Source of the DNA: Sedimentisphaerales bacterium
GTDB taxonomy: Bacteria > Planctomycetota > Phycisphaerae > Sedimentisphaerales > Anaerobacaceae
NCBI GenBank assembly: GCA_016930645.1
Contig: JAFGGH010000098.1
Location: 1-64,000, forward strand
Direction of reading: 5' to 3'
DNA: 64,000 nt
Below are positions 1 through 64,000 of this stretch, piece by piece (positions within the stretch are counted from its first letter, which is position 1; the number at the start of each line of letters is the position of its first letter). The notes below the pieces were generated by a model. It saw only the letters and a list, made by a program, of their open reading frames with translations, ran no database searches and was not told the DNA's origin. The position numbers and the translations under genes are program-made.

Positions 1-103
1 CAGGCGGATGAATATCGAATCCTTCGACTGCGCTCAGGACAGGAACTATAAGATTTGAGATTTAAGATTTGAGAAAACGGGAACCCCATCACAAAAAAGA
101 AAA

Positions 104-122
104 CCCTGGGTGAAACCCAGGG
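104..122. repeat. REP-like palindrome CCCTGGGT-GAA-ACCCAGGG followed by CTAAAT
   Basis: Perfect 8-bp inverted repeat with GAA loop; shares the GGGCTAAAT flank with the palindrome at 262-280 and the REPs at 47.3 kb. Confidence 0.7.
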
Positions 123-261
123 CTAAATAAATCCCTCTGTGCATCCTACTTCGTCCCTACGGGACTACAAAGAACAAGGTGGGTAAATTCTGTCCTGTGA
201 AAAGAGAGGAATTTCACTTGCGTTTTGAGGGGAAAGAAGGATAATTGATGCTCTACAGAAA

Positions 262-280
262 CCCCGCGTGAAACGCGGGG
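262..280. repeat. REP-like palindrome CCCCGCGT-GAA-ACGCGGGG followed by CTAAAT
   Basis: Perfect 8-bp inverted repeat, GAA loop, same GGGCTAAAT flank. Confidence 0.7.
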
Positions 281-332
281 CTAAATATGGATTCCTGCCT
301 GCGCAGGAATGACAAAGAAGTAAGGAATATGT

Positions 333-827
333 ATGGATTGGTGGCTTTTATTAGCTTTGTTTCTTTATTTCGCGTGCGCGGTGCTGATAGTTGCGGAAAT
401 ATTCGTGCCGAGCGGCGGGATAATCAGTATTTGTGCTTTGGCTTGCTTAGTAGGGGGGCTGATGATATTTTTCAAGAGCGAGATGGTGCCGGGCTGGGCA
501 GGTATTGTTACGGCTTTTATTGAAATACCGATAGTGCTTGTTATTACTTATAAAATTTTTCCCAATACCCGTTTCGGCAAAAGTGTAACATTAGCACCGC
601 CTGATAAGAAGCCCGGTGAGGGGATTTCAGACACTCAGCAATTGAAAGATATGCTTGGCGCGGCAGGTCGTGTATTGAGCGACCTTCGGCCTGTCGGAAT
701 GGTGGATTTTGACGGTAAAAGGGTCGAATGTGTTGCTGAGGAAGGTTATGTCGAAAAAGGAAAACAAGTAAAAGTAATAAAAGTTGAAAGTACACAGTTA
801 ACCGTAAGAGTTTTAGATGAAACTTAA
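333..827 (+). CDS. NfeD family membrane protein
   Basis: N-terminal TM segments and C-terminal OB-fold-like region (GAAGRVLSDLRPVGMVDFDGKRVECVAEEGYVEKGKQVKVIKVES); directly upstream of floA. Confidence 0.85.
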   Translation: MDWWLLLALFLYFACAVLIVAEIFVPSGGIISICALACLVGGLMIFFKSEMVPGWAGIVTAFIEIPIVLVITYKIFPNTRFGKSVTLAPPDKKPGEGISDTQQLKDMLGAAGRVLSDLRPVGMVDFDGKRVECVAEEGYVEKGKQVKVIKVESTQLTVRVLDET

Positions 828-842
828 TGAAAGGACCGGGAG

Positions 843-1856
843 ATGTATGAATTATCAGATATGTTAATTGCCCAGGCTGATCCAACGAGAGTAATAATTA
901 TCGCTGCTCTGATTATCGGCGGAATAGTGCTGCTGCTGTTTTTTTTGCTGTTTGTCAAGTTTTTCCGTTTATGGATACAAGCGGTATTCGCACGTGCGGA
1001 TGTAAAATTATCCGAGCTTATCGGTATGTGGCTTAGAAAGGTAAATCCACAGACAATCGTTATCAGTAAGATTACCGCGATTCAGGCAGGATTAAAGCTA
1101 ACAACAAAGGATTTGGAAAGTCACTACCTTGCAGGTGGGCAAGTGCCGAAAGTTGTCCGTGCATTGATAGCGGCCAACCGTGCGAATATTGTGTTATCAT
1201 TCAAGACGGCGACGGCGATAGACCTGGCAGGACGTGACATTTTAGATGCCGTAACGACAAGCGTTAAGCCCAAGGTAATTGACTGCCCGGATCCGACGCG
1301 AGGCAGAGATACGGTCGATGCCGTGGCTCAGGATGGTATTCAGCTTAAGGCCAAGGCGAGAGTAACGGTACGGATGAATATCGACAGGCTTATCGGCGGA
1401 GCAACGGAAGAGACGATTATCGCCAGGGTCGGTGAAGGTATCGTTACGACAATCGGCAGCGCTATCACCTATAAGACCGTGCTGGAGAATCCGGACAAAA
1501 TATCCAAGAGCGTTTTGGCTAAGGGGCTCGACGCAGGTACGGCGTTTGAGATTCTTTCGATTGATATCGCCGATGTCGATGTCGGTGAGAACGTCGGCGC
1601 TCAATTACAGGCAGCCCAGGCGGAAGCGGATATGAGACGGGCCAAAGCAGAAGCGGAGAAACGCCGCGCGATGGCAGTTGCCCGTGAGCAGGAGATGCGG
1701 GCGTTGGTTGTCGAGAATGAGGCGAGGGTACCGCTTGCAATGGCTGAGGCTTTCCAGAAGGGTCATCTCGGCGTGATGGACTATTACCGGATGAAGAATA
1801 TCAACGCCGATACCGATATGAGAGACTCTATAGCTAAGCCGAAGAAGAAAGAGTAA
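843..1856 (+). CDS. floA: Flotillin-like protein FloA
   Basis: N-terminal TM, SPFH-like core ([26 protein letters not shown]...), [26 protein letters not shown] coiled coil; NfeD-FloA synteny. Confidence 0.93.
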
Positions 1857-1916
1857 TTTAGCCACAGAGTATAAGTATTGTTGTAGCCACAGAGGGCACA
1901 GAGTACACAGAGAAAA

Positions 1917-2498
1917 ATGGATGGATTAGCAGAATATTTTGTTTTGCTTGGGCAGGGTGAAGATGAAGGCTGGATGCAGATACTGGTCTTTATTGTTATG
2001 GCAGTGATATGGGTAATCGGGGGGATAATGAAGTCCCGTAGTGAAAAACAAAAACAGCAGGAAAAGGTACAAGGTCAACCAGTCCGACCAGTTCGACCGA
2101 AGGCACGGACAATTTACCAGGAGAAAGCACCAAAGCAGCCACCGGCCAGGCCCAAACCAAGACCTTTACAGGAAAGGCCTGCAAAACGGCCGACATTTGA
2201 CAGGATATTCGCTCCTGACAGGATAAAACAAAAAATCATAGATAAAATATTTCCGCAACAAAAACCTGTTGAGCTAAAAACCAAGCCGGCAGTTACATCA
2301 CCAAAACCGACAGAAGCAGCCATTCAAACGAAAATGATTAAGGCCAGAGATGAAAAAGAAAAGGCCGGTGCTGTTGTTGGAGAAGTCGTTTTAGATTTTG
2401 GCGAACCAGAACAATTGCAGGCTGCGATAATACATTATGAAATTCTCGGCAAATGTGTCGGTCAGCGAGAAATTGAAGAGCAAATCTGGTCTCGATAG
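1917..2498 (+). CDS. Hypothetical membrane-anchored protein with Lys/Pro-rich region
   Basis: ORF with one N-terminal TM following floA. Confidence 0.6.
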   Translation: MDGLAEYFVLLGQGEDEGWMQILVFIVMAVIWVIGGIMKSRSEKQKQQEKVQGQPVRPVRPKARTIYQEKAPKQPPARPKPRPLQERPAKRPTFDRIFAPDRIKQKIIDKIFPQQKPVELKTKPAVTSPKPTEAAIQTKMIKARDEKEKAGAVVGEVVLDFGEPEQLQAAIIHYEILGKCVGQREIEEQIWSR

Positions 2499-2584
2499 CA
2501 ATTTTTCAACATCTTCCGGGGATATGGAGAAAATTAGTGTAAACAGCGAGGCAGGGGGGTGGCCCTATATATAATCAAGAACAA

Positions 2585-3487
2585 ATGAATGCTGTGGAAT
2601 TAAATTCAGTTTGCAAGTCTTTCGGGCAGGTTTGCGCCGTTGATAATTTGAGTGTGACGGTTCCAAGCGGTTGTGTTTACGGCTTTTTGGGGCCTAACGG
2701 GGCAGGCAAGACCACAACGCTTCGGATGCTGATGAATATTATCCGGCCTGACAGCGGCAATATCCGGATATTCAGTGACGGGACAATTAGTAAAATAAAA
2801 CATAGAACGGGTTATATGCCCGAAGAACGCGGTCTGTACAGAAAAATGACTGTTCGTGAAACGCTAAAGTATTTCGGCGCAATCAAGGAAGTTAAAAAGG
2901 GGGAACTTGCAAAGAGAATAGAGCAATGGATTGAGCTTATAAAGCTTTCCGACTGGGCTGATAAAAAGGTGGAAGAACTGAGCAGAGGAATGCATCAGAA
3001 ATTGCAGTTCGCGGTTACGGCTATAAATGCGCCGGAGCTTCTTATTCTTGACGAGCCTTTTTCCGGCCTGGACCCTGTAAATCAGGAGCTTATGAAAGAC
3101 ATTATCGCCAAAATACGCGCCGAGGGGAAAACGATTATTCTTTCAACACATCTTATGCACGAGGCCGAAACGCTTTGCGATAATGTACTAATGATAAACC
3201 ACGGCAGGGCGGTACTGGACGGGAATTTAAGAGAGATAAAATCAAGGTATCAGCCTAATGTTGTCAGTCTCGATGTTGATGGTGATACGGGATTTCTGGA
3301 ACAGCTTGAGTTTGTCGAATCCATTCAGAGGCGTAAGGAGCGTCTGGAGGTCAGGCTCAGGGAAAATACCGACCCCCAGGAGCTGCTGATGATGTTGGCA
3401 AGCAGGGTGAAGGTCAGGGTTTTTGAAATCAAACAGCCTACACTGCATGAGCTGTTTCTTAAGTTGGCGGGCCAGACAGATGAATAA
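2585..3487 (+). CDS. ABC transporter ATP-binding protein (NatA-like)
   Basis: Walker A GPNGAGKTT, signature LSRGMHQK, Walker B LLILDEPFSGLD. Confidence 0.95.
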   Translation: MNAVELNSVCKSFGQVCAVDNLSVTVPSGCVYGFLGPNGAGKTTTLRMLMNIIRPDSGNIRIFSDGTISKIKHRTGYMPEERGLYRKMTVRETLKYFGAIKEVKKGELAKRIEQWIELIKLSDWADKKVEELSRGMHQKLQFAVTAINAPELLILDEPFSGLDPVNQELMKDIIAKIRAEGKTIILSTHLMHEAETLCDNVLMINHGRAVLDGNLREIKSRYQPNVVSLDVDGDTGFLEQLEFVESIQRRKERLEVRLRENTDPQELLMMLASRVKVRVFEIKQPTLHELFLKLAGQTDE

Positions 3488-4751
3488 AGTCCTGAGAATT
3501 GCACAACGTGAATATATCGCGACTGTCAAGACGAAGGCTTTTTTTCTGGGTGTATTCGTCGGGCCTATTTTTATCGGTGCGATATTATTTTTTGCAGGAC
3601 GTGTGGATAAAATTGGCTTAGGAGACAGAGAAGCCGTTACAGTCGGTGTTACCGACTTGACGGGAGAATTATCAGGTCAGCTCGAAGCGGCATTTAGACA
3701 GCACAGCGAAAACAATCCTGACAAGAAGATAATTATGCGAGAATATGCTCCAACCAATGATGTAAATTCATTTTACCAGTCAGGCAAAAAGGCCCTTCGC
3801 GAAAGGGTGATAGAAGCTTATTTTGTTGTCGAGAAGGGCGTCATAGCAGGCCAAGGAAGCGTTCTCGAATACACATATAGAACCAAGCCCGGTGATGTTG
3901 ACGTCATATGGAAATGTCAGAGTATCATGAAAAATGTGATTGTTGATGAACGTTGCAGGCAAAGGAACCTGTCTCGCGACGAGGTGAATGCTCTATGGCG
4001 GTTAAATTTCGATTCGATTGTGATAGGCGAGACAATTTCAGATGAGAAAAAAGCAGATAAAGATGATTTTGTTGTAACGATGATGATGCCCTTTGCGATG
4101 ATGTTTTTGATTTACATAGGCATTATATTAATCGGTCAGCATATTCTCAGCAGTGTTATCGAAGAAAAGAATTCACGTATTATTGAAGTTTTATTATCAG
4201 CCGTCAGCCCTATAGAGCTTATGGCGGGTAAGATATTAGGCCTTGTCTGTGCCGGTATGACGGTAATGGCAATATGGTGCCTTATGGCCCTTTCATTAGG
4301 CTCATTTAAAGGTTTCGAGCTTAATTTGTCTTTTTATTTTGTATTGATTTTTATTGTTTATTATGTACTCGGTTTTTTATTTTTTAGTGCTCTTATGGCT
4401 GGCATAGGCTCATTATGCAATACGATTAAAGAAAGCCAGAGCCTCATGACACCCTTAGTTATGATATTAATTATCCCGATGATAAGCTGGTACGAGCTTG
4501 CCAAGAATCCAAATGGTTTGTTTGCCAGGGTTTTATCCATGGTCCCGCCTGTTTCTCCTTTAGTTATGGTTTTACGTCTTTCTTCGAGTAATGAAATTCC
4601 TGTTTATGAAATAATACTCTCTCTCATATTTCTAATGGTTGGTGTAATCTTTGCGTTCTGGCTTGCGGGGAAGGTTTTTAAGACAGGTATCTTAATGTAC
4701 GGCAAAAAGCCAAAAATCAAAGAAGTAATCCGCTGGCTGAGAGAAAGGTAA
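3480..4751 (+). CDS. ABC transporter permease (NatB-like)
   Basis: Start at ATG 3480 overlaps the upstream stop; the longer ORF from 3423 is probably over-extended. MNKVLRIAQREYIATVKTKAFFLGVFVGPIFIG and C-terminal multi-TM. Confidence 0.9.
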   Translation: MNKVLRIAQREYIATVKTKAFFLGVFVGPIFIGAILFFAGRVDKIGLGDREAVTVGVTDLTGELSGQLEAAFRQHSENNPDKKIIMREYAPTNDVNSFYQSGKKALRERVIEAYFVVEKGVIAGQGSVLEYTYRTKPGDVDVIWKCQSIMKNVIVDERCRQRNLSRDEVNALWRLNFDSIVIGETISDEKKADKDDFVVTMMMPFAMMFLIYIGIILIGQHILSSVIEEKNSRIIEVLLSAVSPIELMAGKILGLVCAGMTVMAIWCLMALSLGSFKGFELNLSFYFVLIFIVYYVLGFLFFSALMAGIGSLCNTIKESQSLMTPLVMILIIPMISWYELAKNPNGLFARVLSMVPPVSPLVMVLRLSSSNEIPVYEIILSLIFLMVGVIFAFWLAGKVFKTGILMYGKKPKIKEVIRWLRER

Positions 4752-4907
4752 AAACACACCCTGAACAAAAATCCCTTAAATATACACTATGCCTAACGTC
4801 TCATAATATATGTTATGTTTCATTGGGGCTTTGGGGTTCATGCCAATTCTGATTATCCCGTCATCCCGTCGCTTCCGTCTTCGCCCTGCGGGCTACGCCG
4901 GACAGGT

Positions 4908-4980
4908 GCGCTCCGGGCTTGTATCTGCGCTCCGGGCTTGTATCTGCGCTCCGGGCTTGTATTTGCGCTCCGGGCTTATA
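4908..4980. repeat. Tandem repeat, about 19-bp unit (GTATCTGCGCTCCGGGCTT), about 4 copies
   Basis: GCGCTCCGGGCTT recurs four times at 19-bp spacing. Confidence 0.85.
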
Positions 4981-6646
4981 TTTGTGCAAATGGGTCGTTT
5001 GGTTCAATTCCATCACATCTTAAGGCTGTGTCGGCCAGATTTTCCCAGTTTGCCGTAGCACGGTCGAATATTCCGAGGTTCTGCAGAACAACGGATATAT
5101 TATGCGTAGCATCGGAATCCGTCATATTGCTGTGCATGATATTCTCAAGGTTCATAAGTGAAGAGGCGAACTTTATTTTGTCGCAATAAAGAATCGCTGT
5201 CTTGTAATTTAAATCGAGTATTTGCTTATCTATCTCGTTAGGCCTGGAAAGAAGGTCAAGGGCCTGGTCTATCTTATTGGTTTCATAGAGGCAGGCAATA
5301 AGCTTGTTACGGGCACGATCGAAAGTTGGATTAAGATTAAGGGCATTTTTAAACGCTTTGCCGGCTTCGGCGAAGTTACCCATACTCATAATAAGAACGC
5401 CGAGCCTGTAATGCAGGTCGGGATTATTAGGCTCGAAGGAAAGCTCCTGCTGGTGGGCATTAAGAACGCGTGACATATCTTCTTCAACGGACACGTTAGA
5501 ATCGAAAGAATTCCTGTTAATCCTAAATCTAATAGCGGCGGTTTGAGCGAATAGAATAGCGCTGTTAGGCTGAATGACGGTGGCAAGTGAAAGTGTGTTT
5601 TTTGCTTCGTCAATATTACCGGACAATTTCTGTGTTGTCGCAAGACCGATATAGGCTTCAACAACACAGTCATTCATATCGAAGGCACGGTTGAACTGAA
5701 TCGCGGCCAACTCATCCTGCTGGCGGTGTAAAAACTGAGTGCCCAGCTTTATAGTGGCTTCCAGAAGGTCGGGGTGAATCTTCAGTGCATTGGTATATGA
5801 GACAATCGCATCGTCAGTGTGACCGAACATCGCGAGTATATCGCCCTGCCTGACGTACAGTTCGGCCCTTTCGGGATGGTCTGCGAGCTTTTCCTGTATA
5901 TAATCGAGAGCATCTTCAAGCTCATCCTGAGCGATGAGCTGCTCGATTTCGGGGTCGTTTTCCATAAAGTTATCCGGGTGAATCAGGATAGCGGTGTTGA
6001 ACGCGTCGATAGCGTATCTGTACTTTTCAGTAACAATATACAAATAACCGAGGGCAACAAGCGTGCGTATGTCGTCCGGGTATTCGGTTCGCAGCATTTC
6101 GTATTCAGTTATCGTGTCGGCGAGCCTGCCGTTCTTGAAATAAATCGCCGCTAAGCGGTACCGAGGCAGACGGAGGAAGTTTTTGAATTTCAGGCAGTCC
6201 TGGTAGAACTCTACGGCCTGCTGTTCGTTGCCGAGCCTTTCGTAACAGTAGCCGAGAGCGTACAGTACGATTGTATTACCCGGCTGACGCATATAAACTG
6301 AATTGAACTCTTCGATGGCTTCAGCGGTCTGGTTTTTCTGGATGCACAGTGCCCCTGCCGCTATTCTGCCGAGGACACAGGAGGGATTATCGAAAAGATA
6401 CAGGCGGAGGGCCTTGCAGGCCTGGTCTGTTTTATTCTGGCGGGCATAGTTAATAACATCGAAAAGCTGTTGTTGCTTTTCCTCGGGTAGCGTGTTTGGC
6501 GCCGCTACAATATCGAACCAGTGCCAAATTAATGCGGCTGTGTCGATATTCAATCCTGTACCTATAATTTCAAGTAACACGCTCATCAATATACCCTCGC
6601 TCACGTAGAAAATACGCCTGCAAACGTCTGGATAAGGTATCGGCAA
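4976..6646 (-). CDS. TPR repeat protein
   Basis: Repeated TPR motifs such as LYALGYCYERLGNEQQAVEFYQDCLKF and LHYRLGVLIMSMGNFAEAGKAFKNALNLNP. Confidence 0.9.
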   Translation of the reverse strand: MPIPYPDVCRRIFYVSEGILMSVLLEIIGTGLNIDTAALIWHWFDIVAAPNTLPEEKQQQLFDVINYARQNKTDQACKALRLYLFDNPSCVLGRIAAGALCIQKNQTAEAIEEFNSVYMRQPGNTIVLYALGYCYERLGNEQQAVEFYQDCLKFKNFLRLPRYRLAAIYFKNGRLADTITEYEMLRTEYPDDIRTLVALGYLYIVTEKYRYAIDAFNTAILIHPDNFMENDPEIEQLIAQDELEDALDYIQEKLADHPERAELYVRQGDILAMFGHTDDAIVSYTNALKIHPDLLEATIKLGTQFLHRQQDELAAIQFNRAFDMNDCVVEAYIGLATTQKLSGNIDEAKNTLSLATVIQPNSAILFAQTAAIRFRINRNSFDSNVSVEEDMSRVLNAHQQELSFEPNNPDLHYRLGVLIMSMGNFAEAGKAFKNALNLNPTFDRARNKLIACLYETNKIDQALDLLSRPNEIDKQILDLNYKTAILYCDKIKFASSLMNLENIMHSNMTDSDATHNISVVLQNLGIFDRATANWENLADTALRCDGIEPNDPFAQI

Positions 6647-6780
6647 CGGTAACAGGTTAGATAAGAAGCGGTTCGGTAAATTACGCTAAAGTATGGCCAT
6701 TTTTTGGGGCCGGATGCTGTTTTTTCTGTGTGTACGGATTTTTCGGGCTATAGGGTCGACTTTACGGACGTTACCGGGTG

Positions 6781-7251
6781 TTAAGCTTTTGTATGTTTTT
6801 CTATTTCGCTCAGGTAGGCCAGTGTCCGCTGTAGCTTGTCGGTGAGGTGTTTTAGTTTGAGCATTGTCTTTACCCGCGTGAGCAGTTCGAGTTTGTTAAC
6901 CGGTTTGCTTACGAAATCATCGGTGCCACAATCGATGCTTCTCTCTATGTCACCAAGTTCGTTAAGAGCCGTTACCATAATTATTGGAATGTTGCTGGTA
7001 GCCGGGTCATTTTTAATCCTCCGGCAGACCTCGAAACCGCTCATTTTTGGCATCATAATATCGAGCAGAATCAAATCCGGTGGGTTATCCGCAACTATGT
7101 CGAGGGCCTGTGAGCCGTCTTTGGCGGGTATTGTGTCGTAATCCATATCTTCAAGATAAGCCTGGAGCAACTCAAGATTTTGCTGATTGTCGTCAACTAC
7201 GAGGATTTTCGGTGTTTGCTCTTGGTTATTATAAAGGTCTTTATCAGTCAT
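6781..7251 (-). CDS. Response regulator, CheY-like receiver
   Basis: ILVVDDNQQN, LILLDIMMPKMSGFEVC, DDFVSKPVN; start moved to MTDKDLYNN. Confidence 0.9.
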   Translation of the reverse strand: MTDKDLYNNQEQTPKILVVDDNQQNLELLQAYLEDMDYDTIPAKDGSQALDIVADNPPDLILLDIMMPKMSGFEVCRRIKNDPATSNIPIIMVTALNELGDIERSIDCGTDDFVSKPVNKLELLTRVKTMLKLKHLTDKLQRTLAYLSEIEKHTKA

Positions 7252-7372
7252 CGATACAACTCCAGGTTTAAGTGCGATTTTGCAGAACTGTAATCGCCCT
7301 GCTGCTATTGTCAACACTGGTCAAGGATTATACACAAACCACGTGATAAAGACAAGGAACAGTAAATCAATA

Positions 7373-7627
7373 TTATTTGTATTTTTCGACGAATTGCCTT
7401 ACTTCCGGCCTTAGATAAACAGATTCGATATCTATCATTTTATTCACAGCCTGTGCGGCAAGAGCGGCATTATCGCCGGAAGATGCGTGGGTATCGACGA
7501 AGAATATTTTTTTGTCTTTGACGGTGCAAAGCCCCCCGCCGCTTCCGGCGAGCGGCTCGTTGCGTATGGTTATCCCGTTATCTTCGAGGAGAGGTAATAA
7601 TTGCTGGAGTATGTCGTGCTCGTTCAT
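7373..7627 (-). CDS. Hypothetical protein
   Basis: 84-aa ORF with coherent composition. Confidence 0.55.
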   Translation of the reverse strand: MNEHDILQQLLPLLEDNGITIRNEPLAGSGGGLCTVKDKKIFFVDTHASSGDNAALAAQAVNKMIDIESVYLRPEVRQFVEKYK

Positions 7628-7754
7628 GTTTTGATTTTAAGTCCATCAGCAGTATAATGTTACATTAGTTCGTATATTCAAGGAAAAGCTGCGTCAGTGT
7701 CGATATAATAAACGGTATTAGTCTAACTTGAAATTCTAAACAAGGAGTGAAGTT

Positions 7755-8540
7755 TTGACAAGTATTCTCGAAAGACGCCAATCTTTACACCGGCAGGTTA
7801 AGTTACACAAAGAAGAACAAAGGCAGCTTGCCGGACAAATAGAAAGTCTCGAATCGACAGCTTCAATGGGTGCCGCGGCGGCGATGATAGCTCACGAGAT
7901 AAATAATCTGCTGACACCGGTCGGAAATTACGCTGAGCTTGCGCTTCGGAACATGGATGATAAAAAGCTTGTGGAAAAAGCCTTGAAGCGAAGCCGAGAT
8001 AATTGTAAAAAGGCGTCTAAGGTCGCTGAGGCTATTCTAAACATAAGCAACGGTAAAAAGCAGCCGAAACAAAAGGTCAATTTAGCTGAGCTGGTCGAAG
8101 AAGTCTTCGAGTGTCTATGCAGAGATTTCAGCAAGGACGGCATCACGGTAAAGACGGATATAGATTCATTGCTGACTGTTTTTTCCGAGCCTGTGAGATT
8201 ACAGCAGGCCTTGATGAACCTGATATTAAATGCGCGTGACGCGATGCTGCAAAGAAGTGGTATGCTTACGATTAAAGCCCGTCAGCAGGGAGATTTTGTA
8301 GTAATTGAAATCAAGGATACAGGCTGCGGGATAGAGCCTGAAAACATCGATAAGATATTCGAGCCGTTTTTTACTACCAAAGCCAACTCGCAGGAGAAAA
8401 CCGGTACGGGCCTGGGGCTTGCTTTTTGTAAAAGGGTAATCGAAGATAACGGCGGTACTATTTCGGTCGAATCTAAACCGCAAGCGGGCAGCACTTTTAT
8501 TATCAAGCTGCCGCGACAACAAGGCGGCGAGAGACAGTGA
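7755..8540 (+). CDS. Soluble sensor histidine kinase
   Basis: H-box AHEINNLLTPVGNY, N-box LMNLILNARDAM, G-boxes DTGCGIEPENIDKIFEPFFTTK and GTGLGLAFCKRV; TTG start. Confidence 0.9.
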   Translation: MTSILERRQSLHRQVKLHKEEQRQLAGQIESLESTASMGAAAAMIAHEINNLLTPVGNYAELALRNMDDKKLVEKALKRSRDNCKKASKVAEAILNISNGKKQPKQKVNLAELVEEVFECLCRDFSKDGITVKTDIDSLLTVFSEPVRLQQALMNLILNARDAMLQRSGMLTIKARQQGDFVVIEIKDTGCGIEPENIDKIFEPFFTTKANSQEKTGTGLGLAFCKRVIEDNGGTISVESKPQAGSTFIIKLPRQQGGERQ

Positions 8541-9802
8541 CAGTTTTTATTGAAAACATCGGTCATATTTTACTGCTGGTAATTCTTCTATGCTTCTCAG
8601 CGTTTTTTTCCGGCTCGGAGACGGCGTTTTTTAATCTTACCAAAAAGCAAATCAGCCAGTTGCGCCACAGCCGGCATAAATTCAGTACTCTTGCGGGACA
8701 CGTTGTGTCAAATCCACGTCAGTTATTAAGCTCGCTGCTTTTAGGCAATATGACGGTGAATGTTCTTTATTTTGCTACGTCGAGCTTGCTGATACTTCGC
8801 ATCGAAAAACAGGCCGGAGTTACGGTTGCGACGATTGCAGGTATTATGATATTTATTCTTTTGCTTATATGCGGGGAGATACTTCCGAAATCGATTTCCT
8901 ATTCCAGTTCCGTATCAATCAGTATAATCGCTGCCGCTCCGGCTTACGCACTTGTAAGCATATTGAAGCCGATAGTATCAGCCTTTCAGTTTCTGATTAT
9001 TACGCCTTTCCTGCGGCTGATGATGGGGCATATTCGGGAACCCAAACCTATGAGCACCGATGAATTTCAATCCCTGGCCGAGCAGATTAAACGCAGCGGC
9101 CTGATAACAGACGCCGAGAACAAGCTCCTTGCCGAGATATCCGAGCTGCATATTCTCAAGGTGCGGCACTGCCTTAAACCACGCGTCGATATATTGGCGT
9201 GCGAAATAAACGAAAGCACCGAGCAAATACGTGAAAAGATAGAACAGCACAAGCTGACTAAAATACCCGTTTATGAGCAAAGAATTGATAACATAATCGG
9301 CTTCATATATCTGCGTGATTTATTAACCAGGCCGAGCTCCAGGCCTGCGGATATCTATCAGGCTGCGTATTTTGTGCCCGAGCAGAAAAGTGTCGAATCT
9401 ATGGTCGAGCATTTTCGCAAAACAGGTACGGATACCGCAATAGTAGTTGACGAATATGGCGGTTTAGCAGGACAGATAAGTCTTGAAGACATTGCCGATG
9501 AGATATTTGGCCCAATCGAAGGCAGTGAGGAGATTGAACCGGTCGAACAGCTCGGGCCGATGGAATACCGGCTTGCAGGTTCCACAGCCGTTCATGAATG
9601 GGGCAAAAGTTTCGGCGTTAATTTCCCGCAGGCAAGATACTCGACGGTCGGCGGCTTAGTAACCGCCCTTTTGGGAAAAATTCCAAAGTCGGGTGATACA
9701 GCCCGGTTGGGCAATTTACTTTTTACGGTTGAGCGTGTGCAGAAAAACAGGATTATTACCGTGGTTCTAAAACTGGAGCCGTTAGCAAGTGACGTTAACT
9801 GA
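8537..9802 (+). CDS. CNNM/CorC (HlyC-type) transporter with CBS pair
   Basis: FFSGSETAFFNLTKKQISQLR, DEYGGLAGQISLEDIADEIFG, C-terminal transporter-associated domain. Confidence 0.93.
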   Translation: MTVFIENIGHILLLVILLCFSAFFSGSETAFFNLTKKQISQLRHSRHKFSTLAGHVVSNPRQLLSSLLLGNMTVNVLYFATSSLLILRIEKQAGVTVATIAGIMIFILLLICGEILPKSISYSSSVSISIIAAAPAYALVSILKPIVSAFQFLIITPFLRLMMGHIREPKPMSTDEFQSLAEQIKRSGLITDAENKLLAEISELHILKVRHCLKPRVDILACEINESTEQIREKIEQHKLTKIPVYEQRIDNIIGFIYLRDLLTRPSSRPADIYQAAYFVPEQKSVESMVEHFRKTGTDTAIVVDEYGGLAGQISLEDIADEIFGPIEGSEEIEPVEQLGPMEYRLAGSTAVHEWGKSFGVNFPQARYSTVGGLVTALLGKIPKSGDTARLGNLLFTVERVQKNRIITVVLKLEPLASDVN

Positions 9803-10796
9803 CATACTTCTTTTGTTACTGTTTTTTGTGTTTGTCCTGCTTGCCGGACTCTTTGCCGGGGCTGAGACAGGCGTTTATCAACTTAGCCGGTTACGGCTGA
9901 GACTGGGTGTCGAGCATAAGAAGTTTTCGTATGTGTTACTTAGCTCGGCACTGCACGATGGGGCAGGCTTGTTGATTTCGCTTCTTCTGGGGACGAATTT
10001 GTGTCATTATCTGGCGACAAGCTGTATGACTTATCTTGTCCTTGCCAATAAAGGAACTGAAGGCGGAGTGGCATTTATCGCGACATTGATAGCAACCCCG
10101 ATATTTTTTGTTTTTTCCGAGCTGATACCTAAAAACCTTTTTTACTACCGGGCCGACCAGATTACTCCAGCCGTGTCACCAGTAATATATCTTTTTGACA
10201 GGCTCACAAGAATAACGGGTCTTACATGGCTGTTAAAAGGGTTGAGTAAAATATCGTCAGGATTAAGATTGTCCCAGACGGCAATCAAAAGGACATCAGC
10301 TATAACAACAAGGATAGGTTTAGAGACGATACTGCGCCAGACAAGCGAAGAAGGCATATTGACCACTACGCAGGCGGAAATGATGAGGCGGCTGAGCCAT
10401 ATATCTTACCTGTCAATATCATCGTGTATGATAGGCCTGCCGCAGAGCCGCCTGGTTAATGTTAAATCTTCAAAAGCGGATTTACTAAAGATATGCGAGC
10501 AATACCCGTACACAAGATACCCTGTTTATGACGGCTGGGACAACAATATCATCGGTTATATCAATATCTACGAATGCCTGAGTCCCGGCATAGAGTTTTT
10601 TGGGCTTTATGATTTCCTGAAACCTATACACAAGCTGCCGGCCGATACCAGCGTTATGGACGCCATAGATTATATGCAGGAAAAAGGCGACAGAATTGTA
10701 TTAGTTACCACGACAGACCAAAAGGAAAAGCCTGTCGGGATTTTAACGATGAAGGATTTGGCAGAGGAACTTCTTGGTGAGCTTGCCGAATGGTAA
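9789..10796 (+). CDS. CNNM domain protein with CBS region, shorter paralogue
   Basis: LFAGAETGVYQLSRLRLRLG; overlaps the previous CDS by 14 bp. Confidence 0.88.
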   Translation: MTLTDILLLLLFFVFVLLAGLFAGAETGVYQLSRLRLRLGVEHKKFSYVLLSSALHDGAGLLISLLLGTNLCHYLATSCMTYLVLANKGTEGGVAFIATLIATPIFFVFSELIPKNLFYYRADQITPAVSPVIYLFDRLTRITGLTWLLKGLSKISSGLRLSQTAIKRTSAITTRIGLETILRQTSEEGILTTTQAEMMRRLSHISYLSISSCMIGLPQSRLVNVKSSKADLLKICEQYPYTRYPVYDGWDNNIIGYINIYECLSPGIEFFGLYDFLKPIHKLPADTSVMDAIDYMQEKGDRIVLVTTTDQKEKPVGILTMKDLAEELLGELAEW

Positions 10797-12351
10797 AAAA
10801 GACGGTTTGAGCGATAAGAAAAAATCGTTTCTGAGTATCGCAGCGATTGCGGTGGTTATTCTGCTGCTATCTTTATTTATTTTCGCAAACAGTATGACCA
10901 AACCGCTTGGGCATGATGAGCACATGTATTGCACGGCGGGGTATATGACGGCAAAAGGCGAGCTGATATACAGAGACTTCAGTTATGCCGCTCATTTACC
11001 CTTGCACCCGCTGCTGCTTGGCGGTATATACAAACTGAGCGGAACAAGCTATTATCTTTTAGGCGGGCGGCTTTTATCAGTTGTCTTTGAAATTGGTATC
11101 CTGATTTGTATAGCCGGCATTTATAAAACAGTGATAAAAAATTCTATTTTTTGCGCAACATTTTTCGGTATCACGACGCTGGTTTTATACTGCTTTAATC
11201 CTATAGTTTATTTTGCCGCCGGTTTTGCATGGAACCACAGTATGGTCTTGTTTTGCATCTTACTGTCTTTATGGCTGTTTTTGAGCATCGATTTTTCAAA
11301 GTTATGTGCCCTTCGTTTGCTTATTACAGGCGGCCTGTCAGGTGTGGCTGCATTTACCAGGTCAACAACTGTTTTTATTCTGCTGCTTTTTCTTGTCGGA
11401 GTTTTCGTGTTCGCAGACGGAGGTGTAAGAAAAAAAATAATTAACACTTCATGGTTTATCGCGGGTGCGGGAATTTCCTCTTTGTGGCCTTTGTCGGTAA
11501 TCGTGCGGGCACCGGAGGCCTTCTGGCTCAATACGGTGAAGATACCGTCTCTAAAGGTCGAGTTCCTTTATGAGACGGGATTGGCAAATAATAAGCTCGC
11601 TCTTACGGTATTAGCACTACTTAGTCCGCCCTACCTGGCAATAGTAATAACAGGGTTGGTTGTTACAGCAAGCTTTTTACTCCAAAGGAAAAAAACAGAC
11701 GGTGATATTAAAAGGAAATCTGTTTTTTGCCTTGCTCTTACCGCCGTAATGTTTTTTATAGTGTTCATCCCCCCTACTATGTGGCTGCAGTATTGGTCGA
11801 TGCCGGTTGCCTTTATCCTTATAATTCCGGTTTATCCTTTATATATTTTAAGGGAGAGGATGATTAAGGAAGGACGGTCGGGCATATTGTTTCGCGCGGC
11901 ATTTTATTTTTTAATAGTCTGCGTTCTGCTTAGTTTTGTATACGGGCCGATAAGAGAATTTAAAAAAGTGTACACTGTTTTCGACAAATCCCGCTGGGCC
12001 GCATTGGAGATTCATAACATCTCTAAAGACATAGTGAAAAAGGCCGGCGGTAAACCTATATTAACGCTAAGCCCTCTATACGCTATCGAAGGAGGCGGTG
12101 AAATATATCCGCAGTTCAGCGCCGGGCCTTTCATTTACAGGGTCGCCGACAGGCTCAGCGATAAAGAAAAAGAAATAATGAATGCGGTCGGCTTTAGTGA
12201 TATCGAGGGACTGATTGAACGTCAAAGACCTGATGTCATAATTCTTGGGACAGAACCAAAGGAACTGGAAGAGCCGATTCTCAAGTGCCTTAAGGACCAA
12301 TGGCAGGTAAAGGGCTACGGCGCCAACGGCCCTGTAGCCTACTTTAGGTAA
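10774..12351 (+). CDS. Multi-TM glycosyltransferase-like protein (ArnT/PMT type)
   Basis: KPLGHDEHMYCTAGYMTAKGELIYRDF and many TM segments; start uncertain. Confidence 0.7.
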   Translation: MVSLPNGKKDGLSDKKKSFLSIAAIAVVILLLSLFIFANSMTKPLGHDEHMYCTAGYMTAKGELIYRDFSYAAHLPLHPLLLGGIYKLSGTSYYLLGGRLLSVVFEIGILICIAGIYKTVIKNSIFCATFFGITTLVLYCFNPIVYFAAGFAWNHSMVLFCILLSLWLFLSIDFSKLCALRLLITGGLSGVAAFTRSTTVFILLLFLVGVFVFADGGVRKKIINTSWFIAGAGISSLWPLSVIVRAPEAFWLNTVKIPSLKVEFLYETGLANNKLALTVLALLSPPYLAIVITGLVVTASFLLQRKKTDGDIKRKSVFCLALTAVMFFIVFIPPTMWLQYWSMPVAFILIIPVYPLYILRERMIKEGRSGILFRAAFYFLIVCVLLSFVYGPIREFKKVYTVFDKSRWAALEIHNISKDIVKKAGGKPILTLSPLYAIEGGGEIYPQFSAGPFIYRVADRLSDKEKEIMNAVGFSDIEGLIERQRPDVIILGTEPKELEEPILKCLKDQWQVKGYGANGPVAYFR

Positions 12352-12375
12352 ACAGTATCAACGACGAAAAGTCGT

Positions 12376-12648
12376 TTAGCTTTCGGCTTTTCTTTCGTTG
12401 ATTTTTTCTTTGATGAATTTGCCTGCCTGGCAGCTAATGTCCTTAAAGAAATCGACACACCTGTGAAGCGACACATTGCAGCTTTGGGCAAATTCGTTGC
12501 TTTTGAGCGCCGAGAAGGACCAGCTTGTTTGTGTTTCTGTGCTTAAGGTGTCATTATCGGGGGCGGGGGCAAGGGTGTAAATCGCCGTCGCAAAACCGGC
12601 AAAATAAACAATCAGCAGCAGAATAAATTTACTTCTAAATCCGCGCAT
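12376..12648 (-). CDS. Hypothetical membrane protein
   Basis: N-terminal TM, Cys-containing short ORF. Confidence 0.5.
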   Translation of the reverse strand: MRGFRSKFILLLIVYFAGFATAIYTLAPAPDNDTLSTETQTSWSFSALKSNEFAQSCNVSLHRCVDFFKDISCQAGKFIKEKINERKAES

Positions 12649-12741
12649 AATTTCATCACCCTAAAAAAGTATGGTTTTCCTCTGTAAGGGCCTCTGTAAG
12701 TATCCACTAAAAATATAATAAATAATACCCGGGCGGCAAAT

Positions 12742-13866
12742 TTATTTATCAATTTTATCCAGGGCGTCCTTAAGCTCGGCTGCGACGATACCTACATCTT
12801 CGGCCGTAAGGTTGTTGTAGAAAGGTAGTGCTATTGTCCTGTGGCTGACGTGCTCGGTTATCGGAAAGTCCCCTTCTGAAAAGCCGAACTGCTCAACCAT
12901 AAAAGGCTGAAGGTGGGCCGGAGTGAAATAATTGCCGACCTGCACCCCCCCTACCCGCATCGATTCGAGTATCTCATTTCTGTCCTCGATTGTGTATCCG
13001 TCGGTAAGTCTGATAACGAATACGAACCAGTTAATATCACAGCCTGGCGGTTCTTTGGGAAGGATAATCCTGTCTTCATCGGCGAGAGCTTCCTGATATA
13101 AAGCGGCAGATGCTTTGCGCTTGGATTTGATTTCCTCGATGCGGCTAAGCTGAACGATGCCGATCGCACAGTTGATATCGCTCAGGCGGTAGTTATATCC
13201 GAGCATCTCGTGACCGAGCCAGCCGCTGTGTTTGCCCCTGCCCTGGTTACGAAGCGCGCAGCAATGGTCAGCAAGAGCATCATCATTGGTCAGAATTATG
13301 CCGCCTTCGCCGGTGGTAATCTGCTTGTTGGGGTAGAATGCGAATGTGCTCATTTTGCCGAAGGTACCTGCCATTTTGCCGTTGAGAGCCGAGCCTAAGG
13401 CCTCACAGCTATCTTCCAAAACAGAAATGTTATACTCATCGGCGATTTCACAAATCCTGTCAAAGCCAGCGGGACTGCCGAAGGCCTCGACGGGGATAAT
13501 AGCTTTAGTCTTATTGGTAATCGCCGCTTCGATTTTTTCAGGATTTATGTTGAGTATGTCAGGGTCAATATCTACAAAGACCGGCTTTGCCCCGACCATC
13601 ATCACCGAGTTGCTTGTAGCAATAAATGTAAATGGTGTTGTTATAACTTCATCTCCGGCACCGATTCCCATAGCCTGTAAGCAAAGATAAAGGGCGCTGG
13701 TGCCACTATTAACCGCGACCGCCCTTTTGATGCCGATATAGTCGGCAAAGGCCTGCTCGAATTCGCCTAATTTAGGCCCAAGCGACAGATTTGGTGTTTT
13801 CAGAACCTCTATCACCGCCTCAATTTCGGCGTCTGTTATATCAGGCCTGGATAAATGTACACGCAT
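12742..13866 (-). CDS. DegT/DnrJ/EryC1/StrS family aminotransferase
   Basis: AVAVNSGTSALYLCLQAMGIGAGDEVITTPFTFIAT, EDSCEALGS, FYPNKQITTGEGG; start set at MRVHLSRP (13866). Confidence 0.94.
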   Translation of the reverse strand: MRVHLSRPDITDAEIEAVIEVLKTPNLSLGPKLGEFEQAFADYIGIKRAVAVNSGTSALYLCLQAMGIGAGDEVITTPFTFIATSNSVMMVGAKPVFVDIDPDILNINPEKIEAAITNKTKAIIPVEAFGSPAGFDRICEIADEYNISVLEDSCEALGSALNGKMAGTFGKMSTFAFYPNKQITTGEGGIILTNDDALADHCCALRNQGRGKHSGWLGHEMLGYNYRLSDINCAIGIVQLSRIEEIKSKRKASAALYQEALADEDRIILPKEPPGCDINWFVFVIRLTDGYTIEDRNEILESMRVGGVQVGNYFTPAHLQPFMVEQFGFSEGDFPITEHVSHRTIALPFYNNLTAEDVGIVAAELKDALDKIDK

Positions 13867-13885
13867 CACGTTCTCCATCAAAACT

Positions 13886-13982
13886 GGTTAATTGGTTCCC
13901 GCCTTCGCCAGCCTACTTCGCCGAAGTGGCTACGAAGGCTGAAAGGCTCCAGCGGGTAAAAATTGGTTAATTGGTTAATTTA
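13886..13982. repeat. GGTTAATT-type repeats interrupted by a palindromic insert
   Basis: GGTTAATTGGTT at 13886-13897 and ATTGGTTAATTGGTTAATTT around 13962-13981, bracketing nested palindrome GCCTTCG..AGCC..ACTTCGCCGAAGT.GGCT..CGAAGGC. Confidence 0.75.
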
Positions 13983-14118
13983 TAAGATTCAGGCGAAAAC
14001 CCGATTTACTGTTTAACCAAGTATCCAAAGCAGGGATTTTAACGTTTTCCCAGGCCAAAGAAAAGAAATTTTATTATTGCCTTGGAGAATACAAAGAGGA
14101 TTAACACACTTTGCTTAC

Positions 14119-17100
14119 TCAGAAGTGCAGAATTTCATTGCTCCCTATCGATTTAATTCTATTGATCGCTGCATTAATCTCCTGCATTAATTCATGTGGT
14201 TCTATGCTCTCCGACATACGAACATACTCCAGCACAGAGTGAAGTTCCTGTATAGTATGCTGGTAGTCGAATATGTCTGTTCTGGATTTGGCCTTTTCAA
14301 ATAATTCTTTGCGTATATAGTTATAGGCTTTCTTGGGCAGAAGTTTACTTTCGCGTTCCGGCAGGTTAAAACACCCTGAACTACCATACCTTTCGTAAAA
14401 GTCTTCTACTGTCGGGAGTGCTGCACAAGAAAAAGCTCTCTCACGAATCTTTTGACTGCTCATCAGGTTGTTTATTAAATCAACGGCAAGGTCTTCATTT
14501 TCGGTCCCTTTCAGAATTCCAAGGTACCATTCACCCCAACAGGAAAAATGTTCTGGTTTGCAATTTTGTTCGATGTACCACGACAAAGATACGGGTATTG
14601 GCATGATATCAAGTTCGACATCATGACCAGGATTCCACACAAAATCCTGGCGGGCTCCTTCAACAGACCTTTTGAACGTCAGTATGTCTGTAAAAGTTGA
14701 ATACCAATGCCGGGCAAAAAGCCAATCGGATTCTGTCCCCGATTTATTTTTTTGTGGCGAAGCTGATGGGTATCTTTCGGCAAAAACCTCAGGCTCTAGG
14801 GAACAGTCTCGTGGAATTATTTCATTATTAAACATCAAATAGAGCAGATAATACGCTCGAAACAACTGCTCCAGCATCTCTTCTTTATTTTCTACCTCAT
14901 AATCCTGAAGAACTTTAAAGTTTTTGCCGCCACAGCTCCAGATAAACTCCAGCAGTGTGGCTGTAAATGTGTCAAATGTCTGGGTCTCAATAAGAAATTT
15001 ATATTCCCTTTTCAATTTCTCTTCTGCAATTTCACATAAGGCAATAACTTCCTCCCATGTCTGAGGCACATAACTTTTTTCTTTAAAACTACCGAATAAT
15101 TTTTCTATTGCCAGTGTAATATTTTTTTCTGGGATTTTCTTATTCTGCAATATAGTTTCTTCAATTTTACCCTCGATTTCTGAATGTTTTTTCCGGACTT
15201 TCTCTAAAAATTCATTTTTTTCAACCTTCTCTCTCAATGTATCCAATAAGTCTTTTCTATAAACTACAAAACTAATATTAGCATTATAAGGAACCGCAAA
15301 TACCTTATCTACTGCCCTGGAGCGATAAGGCCGGTGGTAAGGCCGATGAATAGGTCTGGTATCTTTTTGTTCTTTCGGGTCAAGTTCGGAAATTATCTTT
15401 GATTTTCTCTCGCCAAATAACCGCAGGTTCTCATCCTTAATAAGATGCAGCAATCCGCACTGCTCCTTCTCCTTATTCATATGCTTATAGGCCGATTTTA
15501 TTTTGTCTTTAAGCTGATTAATGCAGTCGTTTCTTCTCGATTGGCAAGCATCACACTTACAAAGAATGTTGTCGCTTACTATTTTATCTACGATTATATT
15601 TACACGCTCGTTAAGAATCTTTTCATTTTTGAGTGATTTTTTACTTAGGTTAAGTTCATTAATGTATTCAACGTATTCCCTGTGCGTTCTACCAACTATC
15701 TGCCAAAATCGTGCACGAACTTTTTCTTCATCTGTTTTTTTGCATGGCAGCATTGGCTTTTCGCTTAAATAGTTTATCAGGTCTATCCTTTGCCACAATT
15801 CGACATGCCAGTTCACCCAGTATGTGTCGAAGCTTGACAGATACATATCTGTTTGCTCCGGGATATGAAGAAACCTTCTTAGGCTCGTGAATACACTTTG
15901 CTGGCCGCTCCGGTCGAAAATCCGGAAATCAAGCGCTGGATATGAGTACATTTGTGATACGTCCCGCATAATAAAGGCTTCCCATTCGGTCCTTTGTGCC
16001 GCGTTTTCGGCATACAACATAATTTGCCCGTCTCCGGGATAGGTTTCGTGGAACTTTAATCCCTTTTTTTTGAGGATTTCATACGAACATCGTCGTGCCT
16101 GATTTGGCCCGTGTCTCGACTTAAGCACACGGCAGAAATATCTTTCTTCGAGTCTCTTACGACTGCCAAGGAACTCGCGTTCTTTGTATCGCTCAGGAAT
16201 ACCCATTCTGCGTTGTGACATTGCCGCCTCGTCGATTACAGGTTCTTTGGTTAACTGGATGTCTATGTCACAAAAGTAGCTCTCCGATGCTATACTTGCC
16301 GACTTGGGATTTAATAGGTCATGCTCCGCAATAAACATAGTAACCGCATCTTTGTAATAATCCTGCGATGTATCACAAATGATATTTAAGGCCTCACGAA
16401 TATCTTTAGATGGGTACTTTCCGAGAAGAGCCTTCAACACAATGTCAGCGAAAATATTAAGGGAATCTATAACAATTAAAGTTTTCTTGCCTTCTGAAGT
16501 TTTCTTATCTTCTTCTTTTTTTGTATTATTGGAGTTAAATAATTTGGCCAATGCACATAGTATTTTTTCCTTAATGAGATTAGTAAAATCGTTAAGGATA
16601 GCAGTAATCTTTGAAGTTCGGCTAAGTTTTTTCCTTTTTTCCTTTTTTATAATGTTAGCGATAAATCTGGCCAGTATTTTTTTCTTAAATCTCCGTGTTT
16701 TCAGAAGCTCTGGAACAAAGAGCCCATAGATAAAGATAGAAATCGTAACAGCTACCGCAATAACGATGCCAGCTATCAGACCAACCAACGTGATAAAGAT
16801 GCCAGCTATTATAAGCTCTATTATAATCTTCTTAAAAAGAGTTTTTTGTAATTCCCTTTCGACATCCTCTCGCTTGATTTTGAAGAAGTGAGGTAAATCT
16901 GGTATATCTGGTATATATTTAGATACTTCTCCATACGATTTTTTGAAATGCTCTATTACTTCATCCGGGTCTTTCTCCAATGAGATGAAGACTGCCTCCT
17001 GTTTTTTATCATCAGGCTTGCCCTTACTCGCAATTTCCAAAAAATTGTTAATAATTTGCAAAGCCAGTGTAGTTTTCCCTGATCCTGGCGCACCGCGTAA

Positions 17101-17205
17101 TAAAACGGTGCTTTTTGCAGGCATTCCACCACCAAGCATTTTGTCTAAAGCGTCAATTCCAGTTTTGATAGTAGCTTCATTCTTACTCTGGCTTTTAGTT
17201 CCCAT
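14119..17205 (-). CDS. KaiC/RadA-like P-loop ATPase with inserted TM hairpin, fused to a solute-binding-protein-like C-terminal region
   Basis: TGIDALDKMLGGGMPAKSTVLLRGAPGSGKTTLALQI (Walker A), KTLIVIDSLNIF (Walker B), KIIIELIIAGIFITLVGLIAGIVIAVAVTISIFIYGLFV (TM), CKCDACQSRRNDC, VFAVPYNANISFVVYRKDLLDTL, YVPQTWEEVIALCEIAEE, WGEWYLGILKGTENEDLAVDLINNLMSSQKIRERAFSCAALPTVEDFYE. Confidence 0.75.
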   Translation of the reverse strand: MGTKSQSKNEATIKTGIDALDKMLGGGMPAKSTVLLRGAPGSGKTTLALQIINNFLEIASKGKPDDKKQEAVFISLEKDPDEVIEHFKKSYGEVSKYIPDIPDLPHFFKIKREDVERELQKTLFKKIIIELIIAGIFITLVGLIAGIVIAVAVTISIFIYGLFVPELLKTRRFKKKILARFIANIIKKEKRKKLSRTSKITAILNDFTNLIKEKILCALAKLFNSNNTKKEEDKKTSEGKKTLIVIDSLNIFADIVLKALLGKYPSKDIREALNIICDTSQDYYKDAVTMFIAEHDLLNPKSASIASESYFCDIDIQLTKEPVIDEAAMSQRRMGIPERYKEREFLGSRKRLEERYFCRVLKSRHGPNQARRCSYEILKKKGLKFHETYPGDGQIMLYAENAAQRTEWEAFIMRDVSQMYSYPALDFRIFDRSGQQSVFTSLRRFLHIPEQTDMYLSSFDTYWVNWHVELWQRIDLINYLSEKPMLPCKKTDEEKVRARFWQIVGRTHREYVEYINELNLSKKSLKNEKILNERVNIIVDKIVSDNILCKCDACQSRRNDCINQLKDKIKSAYKHMNKEKEQCGLLHLIKDENLRLFGERKSKIISELDPKEQKDTRPIHRPYHRPYRSRAVDKVFAVPYNANISFVVYRKDLLDTLREKVEKNEFLEKVRKKHSEIEGKIEETILQNKKIPEKNITLAIEKLFGSFKEKSYVPQTWEEVIALCEIAEEKLKREYKFLIETQTFDTFTATLLEFIWSCGGKNFKVLQDYEVENKEEMLEQLFRAYYLLYLMFNNEIIPRDCSLEPEVFAERYPSASPQKNKSGTESDWLFARHWYSTFTDILTFKRSVEGARQDFVWNPGHDVELDIMPIPVSLSWYIEQNCKPEHFSCWGEWYLGILKGTENEDLAVDLINNLMSSQKIRERAFSCAALPTVEDFYERYGSSGCFNLPERESKLLPKKAYNYIRKELFEKAKSRTDIFDYQHTIQELHSVLEYVRMSESIEPHELMQEINAAINRIKSIGSNEILHF

Positions 17206-17519
17206 TTTGAACCTCGCTTCATAAGATTAATTTCCTGTTACTATTAAAATGATTGGTATCATATGTTTATAGCTTAAAAATCCCCTGTTCTCAAGGAAAT
17301 TAATCAAAGTCTAAAAGCTCCCAACAAGTGCGGGATATTCCGGTTATTCCGAATAAAGGGGATTTAAGGCCAACCGCTTTGCTTACCGGACGTATGTATA
17401 AATAAAGGCTAAAGGGTCTGAAAGTAAGAATTGTTAGTTAACAAGCTGCCAAATCCTGTCGAAAAAGGCTATGCGGGTTGTTTGGAGGATTTTGAAAGAG
17501 GCCAGGGATTAGGCAGCTA

Positions 17520-18113
17520 ATGAGGTATATGAAAATGGCTAAAGGAAAAAACATTCTGACTACCGGTGACGTCGCGAAAATCTGCAACGTCGCCCCGCGA
17601 ACCGTCAGCAAATGGTTCGACAGCGGTCAGCTTAAAGGATACAGGATACCGGGCAGCAGAGACAGGCGGATTCCGATGAATGAGCTGGTTCGGTTTATGA
17701 GACAGCATGGAATGCCTACCGATGGGCTTGGAGTCGGGACTACACGTGTTCTGATAGTGGATTGCGACAGGGAACGGGCAGCGAACTTATCCGAGATTCT
17801 TCGGGAAAAAGGCGAATACGAGGTTGAAGAAGTCCATACGACTTTCGAGACCGGTCTTGTGTCCCAGAAATTCGCGCCGCATGTTATGCTTATCAGTCTG
17901 CTTAACGGTGACATTGACGCCGATGAGATATGTAAGAAAATCAGTGACGATGAGGAGCTTCAGACCATAAGGATAATTGCTATGGCTGAGCACCTCAGCG
18001 AGTCCGAGCAAAACGCCCTGCTGCAAAAGGGCTTTGACGGTTATGTTACAAACGGTGCCTCACCGGAAGAAATCATACATAAAATCGAGCAGACGATAGC
18101 TATCATTTATTAA
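17520..18113 (+). CDS. Excisionase-type HTH protein with degenerate receiver domain
   Basis: LTTGDVAKICNVAPRTVSKWFDSGQLKGYRIPGSRDRRIPMNELVRFM, then VLIVDCDRERAANLSEIL...HVMLISLLNGDIDA. Confidence 0.88.
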   Translation: MRYMKMAKGKNILTTGDVAKICNVAPRTVSKWFDSGQLKGYRIPGSRDRRIPMNELVRFMRQHGMPTDGLGVGTTRVLIVDCDRERAANLSEILREKGEYEVEEVHTTFETGLVSQKFAPHVMLISLLNGDIDADEICKKISDDEELQTIRIIAMAEHLSESEQNALLQKGFDGYVTNGASPEEIIHKIEQTIAIIY

Positions 18114-18262
18114 ATAACGCTTAGCGGTAAATCATTACGCCCATGCCAAGGTTTGGCCTCTGGCTTGACTGGATATAAAAAAATTAACGGTGCTTTTGTG
18201 GTTATGCTTTTTATTGCTTTGATATTATACTTTGTATAAAGGCTGAGTACAGGGTCGAGAAT

Positions 18263-18604
18263 ATGCTTGATATTATATCTGACCAATGCGTATCTGTCGC
18301 TTTTCCAGGAAATACATCGATTGCCAAAGTGCTCCAAAGCGTCAGGGAAATTGTCACCAAAGAGCCGCAATACAGTGTCATAGTTGATCTCTCCAAAGTC
18401 ACCATCTTGTCGTCTCGGAATCTTTCCGAACTAATGATGTTGCGTAATACACTGGACCAAAACGGACAGAGATTGATATTGTGTAATGTACCATTTCAAA
18501 TCAAGTGTGAATTCCGAGTAGCCGGCCTGCATAAGGTCTTCGAGTTTTCCCAGGACAAATACAGCGCCATGAATGCCCTGCAGATTAAGAATCTACCCGA
18601 ATAA
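18263..18604 (+). CDS. STAS domain protein (anti-anti-sigma-like)
   Basis: YSVIVDLSKVTILSSRNLSELMMLRNTLDQNGQRLILCNVPFQIKCEFRVAGLHKVFEF. Confidence 0.85.
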   Translation: MLDIISDQCVSVAFPGNTSIAKVLQSVREIVTKEPQYSVIVDLSKVTILSSRNLSELMMLRNTLDQNGQRLILCNVPFQIKCEFRVAGLHKVFEFSQDKYSAMNALQIKNLPE

Positions 18605-18730
18605 CCGTTGGATAAGCCCCCCTGTATCTGAACCTATAGTCGCCCTCACGTCGCCATAAACTCATAAAGCGATGTTTGTTTAATCTGCTTGCAATATCCG
18701 CTCGGTACGGATAAATTGTTCACCAGATAA

Positions 18731-18804
18731 GCGCCCGTAGCTCAGCAGGATAGAGCATCGGTTTCCTAAACCGGAGGTCACAGGTTCGAATCCTGTCGGG
18801 CGTA
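18731..18804 (+). tRNA. tRNA-Arg (anticodon CCT)
   Basis: GCGCCCG...CGGGCGT acceptor stem, anticodon loop TTCCTAA, T-arm CAGGTTCGAATCCTG. Confidence 0.95.
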
Positions 18805-18985
18805 GTTCGAGAGGATTCGAACCTTAAAAAGGTCTGGGAAAAAAATTTTCCCAGGTCGTCGGGGTGACAGGAGCGAAGCGACGCCAGAGGGGCAGAGCCC
18901 CTATGGAAATCCGCAGCAGCGGATTTAGGTTCAAGGCCGCAGGCCAGAATCCTGTCGGGCGTAGTCTTAGAGGATTCAAATCCTA
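18782..18985. repeat. Palindrome-rich cassette fused to the tRNA-Arg 3' end
   Basis: AGGTTCGAATCCT (18782-18794) inverted as AGGATTCGAACCT (18812-18824); GAATCCTGTCGGGCGTAGT direct repeat at 18788-18806 and 18947-18965; CTGGGAAAA-AAA-TTTTCCCAG; AGGGGC-AGA-GCCCCT; AAATCCGC-AGCA-GCGGATTT. Confidence 0.85.
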
Positions 18986-19003
18986 AAATGGAATTTTATC
19001 ATA

Positions 19004-21061
19004 ATGACTAAAGATACAACTCAAAAGGACATAAATCCCGGAACCAGGGCGTTTATGCAGTTGATTGTCGCGCTTATCGTATCGGCTGTGTTTCCCGCTA
19101 ATCACTTTGCCGCAGATGGTAAAAGTGGCGCTGTACACAACTACGGCAAATCGGGTGATGACCCTGCCACAAAAGAGGAAGATGAATCTGCCATTCTGGC
19201 GAACGATGACATCGCAAAGAACATACAGTACAGGGAATCCACCAGGTATGGAATGACTGCAAATAAAACACCTGTTTCTATTTACAAATATAAGAAAGAT
19301 CAGGACGGCAGCAAGTCCTACAATTTTGATATTGCGAGGCTTTCTTCGCAAGACAGGACTCCTAAGTTCGAGATAAAGTTAAAGGACGATACTATAATCA
19401 ACAGTATTGAAATATACCCGGAACGTTACTATCCGCAGGAAGCACTGAGTGTTAGCAGAGACAAAAAGACATTGACCTTTACTATGTCAGAACATCTGCC
19501 GTATTGCATCATCAATATCAACGGAACTTTGACGGATAAGAATATGGCAGGGGTCCCAATGCTGGCTATCATCAACGATCCGCCTGAAACAGGCAAACCT
19601 GATTTGAATGCCGGCAATGTTCTTAACTTCAAAAAGTTTGCCGCGAACTATCTGAAAGATCACCCTATCACCGATCAGGTGGGCAAAGAGTGTCGCCCCC
19701 CTGGAACAGTTACCGATACAAGCAGAAACACCAATGAGCAATTCACATGGCATTCTGAAGCGGGCAAATATGTGAGCCAAAATGATAGAAACGTTCAGTT
19801 CCCAAATAAGCGTGTGAGGATTAAGAACGACCTATCCGAGGCATTCCAGGCAGCTCTGGAAAAAGTTAGAAAGAGTTCTGAATTAGACACAATTTACTTT
19901 CCCGCAGGCACATACATCTGGTCCGGTCTATGTATCAAAGACTGGGATGGCAGCGGTGCAGACGGCAAACTGAACATCTATCTGGATGAAGATGCGCTGT
20001 TGGTAAATCGGCTCCAGGAATGCAGGGAAGCCATGGAACCGGCTATCGGCATCTGGAATTCATCGAATATAAGTATTTCCGGCCGAGGCATGATCGATGG
20101 AAATGGCAGTTATACCGGCAAAATGGATAGCGGGGATGCACGGGATACGCCTCATCAGGGAGGCGCTATGGTGGTACAATCCACAGACATCACCTTTAAC
20201 GATACGTATGTTCGTGATGTGAAACAGTGGAACTGGGAGTGTCATACGGTTAAGAATGTGACATACAACAACATTAAGGGGCTTTCTCCTTACGACCGAG
20301 CATGGATAGACGGGCTGAATTTAACCAGTGGCCGGAATGTTACCGTCAACGGAGCTTTTACCCTGGGCAATGATGATACCTTTGCCTCCGGCCATTACAA
20401 TCCCAGTGACGAATTTCCTCGTCGCTTTCTCGATGAATTAGACAGAGCGACAGGCGAAAGCAAGACACAAATGGAAGCGATGAAAAACAACATTTGTGCA
20501 GCCGCCGCAATCTACAACAAAGAAAGGTTGAGATGGGATACGGATGACTCTGAAAATATCTCGGTCAATAATACACTTGGCTGGAGCGCAAAAGCGAATA
20601 ATGTCCGCCTTGGACACAACACCCTCTGGAAAGGAGAACCCGGAAAGTATTCGAGCTATAAGCTCAAGAGTTATACCTTAAACAATTTCAACTCTGTAAT
20701 GCGCACTTCCGGTATTGCCATTAGAGCCCAGAATGGCGTCAATAGATGCTATCCTGAGTATGAAAGCCTGATTTTCAGAAACTGTTCCTTTGCAGGCAAC
20801 AGCGCTGAAAATGCAGGGATTCCGGCAGGCTTAGATCTGTACAGCTTTAACCCGGATACAGTTATCATTGAGAACTGCTGGTTTAAGGATCCCACAAGGC
20901 CATTTGTTTTCAGAAATATCAGGAATCTGACTCTTAAAGATGTCTATGTAGGCGGCAAATTGCTGACCGATGTCAAACAGTCACCGATAACTATCGAAGG
21001 AATCGGCAATCTGACCTTTACAGCTAACGGCAAAGAGGTTATCCAAAAGACTTTGCCATAG
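19004..21061 (+). CDS. Secreted right-handed beta-helix glycosidase-like protein (GH28/GH49-like)
   Basis: SISGRGMIDGNG, DDTFASGHYNP, AFQAALEKVRKSSELDTIYFPAGTYIWSG. Confidence 0.7.
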   Translation: MTKDTTQKDINPGTRAFMQLIVALIVSAVFPANHFAADGKSGAVHNYGKSGDDPATKEEDESAILANDDIAKNIQYRESTRYGMTANKTPVSIYKYKKDQDGSKSYNFDIARLSSQDRTPKFEIKLKDDTIINSIEIYPERYYPQEALSVSRDKKTLTFTMSEHLPYCIININGTLTDKNMAGVPMLAIINDPPETGKPDLNAGNVLNFKKFAANYLKDHPITDQVGKECRPPGTVTDTSRNTNEQFTWHSEAGKYVSQNDRNVQFPNKRVRIKNDLSEAFQAALEKVRKSSELDTIYFPAGTYIWSGLCIKDWDGSGADGKLNIYLDEDALLVNRLQECREAMEPAIGIWNSSNISISGRGMIDGNGSYTGKMDSGDARDTPHQGGAMVVQSTDITFNDTYVRDVKQWNWECHTVKNVTYNNIKGLSPYDRAWIDGLNLTSGRNVTVNGAFTLGNDDTFASGHYNPSDEFPRRFLDELDRATGESKTQMEAMKNNICAAAAIYNKERLRWDTDDSENISVNNTLGWSAKANNVRLGHNTLWKGEPGKYSSYKLKSYTLNNFNSVMRTSGIAIRAQNGVNRCYPEYESLIFRNCSFAGNSAENAGIPAGLDLYSFNPDTVIIENCWFKDPTRPFVFRNIRNLTLKDVYVGGKLLTDVKQSPITIEGIGNLTFTANGKEVIQKTLP

Positions 21062-21200
21062 CGGGAAAATTCTACTGATATCAACCACCGTCCCCACAGC
21101 CGCTATTTCTCCCTTTTCATCTGACGCGTTATTTGGTATATTTTTCGATTATCCGGTAAAAGGTGACTATTATGTAAATCTGGTTTTAAAGGAAAGATAA

Positions 21201-21929
21201 ATGAAAAAAAATTCACGGCTAAAAACATTTAACAGTATTCTTGCAGTATCTTTGATGCTGTTTTTGGCATTCTCATCGATATCCTGTGATGAAAACGAAG
21301 GAAATGCAGGCAAAGATAACGACGTAAAAGAAACTAAAAACGAAATAAAGAAAGAAGTTGAAAAGCAGCAGAACGATGATAAAACACAACAGAAAGAAAC
21401 AGAAAAACAAGCAAAGGAGAAAACAGTGCGGGCTACTCAGGTTGAATTAAAAACGAGTTCGGGCGATATTGTAATCGAGCTTGACACGGAAAAGGCGCCG
21501 ATTACGGTCGCTAATTTTCTCAATTATGCCAAAGAGGGCCATTATAACAGCACTATATTTCATCGTGTGATTAAGGATTTTATGATTCAGGGCGGCGGAT
21601 TTACCGCAGATATGGATAAGAAGGTTACAAAACCTCCGATTAAAAACGAAGCGAGCAACGGCTTGGTGAACCTCCGTGGGACAATCGCAATGGCGAGAAC
21701 TCCTCATCCCGACAGCGCGACCTGCCAGTTCTTTATAAACCATAAAGACAACCCTAACCTTAACTATATTGCTGGAAAAAGTGCCGGCTACGCGGTATTT
21801 GGTAAAGTCGTTAAGGGGATGGAGACGGTTGACAAAATCGCGGTGGTTAAGACCACAACCAAAGCGGGAATGAGAGACGTACCGGTAGAACCTGTGCTTA
21901 TCGAGTCGGCGAAGATAATAAGTGATTAA
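21201..21929 (+). CDS. Cyclophilin-type peptidyl-prolyl cis-trans isomerase lipoprotein
   Basis: Lipobox [39 protein letters not shown]. Confidence 0.95.
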
Positions 21930-21936
21930 ACTACGT

Positions 21937-23340
21937 TTATGAGTTGTCGATTATAGCCTGTGCGATGTCGTTTATGGCTTGTCGTGTTTGGCCGTTGGCG
22001 CCGTGCGTGATTATACTGAAGATATAGTATTTCCCATCCGCAAAGCAATAGCCTGAGAAGGATTTAACACTGTTGATATAGCCTGTCTTGCCGAAGATTT
22101 TGCCTTTATATTCTGGTTCGCTAAAATATTTACCGATTGTGCCATCTATCCCACCTACCGCAAGAGAGTCTTTATATATATTCCAGTTGCTGCTTTTATA
22201 CATAGCGGAAAGAACAGAGGCAAGGGCATCGGGACTGATAAGATTATTTTTACTAAGGCCGCTGCCGTCATCGATTTTGAACTGACCCGGCCTGATTCCA
22301 ATTTCAACCAGATAATTCGAGATAAGCTGTTGAGCGGCAGGCCAGCTTCCGTTTACACCACCCTGGCTGTGCGCGGCAATGGTTTTGAACATCGCTTCGG
22401 CGGCGAGGCCGAAACTGTCTTTATTTGACCTTGCCAGGCAGTCTTTCAGCGGTGTCTGGTATGTCTTCAGGACATTTAGGCCGTCTTTATCAATGACGTT
22501 TTTTTCGATTAGTTTTCCGGTAACATTAATGTCGTATTGGTATAGTTTCTCGGCGAGTAAAAAGGCGAAAAAAGCGGCAGGCCGTTCGATAGCTACTTTG
22601 AAAGGTCCCTGCTGTTTTCTGCATCTTCCTTTGACGATTAGAGTGTTAATGTTCTCGGTTCTGTAAGCCCCTACCGCCCCGCTGCCTGAATTTGTCGGTC
22701 TGACCTGATTGATGATTTTAATAAAACTGGTTTGCGGCTGGACATTTATATCTATCGTGCCGGAATTATTTGTGCAGGTAATATCAACACAGTTGGCGTT
22801 ATAGTTGAGGCCGGCAACTTCGCAGGCGTACCACCTGTTAAGCTCGGCGACAGGCCAGGATGGGTGGACAAGCTGGTCGTCAAAGACGCCTGTATCTATT
22901 ATTATATCTTCTATCGAGTTTACGCCTCTGCTTTTGACTATCTGGGCGATATCATCGAGCAGCCAATCTTTTTGCCTGCCGTATCTGGCATCGGTAACAT
23001 CGTCACCAAGCAGAGGGTCTCCACTGCCGATTATAACAAGCGTACTGCCTTTCAGGGCGACGGTTGTTTGATATGCGAAATCGGGGCCAAGATAGTGCAA
23101 TGCGGCGGCGGTCGTAATCAGCTTCATATTCGATGCGGGTATCATAGGTTGGGCAGCATTTTTTGAATACAAAGTTTTACCATTATCGGCCTGGATAATT
23201 TTTATACCCCACTGGACATTTCTTTGTGAGGGATCATTGATGATTGCGTTGATGGATTTTTTGAGGCTGGCATCTGCTGTGTTCAGCAGTGCCGATGCGA
23301 AAATAGTAGTATATATAAATAAGATGGCTTTGGTTTTCAT
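21937..23340 (-). CDS. dacB: D-alanyl-D-alanine carboxypeptidase/endopeptidase (PBP4/DacB family)
   Basis: PASNMKLITTAAALHYLGPDF (SxxK), DGSGLSKNNLISP, GKTGYINSVKSFSGYC. Confidence 0.92.
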   Translation of the reverse strand: MKTKAILFIYTTIFASALLNTADASLKKSINAIINDPSQRNVQWGIKIIQADNGKTLYSKNAAQPMIPASNMKLITTAAALHYLGPDFAYQTTVALKGSTLVIIGSGDPLLGDDVTDARYGRQKDWLLDDIAQIVKSRGVNSIEDIIIDTGVFDDQLVHPSWPVAELNRWYACEVAGLNYNANCVDITCTNNSGTIDINVQPQTSFIKIINQVRPTNSGSGAVGAYRTENINTLIVKGRCRKQQGPFKVAIERPAAFFAFLLAEKLYQYDINVTGKLIEKNVIDKDGLNVLKTYQTPLKDCLARSNKDSFGLAAEAMFKTIAAHSQGGVNGSWPAAQQLISNYLVEIGIRPGQFKIDDGSGLSKNNLISPDALASVLSAMYKSSNWNIYKDSLAVGGIDGTIGKYFSEPEYKGKIFGKTGYINSVKSFSGYCFADGKYYIFSIITHGANGQTRQAINDIAQAIIDNS

Positions 23341-23395
23341 ACCAAGGCCATTTTATGGAAATCAAGGCCATTATCAAGGCCTTGTTGAGTTTTTT

Positions 23396-23971
23396 TTAAA
23401 AGTAGTCGGGTTCATTGCCTTTTTTCCATTTTATATTGCATCCCATCGAGGGTTTTTGCAGCTGAGGCGGTTTTTTACCGGCCAATAGCACTTCCAAAGC
23501 ATCTGTTAAATCTTCACCCGTGATGGGGATATCGTTGCCGGGCCTGCTGTCGTCCATCTGCCCGCGATAGAACAGCTTGCGGTCGGCATCGAACAGGAAA
23601 AAGTCCGGTGTACAGGCTGCTTTGTAAGTCTTGGCGACCTGCTGAGTTTGGTCGTAAAGATAAGGAAATGTAAATCTCTTCTCTTTAGCGAGAGCTGCCA
23701 TCAGTTCCGGGCTGTCATCGGGGTAATTCTTGATATCGTTCGAGTTAATGCCAACAACAGCAACGCCCTTTTTCTGGTATTGCCTGACCAATTCCACCAG
23801 CGGGTCAATGATGTGTTTTACAAACGGGCAATGGTTGCACATAAAGATAACCAGCAAAGTAAGTGAATCGTCGAAATCCGAAAGTTTCACCATTTTGCCC
23901 TCGGTGTCCGGCAACTGGAAATCAGGCGCTTTTGTCCCTAAAGCCGGCATTGTAGATGCGGTCGCTGTCAT
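23396..23971 (-). CDS. Thioredoxin-fold (AhpC/TSA-like) protein
   Basis: GTKAPDFQLPDTEGKMVKLSDF, MCNHCPFVKHI. Confidence 0.9.
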   Translation of the reverse strand: MTATASTMPALGTKAPDFQLPDTEGKMVKLSDFDDSLTLLVIFMCNHCPFVKHIIDPLVELVRQYQKKGVAVVGINSNDIKNYPDDSPELMAALAKEKRFTFPYLYDQTQQVAKTYKAACTPDFFLFDADRKLFYRGQMDDSRPGNDIPITGEDLTDALEVLLAGKKPPQLQKPSMGCNIKWKKGNEPDYF

Positions 23972-24008
23972 CGCAATCTCCTGTTACATATTCAAAAGTT
24001 AAAAAAAC

Positions 24009-24069
24009 GGCTCCGCAGCATTTTCACATTTTTCTCATTTTCCTTTCAAATTTTTTGGGCTGCGGAGCC
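24009..24069. terminator. Inverted repeat GGCTCCGCAGC...GCTGCGGAGCC, possible terminator
   Basis: 11-bp perfect arms in the intergenic gap, long AT-rich loop. Confidence 0.45.
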
Positions 24070-24106
24070 TTATTCGGTTATGAATTTTTTACAGGAAAAC
24101 TATTTC

Positions 24107-24511
24107 TTATATATTTACTGCTACAGTAAAACCCGACAATCCTGAATTTGTCAAAGATTCCATATATTGGATACCTGCCATAATTCTGTTTATTTTATCC
24201 AGTCCGATATCATTGTTACTGTTATCTACGTCTCTGTCGGTTATGCGTTCGGGAGAAACCGCTAAAATTGGTATCTTTGGACAATGAAGCTTTATACTTT
24301 CCGCTAATCTTACACTGTTTTTAGAGTGTGGAGCGATTTCCACAATAACGAATGAAACCGGCTGTTTATCAATAGCTTGGGACGCCGAATGAACGCTGTC
24401 GGCTTCGAGACAGGTCTTCGGACCGACTTGTTGTTGGATCAAATTTACCAGCATCTGCCTTCGATCTTTGTGGTCATTAACAACCAGAATTTTGCACCTG
24501 TGCTCCTTCAA
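24107..24511 (-). CDS. Receiver-like protein, degenerate
   Basis: CKILVVNDHKDRRQML...VSFVIVEIAPHSKN; Glu at the usual phospho-Asp position. Confidence 0.7.
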   Translation of the reverse strand: MKEHRCKILVVNDHKDRRQMLVNLIQQQVGPKTCLEADSVHSASQAIDKQPVSFVIVEIAPHSKNSVRLAESIKLHCPKIPILAVSPERITDRDVDNSNNDIGLDKINRIMAGIQYMESLTNSGLSGFTVAVNI

Positions 24512-24569
24512 AATATCATCCTTGATTAGAGGTCTTGAAGTAAATATTTACACAGCCTAACCATATATA

Positions 24570-25043
24570 TTAATTGTCGATATCGTTTCCGTGTATTTTC
24601 CTTAAATATTTCTGTGCCATCGAATCACTTATATAATCGTGACCATGAAGCATCATTCGAATAGCCGAAATTACAGTAGCGGCTGCCTCGTTTTTTGTTA
24701 CATACCCTTTTGCGCCGGCCCTGAACGCCCTTTTGACGTAAAACTCTTCGTCGTGCATAGTCAGGACAAGGATGGGCAAATATGGTTTGCGGGATTTGAT
24801 TTCTTCCGTGAGTTTTAAGCCGCTCTGGCCGTTAAGAGAAATATCGACAATTACTAAATCATAATCTCCCTGATTCAGATACTCCATTGCCTGCTCAGAG
24901 TCTTCAGCCAAAGCGCATACTTCCAGGTCGTTCTGTTGTTCGATTAACAGCTTCAGGCCTTCTCTGACAACGGCGTGGTCATCGACGATGAGGATACGTT
25001 TTTTGTTTTTGGTTTTTTCGTTCTGTTTGACAACGCTGCCCAT
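24570..25043 (-). CDS. NarL-type response regulator receiver without C-terminal HTH
   Basis: RILIVDDHAVVREGLKLLIEQQ, DLVIVDISLNGQSGLKL, GAKGYVTKNEAA; ends at the usual linker. Confidence 0.88.
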   Translation of the reverse strand: MGSVVKQNEKTKNKKRILIVDDHAVVREGLKLLIEQQNDLEVCALAEDSEQAMEYLNQGDYDLVIVDISLNGQSGLKLTEEIKSRKPYLPILVLTMHDEEFYVKRAFRAGAKGYVTKNEAAATVISAIRMMLHGHDYISDSMAQKYLRKIHGNDIDN

Positions 25044-25100
25044 AGCCGCCTTTATATTATAAAAAAATCTCTCAATATAAAGCCATCCTCTTGTAATACC

Positions 25101-25138
25101 AAGTTTACCGGCTGCGTTTGATTACAGCCGGTAAACTT
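25101..25138. repeat. Perfect 14-bp hairpin AAGTTTACCGGCTG-N10-CAGCCGGTAAACTT
   Basis: Inverted repeat upstream of the 24570..25043 gene. Confidence 0.8.
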
Positions 25139-25377
25139 AGCTTGGCGGAGGAGGGTGATGTGCAATTTCATTTTCGGCCTTAATTATTGTTAATCAATAA
25201 CAGGTTATATTTACATACTCCAAATAATAACATATTGTTCGTGATGTCAAATCGGGCTTTGAACCATTTTTGACATCAGGTATAGTCCGACAGGGAGCCT
25301 CAGGTAATCCCCTATCCTTTGCGGTCAGCTCTGATAGTTCCATTATATTTTTAAATGCATTTGCCCATTTCATAGTC

Positions 25378-25812
25378 TCAGCCTCGACGAGAATTTTCTG
25401 GAAATAACAGTTTACATAGTTTGCCTTTTTTCCTGAGCAGATATTTAGTCAATTTCTCTTCAGCCAAAAATCCGCAAATACCCAGCCCAATAATATCAAG
25501 GGCGCTTACTTGTACAAGTTCCGGCTCAGTCAATATAATTTCATAAGGAGCAATTAAAGTATATCGCTCCTGTTGAAAATTCTGATTTACAGATTCATCA
25601 GCCTGTACCAGAATTAATACCTCGTAGTCGGTATCATAAGACGAATGCTCCGTGCAGTACATATACGCCTGTTTTAGGTTCTGATTATTCGGGACGGGAA
25701 GACCTTTACTTTGGGCGGCGTTTGAGAAAGATGTCAAAGCCGCGATAACAATCAATATAATTGAGATTAAGAGAAACGCCGGCGGGTTGGATTTTAGTGT
25801 CGATTCCTTCAT
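25378..25812 (-). CDS. Hypothetical secreted/membrane protein
   Basis: Signal-like N-terminus; AAGGAAGGA ribosome-binding site before the internal ATG. Confidence 0.55.
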   Translation of the reverse strand: MKESTLKSNPPAFLLISIILIVIAALTSFSNAAQSKGLPVPNNQNLKQAYMYCTEHSSYDTDYEVLILVQADESVNQNFQQERYTLIAPYEIILTEPELVQVSALDIIGLGICGFLAEEKLTKYLLRKKGKLCKLLFPENSRRG

Positions 25813-26464
25813 ATTTGCTGTCCTTCCTTTCATTTTTTTGAGCCTCTCTACAGCGAAATCACGTCACTAATACTATTTAAAAGAACTGGAACTATTATCA
25901 TACAGCCGGAATTTTTGTAAATCGGTGCAGAGTCTGGTTTTACTATAGGCCTTGTGTACATAAATTTAATAGGTAATATTCCTATAGTGCTCAGGTAAAT
26001 GCTTATAACGATGATAAGTAAGGGGGTGACAGGTGAAAAATGGCGGGATTTGGTCGTATGTTTTGTCAACACAAGGGGAAAAACGACTCTATTGCTTTTT
26101 CCAGTTGTCACTCTTTAGTAAATATTTAGTAAACAGGAGCTTAAAAATATTTGGATTTTTTGCTTGCAATTGGGTATATGTGGATATAGAATAGTAGCTG
26201 AAAAATAAATTTTGATAGTTCACTGAGATTTCAGACGTTTCGGCTCAAAACGGATAGGTTGTAAAAGAAGAGACGTTTGGAAGATTCGGTGTCCTTTGTT
26301 TGTGTACAAAGAGCACCGTCTGCTTTCATGTTCCCAAGGGGTTCCAGCCCCTGAGTCGAGCGTGATTTAGTCAGGCGGTGTTCTTTTAATTTGCGCCCGC
26401 CTAACGAGGACTGTATGCCTATAGTTTAACGATAAAAATGGTTGAGAATTTTACGTTTATTTGC

Positions 26465-26493
26465 TTGACGGTAGGCGCTGATTGTGGTACAAT
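26465..26493 (+). promoter_or_regulatory. Sigma-70-type promoter TTGACG-N17-TACAAT
   Basis: Near-consensus -35/-10 with 17-bp spacing upstream of 26517. Confidence 0.7.
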
Positions 26494-26516
26494 ATGAGGG
26501 TTAAATTGAAAGGAGA

Positions 26517-27080
26517 TTGAAAATGGAGACGAAAAGAATGTGGGGGAAAGCGATATTAGCGGAACTAAGAACAATCTGGATTTGTGTATTTATCTTGTCC
26601 ATCGTTATTGTCAGCACGGCAAACGCTGATACTGAATGGTACAGCGGTCATCACGAAATTAATGACGGCGATGTATATGGCGAAATATGGATGTACAACG
26701 ATAGTACCGCAGATATGTGGGGTGGGGAGGTGTATCAGTTGACACTTTTTGATTCTTGTGAATTTACGATGTTCGATGGCACTATGACTTGGTTACGGTC
26801 TGGTGGTAGTAGTATTGCAAATCTTTGTGGCGGAGATTTAGATAAATTGGATATTGGAGAGAGTGCAATACTTTACTTATGCGCATACGATGTCCAATAT
26901 CATTCAGCAGGAGGATACTGGAACGGAGGTTGGGTAGATGGTTATTATTTTGAAACAGATAATTACTTTACTTTTGATGTGAGGAATGAAGATGTCTTTC
27001 TTTCTTATATTACAATTGTTCCTGAACCAACAACTTTAATATTATTGTGTTTAGGCGGAATTGTATTAAGGAAAAGATAA
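26517..27080 (+). CDS. PEP-CTERM sorting domain protein
   Basis: C-terminus VPEPTTLILLCLGGIVLRKR; N-terminal signal. Confidence 0.88.
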   Translation: MKMETKRMWGKAILAELRTIWICVFILSIVIVSTANADTEWYSGHHEINDGDVYGEIWMYNDSTADMWGGEVYQLTLFDSCEFTMFDGTMTWLRSGGSSIANLCGGDLDKLDIGESAILYLCAYDVQYHSAGGYWNGGWVDGYYFETDNYFTFDVRNEDVFLSYITIVPEPTTLILLCLGGIVLRKR

Positions 27081-27124
27081 CAAGATTAAAAATATAATCA
27101 TAACACCTTTTAAGGAGGAAACAA

Positions 27125-30100
27125 ATGCTACTCAGAAAGAAGACTATCACAATTCTCTTTGTAATCATTTTCGTAGTTATTATCGGTACAGTACAGGCAG
27201 GTAAGTCGATTTATGTAATCAGCAATACTTATATTTCTGAAGTTCAGGCGTATGATATTAACGATGCCAATCTTTCTTATAAACAGAACTATATATGTGA
27301 ATTAGACCCTCCGGGTATTATGGGGGCCGTTGGTATCGCGGTAGATGAATCACCATACGGTGCGTTTCTTTTTGTTACTTTTGAGGAATCGGATGATATT
27401 GAGCTTATAAATGCAAAGTCGATGCAGCAGGCAGGTACAGTAACGGCACCCGGTGCTCAAAATTTGGCAGGTGTCGCAGTTGATGCAAGCAAAAGCAAGC
27501 TGTACGCGGTAGATCGCTACACAAACCATCTATACTCATATTCCTGGAATCCATTAACCAAAATACTTACCCCGGATTTCAATAGTCCTTATTATGTAGA
27601 ATTAGAAGATATCTCAAACGAGTACGGTAAAGGTGCATTTGGTATTGCCCTGGATGAGGAGAATGGTCTTTTGTATGTAGCCGACAATACAAATGACATT
27701 AAATATTACAAAACCGTTGACTGGTCAAAGGCCGGGCAAATAGACGATGTCTCCTGCAATGTGATTAGTATCGCTATTGATGTTGAGAACCAACTACTTT
27801 ATTACGGCAGTATGGGCAGTTACGGCCAGGGCGATCTTAACTTATACCAATACGGCTTATCTTCTTATATTGAAGATAGTAATAATGTCGGCTGTTCTGT
27901 TGCAGGAATCGTGGTTGACCAGCAAAGTTCTCTTATTTATTTGACGACATACGGGGGCAGTGGTGATACATATTATCCCGACCCCCCTGAAGACCGGCTC
28001 ATGATATATAACTCCAGCTTGGTCAAGCAATCCTGGGAATCCGGTGATATCGGAAACCCGGCTGGAATAACGGTTGCCGGCGTCGGTTATAAGCCGCCCG
28101 GTTTTTCAATAACCAAAGATGACAATGATATTGATTGCGTATATCCTTATAAAGAATCTGACGAAAACTGGCTTTATTATAATATTCACTGGGATGCTGA
28201 CGGGTTCGCGGATACAAACGTCACTGTAACGGATTTTCTGCCTATTGCGGTGGATGAGCCAAACTGGATTTCTGATAACGGTGTTTATGACGGTAATTTT
28301 CACATAGTAAAATGGGGTCCAAATGACATTTCCGGCAACGATTCAGGAGTTCTTACAATTCGGTGTAAGGTGAATGGCTGGGCACAGCCTTGCGGTACTA
28401 TAACCGATATTGCGGAAATTGAAGGAGATAATTATTACGGCGGAATAACAACGATAGATACAAATGTCTGTCCCTGGGGAGGAGAGATTGTTTACGTTGA
28501 TAAGGATGCTACAGGCTTTAATAACGGAACAAGCTGGGATGATGCCTATCTTGATTTACAGGATGCCCTTGCCAACGCCTGTAACTGCGGTCCTGCGATT
28601 AAGTATATCTGGGTAGCTGAAGGTGTTTATAAGCCGGTCAGCTTGATAAGTGTCTCTGATTATCAGGATTACAGCTTTGAGCTTCTTGATGATGTTTATA
28701 TTGCAGGTCACTTTGGCGGCATAGGCACCTATGAGACAAACTCCAATCAACGTAACTTGGCGGATGCAAATAATACAACCATATTACAGGGCAGAATCGG
28801 AGATAAACCAACGGAGGCCGTACAATACATAGTCAAAGCCGAAAATATCGATGATGCAATTGTTGACGGCTTTACAATCCAGAACAGCCATAACGGCGCC
28901 GGGATATATCTTGATAACTCGGAAGTGGGAATTACAAACTGCATAATCCAGGACAATAACGAATATGGACTATATGCTGAGCATTATTCAAACCCTGATA
29001 TTCATAACTGTATTTTCTTTAATACCGGTATATGCCACATTCGGGGAAAAGACCATTCATATCCGGAAATTTCATACAGCATCATCGATGGTAACAGTTT
29101 TACCAGAAACGGTCTAATCGTTGATTCCTACAGCACAGCTGATATTGGTTACTGCATTTTTAAAAATAACATGGAGAAAAGCGTTAGTGCCAACGGTGCT
29201 ACAATGGCTATAGCCATTTCGACTTTTATTAATAACAGTATAGATGTCTGTGATTGCGATATCTACTTACATAACAACGCCGACCTGACGATTGACAAAT
29301 CTGTTATAGATGGTAGCGGAGATAGAGGCCTGCTTATGGCCTCCGGTTGTGACCTTGAAATGACTGACTGTATTATAAGAAATAATAAGACAGATGGCAT
29401 ACGTCTTCAGGATAATCAAACTACAGCAATCAAAAACTGCTGGATTTACAATAACGGCGGTACCGGCAGCGACCCTAATCTTGCAGGTATAGATCTATCC
29501 AATCATAGTGCTAATAAACCAACTATTTTTAATAACACAATCTATAACAACAATAAGTATGGAATATATGTCTCCGAATACGGCGGCGAGCCGAATATCT
29601 TAAACTGCATAATTTACGGCAATACTACAGACGACCTCTATCGAGATAACGAGGATTTTGAAAATGTCAACTTCTGCCTGTTGCAGAATCAGCATTTCGG
29701 AACAGGTAATAAGGTCGGTGACCCCTGCTTCTTTGACTCAGAAAATAACAACCTGCACATCAAATATGAATCTATATGCAGAAACGCAGGTTCGCCTGGC
29801 AATTACGCTGGCCAGACTGATATAGATGGCGAACCTCGTTTAGCTTATGGTACGATAGACATCGGCGCTGATGAGTATTACTGGTCAAAGGCAGATTACG
29901 ATATCGACGAAATTGTAGATTTTATCGATTATTCACGACTTGCCGGTGACTGGAAGACCGTCCCAAGCTCATATAGTCTCGACACCGACAACGATATTGA
30001 TATTTACGACCTTGACTTGTTCAGCTGCGACTGGTTGTGGACACCCGCTTGGGGAAGCGAACCTTTTGTGTTTATGATGGGCGCAGGCAGTGATTCGAGC

Positions 30101-30406
30101 GACGAGGGCCGAGCGACGAGCGACGTACTAATGCTGACAAGCATTAGTGACAGTATCGCAACCCAGCCTGCCCGCCTTGCCGCAAAGACCAAAAAGTATT
30201 ATGAGCTTACAACCTACAATACAGTCTTAGCTATTCAAGGCCGCCTCGCCGAAAAGGAAAAGTTTTCTGATGTGGATATTAAAGTTGAAATTAACGTTGA
30301 TGAATTACTGGACTGGTGGGACAAGTTATGGCAGTCAGGCGACCTTGCCGACTGGACGTATGATGACTACCTCGACTTTAGAGATGCCATAAAATCTTCT
30401 GACTGA
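27125..30406 (+). CDS. Secreted protein with propeller-like N-terminus, right-handed beta-helix repeats and dockerin-like Asp-rich motifs
   Basis: Repeated ITNCIIQDNNEYGLYAEHYSNPDIHNC-type coils; DYDIDEIVDFIDYSRLAGDW / DTDNDIDIYDLDLFSCDWL. Confidence 0.82.
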   Translation: MLLRKKTITILFVIIFVVIIGTVQAGKSIYVISNTYISEVQAYDINDANLSYKQNYICELDPPGIMGAVGIAVDESPYGAFLFVTFEESDDIELINAKSMQQAGTVTAPGAQNLAGVAVDASKSKLYAVDRYTNHLYSYSWNPLTKILTPDFNSPYYVELEDISNEYGKGAFGIALDEENGLLYVADNTNDIKYYKTVDWSKAGQIDDVSCNVISIAIDVENQLLYYGSMGSYGQGDLNLYQYGLSSYIEDSNNVGCSVAGIVVDQQSSLIYLTTYGGSGDTYYPDPPEDRLMIYNSSLVKQSWESGDIGNPAGITVAGVGYKPPGFSITKDDNDIDCVYPYKESDENWLYYNIHWDADGFADTNVTVTDFLPIAVDEPNWISDNGVYDGNFHIVKWGPNDISGNDSGVLTIRCKVNGWAQPCGTITDIAEIEGDNYYGGITTIDTNVCPWGGEIVYVDKDATGFNNGTSWDDAYLDLQDALANACNCGPAIKYIWVAEGVYKPVSLISVSDYQDYSFELLDDVYIAGHFGGIGTYETNSNQRNLADANNTTILQGRIGDKPTEAVQYIVKAENIDDAIVDGFTIQNSHNGAGIYLDNSEVGITNCIIQDNNEYGLYAEHYSNPDIHNCIFFNTGICHIRGKDHSYPEISYSIIDGNSFTRNGLIVDSYSTADIGYCIFKNNMEKSVSANGATMAIAISTFINNSIDVCDCDIYLHNNADLTIDKSVIDGSGDRGLLMASGCDLEMTDCIIRNNKTDGIRLQDNQTTAIKNCWIYNNGGTGSDPNLAGIDLSNHSANKPTIFNNTIYNNNKYGIYVSEYGGEPNILNCIIYGNTTDDLYRDNEDFENVNFCLLQNQHFGTGNKVGDPCFFDSENNNLHIKYESICRNAGSPGNYAGQTDIDGEPRLAYGTIDIGADEYYWSKADYDIDEIVDFIDYSRLAGDWKTVPSSYSLDTDNDIDIYDLDLFSCDWLWTPAWGSEPFVFMMGAGSDSSDEGRATSDVLMLTSISDSIATQPARLAAKTKKYYELTTYNTVLAIQGRLAEKEKFSDVDIKVEINVDELLDWWDKLWQSGDLADWTYDDYLDFRDAIKSSD

Positions 30407-30434
30407 TTATGAATTTTGATAAAAATACTTAATG

Positions 30435-30464
30435 GCCTTTAGGCACTCCCTAAAGGCTATTTTT
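30435..30464 (+). terminator. Rho-independent terminator
   Basis: GCCTTTAGG-CACTC-CCTAAAGGC followed by TATTTTT, just downstream of 27125..30406. Confidence 0.85.
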
Positions 30465-30526
30465 GTATATTAAGAATGAAAGCTCTTGAAATAGCCCTGA
30501 CTTGCGTGTAAATTATGGAGGCTTGA

Positions 30527-30600
<74 letters not shown>

Positions 30601-30825
30601 TTTTTTTTTATGGTCTTAATATCACAATAATCCCCTTGTAACACACCAAAACCCTAATTAAAAGTCTCGCGTCTATTTATGGGACTTAGGCAAATCTGTT
30701 TCTATTCTTTGGGATTTTTGTGAATGTTTTCTATATTTTATTTGGAAGTAAATTTTAACCCTGGTGCATATAAAAATGCCCAGCCCGTAAGGATTAGAAA
30801 TAACAATTAAGGAATATATGAACTT

Positions 30826-32667
30826 ATGGCCCGGTTTAGCTTTGGATTCAAGAAGAATTGGCCCGAGGATGACGGTACAAGAGATATCGAACAAGTCGAT
30901 GAGCAGATAAAGGGTTTGTCGAACCTTTACATACCTGAAGAAAAACTCCAACAGGTCTCTGCGGTAGCGGATATTCTGGACGTACTGCAGCAGCAGGACA
31001 AAATCGACCAGTCTCAGTATGAGCAAATCAGGCACAAGCAGCAATCATCTCCCGGCGGCCAAATCGAACAAATCATTCAGCAAAGCGGCTTTGTCAGTGA
31101 TGAAGATATTTTAGCGGCAAAGGCACAGGTTTACGGAATGGAGTTTCGTAAAATCAGCCCGGAACAGGTCGACAAAAATCTTTTTGAAAAGCTTAATTTA
31201 ACGCTTGATTTCATCAGAGATAATGGGATTTGTCCTGTCAAAGTCGAGAATAATGTCCTTATTGTTGCCACATCAGACCCTGCCAATATCTTTGCTATCG
31301 AGGATGTAAAGCGGCAGACGAGTATGGAGGTACAGGTTGTTGTCTGCTGTGCGTCCGACATCAAGAATATGTGCGAGGTGCTGCATGAAGAGACTATCGA
31401 TTATGATGTCGACGACATTATGAGCGATATGACCGATGTCGAGGTTGTCGAGGATGTTCAGAAGGACTTCGAGGACCTGGAGAGGATGGCGGGTCAATCG
31501 CCGATTATTAAATACGTCAATTATCTTATCAGCAACGCGATTAATACCGGGGCCAGTGATATTCATATCGAACCTCGTGATAAGAGTACAAGGATAAGGT
31601 ATCGTATCGACGGAGTTTTGTTCGAGACCCTTCAGTGCCCCACCAAGATGCACCCGGCGGTTGTATCGCGTATCAAGATTATGTCAAACCTGGATATTTC
31701 CGAAAGGCGTTTGCCGCAGGACGGCAAGATTTCCGTATTAGTCGGCGGGCGGGCTATAGACCTTCGAGTGTCCATCCTGCCCACCAACCGCGGCGAGAAG
31801 GTAGTTATAAGAATTTTAGACAGCAAATCGATTTTGCGCGGTCTGGAAGAATTGGGTATGGAAGGGGATACCCTTGCGGAATTCCGTAAGCAGATTGTTG
31901 TGCCTAACGGAATCTTTTTAGTGACCGGTCCGACCGGAAGCGGAAAGAGTACGACGCTGTATTCGGCAATATCTCAGATGGATGGAGAGAAGCTGAATAT
32001 TTCAACTGTGGAAGACCCGGTAGAATACGAGCTTGACTTCTGTAGTCAGGTCCACGTTAAAGAACATATCGGGCTTAGCTTTGCATCGGCTCTACGCTCG
32101 CTGTTAAGGCAGGACCCGGATATCATAATGATTGGCGAAATTCGTGACCAGGAAACCGCAAAAATCGCTGTGCAGGCGGCTCTTACAGGCCACCTGGTTT
32201 TCTCAACCCTGCATACCAACGATGCCGCCAGCAGCATTACAAGACTCGTCGACATCGGGATTGACGAGTATCTGATTGCTGCGTCACTTAACGGCATTCT
32301 TGCGCAAAGGCTGGTTAGGCGAATCTGTCCGCATTGCAAAGAACCTTACCATGTACCGGACAATATACGTGCAAACATCGAACAGGCAGGTATCGACCCA
32401 AACCAGCTTCAACACGGCACCGGCTGTGAGAACTGCCGACAGAGCGGTTATATCGGGAGGGTCGGTATATATGAAATGCTGATAATCGATGACGCTTTTC
32501 GTGAAATGATTAACAGTGACTGCTCTGTTGCTGCTATGCGCAGGCTCTTTAGAGAAAAAGGCAACAAGACATTATATATTGACGGACTGAGAAAGGTCGC
32601 CGCAGGCATGACCACCATAGATGAGGTCCTCCGTGTTACCGAAATCTCAACAGATGAGCCGGAATAG
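30826..32667 (+). CDS. GspE/PulE/PilB family secretion/pilus ATPase
   Basis: GPTGSGKSTTLYSAI, DPDIIMIGEIRDQETA, CPHCKEPY...GCENCRQSGYIGRVGIYE zinc motif. Confidence 0.95.
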   Translation: MARFSFGFKKNWPEDDGTRDIEQVDEQIKGLSNLYIPEEKLQQVSAVADILDVLQQQDKIDQSQYEQIRHKQQSSPGGQIEQIIQQSGFVSDEDILAAKAQVYGMEFRKISPEQVDKNLFEKLNLTLDFIRDNGICPVKVENNVLIVATSDPANIFAIEDVKRQTSMEVQVVVCCASDIKNMCEVLHEETIDYDVDDIMSDMTDVEVVEDVQKDFEDLERMAGQSPIIKYVNYLISNAINTGASDIHIEPRDKSTRIRYRIDGVLFETLQCPTKMHPAVVSRIKIMSNLDISERRLPQDGKISVLVGGRAIDLRVSILPTNRGEKVVIRILDSKSILRGLEELGMEGDTLAEFRKQIVVPNGIFLVTGPTGSGKSTTLYSAISQMDGEKLNISTVEDPVEYELDFCSQVHVKEHIGLSFASALRSLLRQDPDIIMIGEIRDQETAKIAVQAALTGHLVFSTLHTNDAASSITRLVDIGIDEYLIAASLNGILAQRLVRRICPHCKEPYHVPDNIRANIEQAGIDPNQLQHGTGCENCRQSGYIGRVGIYEMLIIDDAFREMINSDCSVAAMRRLFREKGNKTLYIDGLRKVAAGMTTIDEVLRVTEISTDEPE

Positions 32668-32682
32668 GATTTTGAATAAATT

Positions 32683-34116
32683 ATGCTTAAGAAATTTTTT
32701 ATAATTGGTCTGATTTTACTTGTCGCAGGTTTGGCAGCGGTCGCCCTTTTAGCGCTGCGCGAACGAAACTGGTCAAAGGTGCGGGCTGATTATAAAAACA
32801 AATATTCCTTAAATGACAGTAACTATTTGCAGCAATATCAATTATGGCTGAAAATTCCTGAATATCAGCGAAGCGAATTTCCCTGGGATGTAAATACAAA
32901 CTCGTCTCTTGGTACAATCGAGCAGTTAAAGCAGCATCAGCAGGAACGGTTCATTGCAGATATTGACAGCTTAAGTGATATCGGTGACGAACTTTATCCT
33001 GTCGCAAAGCTGCTTTATGGAGATGACTGGCAGAAGCGGCTTGCCAATCACAACCAGACGCAGGAAATTATCAAGGCTGGTTTCATCTCAGCGATTTTGG
33101 TCAGCAGTATTGGTGCGGTAATGACATTGTCATCGGGTATCGGCCTGGCTTGTGTAAGGCTATTCGGCAAAAGCAAAAAAGAAGAACCGTCAGAGACCGA
33201 TGCTATTGAAGATGAAAACGAAAAAGACAAAGAGCAGCAGAGCGATAAAGAATCCATACAGTCGATATTAAATTGTCATCCGTATTCAAACCAGGCAACG
33301 GAAACTGATTGCGAAGATAGCAAGGCCGAGCAGGATTCGAGGGAAGAGGCGGAAATATCAGATAAGGAACCGGCTAAGGTTTATGACGGATTGGAAAAGA
33401 ATATCGCTGTAGAAAAACAAGCTGATGAAAAGATTATTCAAAACTCTTCACGAGTCAAGCTTTTAGAAATGCTTTACAGAAGAAAGGAAAAGGAAGTTTC
33501 CACAAAATCAGCAGATAATAACAAACCGGATGAGCACAATAAGGGATTGTGGAACAGGTCGAAAAATACAACCAAAAAGGTGGAACAACCGGGACAAAAC
33601 ACAAAAAAAGTCGTCAAGCAAATAAATCTTGTAAAAGACTCGACAGAAGATAAGGGTGAGGTTATCAGTGAAAGCCTTAACAAATTAAGCGAAGAAGTGG
33701 CGGCAATCAGGCGATACACCGGGCAGCAGCAGGACGGATTCAAAAGTCTGCGGGAAAGTTATGACTGGAATATAATTCGCAATTTTGCCCTTAGAGTAAT
33801 CCGTTGCGTGGATAATCTTGAAAGCCGAATTAACAGTCTTTCACCTGATGATCCCGCCAAAGGCCATCTCGAAGAAATCAGAGATGAGCTTGTTTTCTCC
33901 CTTGAATCAAGCGGGCTCGAGCGATATGAACCCGAAGTCAACAGCGAATTCCGAGGAAATCAAAAAATCGCTGAGGCGGTCAAAGAAAAGAAGCATACGA
34001 ACCAGGCCGACCTCAAGGGAAAAATATCACAAGTTTTAAGGTCAGGCTACAGATATGTGATTGATAAAGAAAATTATAAGGTAATAAGAGCGGCACAGGT
34101 AAAGCTGTTCGGATAG
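32683..34116 (+). CDS. Membrane-anchored protein with GrpE-like C-terminal region
   Basis: Two TM segments, Lys/Glu-rich linker, then coiled coil and SSGLERYEPEVNSEF...KGKISQVLRSGYRYVIDKENYKVIRAAQVKLFG. Confidence 0.65.
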   Translation: MLKKFFIIGLILLVAGLAAVALLALRERNWSKVRADYKNKYSLNDSNYLQQYQLWLKIPEYQRSEFPWDVNTNSSLGTIEQLKQHQQERFIADIDSLSDIGDELYPVAKLLYGDDWQKRLANHNQTQEIIKAGFISAILVSSIGAVMTLSSGIGLACVRLFGKSKKEEPSETDAIEDENEKDKEQQSDKESIQSILNCHPYSNQATETDCEDSKAEQDSREEAEISDKEPAKVYDGLEKNIAVEKQADEKIIQNSSRVKLLEMLYRRKEKEVSTKSADNNKPDEHNKGLWNRSKNTTKKVEQPGQNTKKVVKQINLVKDSTEDKGEVISESLNKLSEEVAAIRRYTGQQQDGFKSLRESYDWNIIRNFALRVIRCVDNLESRINSLSPDDPAKGHLEEIRDELVFSLESSGLERYEPEVNSEFRGNQKIAEAVKEKKHTNQADLKGKISQVLRSGYRYVIDKENYKVIRAAQVKLFG

Positions 34117-34136
34117 TCATAAATACGAGGAGTACA

Positions 34137-35687
34137 ATGACAACTATAGCAGGTATAGACCTTGGAACAACATTTTCGGCACTTGCCATTTTGAATGAAA
34201 TCGGCAAACCGGAAATTGTACCAAACGCCGACGGAGACAGGCTGACACCTTCAGCTATTTTCTTCGATGAGGAAAACCCTGAGCTGGTTCGTGTCGGAAT
34301 AGAAGCGATAAATTCACGTTATCTTAATGTCGAGCGTTCCGTCCGGTGGGTCAAACGACATATGGGGGATGCGGGGTATTTTAAGGAAATCGACGGCAAG
34401 AAGTGGACGGCCGAGGATTTGTCGGCCTTAATTCTGAAAAAACTCAAACAGGAATGCTCCACGGACAATAACAAAATCGAAAAGGCGGTCATCTCAGTTC
34501 CAGCTCATTTTGATGAGATACGCCGCAAGGCGACTATGGACGCGGGTAAAAAAGCTGGCCTGGATGTGATTGCAATTGTTAACGAGCCGGTTGCCGCAGC
34601 GCTTTACTATGCTTCGGCCTGTGAGGTTTCTGGTAAGGTTCTGGTCTATGACCTCGGAGGAGGCACCTTTGATGTAACCATTCTCCAGGTCAAAGGACAG
34701 AACATGGAAATCCTCTGCTCACAGGGAGACCACGCGCTGGGAGGTGTGGATTTTGACAGGAAAGTTCTGGAAATAATGGAAAACACCTACCGGCAGGAAT
34801 ATAACACAGACTTAATCAACAGTGACGAGGACCGAGCTAAGTATGAAGACGAGGCTGAAGACATCAAGAAAACCCTTTCACGGCGGGATATTGCCAAGAA
34901 GATGCTTTACGGCAGAGCGGGCAATATGAGAATCGAGGTTACCCGTTCAATGTTCGAAAATGCAATCAGCTCGCTGATAGACCGCTCGGAAATTTTATTA
35001 GAAGTCGCACTTGACGAAGCCAAGCTGAAACCCGACGAGATAAATAAGGTTTTGCTTGTCGGAGGCAGCAGCAGAATACCAATGGTACAAAAACGTCTGA
35101 CCGAGAAATTCGGTTTTCCACCGGAGACGGCGGTAAATCTTGACGAGTGCGTCGCCCTCGGGGCCGCTGTACATGCGGGAATGACAATGCTTAGAGATGA
35201 CCCTGATTCGGTACCGACAGGAATAGCGGCGGGATTAAAGGATATCAGTCTTACAGATGTATGCAATCACAGCTTTGGAACGCTTTGCGCAGCGATAGAC
35301 AAAAAAACAGGCAGGCGTACAATTGGAAACAGAATAATTCTTAAAAAGAATACCCCCCTGCCATGCGAGCAAACGCAGACATTCTATACAATGACCGAGG
35401 GGCAAACAGAACTTGAAATAACCATTACACAGGGCGAGGACAGTCAGCCGGAATTCGTCAATAAAATAGCGACACATAAATTCGAGCTGCCGCCTTGCCG
35501 CCATGCCAAATGCCCGATTAAAGTAACGTATAAATACGACGTGAATCAGCGCATGCAGTGCAAATTCCATGACTTGGAATCAGGCAGGATTCTTGAAATA
35601 GAGTTTTGTCTTGATGAAGACGGTCAGCTCAATGAGAGTGATAAATGTCAGAACAACGAACAATTAGAGCTTGTAAAAGTGCAATAG
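34137..35687 (+). CDS. Hsp70/DnaK-like protein lacking the extended C-terminal lid
   Basis: AGIDLGTTFSALAI, VLVYDLGGGTFDVTIL, NEPVAAALYYA, VLLVGGSSRIPMVQK; 516 aa. Confidence 0.93.
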   Translation: MTTIAGIDLGTTFSALAILNEIGKPEIVPNADGDRLTPSAIFFDEENPELVRVGIEAINSRYLNVERSVRWVKRHMGDAGYFKEIDGKKWTAEDLSALILKKLKQECSTDNNKIEKAVISVPAHFDEIRRKATMDAGKKAGLDVIAIVNEPVAAALYYASACEVSGKVLVYDLGGGTFDVTILQVKGQNMEILCSQGDHALGGVDFDRKVLEIMENTYRQEYNTDLINSDEDRAKYEDEAEDIKKTLSRRDIAKKMLYGRAGNMRIEVTRSMFENAISSLIDRSEILLEVALDEAKLKPDEINKVLLVGGSSRIPMVQKRLTEKFGFPPETAVNLDECVALGAAVHAGMTMLRDDPDSVPTGIAAGLKDISLTDVCNHSFGTLCAAIDKKTGRRTIGNRIILKKNTPLPCEQTQTFYTMTEGQTELEITITQGEDSQPEFVNKIATHKFELPPCRHAKCPIKVTYKYDVNQRMQCKFHDLESGRILEIEFCLDEDGQLNESDKCQNNEQLELVKVQ

Positions 35688-36850
35688 CCTCGTTACTGAA
35701 ATGGATAACAACAGCTCCAAAAGCCTTGTGGTTCAAAGACAGTATCTGTGCCAAAGATAAAGTATCAGATGAGGTTGTTGACGAACCACAGGATAATTAC
35801 ACCCATGTCGGTAACATGCAATGCCGCATCGAAACAGGTCTCGGATTACAAAACGAACAGGTCTTTACCGTTAAGCTGCTGGGAAAAATACAGACAGACA
35901 AAGCAGGCAGATTAGTCAGTTTGAAACTGAATATTGATGAGTTAAACGAAACAAATAACCAGTATGTGTCTGTTTACCGTCGCAACGAAAACAACAGTGA
36001 CGCACAGCTTTTGCCATTCGAGTATATTTGTGAGCTTGGTAAAATAAATCACAAAGAAAAGGAATTCGCAGACTGGATTTCCGCAGCGAAGATAAAACCC
36101 GAATGGATGCTTTTCAGCCGGAAAGGCAGCCGGCGGATAAGAATAACAGTACTGCTTTTCAATTTGGAAAATTCGGATGTTTACGCACAGTGTGAGACTT
36201 TTTTCGAATTTTACAACCGTGATTTAGGTTACATTGACATAGCAGAAAATGCTGAAAGGGCAAAAGCGCTTGCGGTAACTTTGGCTTTTGCGCTATCGGC
36301 TGCCGACGGAAGAATGTATAAAACCGAAATTGAAAAGATTAAGGAATGGACGCTTAAGACCTTCCAGATTGACAGGGATAATAAAGCGCAAAAGGAACTT
36401 GTAAAAGCTTTGAGGAAAACCATCCGCTTTTTCAAAAGAGGGCAAAATGTAAATATCGAAGATTTATGCAAAGAGCTGTCCGGAATTACCGAAGTCTGGC
36501 AGAGATATGATATACTGTCGCTATGTCTTAATGTTGCCGAGACCAAAGGATTTATCTCCGCAGGACAGATAAAAGTTCTCAAGAATTTATCAAAATGGTT
36601 CAATATAGAGCCGGAATGTTTCCGCGCGATGCTTGAGCGGCTGGCGCCTGTGGATACTCATGAGGTCCAGGACCCGGAGCTGATTTTCGGTTTGCATTCC
36701 AGGCTCAGCAGGGAACAAAAAAGGGAATTGCTAAACAACGAATATAAAAAGTGGAACGCGCGAGTAACCAACTTAAATCCACAGGTACAAAGCCAGGCCG
36801 AGCAGATGCTCGAGCTTATAACAAACACACGCAGCAAATGCCTGAATTAG
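35645..36850 (+). CDS. TerB-like domain protein
   Basis: KALAVTLAFALSAADGRMYKTEIEKIKEWTLKTF...LNVAETKGFISAGQIKVLKNLSKWFNI. Confidence 0.65.
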   Translation: MSEQRTIRACKSAIASLLKWITTAPKALWFKDSICAKDKVSDEVVDEPQDNYTHVGNMQCRIETGLGLQNEQVFTVKLLGKIQTDKAGRLVSLKLNIDELNETNNQYVSVYRRNENNSDAQLLPFEYICELGKINHKEKEFADWISAAKIKPEWMLFSRKGSRRIRITVLLFNLENSDVYAQCETFFEFYNRDLGYIDIAENAERAKALAVTLAFALSAADGRMYKTEIEKIKEWTLKTFQIDRDNKAQKELVKALRKTIRFFKRGQNVNIEDLCKELSGITEVWQRYDILSLCLNVAETKGFISAGQIKVLKNLSKWFNIEPECFRAMLERLAPVDTHEVQDPELIFGLHSRLSREQKRELLNNEYKKWNARVTNLNPQVQSQAEQMLELITNTRSKCLN

Positions 36851-37184
36851 CCCTTCTTTTATCAGGTATTGGCACCTTAAAAAAGTCATACCTTAAATAA
36901 TAAAAACCTCTTGCAAAACATTTTTACAATGTTACAATATAATCAAAGGTGAGGGACGAAAAAATACGCCCGGCTTTTTAACGAACCGTAATTAGGGAAA
37001 ACAATACCTGATAAAGCCGTCCAGCTAAGAGGAAGAAAAAAATTAGGATATGAAAGTGTAAATCCTGGTAAAATTAAAGCTCTTAATAAAAACACTCTAC
37101 TTTAACAAAGGGGATATAAACAACGAATTGTCTTAATAAGCTTCAAGAATTTGCTTATTTTTAACCGAAAATAGAGGTGGTGTT

Positions 37185-37682
37185 ATGAAACTGCCGAAAA
37201 GAAAACCAACAGGACGGGAAAAAGACGAAGAATCAATCAAGCTGCTTGAGGAACTGAGAGAAAAGCTACACTGTGATAATTCCTCGGTTGCTCGCCGTGC
37301 GGCCTTTGAACTGTCGTGGAAGCAGGAAGATGGCATTGAGATTCTCGGGGAGGCCTTATTTTCTAAAAGTTCACTTCGAGCCAAAAGTGCGGCTTGCTAC
37401 GGCCTTCGCAATATGCACGGCAGAATGAGAAAGCTCAGCATGATCGTTATCAACAAAGGTGCTGAAAGTAACGACAGAAATATTCGGCAAACCTGCAAAA
37501 AAGCATTAGAGCTAATAGAGCAAAGCCCGAGCAGAAGGTCAAAACCGAAGAAAAAACACAAGGAAAAGAAGTACGAAATAAGAGAAGTGCGGCCTCGCAG
37601 ACATAAAAAACCAAAGAGAAGGGTTTCTCATACAAGTCCCCGCGAAATGGGTTATCAATCCAGGCGGAACTTCAACAGATAA
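37185..37682 (+). CDS. HEAT-repeat-like protein with strongly basic C-terminus
   Basis: SSVARRAAFELSWKQEDGIEILGEALFSKSSLRAKSAACYGLRNM; Arg/Lys-rich tail. Confidence 0.65.
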   Translation: MKLPKRKPTGREKDEESIKLLEELREKLHCDNSSVARRAAFELSWKQEDGIEILGEALFSKSSLRAKSAACYGLRNMHGRMRKLSMIVINKGAESNDRNIRQTCKKALELIEQSPSRRSKPKKKHKEKKYEIREVRPRRHKKPKRRVSHTSPREMGYQSRRNFNR

Positions 37683-37739
37683 TAAGCCGAATCTGTCCAT
37701 TTTCCTCAAAATGGGCAATATATAAATTTGGGTTATTTC

Positions 37740-37768
37740 TTGACATTTTACGCTATTTTTCTTATATT
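37740..37768 (+). promoter_or_regulatory. Sigma-70-type promoter TTGACA-N17-TATATT
   Basis: Consensus -35 with 17-bp spacer upstream of 37899. Confidence 0.65.
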
Positions 37769-37898
37769 AATATGACTTACACTGGGTGAATTATATGCCC
37801 GGAAAACGGCTTTTTAGACCATAGCACGGAGGTGAGCTTTCAGGGCGTCAGAGATGATAGGGGCTTGCCTTACGGGTATAGAGAATTGGAGAGAGTAA

Positions 37899-38924
37899 TT
37901 GGCTGACTGGGTTGACAATGTGAATTTTCCTTCGACCGATTCTCAATCTTCGAAAAAGAAAAATAACAGCGGTGATTATCTCGTATGGCAGCCGTCGGTT
38001 TTATTGGCTGTCAGTGAGAAGATTGAATCAATCGGCAAAAGAGACTGCCCTGTTATCATAAGAGGAGAAACCGGCACCGCCAAAGAAACTCTTGCCCGCC
38101 AGATACACGCACACAGCAATAGAAAATTGAATCCCTTTGTTCCTGTCAACTGCGGAACTCTCAAAGGCAAAATCCTTGCCAGCCAGCTTTTCGGCCTGGT
38201 TACCAAAGACAGCCCTATGGAAAACACGTTAAGCCTCGGTATATTCAGAGCCGCTGACAAAGGCACGGTATTTCTTGACGATATTGACAAGCTGTCGATT
38301 GAGATGCAGGCAAAAATCCTTCAGGTTCTAAAACACCATTATATTCAGCCGGTTGGTACGATGGAGCATTATAATGTTAATGTCAGGATTATTTGTGCTA
38401 CCGCGGTTGACCTTAGAGAAGCTGTAAAAAATAATAGTTTTTTATCTGATTTATACTTTAGACTCAATGTTGCCACACTTGAACTGCCCCCTTTACGTCA
38501 TCAGCCTGACGATATAGTTATCCTGGCGAGGCACTTTCTTGACGTGAATGCCCGGATGTATAACGAGCCCATTAAAGAGCTTTTGCCTTCGGCCCAGAAG
38601 GCCTTGAGCAGATACCACTGGCCGGGAAATGTCAGAGAGTTAGCAAGCATTATAGAAAGAGCATTTGTAATGAGCCGCTCGGATAAGATAAGCATTGAGG
38701 ATTTGCCTGAAGAAATAGTAAAAGTTGAAATTGTGCCACCGGCTGATAATGAAGATAAATTCCCCGGTCTTGATGATGTTGGCAAAGAGCTTGTAACACG
38801 GGCACTGGAAAAAACCAGAGGACAAAAAATGGCTGCGGCGGAGCTTTTAAAAATCGACCATAGAAAACTTAACCGCCTTATAAAAAAATACGACCTCGAT
38901 ATCAGCGAATTCAAAGACAAATAA
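37899..38924 (+). CDS. AAA+ Fis-type (sigma-54 activator-like) regulator lacking GAFTGA
   Basis: VIIRGETGTAKETLARQIH, VFLDDIDKLSIEMQAKILQVL, WPGNVRELASIIERA, C-terminal Fis HTH; GAFTGA region replaced by VTKDSPMENTLS. Confidence 0.88.
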   Translation: MADWVDNVNFPSTDSQSSKKKNNSGDYLVWQPSVLLAVSEKIESIGKRDCPVIIRGETGTAKETLARQIHAHSNRKLNPFVPVNCGTLKGKILASQLFGLVTKDSPMENTLSLGIFRAADKGTVFLDDIDKLSIEMQAKILQVLKHHYIQPVGTMEHYNVNVRIICATAVDLREAVKNNSFLSDLYFRLNVATLELPPLRHQPDDIVILARHFLDVNARMYNEPIKELLPSAQKALSRYHWPGNVRELASIIERAFVMSRSDKISIEDLPEEIVKVEIVPPADNEDKFPGLDDVGKELVTRALEKTRGQKMAAAELLKIDHRKLNRLIKKYDLDISEFKDK

Positions 38925-39149
38925 TTCCGATTTCACCTCTTAATTACCTGCCGAATATGCAAGTATTCTTTTTTACGGTAAGTTTTTCATAAGTGATTTA
39001 TTCGTAAATCATTATGTCCGCACCAGCCATTTCTGACTTACCAAAACGGCAAATTTTTACAAAAGGCCGTATCATTTTGCCGAACTGCGGCCAATGCTCT
39101 ATTTCCTTATACAATAAGGACTTGCGATAATATTTTTAGCAATGCTATT

Positions 39150-39166
39150 TTGGCATACATATTGCG
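39150..39166 (+). promoter_or_regulatory. Sigma-54-type -24/-12 promoter TTGGCATACATATTGCG
   Basis: GG-N10-GC spacing, close to TGGCAC-N5-TTGCW, 40 bp before ATG 39206. Confidence 0.65.
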
Positions 39167-39205
39167 ATTAATCCTGATGGAATGTAAGTATGTTTTTATA
39201 AGGTT

Positions 39206-39586
39206 TTGAATATGTACGCGTCTGATGAATATGTCCTATTAGTCGGCTTAGCTGAATTTCGTAATGTCTCAGGTACGTTGTTTACCGGATTGCTCGAAGT
39301 TGAAACCGGCTTTGAAGCGCTTCAGCAGATTCGCATTAAGGTGCCGGTGACCCTGATAGCTCCATGGCATCTGCCTGATATGCCTGACGGCATATTGTTC
39401 AGGCGGATACTCACAGGCGGCACTTCATTACCAACTGTTGCCTTAGTGGATTCTTCGGATTTTTCTCAGGAAGTCTCGGCACGGGGCCTTGGTGTTACTG
39501 TTGTTGTAGACAAGGATATTCCGCCGTCGAGTCTCGGTGAGTTGATATATCATCTTACAGATGTACACACAGTAACCGGGACATAA
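39206..39586 (+). CDS. Pseudo-receiver-like small protein
   Basis: Receiver-like layout VLLVGLAEFRNVSGTL...VPVTLIAPWHLPDMPDG...LPTVALVDSS with acidic/phospho-acceptor residues missing. Confidence 0.5.
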   Translation: MNMYASDEYVLLVGLAEFRNVSGTLFTGLLEVETGFEALQQIRIKVPVTLIAPWHLPDMPDGILFRRILTGGTSLPTVALVDSSDFSQEVSARGLGVTVVVDKDIPPSSLGELIYHLTDVHTVTGT

Positions 39587-39628
39587 ATTTTTAAAAACTA
39601 AATATGTTTACTCTCTCTCCTCTTCTTG

Positions 39629-39670
39629 AGGATTCAATAGTTGCATCGCACGATATAGCTATTGAATCCT
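39629..39670. terminator. 12-bp inverted repeat between convergent genes, possible bidirectional terminator
   Basis: AGGATTCAATAG ... CTATTGAATCCT. Confidence 0.55.
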
Positions 39671-39728
39671 GTTAAAAACAAAGCGCGGCAATTTTTCTGT
39701 CGCGGTTTAATATATACGCTCTTTTTAT

Positions 39729-41621
39729 TTACAGGCTCTTGCTTTTAGCTGCTCGCCACAGCCAGAAAGCTATAACTACAAGCAAAACCACTCCGAGTAA
39801 TGGGCTGTGGAACTTGTCACTCAACGCAAGAAAATCTGGATTTTGCGTTAAGACTATCGGTATAGCCAGAGCGATTCCTGCTAATGCCTCACCGGTAATC
39901 AGGCCTGACGCGAGTAACAATCCATTTTCATTTGTCGATTCTTTTTTGCGATTAACAAACCAAGCTATCAAACCGCCTAAAAAAATCGGCACCTCCAGCT
40001 CAAACGGCAGATAAATCCCAATAGCCACGGCGAGAACTGGTGTCCTGAAATTTGACCCTTTGAATTTCAGATACGCGTCAAGCGCGATAATCAAAACCGC
40101 CAGCCCAGCCCCGATAGAAACAAACCCCCACGGTAATTGCCCCTGAAAGACTCCTTTTGCCACCGCTGCCATGAGGTTTGCCTGCGGTGCGGCCAGGGCG
40201 TTTTCAGTGGCGGACGAATGGCCTGCAAAGCCGTATGCCTTTTGCAATAAAATCAGTACCGGTGCCATAACAAAGGCCGCAGACACCGTACCGACTATCT
40301 GCATAATCTGCTGTTTGAAAGGGGTAGCGCCTACGAGATAGCCGGTTTTCAGGTCCTGCATATTGTCACCGGCTATTGCCGCCGCGCAGCAAACTACCGA
40401 ACCTATTATAATCGCCGCCGCCGGGCCGCTGGCAGCATCCGAACCCATCAAAAATAATAAAAGCAGCGCCGAAACAAGAACAGTAGCGATAGTTATTCCG
40501 GATATCGGATTATTACTTGAACCGACTAACCCTGCCATATAGCCAGCCACCGCACTGAACACAAAACCGGCGACAAGCATCATTATTGCCATCGGCGCCG
40601 ATACTGATATATCTTTTACAAAATACTGATATAAAAGAAACAGCGGCACAACAGAGACAGCAATTAGAATCAATATCCACTTTATAGGCATGTCCCTTTC
40701 GGTTCTTTCGATTGCCGCGTTTTCACCGGCGACATTCTTATATGCCTTCAGACCGCTCTTGATTCCGCTGACTAATGGGCCTCGCAGTTGAACAATTGTC
40801 CAAAGCCCCCCTGCCAGCATCGCTCCGACACCGATGTAGCGGGTTTTAGCTGACCATAACTGCCCTGCCAAATCCAAAGCGGCAACAGGCTCACCATTAA
40901 CGACTGGCCAATCCTGCATGGCGGCGCAAATTGGTATCGCGATTAACCAGTTGAGCAATCCGCCGAGAAAAATCAAAACCGCTATATTCAAACCGACTAT
41001 ATACCCCACCGAAAGCAGTGCCGGTGACAGGCCGGTTCCCAGATAACCAAGTGTTCCTTTCATTCGCCAGGCGTATTCAATCGAGCCAGGCCAGAGACGT
41101 AATCCGCCTGAAGCGAATTTGAAAAGCCCCCCTGCTATCGCGGCCTTGGCGATTTTCTTAATACCGCCTTTGCCTTTTTCACCGGATTTCAAAACCTCCG
41201 CAGTTGCGATGCCTTCGGGAAATTTTAATTTTGCCTCGACTATAAGTGCACGGCGTAATGGAATTGTAAATAACACGCCAAGTAAGCCGCCGAATCCGGC
41301 TATCAACGTAACAGAAAGAAAGTTAAATTCCTTCCAGTAGTCTAAGATTAAAAGAGCAGGCAGGGTAAAAATTACCCCTGCTGCCAGTGACTCACCCGCC
41401 GATGCCGCCGTCTGAACAATGTTGTTTTCGAGAATATTGCTTTTACGGAAAAGTCTCAAAACTCCCATCGAAACCACCGCTGCTGGAATCGATGCTGATA
41501 CCGTCATACCAGCGAACAGACCGAGGTACGCGTTTGCCGCCGCGAGTATTACCGACAGTATTACGCCGAGTAAAACGGCCTTGAGTGTAATTTCCGGCAG
41601 GCTGGTCCGTTTTTCTTCCAT
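39729..41621 (-). CDS. OPT family oligopeptide transporter
   Basis: TLKAVLLGVILSVILAAANAYLGLFAGMTVSASIPAAVVSM, SSNNPISGITIATVL, many TM. Confidence 0.93.
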   Translation of the reverse strand: MEEKRTSLPEITLKAVLLGVILSVILAAANAYLGLFAGMTVSASIPAAVVSMGVLRLFRKSNILENNIVQTAASAGESLAAGVIFTLPALLILDYWKEFNFLSVTLIAGFGGLLGVLFTIPLRRALIVEAKLKFPEGIATAEVLKSGEKGKGGIKKIAKAAIAGGLFKFASGGLRLWPGSIEYAWRMKGTLGYLGTGLSPALLSVGYIVGLNIAVLIFLGGLLNWLIAIPICAAMQDWPVVNGEPVAALDLAGQLWSAKTRYIGVGAMLAGGLWTIVQLRGPLVSGIKSGLKAYKNVAGENAAIERTERDMPIKWILILIAVSVVPLFLLYQYFVKDISVSAPMAIMMLVAGFVFSAVAGYMAGLVGSSNNPISGITIATVLVSALLLLFLMGSDAASGPAAAIIIGSVVCCAAAIAGDNMQDLKTGYLVGATPFKQQIMQIVGTVSAAFVMAPVLILLQKAYGFAGHSSATENALAAPQANLMAAVAKGVFQGQLPWGFVSIGAGLAVLIIALDAYLKFKGSNFRTPVLAVAIGIYLPFELEVPIFLGGLIAWFVNRKKESTNENGLLLASGLITGEALAGIALAIPIVLTQNPDFLALSDKFHSPLLGVVLLVVIAFWLWRAAKSKSL

Positions 41622-41699
41622 AAAAGTAACTGTTTCTCTTCCCTGATACTGTCTATATATCAGTCACGATACTTTTAATGAAATGTTACATCTTCTTTC

Positions 41700-43349
41700 C
41701 TATTCCATCGCGCCGATGCAACAACTGTCTTTATCGAGCGGCCTGCCAAGCAAATCTTGTCCGCCGTTGTCCGGAATCATAATGCCTTTGCCGATGCAGG
41801 GAGAATCCTTCTGCAAACGGAAATTAAGGATATACGGGTCCTTACTGAATCCTTTATCTGTTGATAATGCCCCGCGCTCGCCGACCGACAACATCAGTTC
41901 TTTGAATTTCGGGTCGGCCGTGATGGCTTTTTTGCCATCCGGCAGGCTGTCGAACGTTCCGTAATAAAGATTATTCAGAAACACCGTCCCGATGCTGCCG
42001 CCCAATTCGTTATCTGCGGTGTCCTCGACATAGAAGATATTGTTCTGAAAGACGGTATTCTCAGACCAGCCGCCGCCTTCCCAGTCACCCATCGAAACAA
42101 TGGTGCGGTCCATTTTGTCGTTTGCTTTTTTGGGAATGATAAACGTATTGTTATATATCTGTGTGTCTTTACAGGGACCATTGATATGAAAGGTCGGGCT
42201 ATGGTATCCCCATCTGGGATCGTTGCGTATACCGTCATTGATACTGAGATTGTACCGCACAATCGTCCCGATATTGCCGATATTTTCCGGCATCTTCTTT
42301 TTCCCGTCAGTGCATATCAGACAAAAACCCCCTTCATTATCATGACTGAAGTTATACTGGATAATAGTGTTTTGGCAGTTCCAGTCCGAATCGAATCCCT
42401 GACCGTCCCCCCACGCCTTATGGTCGCTGACTTCGTTGAACTGGATAATCGTGTTGTCACAGCTCCATGGCCAAATACCTGCCGCCCACTGACCTTCCGG
42501 AAGCAATCGCGTGCAGTTACGCATCCGGTTATATTCGACAATTGCACCATCGCAGCCGATAGGAACAATTCCGTCACCGGGTATCTCCTCTAAAAGGTTT
42601 CCCCTGAACACAACATTCAGATTAGGATACCATTGGTCCCTCTCCCAGTAAGCTTCCTGGATAATGCCGTTACGCTGACATTGTTTAATCAGACAATTTT
42701 CCACAATAATACCGTCAAAACGAGACTTCGTAGAACCTCCGTTGGAAAGATAAATCCCCTGCCCGCCGCCTTTGCCTTTATTAAGGCTGCCGTTGACATT
42801 GTGAACGAAAAGACCGTCAAGAATAATATGCTTTGCCGTGCCGAAGTCGAAAATTTCTACCGATGCGCCGCTGCGGCGAGGCTCATCTTCCGGACCGGTA
42901 TTAGTCAGTTCCAGACTACGTACCTCCCAGCCTTGAACATTATACAGCATCAGCGCCGCTTTGAACTTGCCTTCTGCGTCAATTCGAGGCAGACCCTCGT
43001 ATCTTCCAGAAGACTTCTTGTTGCCGTACTGGTCTATACGGATAGGATTTTCAGTTGTGCCCGAACCTTGCGGTTTAAGCTGTCCTTTCCAGACCGACCC
43101 TGCCTTAAAAAGAATCGTATCGCCGGCCGAATATGTCTTACTGTTGACTACATCGAGACTCTTCCATGCCCTGCGTTTGGACAAACCATTGTTACTGTCA
43201 TCGCCCTTTTGACTATCGACATAATATGTCCTGGACGAAATTCCTTTCGTTTTTTCCGAGGCACCAGAAACTGACTCAACATCGGCCCGGTACGTTGCAC
43301 AACCTGACAAAATCACTGCCAGAATAAAACTGCATAGATTACGTTTCAT
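41700..43349 (-). CDS. Right-handed beta-helix lipoprotein
   Basis: Lipobox ILSGCA; YYVDSQKGDDSNNGLSKRRAWKSLDVVNSKTYSAGDTILFKAG. Confidence 0.85.
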   Translation of the reverse strand: MKRNLCSFILAVILSGCATYRADVESVSGASEKTKGISSRTYYVDSQKGDDSNNGLSKRRAWKSLDVVNSKTYSAGDTILFKAGSVWKGQLKPQGSGTTENPIRIDQYGNKKSSGRYEGLPRIDAEGKFKAALMLYNVQGWEVRSLELTNTGPEDEPRRSGASVEIFDFGTAKHIILDGLFVHNVNGSLNKGKGGGQGIYLSNGGSTKSRFDGIIVENCLIKQCQRNGIIQEAYWERDQWYPNLNVVFRGNLLEEIPGDGIVPIGCDGAIVEYNRMRNCTRLLPEGQWAAGIWPWSCDNTIIQFNEVSDHKAWGDGQGFDSDWNCQNTIIQYNFSHDNEGGFCLICTDGKKKMPENIGNIGTIVRYNLSINDGIRNDPRWGYHSPTFHINGPCKDTQIYNNTFIIPKKANDKMDRTIVSMGDWEGGGWSENTVFQNNIFYVEDTADNELGGSIGTVFLNNLYYGTFDSLPDGKKAITADPKFKELMLSVGERGALSTDKGFSKDPYILNFRLQKDSPCIGKGIMIPDNGGQDLLGRPLDKDSCCIGAME

Positions 43350-43591
43350 GATTCACCTCACTAAATTGTTATTATTTGGGGTTTGTTTTGAGAATAAGTA
43401 TTTATTAACTGACATTTTTCATTTAAACGATTAAAAAACACGATTCACTCTTTAGCACATCGAAAATTCTACCCCAAAGCCGCCCGCAGCGTCAAGAAAA
43501 ATCATTCCCATGCCAATTTCCCACCTTTTCACACCTTTCATACCATTCACACTTTTACTATCTCTGTGCCTTGTTTCGGGAACTGAAACAT

Positions 43592-43708
43592 CGGGGACTA
43601 ATTTCCCTTGTACTGAGGAAAATTTAGCCCCGTCATTTTCACCCTCCGCAGGCGGGTAGCCTTTGGCGAAGCCGGGCGGCCTCTCCCTGTACCGCGCCTG
43701 GTACAGGG
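43592..43708. repeat. Intergenic palindromes
   Basis: CGGGGACTAATTTCC...GGAAAATTTAGCCCCG (imperfect) and CCCTGTACC-GCGCCT-GGTACAGGG (perfect, 43685-43708). Confidence 0.7.
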
Positions 43709-43912
43709 TCTGTGGCTAAAAACATATCTTCAATTTCTTCATGATTAAATAATCTGAGGGAATCAGTGTTAATCTGTGTCTGAAAAAAGTAACAGACTTT
43801 TCTTGACTCCGGCGCTTATAAACATATAATTAAAGGTCTTTAGATGAGGGGCAGGTAAAGCCCAATAGTAAAAAATTGTAGTTTTTTAACGCTTAATGCA
43901 AAGGAGATTGTA

Positions 43913-45895
43913 ATGTTACAGGAACAAAAGGCGATTAGCTCTCTTATGATTGAAAATCGCACATTCCCACCACCCAAGAACATCAAGGCCAACGCCTACA
44001 TCAACAGTATGGAACAATACCAGCAGATGTGGGAGCAATCGCTCAACGATCCCGACGCTTTTTGGCTTGAACAGGCTAAGAGCCTCGACTGGTTCAAAGA
44101 ACCGACCAAAAGTCTCGAATATAACTGGGACACAAAGGCCCGTAAGATTGAGCATACATGGTTCGCAGACGGCGAGCTGAACGTTTCCTACAACTGCCTC
44201 GACAGGCACCTCGGCACACCAACCGCAAAAAAGGTGGCAATCCTCTGGCAGGGTGAGGCTGAAGACGCGGTTAAAAAGTTTACTTATGAACAGCTCCACA
44301 AAGAGGTATGCAAGTTCGCAAACGTAATGAAATCAAAAGGCATCAAAAAAGGCGACCGCGTAGCCATCTATATGCCGATGGTTCCTGAGCTGGCTATTGT
44401 TATGCTGGCCTGTACCCGAATCGGCGCAATTCACTCGATTATTTTCGGCGGATTCAGTGCCGATGCCATTGTCGGCAGAGTTAACGATTCCGACTGCAAG
44501 ATGCTGATTACCTCCAATGTTTCACTGCGTGCCGGAAAGCATATTCACCTGAAAAATATCGCCGACGAAGCTTTGGATAAATGTCCGACTATCGAAAACG
44601 TCATCGTAACCGAAGTCAATGACGAGCCTTGCGATATGAAAGACGGCAGAGACCACTGGTATCACGATGAGATGGAAAAAGCTTCGGACCAGTGCGAAGC
44701 CGAGCACATGAATTCAGATGACCCCCTCTTTATACTTTACACTTCAGGTTCGACAGGCAAGCCCAAGGGCGTTGTCCACACAACCGGCGGCTATCTTTTG
44801 CACGTTGCGTTCAGCCATAAAGTTATCTTCGATGTTCACGATGATGATATTTACTGGTGCACCGCCGACATCGGCTGGGTAACAGGACACAGCTATATCG
44901 TTTATGGTCCTTTGGCCAACGGCGCAACCTCGATGATGTTCGAGGGCGTTCCGACATATCCGGATGCCGGGAGATTCTGGCAGATATGTGATAAATTCGG
45001 TGTTACCGTATTTTATACCGCACCGACAGCGATTCGGGCATTGATGAGACAAGGCGAAGAATGGCCGGCCAAATATAAGCTCGACACTATGCGTGTCCTC
45101 GGCACAGTCGGCGAGCCGATAAATCCCGAAGCATGGATGTGGTATTCCGAACATATTGGACATACAAAATGTCCAATTGTTGATACTTGGTGGCAGACTG
45201 AGACGGGTGGGATATTGATTACACCGCTGCCGGGGGCGCATACGCTTAAACCGGGCAGCGCGAGCAGGCCGTTTTTCGGGGTTGACCCGGTGGTGCTCAG
45301 AGATGACGGCAGCGAGTGCGACCGCAACGAAGGCGGCAAGCTCTGCATACGCAGGCCATGGCCTGGTATGATGAAAACGATGTGGGGCGACCATGATAGA
45401 TTCGTCGATACCTACTTTACAATGTACGATGATATTTATTTTGCCGGCGATGGCTGCCGCGTTGACCAGGACGGAGATTACTGGCTGATGGGACGTATCG
45501 ACGATGTTGTAAATGTCTCCGGACACAGAATCGGAACTGCGGAAGTCGAAAGCGCTCTTGTAAGTCACGAAAAGGTAGCTGAAGCCGCTGTTACTCCTAT
45601 TCCGCACGAAATTAAAGGCCAGGGTCTCTACGCATTCGTTACCCTCAAAGAGGGTATCCACGAGAGCGATGAGCTGAAAAAAGAGCTAATCAAGCACGTT
45701 CGCAAGGAGATTGGCCCCATCGCGGCACCGGAAGCGATTCAGTTCGCACCGTCGCTGCCGAAGACCCGTTCGGGCAAGATTATGAGAAGAATTCTGCGTA
45801 AAATCGCCGAAAAGAGTACTGATAACCTCGGTGATATTACAACATTAGCTGACCCGCATGTAGTTGAGGCTTTGGTTAAAGGCCGTGGACAATAA
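43913..45895 (+). CDS. acs: Acetyl-CoA synthetase (AMP-forming)
   Basis: LYTSGSTGKPKGVVHTTGGYL, DTWWQTETGG, PKTRSGKIMRRILRKIA. Confidence 0.97.
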   Translation: MLQEQKAISSLMIENRTFPPPKNIKANAYINSMEQYQQMWEQSLNDPDAFWLEQAKSLDWFKEPTKSLEYNWDTKARKIEHTWFADGELNVSYNCLDRHLGTPTAKKVAILWQGEAEDAVKKFTYEQLHKEVCKFANVMKSKGIKKGDRVAIYMPMVPELAIVMLACTRIGAIHSIIFGGFSADAIVGRVNDSDCKMLITSNVSLRAGKHIHLKNIADEALDKCPTIENVIVTEVNDEPCDMKDGRDHWYHDEMEKASDQCEAEHMNSDDPLFILYTSGSTGKPKGVVHTTGGYLLHVAFSHKVIFDVHDDDIYWCTADIGWVTGHSYIVYGPLANGATSMMFEGVPTYPDAGRFWQICDKFGVTVFYTAPTAIRALMRQGEEWPAKYKLDTMRVLGTVGEPINPEAWMWYSEHIGHTKCPIVDTWWQTETGGILITPLPGAHTLKPGSASRPFFGVDPVVLRDDGSECDRNEGGKLCIRRPWPGMMKTMWGDHDRFVDTYFTMYDDIYFAGDGCRVDQDGDYWLMGRIDDVVNVSGHRIGTAEVESALVSHEKVAEAAVTPIPHEIKGQGLYAFVTLKEGIHESDELKKELIKHVRKEIGPIAAPEAIQFAPSLPKTRSGKIMRRILRKIAEKSTDNLGDITTLADPHVVEALVKGRGQ

Positions 45896-45963
45896 AAAGA
45901 AAATGTTCAAAGGGATTTGATGAGCCGGACGCGTGCTAACTGCGCGCGTCCGGTCTGTTTTTT

Positions 45964-47304
45964 TTGAAAGGAAACAATATGTCGGAACAAAAAGTAATGA
46001 ACCGCTGGCTTGTCGTACCGGGAGGGATTCTGATTCAATTATGCCTTGGAGCGATATACGCTTGGAGCGTTTTCACCAAGCAGATTACAATCCCTGTCGC
46101 AGACGGAGGCATTTACGGATTTAGCGCCAAAGAAGCGGCGTGGATCTTTTCCGCCGGCCTGGCGAGTTTTGCGGTAGTGATGGTACTGGCGGGCCGGCTT
46201 CAGGTTAAGACGGGTCCTCGGCTTATGGCCGCTCTGGGCGGGATTGTTCTTGGCGCAGGTTACATATTGGGCGGCTTTTTCGGCAAGACTTTTGTATCAC
46301 AACTTGTTTATATCGGGATTATCGGAGGAGCCGGAATTGGTATAGCATACGTTGTACCCATTGCTGTAGGAGTTAAGTGGTTTCCCGATAAAAAAGGAAT
46401 GATAACCGGTCTGGCTGTCGCGGGTTTTGGTTTTGGCGCGACGATCTGGGTAAAAATGGCTGGAAGCTGGTTCGGCGGTTTACTTAATACGACCAGCGTC
46501 TTTGGTCTGCCGGGCGTCCAGAGTGTATTCTTTATTTATGGTGTGGCATTTCTCGTGCTCGTATTACTTGGAAGTATTGTTATGATAAATCCTCCGGCAG
46601 GTTATAAACCCGAAGGTTTCGAGGCTAATACGAGTGGACAGGCTTCACATGCCACTGGCGGTGTAAATCTGACCAGCAATCAAATGTTGAGCAAACCGCA
46701 ATTCTATGGTTTATGGCTGATGTTTTGCGGCTCGGCATTGGCAGGATTAATGGTAATTTACTGTATACGCCTTTTCGGTATCGATGCCCTTCAATCAAGC
46801 GGTGCCGCTTCCGATGCCGCTACAGCCGGAACTATCGCGGGGACCGCTATGGCCTGGTATGCGATCCTTAACGGCCTTGGCAGAATCTTCTGGGGCAAAG
46901 TCTCGGACAAAACCGGCAGGAAGTTGGCGTTATTTTTGATGTGCCTGTTCCAGGGTATAATCATGCTGCTTTTCTATAAACTCGGCGCGACAGAGACAGG
47001 GTTAATCGTAGGCGCCTGCATAATAGGTTTTAATTTCGGTGGGAATTTCGCACTGTTTCCAGCGGCTACCGCCGATTTCTTCGGCAATAAGAATGTCGGA
47101 ACGAATTATCCGTGGGTGTTTCTCGCTTACGGAGTCGCCGGTATCGCCGGTCCGCAGGTGGCGGGTTATTTCAAAGATGCTGCTAAGAGCGGTGATGTTT
47201 CGGCCTGGATCACGCCTTTTATCATCGCAGGTGTAGCCTGTCTGATTGCCGCAGCGATTGCTTTGACCTTAAAACCCGTAAACCACGAAGTCGCACAGAA
47301 GTAA
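45964..47304 (+). CDS. MFS transporter, oxalate/formate antiporter (OFA)-like
   Basis: GGILIQLCLGAIYAWSVFTKQI, GRIFWGKVSDKTGRK, 12-TM pattern. Confidence 0.9.
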   Translation: MKGNNMSEQKVMNRWLVVPGGILIQLCLGAIYAWSVFTKQITIPVADGGIYGFSAKEAAWIFSAGLASFAVVMVLAGRLQVKTGPRLMAALGGIVLGAGYILGGFFGKTFVSQLVYIGIIGGAGIGIAYVVPIAVGVKWFPDKKGMITGLAVAGFGFGATIWVKMAGSWFGGLLNTTSVFGLPGVQSVFFIYGVAFLVLVLLGSIVMINPPAGYKPEGFEANTSGQASHATGGVNLTSNQMLSKPQFYGLWLMFCGSALAGLMVIYCIRLFGIDALQSSGAASDAATAGTIAGTAMAWYAILNGLGRIFWGKVSDKTGRKLALFLMCLFQGIIMLLFYKLGATETGLIVGACIIGFNFGGNFALFPAATADFFGNKNVGTNYPWVFLAYGVAGIAGPQVAGYFKDAAKSGDVSAWITPFIIAGVACLIAAAIALTLKPVNHEVAQK

Positions 47305-47343
47305 CCCTGCCACGCGCCTTCGGCGACGATGGCAGGGCTAAAT
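47303..47343. repeat. Left REP palindrome flanking the RAYT gene
   Basis: AACCCTGCCACGCGCCTTCGGCGACGATGGCAGGGCTAAAT; inverted relative to 47857-47896. Confidence 0.88.
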
Positions 47344-47402
47344 ATTGGGGGGAAACATAAATATAATTGAAAATAGAGATGTAATCGAATAAAATTCTCA
47401 AT

Positions 47403-47861
47403 ATGGCGAAGACACTCGGTTATATGATTACGTGGACAACCTATGGGAGCTGGCTGCAGGGAGATAAACGAAGATACGTCAAAGACGGACAAATCCTGCT
47501 TCCAAATGAAGCGCTGGAAGAAGCAAATGTAAAGTTACTGACGAAAGATACAGTAAGGTTGTCCTATGAACAGCGAAAGATTGTGGAAAAAGCCATTAGG
47601 TATAAGGCAAACCAATTCGGACAGCAAATTTACGCCCTGGCCGTGTGCGCAAGGCACGTTCACCTCATTGCGGAGTATATCCCTAAACCAATAGGCATTA
47701 TTGTGCAACGATACAAGAGCTGCGCGGTGCGAGCACTTCGTAAAGATGGAATCCAAGGTCGAGTGTGGACAAACGGATACGACAAAAGATATTGTTTTGA
47801 TGAGAACACCCTTAAACAGAAAATCAATTATGTAAACAGACATATCCATAAAAATAATTAG
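47403..47861 (+). CDS. REP-associated tyrosine transposase-like protein (RAYT, Y1_Tnp-like)
   Basis: YMITWTTYGSWLQGD, YALAVCARHVHLIAEY, IGIIVQRYKSCAVRAL, VWTNGYDKRYCFD; flanked by inverted REPs. Confidence 0.85.
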   Translation: MAKTLGYMITWTTYGSWLQGDKRRYVKDGQILLPNEALEEANVKLLTKDTVRLSYEQRKIVEKAIRYKANQFGQQIYALAVCARHVHLIAEYIPKPIGIIVQRYKSCAVRALRKDGIQGRVWTNGYDKRYCFDENTLKQKINYVNRHIHKNN

Positions 47862-47896
47862 CCCTGCCATCTTCGCCGAAGGCGAGTGGCAGGGTT
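47857..47896. repeat. Right REP palindrome flanking the RAYT gene
   Basis: ATTAGCCCTGCCATCTTCGCCGAAGGCGAGTGGCAGGGTT, near-exact reverse complement of the left copy; contains the RAYT stop codon. Confidence 0.88.
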
Positions 47897-48021
47897 CAGA
47901 GATTTTATTTTGGAAAATTTAATGTAGCGAATTCTTCCTTGTTTTTGTTGATGGTCCAGTAGATAATGAAACGACAAATTAAATTCAGAACAGTATAATT
48001 ATATTTCAAGGGAGATTTAAA

Positions 48022-48744
48022 ATGAATATATCGAGACATTTCTTATTAAAAGTAGTTCTTCTTTCAATGTTATTTACGTCAACATCTCCGGCGGTCGAAG
48101 TACGTCAAGTAAAAGGCCGTGTCGTTGATGAGCAGGAAAAACCATTAGCTAACGTAAAATGGCGAATAACCGGATTAGAGGAATTCCGAGAAGGAAAGTG
48201 GTTTGTCGCAAATAGAACCGGAGTTCCCTATGAAGATTATACCGATGCGAACGGCTGTTTTGTCTTAAAATTCAGAGAAAAATTAAGGTACGATCTTGAA
48301 TTCGATAAGCCCGGACTTGGCCAGGCGTTTGTGTATCAGGTGGCTGCTGACTCACCTGAATTAACAGTAGTAATAAAGAAAGGAATATTAATCAGCGGTA
48401 CTATTAACCGTTTATCAAATGGAGTTTCTGAGCCTGTCTTTGGTATGGGATTAATTGAACTTCGTTTACCTAACGGTCGGGGAATATGGTATCAAAAACA
48501 ATTGTTTTCAGATTCTGTGGGACGATTTGCGTGTTATGTTTGCCCTCCGCCTGTGCCGCCGGACGAAAACGTCAAATCGGTTACAGGTGAAATCCACATA
48601 CAAAAATCAATCATTTCTAAATGGCAGGTGGTTTTGGCAGGCGAGGTCGTTCAAATCGATGTTGTAGAAGATAAACCGATTCCGGAGATACATTTCGAAA
48701 TACAAGTCAATGTGACCAGAGGTCAAGTTCGCCCTCAAAGTTAA
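48022..48744 (+). CDS. Secreted protein with carboxypeptidase-regulatory-like domain
   Basis: Signal peptide; VKGRVVDEQEKPLANVKWRITG...DANGCFVLKF. Confidence 0.65.
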   Translation: MNISRHFLLKVVLLSMLFTSTSPAVEVRQVKGRVVDEQEKPLANVKWRITGLEEFREGKWFVANRTGVPYEDYTDANGCFVLKFREKLRYDLEFDKPGLGQAFVYQVAADSPELTVVIKKGILISGTINRLSNGVSEPVFGMGLIELRLPNGRGIWYQKQLFSDSVGRFACYVCPPPVPPDENVKSVTGEIHIQKSIISKWQVVLAGEVVQIDVVEDKPIPEIHFEIQVNVTRGQVRPQS

Positions 48745-48767
48745 GTGTGGCGAGTTGTGTGTAGTAT

Positions 48768-49904
48768 TTACAGGCCGTGGAGGGGAAAAATTGTCTGTTT
48801 CACTTCTTCGATTACGGCCTCTACCTGCGGGTCAACCGATTGCCTCTGGTATTCGGACGGCACGAGGTTTCTGTCTCTCAGGCCGCCCTGCCATTCTTTG
48901 GTTTCCATTAAAACGCCGCCCAAGCCGATATTCAGAACCTGTTCATCATCTGCGCCGCACAGAACCGACCAGGCAAGCGACCAGGCCCTTACGGTATTAT
49001 CGACATTGTACCCGCCGCCTCCGGTCATAAGAATCGGCACATTAAAGGTGAGCAGCTTTTTGATGATTGCTGCGTATATATTATTAGTCAGATACAACTG
49101 GGCGAGCGGGTCGCCTGAAAGGGTATCGGCACCAAGCTCAAAGACTATTACATCCGGTTTATATTTACCAAATAAAGGCGGGACAATTTCATTAAAGGCT
49201 TTAAGGTAAATATCATCATAAGTACCCGGAACAAGCGGCACGTTTACCGAATAGCCGATTCCGGCGCCGGTGCCGATATCTTCGACAAAGCCGGTGCCTG
49301 GAAAAAGAGTTCTGCCATCCTGATGGAAGGAAATCGTCATAACATCGTTTCTATCGTAAAAGGCTTGCTGGACTCCATCTCCGTGATGGACATCGATATC
49401 AAGATATAAAACACGTTTGCTGTTTTCGGCAAGTACCAGGCAGGCAAGGGCCACATCATTCATATAGCAGAATCCGGAAGCTTGTTGGGGTTTGGCGTGG
49501 TGAAGTCCGCCTGAAGGATTGAAGGCAAGGGCGGCTTTTTTCGATAAAATCTGCTCGACACCGCCTAAAGACGCGCCGCAGGCAAGGGCTGAATAGTCAT
49601 ACATACCACGAAATATCGGGCAGTCGCCTGTTCCGATGCCCATAAACAGAAATTCAGCATCGACTCTGCCGTCGTCGGCTTCTTTTAAAGCTTTCAGATA
49701 TTTGGGTGTGTGAAATTTTTGAAGGGTCTTTTCATCGGCGGCTGTCGGCTCGATTTGTTTTGTATTGGGGCGGCTGAGCAAACCCATCGATTCTATCGTC
49801 TTTTTGACGCCGCCTGCACGGGATGTCTTAAAGGGGCTTTGGTCCGGATACGGATGGTTTTCAAGCTCGTCACAATGCAAAAATATAGCTTTTCTTTCCG
49901 CCAC
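48768..49904 (-). CDS. Histone deacetylase family / AcuC-like deacetylase
   Basis: GGLHHAKPQQASGFCYMNDVALA, VLYLDIDVHHGDGVQQAFYDR, TGGGGYN. Confidence 0.95.
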   Translation of the reverse strand: MAERKAIFLHCDELENHPYPDQSPFKTSRAGGVKKTIESMGLLSRPNTKQIEPTAADEKTLQKFHTPKYLKALKEADDGRVDAEFLFMGIGTGDCPIFRGMYDYSALACGASLGGVEQILSKKAALAFNPSGGLHHAKPQQASGFCYMNDVALACLVLAENSKRVLYLDIDVHHGDGVQQAFYDRNDVMTISFHQDGRTLFPGTGFVEDIGTGAGIGYSVNVPLVPGTYDDIYLKAFNEIVPPLFGKYKPDVIVFELGADTLSGDPLAQLYLTNNIYAAIIKKLLTFNVPILMTGGGGYNVDNTVRAWSLAWSVLCGADDEQVLNIGLGGVLMETKEWQGGLRDRNLVPSEYQRQSVDPQVEAVIEEVKQTIFPLHGL

Positions 49905-49912
49905 GTCTTGTC

Positions 49913-51790
49913 CTATTGTTCTTCTTTTATCAGGTCATAAGAAATATGATAAACCTCGCCGTCGAACTCGGTATTAATCTGGTAGCCGGAATTATAAAAG
50001 ACAGCGAGCATCGCTTTGTTTACAGGCAGAACCTTCGCATAAAAATTTCTAACGCCCTTTTGTTTCGCAATCTGGGTAAGATAATCCAGCAGCAGCGCAC
50101 CCATTCCCTTTTGCTGCCATTCGTCCTGCACTACAAATGCGACTTCGGCAGCGAGAGTTTTCGGGTCGAGGAAATACTGGGCAATAGCGACAATCTGCTC
50201 ACCTGATACTCTGGGTACGGTGCCGACAATTGCGAGATTTTGCTCGTAATCGATATTTGTAAGTTTCTGCAGGTCTTTGTGGGGGAATCTCATTGTTTGA
50301 GTCATATATCGGGTTCTGATGGATGCGGGGCTGAGCGAGTACATCATTTCCGACAAGGCCCGCTCATCGGTCGGCTTAACCGGTCTGAAAAAGATTTCCG
50401 TGCTGTCTTTGAGTGTTTCTGTCTTTTCCAGACCTTCGGGGTATCTGACTTCTTCGCTGTCAAGCTCAATCTGGTCTGCATAAATATAATTCAGTGATTT
50501 AGCTTTTTGAATAAGCTCTTTTCTGAATTTCGGGTGAGCGATATTTATCAGGTCCATCGCTCTTTGCCTGATGCTTTTGCCGTGAAGATAAGCGATACCG
50601 TATTCCGTAACCACATAATGCACATCACCGCGGGTAGTAACGACACCGGCACCTTCGGTAAGGTGCGGGACAATCCTGCTAATTGCTCCGCTTTTTGCGG
50701 TCGAGGGCATCGCGATGATGGGTTTACCACCCCTGCTGCGGGCGCAGCCTCTGATAAAATCAATCTGTCCGCCGATGCCGCTGTAAAACTGATAACCGAG
50801 GGAATCGGCACAGACCTGGCCGGTCAGATCAACCTCCAGACCGACGTTTATTCCGACCATTTTTTCGTGTCTGCTGATTAGATGCGGGTCGTTTACGTAT
50901 TCGGTCGGATAAAACTCGAAAAATGGATTGTTGTTTATATAATCATACAGTCTTTTGGAACCCATACAGAAACTGGCTACGACTTTGCCGTGATTGAGCT
51001 TCTTTTTCGCGCAGGTAATCGCGCCGCAATCGATAAGGTCGATAATCCAGTCGCTGAACATCTCGGTATGGACGCCGAGGTCTTTTTTGTCTTTAAGGAA
51101 TTCGGCTAATGCCTGCGGGATTTTACCGATTCCGCACTCGATGCAGCTTCCATCTTCGACGAGTCTTGCGATGTTTTCACCAATTCGCCTGAGAGTGTCG
51201 TCAGGGGCACTTATAGGTATTTCTATTATTTCTTCGTCACAAGGGACCAGTACGTCTATGTTATTGACATGGATGAAACTGTCACCGAATGTCCGCGGCA
51301 TATTGCTGTTTGCCTGAGCAATGACATATCTGGCATTTGTAACGGCGGATTTGACAACATCAACTGAAACACCAAGACTGCACAGGCCGTTGGCATCCGG
51401 TGGTGCTACGTTAATCAGCGCTACATCAATTGGAATTCTTCCGCTGTCGAATTCGGCAGGTATTTCCGAAAGAAATATCGGTGTATAATCGCCTATTCCG
51501 TTATTAAGCGCATCACGAATATTATCAGCTACGAAAAAACTGTTCATCTTAAAACGTTCACGGTATTTTTCGCCTGAATACGGAGCCGGACCTATAGTGA
51601 GCAGCTGGACTATATGGGCGTCATAAATATGGCCTGAAAATTCGACCATAGTATTAACAAGATGCTGCGGCTGGGCACAGCCGGTACCGATGAAGATACT
51701 GTTGCCCGGCTTGATGAGTTTCATAGCTTCGGCGGCGGTGCCGATTTTGTCCGTGTATTTTTCTTTCCAGTTGAAATTTTCTTTTTCCAT
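49913..51790 (-). CDS. Acetyl-CoA hydrolase/CoA-transferase fused to C-terminal GNAT acetyltransferase domain
   Basis: GTGCAQPQHLV, GIGGQIDFIRGCARSRGGKPIIAMPSTA, VTEYGIAYLHGKSIRQRAMDLI; C-terminal VQDEWQQKGMGALLLDYLTQIAKQKGVRNFYAKVLPVNKAMLAVFYNSGY. Confidence 0.93.
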   Translation of the reverse strand: MEKENFNWKEKYTDKIGTAAEAMKLIKPGNSIFIGTGCAQPQHLVNTMVEFSGHIYDAHIVQLLTIGPAPYSGEKYRERFKMNSFFVADNIRDALNNGIGDYTPIFLSEIPAEFDSGRIPIDVALINVAPPDANGLCSLGVSVDVVKSAVTNARYVIAQANSNMPRTFGDSFIHVNNIDVLVPCDEEIIEIPISAPDDTLRRIGENIARLVEDGSCIECGIGKIPQALAEFLKDKKDLGVHTEMFSDWIIDLIDCGAITCAKKKLNHGKVVASFCMGSKRLYDYINNNPFFEFYPTEYVNDPHLISRHEKMVGINVGLEVDLTGQVCADSLGYQFYSGIGGQIDFIRGCARSRGGKPIIAMPSTAKSGAISRIVPHLTEGAGVVTTRGDVHYVVTEYGIAYLHGKSIRQRAMDLINIAHPKFRKELIQKAKSLNYIYADQIELDSEEVRYPEGLEKTETLKDSTEIFFRPVKPTDERALSEMMYSLSPASIRTRYMTQTMRFPHKDLQKLTNIDYEQNLAIVGTVPRVSGEQIVAIAQYFLDPKTLAAEVAFVVQDEWQQKGMGALLLDYLTQIAKQKGVRNFYAKVLPVNKAMLAVFYNSGYQINTEFDGEVYHISYDLIKEEQ

Positions 51791-51796
51791 AATGTA

Positions 51797-53899
51797 TTAC
51801 ACTTTCTCAACACTTATCCTTGCATCCACAGCGACCGGCGTCGTGCCTTCAGGCCCGACCACATACGGGTTTATGTCCATTTCCTGAATCTGCGGGAATT
51901 CCGTTACCAGTTGTGAAAGTCTTTGCAGTCCTTCAGCGATGGCGTCTATATCGACTCCCTGCTGGCCACGGACGCCTTCGAGCATTTTGTATGTTCTGGT
52001 GTTTATGAGCATCTGTTTTGCTTCTTCAGAGGTCAGAGGCGCCAGATAAAACGAGACGTCCTTGAGCACCTCGACCATAGTTCCTCCAAGCCCGAACATC
52101 ATCAAAGGCCCAAACCTCGGGTCCCTGTTCATTCCGAGAATTACCTCTTTGCCTGAGATGCACATCTGCTGTACAAGGACCCCGAGTATATCGGCATCAG
52201 GAGCTTTTTGTGGTATTCGGTACATCATCAGGTCGAAGGCGTCGGCGACCTCGGTCGCGTTTTTTAGGCCGATTTTTACTCCGCCCATATCAGATTTATG
52301 GAGAATATTCGGTGACCAGATTTTGAGCACTACCGGAAATCCGAGCTGCTCGGCAATTCCAACAGCCTGCTGGGCGGTTGTGGCAATCGAGCCTTTTGGG
52401 GTGACGAAACCGTAGGCTTCGAGGATTTCCTTCGAGTCCATCTCGCTGATTTCTCGTTGTCCCTGACGAAGGTATCTTTCTATAGTCGTCTCAACCTTTC
52501 GGCGGTTTACGGGGAACAGTTTTACAACGCGTTTCGGTTTTGATTTCCATCGGACATAGTCGGACATTACCTTAATCGTTTTGATGGCGTTTTCCGGCGA
52601 ATCGTAAACCGGTATTCTATTTTCTCTAAGGGTCTGACGGGCTTGTGCGACTTTGCTTGCGCCTAAAAAACAGGTAAGAACAGGTTTTGCGGGTTTTTGT
52701 TTTGTAACATCGCTAACGGCCTGTGCTGTCTTTGTGCATTCGGTCATAGCCTGCGGAGTCAAAAGAATAAGTACGGTATCAACATTGGGGTCATCGAGCA
52801 CAACTTCGAGGGCAGACTTGTAACGGTCGGCAAGGGCATCTCCGAGGACGTCTATGGGATTATTGCAGTTAGCAGCGGCTGGCAGATTTTCAGAGAGCGT
52901 TTTGATGGTTGCCTCTGTGAGCTTAGCAAATTTTAAGCCCTGTCTTTCGATGGCATCTGCGGCCATGATACCTGGTCCGCCGGCATTTGTGATTACGGCG
53001 ACCGAAGGACCTGCGGGCAGAGGCTGATATGCAAAGGCCTGGGCGTAACCGAACTGCTGCTTTATGGAATCGCATCGAATGATGCCGGCCCTGTCGAAGA
53101 CGGCTTCGTAAGCGGTTTCACCGCCTGCGAGTGAGCCGGTGTGCGAAGAAGCGGCTTTTGCCCCTGCTTCTGTACCCCCGGACTTAATCAGCAAAATTGG
53201 TTTGTCATTTGAGATTCTCTCAGCTTCTCTTACGAACAAGTTGCCGTTCGAGATGTTTTCGAGATAGCCGGCTACTACTTTTGTGTCGGGGTCGTCACCG
53301 AGAGAGTTTATGATGTCCAGCTCGTTGATGTCGGCCTTGTTGCCGATGCTGACAAGCTTGCTGAAACCAATCCCGTCTGCATTTGCCATATCGAGTATTG
53401 CCGCCATCAACGCACCGGATTGTGAAATGTAACCTGTCTTGCCGTCAAGAGGCAGGTCGCCGCCGAAACTGGCGTTTAATTTATTAGCCGGCACTATCAA
53501 TCCGAGACAATTTGGGCCGATTACTCTTATGCCGCCCTGCCGAGCTGTTTGTGTAACCTGCTGTTCAAGCTTTTTGCCTTGTTCACCAACTTCCTTAAAA
53601 CCTGCGGTTATTATGATTACATTCTTTACCTTGATTTTTGCGCATTGTTTCATTACATCGTTGACGACCTTGGCAGGCACGACAATTATTACCAGGTCGG
53701 GTATTTCGTTGAGCGAAGGCAGGTCGGGGTGGCATTTCAGCCCCAGAATCTGGTCTGCTTTGTTATTTACAGGAAAGATTTTTCCGGGGAAGCCGGCTTT
53801 GAGCATACTTGTTAAAATTTCATACCCTACTTTCCCCTGCTTTGCAGATGCCCCTACTATCGCAACCGATTTCGGATTGAAGAATCCTTCCAGCCCCAC
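51797..53899 (-). CDS. ADP-forming acetate-CoA ligase family protein (alpha-beta fused)
   Basis: NPKSVAIVGASAKQGKVGYEIL, SQSGALMAAILD, SSHTGSLAGGETAY, GFPVVLKIWSPNILHKSDMGGVKIGL. Confidence 0.95.
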   Translation of the reverse strand: MGLEGFFNPKSVAIVGASAKQGKVGYEILTSMLKAGFPGKIFPVNNKADQILGLKCHPDLPSLNEIPDLVIIVVPAKVVNDVMKQCAKIKVKNVIIITAGFKEVGEQGKKLEQQVTQTARQGGIRVIGPNCLGLIVPANKLNASFGGDLPLDGKTGYISQSGALMAAILDMANADGIGFSKLVSIGNKADINELDIINSLGDDPDTKVVAGYLENISNGNLFVREAERISNDKPILLIKSGGTEAGAKAASSHTGSLAGGETAYEAVFDRAGIIRCDSIKQQFGYAQAFAYQPLPAGPSVAVITNAGGPGIMAADAIERQGLKFAKLTEATIKTLSENLPAAANCNNPIDVLGDALADRYKSALEVVLDDPNVDTVLILLTPQAMTECTKTAQAVSDVTKQKPAKPVLTCFLGASKVAQARQTLRENRIPVYDSPENAIKTIKVMSDYVRWKSKPKRVVKLFPVNRRKVETTIERYLRQGQREISEMDSKEILEAYGFVTPKGSIATTAQQAVGIAEQLGFPVVLKIWSPNILHKSDMGGVKIGLKNATEVADAFDLMMYRIPQKAPDADILGVLVQQMCISGKEVILGMNRDPRFGPLMMFGLGGTMVEVLKDVSFYLAPLTSEEAKQMLINTRTYKMLEGVRGQQGVDIDAIAEGLQRLSQLVTEFPQIQEMDINPYVVGPEGTTPVAVDARISVEKV

Positions 53900-53997
53900 G
53901 GGATTTATCCTTTCTAAAGAATATTTATTATACCACCGTAAAAAGAACTTCCTAAAAACACTTTATTGTATTAAAGCCCTGGATTAATTGCAAAGGT

Positions 53998-54019
53998 TTT
54001 ACTATCAGCTTATAGTAAA
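53998..54019. terminator. Short hairpin TTTACTAT-CAGCTT-ATAGTAAA, likely terminator of the - strand CDF gene
   Basis: 8-bp perfect stem immediately 3' of the 54025..54921 gene. Confidence 0.5.
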
Positions 54020-54024
54020 ACGCG

Positions 54025-54921
54025 TCATTTTCTCAGTTCAGGGATGTCAGGTTCGATGTGGACGGTGATATTTACCGGCCTGTTTAACTGCTGATGCAGC
54101 GCATTTTCCAGGTTCTCGGCAATTTCGTGGGCTTGTACTACATTAAGCTGGCGGTCAACAAGTATGTGCAAATCGAGGAAAATCTCCCTTGCTATGGTTC
54201 TGGTTCTCAGTTTGTGCCACTGTTTGATTTGCGGATTCGAATTTATTATACTTTTTATATGCTGAGCGGTTTGTTCATCGACAGCCCTTTCGGCAAGCTC
54301 GCCGAAACACTGGCTGATTATCTGGATTGCCACAAGAATTATTATCAATCCGACAGCAATTCCGGCAAGGTGGTCGCCGTAATGATAACCGAGTTTTAAT
54401 GTGATAAAACCGATTAACACGGCGATGGAACTCAAAGCGTCGCTCCTGTGGTGCCAGGCATTGGCGTAAAGGGCGGCACTGTGATATTTTACCGCCGCCA
54501 GTTTTGTAATCCAGTAAAGCAGCTCCTTCAAGACGAGCGAGATTATCGCAGCTATTAAAATCGAATAATGAGGCTTAAAAACATCATTTTTGGCAATACC
54601 TGCTGCGGCATAGTAAACTATCGATGCGCCCACGAGCAGAAGAACCAATGCAATGAACAACGCGGAAAACGTTTCGGCTCTGCCGTGTCCGTATGGATGG
54701 GAATGGTCCGGCTCTTTCGCAGCAAGACGAACTCCGATTATAACGCCGAAGTCAGTAGTCACATCTGAAAGTGAATGGACACCGTCTGCAATAAGTGAAA
54801 TTGAACCCGTTAAAAGACCAATGCTTATTTTAAGAAAAAAAAGCACGATGTTTACAACAACCGCAAGATAAGTAACTGACTTTATCTGTGAACGTGCCTG
54901 TATTTGTTTATTATCAAACAT
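54025..54921 (-). CDS. Cation diffusion facilitator family transporter
   Basis: LIADGVHSLSDVTTDFGVIIG, HPYGHGRAETFSAL, AWHHRSDALSSIAVLIG. Confidence 0.95.
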   Translation of the reverse strand: MFDNKQIQARSQIKSVTYLAVVVNIVLFFLKISIGLLTGSISLIADGVHSLSDVTTDFGVIIGVRLAAKEPDHSHPYGHGRAETFSALFIALVLLLVGASIVYYAAAGIAKNDVFKPHYSILIAAIISLVLKELLYWITKLAAVKYHSAALYANAWHHRSDALSSIAVLIGFITLKLGYHYGDHLAGIAVGLIIILVAIQIISQCFGELAERAVDEQTAQHIKSIINSNPQIKQWHKLRTRTIAREIFLDLHILVDRQLNVVQAHEIAENLENALHQQLNRPVNITVHIEPDIPELRK

Positions 54922-54932
54922 CAGGAATTGAC

Positions 54933-56306
54933 CTAAGTAACTTCACAGCGAATTTTTTCAACTTCCCCAACATATTTTTCTGCTGTGGTTTCATCAAGAG
55001 CTTCTGTCATTATCCGCATAATCGGCTCGGTATTGCTTGTACGAAGCAAGAGCCAGCCGTCATCAAAGTCAAAGCGTATGCCATCGGTCATATCAATTTT
55101 GGCTTCGACGAATTTCTGTTTCGCGGCATCGATAACTCTCTTCGCGAGGTCGCCGTCGGCTTTGAACTTTTCCTTTTTCATTGCATAGGAAGGAATTTCA
55201 TCGACAAGCTGACTGATTTTTTTGCCGGTTTCAGCCATTAACTGCAGAGTCAAAGCTATAGCCACCAGGCTGTCTCGAACAGGCCCGACGCGCATGTCGA
55301 TTACTCCGCCGTTGCCCTCCCCGCCGATTATACAGTTATTCTTTATCATCGCGTCTGCAACGTTTGCTTCGCCTACCGCGGTGCGAATAACCTTAGAGCC
55401 GAATTGGCCAGCGATGTCATCTATCATACGGGAAGTGGCGAGATTGGTCGCAACACTGCCGTTTTTTTTACTGAGAATATACTTCGTCGCCAAAGCTAAG
55501 GTGTATTCCTCGCCGATGTATCGGCCCTTTTCATCGACGATTGCAAGCCTGTCGGCGTCCGGGTCCTGCGCAAAGCCGATATCGACGTTTTTGGCTTTGA
55601 CAATTTCACACAGCGCCGTCAGATTTTCCGCTGTTGGTTCCGGTGTGTGTTCAAAGATTCCGCTCGGTTCATCGTTTATGGCAATCGTCTGACAGCCCAA
55701 TTCAGCCAGAAATTTTTTTGTTATTGGAGCACCTGCACCGTTTACGCTGTCAAGGACAACCTTAAAGCCTTTTGATGTGATTAAATATTTGTCAACAATT
55801 TGCAGGACTTTGTTGATATGTATTTGATAGCTCTGCATATTCAAGGTAACATCAGCACAGTCCTTCGATGCGGCAAGAGCGAAATCTTTATTAAGATAAA
55901 TTTGCTTTATCTGCGCGGCCTTATCAGCAGGAGGTGCCATACCATTATCAAGCAGGAGCTTGATTCCGTTATATTCAATCGGATTGTGCGAAGCAGTTAT
56001 CATAACTCCGCCGCAACAGTCAAGATGCTTAACCATAACACCTGTTGTAGGGGTGGTTACCAGGCCTAAATCGACAACCTTTATTCCTGCCGAGCAAAGT
56101 CCGGCAGTAACGGCTGAAGCGAGCATCGGACCGCTGCTGCGAGAATCTCTGCCGACGCAAACCGTCAGGGTTTCTTTTCTGTCTGCAAAGTTTCTCTTTA
56201 GAAAAGTCCCAAAGGCGCAACCGTATTCGGCTGCAATCGAAGCATTCAGGTTTCGGCCTATAATGCCCCTGACACCGCTTATGCTGATAATCAGTTCCTG
56301 TGCCAT
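54933..56306 (-). CDS. glmM: Phosphoglucosamine/phosphomanno-mutase
   Basis: GGVMITASHNPIEYNGIKLL, QDPDADRLAIVDEKG, GGEGNGGVI. Confidence 0.9.
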   Translation of the reverse strand: MAQELIISISGVRGIIGRNLNASIAAEYGCAFGTFLKRNFADRKETLTVCVGRDSRSSGPMLASAVTAGLCSAGIKVVDLGLVTTPTTGVMVKHLDCCGGVMITASHNPIEYNGIKLLLDNGMAPPADKAAQIKQIYLNKDFALAASKDCADVTLNMQSYQIHINKVLQIVDKYLITSKGFKVVLDSVNGAGAPITKKFLAELGCQTIAINDEPSGIFEHTPEPTAENLTALCEIVKAKNVDIGFAQDPDADRLAIVDEKGRYIGEEYTLALATKYILSKKNGSVATNLATSRMIDDIAGQFGSKVIRTAVGEANVADAMIKNNCIIGGEGNGGVIDMRVGPVRDSLVAIALTLQLMAETGKKISQLVDEIPSYAMKKEKFKADGDLAKRVIDAAKQKFVEAKIDMTDGIRFDFDDGWLLLRTSNTEPIMRIMTEALDETTAEKYVGEVEKIRCEVT

Positions 56307-56314
56307 AAAATAAG

Positions 56315-56405
56315 CTTGTTAATTTGTTAATTTGTTAATTGGTTAATTTGGTATTCGTCTTTTTCTACGGTAATTAACCAATTAACCAACTGCCAATTAA
56401 CCAAT
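56315..56405. repeat. TTAATTGG-type inverted repeat array
   Basis: TTGTTAATTTGTTAATTTGTTAATTGGTTAATTTGG ... AATTAACCAATTAACCAACTGCCAATTAACCAAT. Confidence 0.8.
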
Positions 56406-57994
56406 CAGTCGAGTTTACAAACATATATCTCATTAACGAAATCAAGTTCACTAAGCTCCTTGACGGTTTCCGGATAGGGTTCCTTATCAAGACTTACTGC
56501 CATAACAGCTTTTTGCTCTTTGAATTTCTGGCCTACACCCATCGTGCAGATGTTAATTTTGTGTTTGCCGCATATTGTGCCGACTGAGCCGATTACACCG
56601 GGCTTGTCGTCATTGAAAATAATCAATACAGACCCCGAAGGTGTCATCTCGATATTGAAACCGTCTATTTCAATAATACGAAGCAGCTTTTCGCCAAAAA
56701 CCGAACCGGTAACAGTACGGGTAACCTTATCGGTAACTACCCGTGCGGTAAAGCTGCTTGATACGTCTTTGACTTCGGGGTTTTTTGTCTGGTCAATACT
56801 TATTCCGCGCTCTTTGGCAAGAACGGGTGTATTAACCATATTCAGAGGAATATCAAAATGTTTCTGTAACAGCCCCACTATAAAATTGATAGTTACAGCT
56901 TCGACAGCAGCTTCCGCTATCTGACCTCGATACTGTACTTCAACCTGTTTAATTTTACCCGCCGCGATTGTGCTTATTACACTACCGATTCTTTTTGCAA
57001 GCTCGGCGTACTGATTTACTATAGGCGGCATAGCGCTACTGGCTGAAGGTGCGTTAATAGCGTTTTTAATCTGCCCTCCTTTAATAGCGTCGATAAGAAT
57101 CTGGGCGGCCTCTACCGCTACTTCTACCTGGGCTTCTTCGGTACTTGCCCCTAAATGTGGAGTTACAACACAATTTTCCAGCTTGCTGAATCTTGTATTT
57201 TCCGGCGGTTCTTTCGGATAAACATCCAGTGCGGCGCCTGCGATTTTTTTCTGCTCAAGGGCATCGTAAAGAGCGTCCTCGTTTATGATTCCGCCTCTTG
57301 CGCAGTTTACCAGTCTGACGGTCGGCTTCATCATATCAATCTGCTCGGCGCCAATCATATTGAGCGTTTGCTCATTTCGCGGGACGTGTACCGTTATATA
57401 ATCAGAGTCTTTGTAGATTCTTTCCAAATCTTCTACAACTTCAATTCCAAGTTTTTCGGCATCGGCAGGAGCTGCCAGCGGGTCATAGCCAAGTATTTTC
57501 ATATTAAAGCCTTTAGCCATTACAGCAACCGCTATCCCGATACGTCCCAGACCGATGACACCGATAATCTTATTATTCAATTGGTTACCCATATATTTTT
57601 TTCTGTCCCAGGCGCCGCCTTTCAGGCTGACACAGGCAGGGACTACGTTTCTGCTCATAGCAAGTATTAAGGCCATCGTATGCTCGGCGGCGCTGAGGGT
57701 ATTGCCGCCGGGAGTGTTCATCACAAGAACACCTTTTCTCGTGGCTTCTGGTATATCGATATTGTCAACTCCGACACCTGCACGGGCCACACCCTTAAGC
57801 CTGCCTGGATTGGCAAGGACTTTGGCGGTAACCTTTGTCCCGCTTCGAATTATAAGCCCGTCGTACTGACCTATAATCTCAGAAAGCTCGTCTTCACTGA
57901 TGCCTGTTTTTACAACCGCTTCGGCACCTTCGGTATTGTTGATTAAATCAATACCTTCCTGTGCCAGCTTATCCGTGATAAGAATTTTAATCAT
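56405..57994 (-). CDS. serA: D-3-phosphoglycerate dehydrogenase
   Basis: GVARAGVGVDNIDIPEATRKGVLVMNTPGGNTLSAAEHTMALIL, GVIGLGRIG, ACT-like C-terminus; start at MIKILITDKLAQEG. Confidence 0.95.
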   Translation of the reverse strand: MIKILITDKLAQEGIDLINNTEGAEAVVKTGISEDELSEIIGQYDGLIIRSGTKVTAKVLANPGRLKGVARAGVGVDNIDIPEATRKGVLVMNTPGGNTLSAAEHTMALILAMSRNVVPACVSLKGGAWDRKKYMGNQLNNKIIGVIGLGRIGIAVAVMAKGFNMKILGYDPLAAPADAEKLGIEVVEDLERIYKDSDYITVHVPRNEQTLNMIGAEQIDMMKPTVRLVNCARGGIINEDALYDALEQKKIAGAALDVYPKEPPENTRFSKLENCVVTPHLGASTEEAQVEVAVEAAQILIDAIKGGQIKNAINAPSASSAMPPIVNQYAELAKRIGSVISTIAAGKIKQVEVQYRGQIAEAAVEAVTINFIVGLLQKHFDIPLNMVNTPVLAKERGISIDQTKNPEVKDVSSSFTARVVTDKVTRTVTGSVFGEKLLRIIEIDGFNIEMTPSGSVLIIFNDDKPGVIGSVGTICGKHKINICTMGVGQKFKEQKAVMAVSLDKEPYPETVKELSELDFVNEIYVCKLD

Positions 57995-58008
57995 GTATGT
58001 CCTCCAAT

Positions 58009-58707
58009 CTAAAACATATCTTCCCACTGCTCGAGCTGGCTCATACTCCTGTCATCGAAATTTTTGAACTTTGCCACAGGGCAATTATACAAGTATCTTA
58101 CTGTACAATGAGCAAACGCACCTGCAAGTCTTGTTGTAACATCGCTGTAGCCGCCCTGCTCTATATCGAAGCCGACATCGATTAATTTTCCCTGTTCAGT
58201 GACAGGCCAGACTTTTTGCTCGTTTTTAATATCGAACAAAGCGGCTCTGCCTGAAAGACGGGCCTGGTGATAACTTGTTTCCGTTATCTTAGTACTGTCG
58301 AAATTATAAATCTCTATGTATAAGACCAAATCCGCCCCGGCCTTTTTGCCTGTATCAAAGGCAATCTTCTCCGATGATTTATCCAGACCCTCGAGGTAAT
58401 CCATTTCATTTTTAAAATTGATAATCAGCTTTTTGTCGAGCTTGAGTTTCTCGACAAGACTCTGATTTATTGCACAGGTAATCTTATCCTTTAAATCGAA
58501 AGGTATATTAGACCATGCCGCCGCTTCGGCAACGACCAGGATTTTCTCTTTCTCTTTCTTCTTTTCTTTCGATGCTAAATTGTATTCAGCGGGAATTTTC
58601 CTTTCGTCGCGAGTTGGAGAGCCCATTGTGCCAATGAATCCGCAGCCGGAGTTATAAATCAAAATCAACGCGGTTATAAAGAATACAAATTTCTTCATTT
58701 TTACCAC
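58009..58707 (-). CDS. Hypothetical lipoprotein
   Basis: Lipobox IYNSGC; coherent ORF upstream of serA. Confidence 0.7.
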   Translation of the reverse strand: MVKMKKFVFFITALILIYNSGCGFIGTMGSPTRDERKIPAEYNLASKEKKKEKEKILVVAEAAAWSNIPFDLKDKITCAINQSLVEKLKLDKKLIINFKNEMDYLEGLDKSSEKIAFDTGKKAGADLVLYIEIYNFDSTKITETSYHQARLSGRAALFDIKNEQKVWPVTEQGKLIDVGFDIEQGGYSDVTTRLAGAFAHCTVRYLYNCPVAKFKNFDDRSMSQLEQWEDMF

Positions 58708-58736
58708 CGAAATAAAAACCGGAATTTACTTTAAAA

Positions 58737-59195
58737 CTACGATAAAGCTCTGGCTATTGTAACCGCCCAGCCGCCCAGGATAACTATTATTACCCCAATA
58801 AGCATATGCCTTGGCTTAAGATTATGAACCAGGCTTTTTAGAAACGAAAAATATACACCAAAAACAGCGGTAATGAAAGATAAAAATATTGCAAGTATTA
58901 ATAATACGCACAGCAGAGCTGCCGCAGGCTGGATATAGAAGGCTTTTAAGATATCGCCCCTGAAAAAGGCAAGCGCCGCTGTCGTATATCCACAGGTTGG
59001 GCAAGGCAGCCCTGTACGCATCTTAAAACCGCACGGAGCCAGCAGCACGCCTATATTAATGATGTCTTTTGCCGCCAGCCAGAGAACTATACATATCAAG
59101 GCGAAGACAATACAAATCCAGCCTGCAATCAGCCGGCCGGTTCGATTGGCTTTTATGAACAATTTACTTCGAGTTACATCTTGGTTATCCGGCAT
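58737..59195 (-). CDS. DUF2752-like membrane protein
   Basis: LLAPCGFKMRTGLPCPTCGYTTAALAFFRGDILKAFYIQPAAALL. Confidence 0.85.
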   Translation of the reverse strand: MPDNQDVTRSKLFIKANRTGRLIAGWICIVFALICIVLWLAAKDIINIGVLLAPCGFKMRTGLPCPTCGYTTAALAFFRGDILKAFYIQPAAALLCVLLILAIFLSFITAVFGVYFSFLKSLVHNLKPRHMLIGVIIVILGGWAVTIARALS

Positions 59196-59256
59196 AATTC
59201 GGTTAAAATAAAGGGTATTGGTACTAATGTCAAGAACAGCAAAGAAAGGCGTAATT

Positions 59257-60072
59257 ATGAGTTTGGAGCATAAGGAGTTAAGCGGACTATTGGAAACAGC
59301 GCTTGTTGCGGCCCGGCTTGCCGGTCAGCACGCGATGGAGCATATGGATTATGTCAAAGCCACAATAAAGAGCGACAATGAAATGGTTTCCCAGGCCGAT
59401 GCACAGTGTCAGAAAATTATTATCGACAGGATTAAGGAAACTTACCCCGACCACGGCTTTATAGGTGAGGAAGGCCCGGATGGAAATCTGTTTAAACAGC
59501 CGCCGAGAGGCGATGAAAAAATCTGGTGGGTAATTGATCCGATTGACGGCACGAATAATTATATCCGCCAGGTGCCGCTCTTTTGTGTATGTGTAGCCGC
59601 GGTTTACGAAAACAAGCCGGTTGTGGGGGTAACATTCGAACCGGCTACCGAAAGGATGTACACTGCGTTCGAGGGCGGCGACGCCCAGTTAAACGGCAGG
59701 AAAATCACGGCAAGTGCCGAGGGGATAAATAATTTCGAGCATATCGGATTAGACAGCCACAACAAGGATTCCGTACCGCACTGGCTCAATGACTTAATGA
59801 TACGGACGCGTTTTCGCAATCTCGGCAGTGCGGGTCTGCATTTCGCTTATGTGGCGAATGGAGGATTTATCGCGACTATTATCAGGAACGTTAAAATATG
59901 GGATGTAGCCTCAGGGGCCATAATCGCAGAATCCGCCGGGGCGGTAGTTACGGATTTTCAGTCGAATCCGTTTTTCCCGTTAGATATTGCCGCATATAAC
60001 GGCGAAAAGCTTAATATTGTCTGCGCCAATAAAAAAGTCCACAGCGAAATAATCAGGCTGATAAACTCATAA
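59257..60072 (+). CDS. Inositol monophosphatase family protein
   Basis: GFIGEEGPDG, WWVIDPIDGTNNYIRQVPLFCVCVA, VKIWDVASGAIIAESAGAVVTDF; start set at MSLEHKEL. Confidence 0.93.
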   Translation: MSLEHKELSGLLETALVAARLAGQHAMEHMDYVKATIKSDNEMVSQADAQCQKIIIDRIKETYPDHGFIGEEGPDGNLFKQPPRGDEKIWWVIDPIDGTNNYIRQVPLFCVCVAAVYENKPVVGVTFEPATERMYTAFEGGDAQLNGRKITASAEGINNFEHIGLDSHNKDSVPHWLNDLMIRTRFRNLGSAGLHFAYVANGGFIATIIRNVKIWDVASGAIIAESAGAVVTDFQSNPFFPLDIAAYNGEKLNIVCANKKVHSEIIRLINS

Positions 60073-60102
60073 ACAATTAAAGATTCCCAATTTGGCAGCC
60101 AA

Positions 60103-60891
60103 TTACTTTTTTTGCGCTATTACTTTAATAGGGTAATATAAATTCAACTTTGCTAATGTTTTTAAAATCAAATTTTTTATTAAAGGAATTTTATTAATTG
60201 CTCTCATTGCCATTTGTAAAAGCTTCTGATTTACTTTTTCAATCTGCTTTTCATTAAACGAACCGAGAAATTCTTTCCTGCCCATTGACAATATCTCTAT
60301 TCTATCGGAGTATTTCGCCAGCACTTTTTTCATTTTTGACGGTTTGGTGAAATTAAGGCTCTCGTAGCCGGGTTTATATTTCCTAAGCAGCTTCAAATAA
60401 AATCTTCCGGTTCCTTTGTTTAAGAAAGGCAGCCATATTATTCGACTATGCCCTTCATAAAATGAATGAAAATTAGGGCACACATGATACATTAATCCGC
60501 CTGGCTTAAGCACTCTTATACACTCCTGGAATATATGCTCGTGTGAGCGAACATGCTCAAGAACCTGAAAGGTCACAACATAATCACAGGAATTGTCGTC
60601 AACCGGAAATATATTACCATCGTACCATCGTAAATCCAAATCGGGAAACTTTGCCTTTGATTTGTCGGTGTGCTCCTGATTTATCTCCGTACCTATCGGA
60701 ATCATTCCAGCCTGCTTACATTCATTTACAAATAAACCATTTTTAAAGCCAATTTCTAAAATCCGTTTCCCGGCAACATTTTTTATTCCACACTCATCAA
60801 GGAAACTACGTAACTGCTGATTGGCTTTTTTTTGCAATCGTGTATTTTCTTCGCACATTCCTGCCTGCAACTCTCTCAATTTATATTTCAA
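60103..60891 (-). CDS. Class I SAM-dependent methyltransferase
   Basis: GKRILEIGFKNGLFVNECKQAG, YVVTFQVLEHVRSHEHIFQECIRVLKPGGLMYHVCPNF. Confidence 0.92.
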   Translation of the reverse strand: MKYKLRELQAGMCEENTRLQKKANQQLRSFLDECGIKNVAGKRILEIGFKNGLFVNECKQAGMIPIGTEINQEHTDKSKAKFPDLDLRWYDGNIFPVDDNSCDYVVTFQVLEHVRSHEHIFQECIRVLKPGGLMYHVCPNFHSFYEGHSRIIWLPFLNKGTGRFYLKLLRKYKPGYESLNFTKPSKMKKVLAKYSDRIEILSMGRKEFLGSFNEKQIEKVNQKLLQMAMRAINKIPLIKNLILKTLAKLNLYYPIKVIAQKK

Positions 60892-61134
60892 GTGTCTCTT
60901 AGAAAAAGCATAATAGTAAAAGAAAGCCCTGAAATCATATAAAAATAGTGTACCTCTGTACAGAAATTGTTTCTGCCTGAAATTGATAGTTAATACAATC
61001 TGCTTGTTTTGAATCTAACAACATTATTTTACTGGACTTATGATTAATATTCTGGTATAATTTTAATGGATCTATATTTGTAATTAATTGCCGAGAAGGA
61101 GGTACTAATAATAGGTCAAAAAGCCAAATTTTGT

Positions 61135-63675
61135 TTGATATTTATCATTATTTCCAGCACATTCTGCGCCCTGGTCGAGGCCTGTGACCCCAATTGTCCT
61201 ATGTTAATAACCAACGTATATGAGTTGCAGGCTATGAAGGATGGTCTCGACTGCTGGTATATCCTCGGCAATGATATCGACGCCAGTGTTACATCAAGCT
61301 GGAACGAAGGCGCCGGATTCGAGCCTATCGGCATCAGCTCTCCTTTTACGGGCATTCTTGACGGCCAGGGACATACTATAAGTAATCTTTATATTAACAG
61401 ACCTTCAATGATGCGAGTCGGCCTTTTTAGTCGATTTGGAGCTTCTGCTGAAATAAGAAACGTTGGTTTACTTAATGCACAAGTAACCGGTTTTCGATAT
61501 GTTGGCACTTTGATTGGTGCCTCAGGTTTAAACTCTTTGATATCTAACTGTTATGCTACCGGCGAAGTGATTATATCGGCAGATGGAATCAGCGACGCAA
61601 AAAGCGGAGGTTTGATAGGCCATTTTTGCAGAGCACAAATGTTCAAATGCTATGCAGATGTTGACGTATTTGCATTGAGCGACAGAAAACAAATAGGCGG
61701 TCTTTGCGGTTTTGCAGAATCTTACGGAGGGGATCCAGCTTTAATTGAGAACTGCTATTCGCTGGGGACAGTAACAAGCGACGGTCTTAAAGTAGGCGGT
61801 TTAGTAGGCGATGTCTCTGGGGATTATGCCACCGTTTCAAAATGTTATTCTGCCGGTGTTGTCAACGGAACAAATAAAAAAGGCTTGATTGGAACTAATA
61901 GTGGTAGTGTTGAGTTCAGCTATTGGGACAAAGAGGCTTCAGGCTGCACTGATAGTGCGGGCGGAACACGTGTTGAAACGACCGTTGAGATGAGACAGCA
62001 GGCTACTTTTGAGAACTGGGATTTTACTGATATCTGGGACATCGTGGAAAATACTACATATCCGTTTCTCCGCGAACATATAGATTCAGAGATTAAAATA
62101 TATTATGTTGATGACGATGCGGAATATGACCCCGGGCAGGGTGATTCCCTTGTAAGCGACCCCTGTGAAGACGGCAGCAGCAAACATCCATTCGACGCGA
62201 TTCAAAAAGCAGTCAACCAGGCTTATATTGACTGTAATCCAAGCTGCGAATGCAATGATTGTTACCCGTTGGTAATAGTTAAACAGGGCTGGTATTACGG
62301 TCCGGGTAATTTCGACATCGACACATTAGGTATGGATATCTATATAAAGGCCGAGGACGGTCCCTGGTGGACGATTATAGTTCCCTGGTGGGAGGGACGA
62401 GGTTTTCTCATCAATAAAAACGAAACAAACTGCACGGTCATAGACGGCTTTTTGATACTTGCCGGCGAGGCATCGCCGGTTAAAATCGGTGGTCATTATT
62501 ATCATTTCGGAGGCGCAGTTTACTGCGGCGAGAGCAGCCCAATAATCAAAAACTGCGTTATGCTACTGAACTACTCTTATTACTCCGGAGGAGCTATATA
62601 CCTGTACAAGAGTAACGCGATTATTCAGGGCTGTGAATTATTGCTGAACTATTGTAATATTGACCCTGATATTCAGGGTTCAGGCGGTGGAATTTATGCT
62701 TATAAGAGCAAGCCTTTGATTAAAAACTGCGTTGTCGCAGGTAACCGTGGTTACTGGAGCGGCGGTATCAGTTCAAACGGCGACAGCAATTCTGTAATCG
62801 AAAACTGCACAATTGCGGACAACTATGCTCATGACGGACCTGACGGGCTGGAGTGTTACGAAAGAGGACATGCGGACATAAAAAACTGTATCTTCTGGAC
62901 AGACACCCGCTGGTGGGGACAACAGCAGGAAGATATTAACGCTCCCTACAGAAAACATCTTTTTATAGAAAACCAAAGTTCGATGTCTGTATCCTATACC
63001 GATATCGAAGGCGGAATAAACGGTGTCTATGTCGAAGATGATAATAGCTGCTCTTTAGAGTGGGGCCAGGGCAATATCAACGCCGACCCGTGCTTCGGCA
63101 GGTATTATGGTTATTTCGACTATCACCTGAAATCCGGCCTGGGACGCTGGACTATGATGTACGAATCCAACGGGGATTATAATAACGACAAATTTATCGA
63201 TTTTAAGGATTTCGCTATTTTCGCCATATACTGGCAAGATAATAATCCCCCACAGTACATTGATTTGGACAAAGATGGCCAAGTGGACCTCAATGACCTT
63301 GATATTTTCTGCTCGAACTGGCTTGGCCCTGGTGAGAATTACAGCGGCTGGGTAACAGACGATGTCAACAGCCCGTGCATAGACGCTGGCGACCCATGCT
63401 CGCCATATTACAGAGAACCTCTGCCTAACGGCTGCAGGATTAATATGGGGGCGTACGGCAACACCGAACAGGCAAGTAAAAGCCAGTGCGGCTCTATACT
63501 GAGAAGGCATCCCGACCTTGATAAAGATGGTGATGTGGATTTTGTCGATTTTGCTCTGTTCGCCGAGCTTTGGCTTGACGACAGCAGAGACAACGAAGCC
63601 GACTTCAATTACGACGATTATATCGATGAAGCCGATTTGAGAGAGTTCTCGCTGTGGTGGCTGTGGAAAAAGTAA
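61135..63675 (+). CDS. Secreted GLUG-like/beta-helix protein with two dockerin-like modules
   Basis: GGLVGDVSGDYATVSKCYSAGVVNGTNKKGLIGTNSGSVEFSYWD; DYNNDKFIDFKDFAIFAIYW...DLDKDGQVDLNDLDIFCSNWL; second copy DLDKDGDVDFVDFALFAELWL. Confidence 0.85.
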   Translation: MIFIIISSTFCALVEACDPNCPMLITNVYELQAMKDGLDCWYILGNDIDASVTSSWNEGAGFEPIGISSPFTGILDGQGHTISNLYINRPSMMRVGLFSRFGASAEIRNVGLLNAQVTGFRYVGTLIGASGLNSLISNCYATGEVIISADGISDAKSGGLIGHFCRAQMFKCYADVDVFALSDRKQIGGLCGFAESYGGDPALIENCYSLGTVTSDGLKVGGLVGDVSGDYATVSKCYSAGVVNGTNKKGLIGTNSGSVEFSYWDKEASGCTDSAGGTRVETTVEMRQQATFENWDFTDIWDIVENTTYPFLREHIDSEIKIYYVDDDAEYDPGQGDSLVSDPCEDGSSKHPFDAIQKAVNQAYIDCNPSCECNDCYPLVIVKQGWYYGPGNFDIDTLGMDIYIKAEDGPWWTIIVPWWEGRGFLINKNETNCTVIDGFLILAGEASPVKIGGHYYHFGGAVYCGESSPIIKNCVMLLNYSYYSGGAIYLYKSNAIIQGCELLLNYCNIDPDIQGSGGGIYAYKSKPLIKNCVVAGNRGYWSGGISSNGDSNSVIENCTIADNYAHDGPDGLECYERGHADIKNCIFWTDTRWWGQQQEDINAPYRKHLFIENQSSMSVSYTDIEGGINGVYVEDDNSCSLEWGQGNINADPCFGRYYGYFDYHLKSGLGRWTMMYESNGDYNNDKFIDFKDFAIFAIYWQDNNPPQYIDLDKDGQVDLNDLDIFCSNWLGPGENYSGWVTDDVNSPCIDAGDPCSPYYREPLPNGCRINMGAYGNTEQASKSQCGSILRRHPDLDKDGDVDFVDFALFAELWLDDSRDNEADFNYDDYIDEADLREFSLWWLWKK

Positions 63676-63742
63676 CGGCATGTATAAACAAATTCGAAGC
63701 ACGAAATCGTTTTTACTGGCGTAGAGCGTTTTCGTTTGCGAA

Positions 63743-63781
63743 GCTCGTATCGTAAAACGTTTTACGTAAACCGTTACGAGC
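63743..63781. repeat. Nested palindrome GCTCGTA-(T)-CGTAAAACGTTTTACG-...-TACGAGC
   Basis: 16-bp perfect inner palindrome (63751-63766) within 7-bp outer arms. Confidence 0.75.
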
Positions 63782-63829
63782 CGCGAAACCGATTAACGAA
63801 TGACGGTTCTCATTTTGGATTTTACTTGC

Positions 63830-63855
63830 TGTTTCTTTGGTCTTCCAAAGAAACA
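63830..63855. repeat. Hairpin TGTTTCTTTGG-TCTT-CCAAAGAAACA
   Basis: 11-bp perfect stem. Confidence 0.8.
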
Positions 63856-64000
63856 ATAAATATAAAAACGGGTATCTACCAACAACTATCTCGGGTCGGG
63901 GACGCTTTGCAGGGCAATGATTTTTACTTTGTCGTCTTTTTTGCGAACATCGCTTCTGTCAAGAATCGCAACCATTCTTTTCTGTGGGCCGTCGGCCCCG

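Follow-up and report, generated by a model that had tools for sequence, protein, structure and literature searches.

ATPases of the KaiC type (PF06745), among them KaiC, PH0284, ArlH and RadA, are widespread, and the input signal is known for few of them. They have in common a P-loop core with a Walker A motif, a catalytic-glutamate position, a Walker B motif and a KxR finger strand, and in KaiC, which has tandem cores, the lysine and arginine of the KxR motif act on the nucleotide of the neighbouring subunit. Family-1 solute-binding protein (SBP) modules normally act outside the cell, in nutrient uptake, and those of disaccharide ABC importers include MalE3 (6DTQ), TMBP (1EU8) and LpqY (7APE). 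PBP folds have also been borrowed as ligand sensors by cytosolic regulators such as LacI/PurR and LysR, which drive DNA binding through HTH domains.

The stretch of DNA analysed here (the window; 64,000 nucleotides of Sedimentisphaerales contig JAFGGH010000098.1) encodes a protein that combines the first two of these modules in a single polypeptide, as a preliminary description of this DNA had proposed and as Pfam and profile comparisons now bear out. The protein differs from KaiC-like ATPases in its C-terminal SBP, in the diverged second half of its core and, in the window copy, in a hydrophobic hairpin insertion, and no match to KaiB, the partner of KaiC in the circadian oscillator, was found in the window genome (78% complete). 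It shares with MalE3, TMBP and LpqY the colinear lobe motifs, a cleft tryptophan and arginine and a closure aspartate, but unlike importer SBPs it has no signal peptide and no adjacent ABC permeases, is fused to an ATPase and carries two large insertions. As proposed below, it would resemble LacI/PurR and LysR in reusing a PBP fold inside the cell for ligand sensing, with a KaiC-type ATPase rather than an HTH domain as partner. A literature search, covering open-licence papers only and hence no proof of novelty, found no published description of a KaiC fusion to a solute- or substrate-binding module, in agreement with the earlier statement that no named family has this architecture. In our view the domain architecture is genuine, recurs across genomes and has apparently not been described before; its catalytic motifs are intact, its ligand-binding features are plausible, and its function is inferred.

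Domain architecture of the window protein

The fusion gene begins with ATG, runs for 1028 codons without interruption, is preceded by GAAGCGAGGTTCAAAATG and is single-copy in the 2.18-Mb draft genome; every motif quoted in the preliminary description is present in the open reading frame (Table 1).

Table 1. Features of the KaiC-SBP fusion gene and its divergent neighbour (window coordinates; residue numbers of the fusion protein).
Feature	Position	Strand	Basis
KaiC-SBP fusion protein, 1028 aa, one genomic copy	14119..17205	-	
KaiC/RecA core part 1, residues 13-107: Walker A GAPGSGKTT and SLE77 catalytic-Glu position	16885..17169	-	PF06745; hhalign to KaiC domains
Hydrophobic hairpin inside ATPase, residues ~126-168, Lys/Arg on both flanks, only in window member	16702..16830	-	Hydropathy, alignment
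KaiC/RecA core part 2, residues 240-386: Walker B VIDS (D247), E294, D313, KxR finger strand VLKSR (K362, R364)	16048..16488	-	Invariant columns, profile alignment
SBP N-lobe start, residues 393-480, including DMYLSSFDTYW with D460/W463	15766..16029	-	Core alignment with sugar SBP; distant members align on N-lobe
Variable SBP insertion, residues 481-630: CxCxxCx6C cluster and conserved LRLFGERxSxIISEL	15316..15765	-	Alignment
SBP cross-over strand VFAVPYNANISFVVYRKDLL, residues 632-655, N643 at LpqY N134 position	15241..15312	-	PF01547 match, alignment
Second SBP insertion, residues 656-711, predicted mostly helical	15073..15240	-	Alignment; secondary structure of low-confidence model
SBP C-lobe, residues 712-1000: PQTWEEV, LLEFIW, FARHW834, CWGEW893, AALPTVEDFY, AKSR975	14206..15072	-	hhalign to ABC sugar SBP; PDB profile matches MalE3/TMBP
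HTH_17 DNA-binding and response-regulator receiver protein, divergent from fusion gene; putative association	17520..18113	+	

By sequence comparison, a divergent KaiC/RecA ATPase occupies residues ~1-386 and retains Walker A, E77, Walker B and the KxR finger. Pfam matches PF06745 over residues 13-97 (E=2.5e-12; 47.1 bits, cut-off 26.6), where the match ends, the domain's second half having diverged beyond Pfam detection; three relatives score 38.7 (G033, locus L023), 27.2 (L024) and, slightly under the cut-off, 26.4 (G159, locus L025). A global profile-profile alignment (hhalign) of the four closest members with four KaiC domains gave a probability of 99.1% and was colinear to the end, pairing the SLE77 strand with the KaiC FEE, the CDIDIQL strand with the KaiC aDnVilL and VLKSR with the KaiC VLKxRG, with Walker A, Walker B (D247) and E294 likewise in line. 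The P-loop, SLE, Walker B and KxR are invariant across these four members, and the KaiC roles of E77 and K362/R364 are assigned by this alignment.

Residues ~393-1028 belong, on the evidence of sequence profiles, to the family-1, disaccharide-type SBPs. Pfam matches PF01547 (SBP_bac_1) at residues 603-764 of the window protein (E=5.6e-6; 27.0 bits, cut-off 26), and the SBP halves of the relatives fall under Pfam detection for this family. All seven PDB matches of a four-row C-terminal family profile are sugar SBPs aligned in register, with E-values of 0.008 for MalE3 and 0.14 for TMBP and the remaining five being sequences of a third sugar SBP; since these values are individually weak, the assignment is carried by their consistency and by controls. 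A genuine ABC sugar SBP from genome G474, which itself matches MalE3 and TMBP at 1e-95 to 1e-88, aligns with the family C-terminal profile over 223 columns (hhalign P=95.8, E=7.8e-9), and phylum scans with that profile also retrieve true ABC SBPs adjoining permease genes (in G474 and G810). Against a profile of genuine SBPs the family profile reached 94.3% and three distant members reached 95.7%, the N-lobe also being aligned in two of these three, and a reversed profile and ten column-shuffled profiles all stayed at or below 0.5%. The outcome named beforehand as damaging, a C-terminal half without SBP homology, was thus not what these comparisons returned. AlphaFold models built from a four-sequence alignment were unusable (mean pLDDT 39.6 for the full protein and 36.3 for the SBP half), so the fold assignment rests on the profiles; Foldseek with the low-confidence full-length model returned structures of KaiC and of other ATPases, but since none reached E<=0.001 we gave these matches no weight.

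The N-terminus is the KaiC core itself, in which sequence and hydropathy reveal no export signal, lipobox or signal-like hydrophobic segment, and the earlier reading that a signal peptide is absent therefore stands. The hydrophobic hairpin reported between Walker A and Walker B also exists, and with Kyte-Doolittle means of 2.94 (19-residue window from residue 131) and 2.02 (the adjoining window from residue 150) it is the most strongly hydrophobic stretch of the protein. The further proposal that the two halves are fused through it was mistaken: it is inserted between strand 2 and Walker B, within the ATPase domain, and the KaiC core continues directly into the SBP at ~386-393. A cysteine cluster noted earlier is present with a corrected spacing, C-K-C-D-A-C-QSRRND-C (CxCxxCx6C rather than x5), within the variable SBP insertion; it is not clearly conserved in the alignment, and we dropped its reading as a metal cluster.

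Relatives and their distribution

Counting the window, the fusion occurs with constant domain order in seven genomes. Planctomycetota account for five of the six relatives, and the sixth lies on a KSB1 contig. A single KaiC domain precedes the SBP in three of the six; in the other three the SBP-like half comes after an additional or degenerate RecA domain. A scan of 89 same-family genomes yielded a 1040-residue homologue on a single 5.06-Mb contig (G033; CP070806.1) that matches from the P-loop to the C-terminus. A two-row C-terminal profile then recovered a 1312-residue member from another family of the same order (G159; PLMU01000006.1) and a distant 1396-residue protein from elsewhere in the class (G444), the latter with two KaiC cores before the SBP, a tandem arrangement comparable to that of KaiC. 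Wider profiles added a 1048-residue relative whose second core is degenerate (G245) and a 741-residue copy, cut off at its start by the contig, with one degenerate core before the SBP-like part (G572).

Searched with a single sequence, 85,000 species genomes gave no relatives; searched with a three-row alignment, the same genomes gave three loci, of which two were already known and the third was the 1264-residue KSB1-contig member. A gene on that contig has a C-terminal sorting-like tail, a feature that we take to be associated with the FCB group, and we therefore think that planctomycete contamination is not the case. The distribution is patchy, with the fusion in 3 of 162 genomes in the order and 3 of 398 sampled in the class. 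No relatives were found among viral contigs and plasmids. Matches to phage records arose only through helicase P-loops, and a further candidate, G039, was rejected as an ordinary double-KaiC protein.

These relatives bear on the possibility, raised beforehand, that the open reading frame is an artefact missing from all others. The window copy does lie on a MAG contig, and it might be imagined on that account that two unrelated genes were joined by chance or during assembly, but the identical architecture recurs in independent assemblies of different genera, including the single-contig genome, and six relatives have it whole or in part. The colinear junction across them excludes an assembly artefact, and we regard fusion by accident as having a negligible probability.

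Cleft residues and possible function

In mycobacterial LpqY, trehalose cannot be bound without any one of E241, W259 and R404, and N134 has a ~100-fold effect; D80 matters for stability and has been connected with closure of the domains (PMC7949145). We mapped these positions through the G474 protein and common motifs rather than by direct alignment to LpqY, using the motif register RNW to RHW, PRP to KSR, the cross-over strand, and mDxxW to fDxxW, which places W259 at W834, R404 at R975, N134 at N643 and D80 at D460 of the window protein. W834, R975 and D460 are retained in all six aligned members, and the N643 column reads N/S/N/N among the four close members. By the same register no equivalent of E241 is evident in the fusion family, which leaves room for a ligand other than a disaccharide or for a loss of binding.

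Our main reading, to which we give roughly even odds (about 0.5), is that the protein acts as a cytosolic, ligand-gated KaiC-type P-loop ATPase switch that is also membrane-anchored in the window organism. Its N-terminal cores would assemble into a ring, with ATP bound and hydrolysed at subunit interfaces through Walker A and B, the E77 position and a trans-acting KxR finger; because the lysine and arginine of the KaiC motif reach the neighbour's nucleotide, an active ring is what the sequence leads us to expect. An SBP of the disaccharide-binding (MalE/TMBP/LpqY) lineage would have moved from the export pathway to the cytoplasm, where closure of the C-terminal clamshell would follow the binding of a small ligand, probably sugar-like, in the cleft. 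As the SBP begins ~25-30 residues past the KxR-finger strand, closure could displace the finger, thereby switching the ATPase activity or the state of the ring. In the window organism the hairpin would anchor the ring to the inner membrane face, and the positive charges on both sides of it fit both ends lying inside the cell, so that the SBP would be cytosolic.

We suggest, tentatively and with somewhat less than even confidence, that these proteins form a family of signalling ATPases, not described before, that work in the cytosol and whose KaiC-type ring is gated by a clamshell of the sugar-binding-protein type. If so, the logic of the ABC importer, in which a binding protein controls an ATPase, would have been rebuilt intracellularly on an unrelated RecA-fold motor. 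The fusion suggests that a family-1 SBP domain has been reused inside the cell, apart from transport, and a ligand-binding module placed shortly past a trans-acting catalytic strand would make metabolite control of a KaiC-type ring testable on one purified protein.

A ligand-gated switch has to be weighed against other roles for the same architecture. It is conceivable, if rather doubtful, that the SBP module has lost ligand binding and works as a scaffold or protein-protein module whose insertions, serving as docking surfaces, set the partner specificity of the KaiC-type ring. The large and variable insertions of the SBP half (~150 residues in the window protein against ~400 in L025 and L024), the want of an evident E241 equivalent and the very divergent SBP parts of G245 and G572 are consistent with such a role, but the cleft tryptophan and arginine are among the few residues that all aligned members retain at ~20-40% identity, which would be unexpected for a pure scaffold. 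We think it improbable that the hairpin is the functional core of a lineage-specific sensor, holding the ring beside a transporter, or a machine of the envelope, to be sensed from inside by the SBP half. The strength of the hydrophobic segment and its positive flanks, fitting cytoplasmic ends, agree with this arrangement; no sugar transporter gene is adjacent, and the five other full-length members have hydropathy maxima below 1.6. Without a comparable segment in the other members examined, this reading cannot account for the family, and membrane tethering, as suggested in the preliminary description, does not extend to the family as a whole.

A biological-conflict NTPase whose SBP-like part senses invader-derived or altered metabolites seems very improbable to us. 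The patchy distribution, such as gene loss or horizontal transfer could produce, would accommodate it, and the term "conflict-related" used earlier has its sole support in one distant relative, G245, which lies near DNA cytosine methylase and HATPase_c_3 genes. Against it, PADLOC matches no defence family beyond generic P-loop ATPase similarity, the proteins have no effector domain, viral relatives were not found, and other members adjoin housekeeping genes, as in G159, where the fusion gene precedes thrS-infC-pheS.

Gene neighbourhoods

Among the family neighbourhoods read we found no gene that recurs beside the fusion or that points to its output, and no ABC permease genes in the immediate neighbourhoods; at L024, sulfate-type ABC genes lie ~5 kb upstream of the fusion gene and are not adjacent to it. 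In the G245 locus (L036), positions 8369-12705 hold, convergent to the KaiC-SBP gene, a cytosine-5 DNA methylase, a HATPase_c_3 (MORC/Hsp90-like) protein and a 406-residue protein without a Pfam match, a row that looks like a possible modification or defence cassette. In the G572 locus (L057), a gene read from its sequence as a membrane histidine kinase (2430-3605) is convergent to the partial KaiC-SBP gene.

The window genome, 78% complete, yielded no further PF01547 protein besides the fusion; its other KaiC-family matches are weaker than the fusion protein and, judged by size, look like the replicative helicase and RecA. The fusion gene stands between a DegT aminotransferase gene and the divergent HTH/receiver gene, which makes up a small regulatory pair with a gene for a STAS-domain protein (17520-18604). 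Elsewhere in the window are a secreted pectate-lyase/GH28-like protein (19004-21061), with weak Pfam matches slightly under the cut-off, and a GspE/PilB-type ATPase gene recognised by sequence reading (30826-32667), which lies upstream of genes for an Hsp70-like protein of 516 residues and then a 401-residue protein of unknown type (34137-36850).
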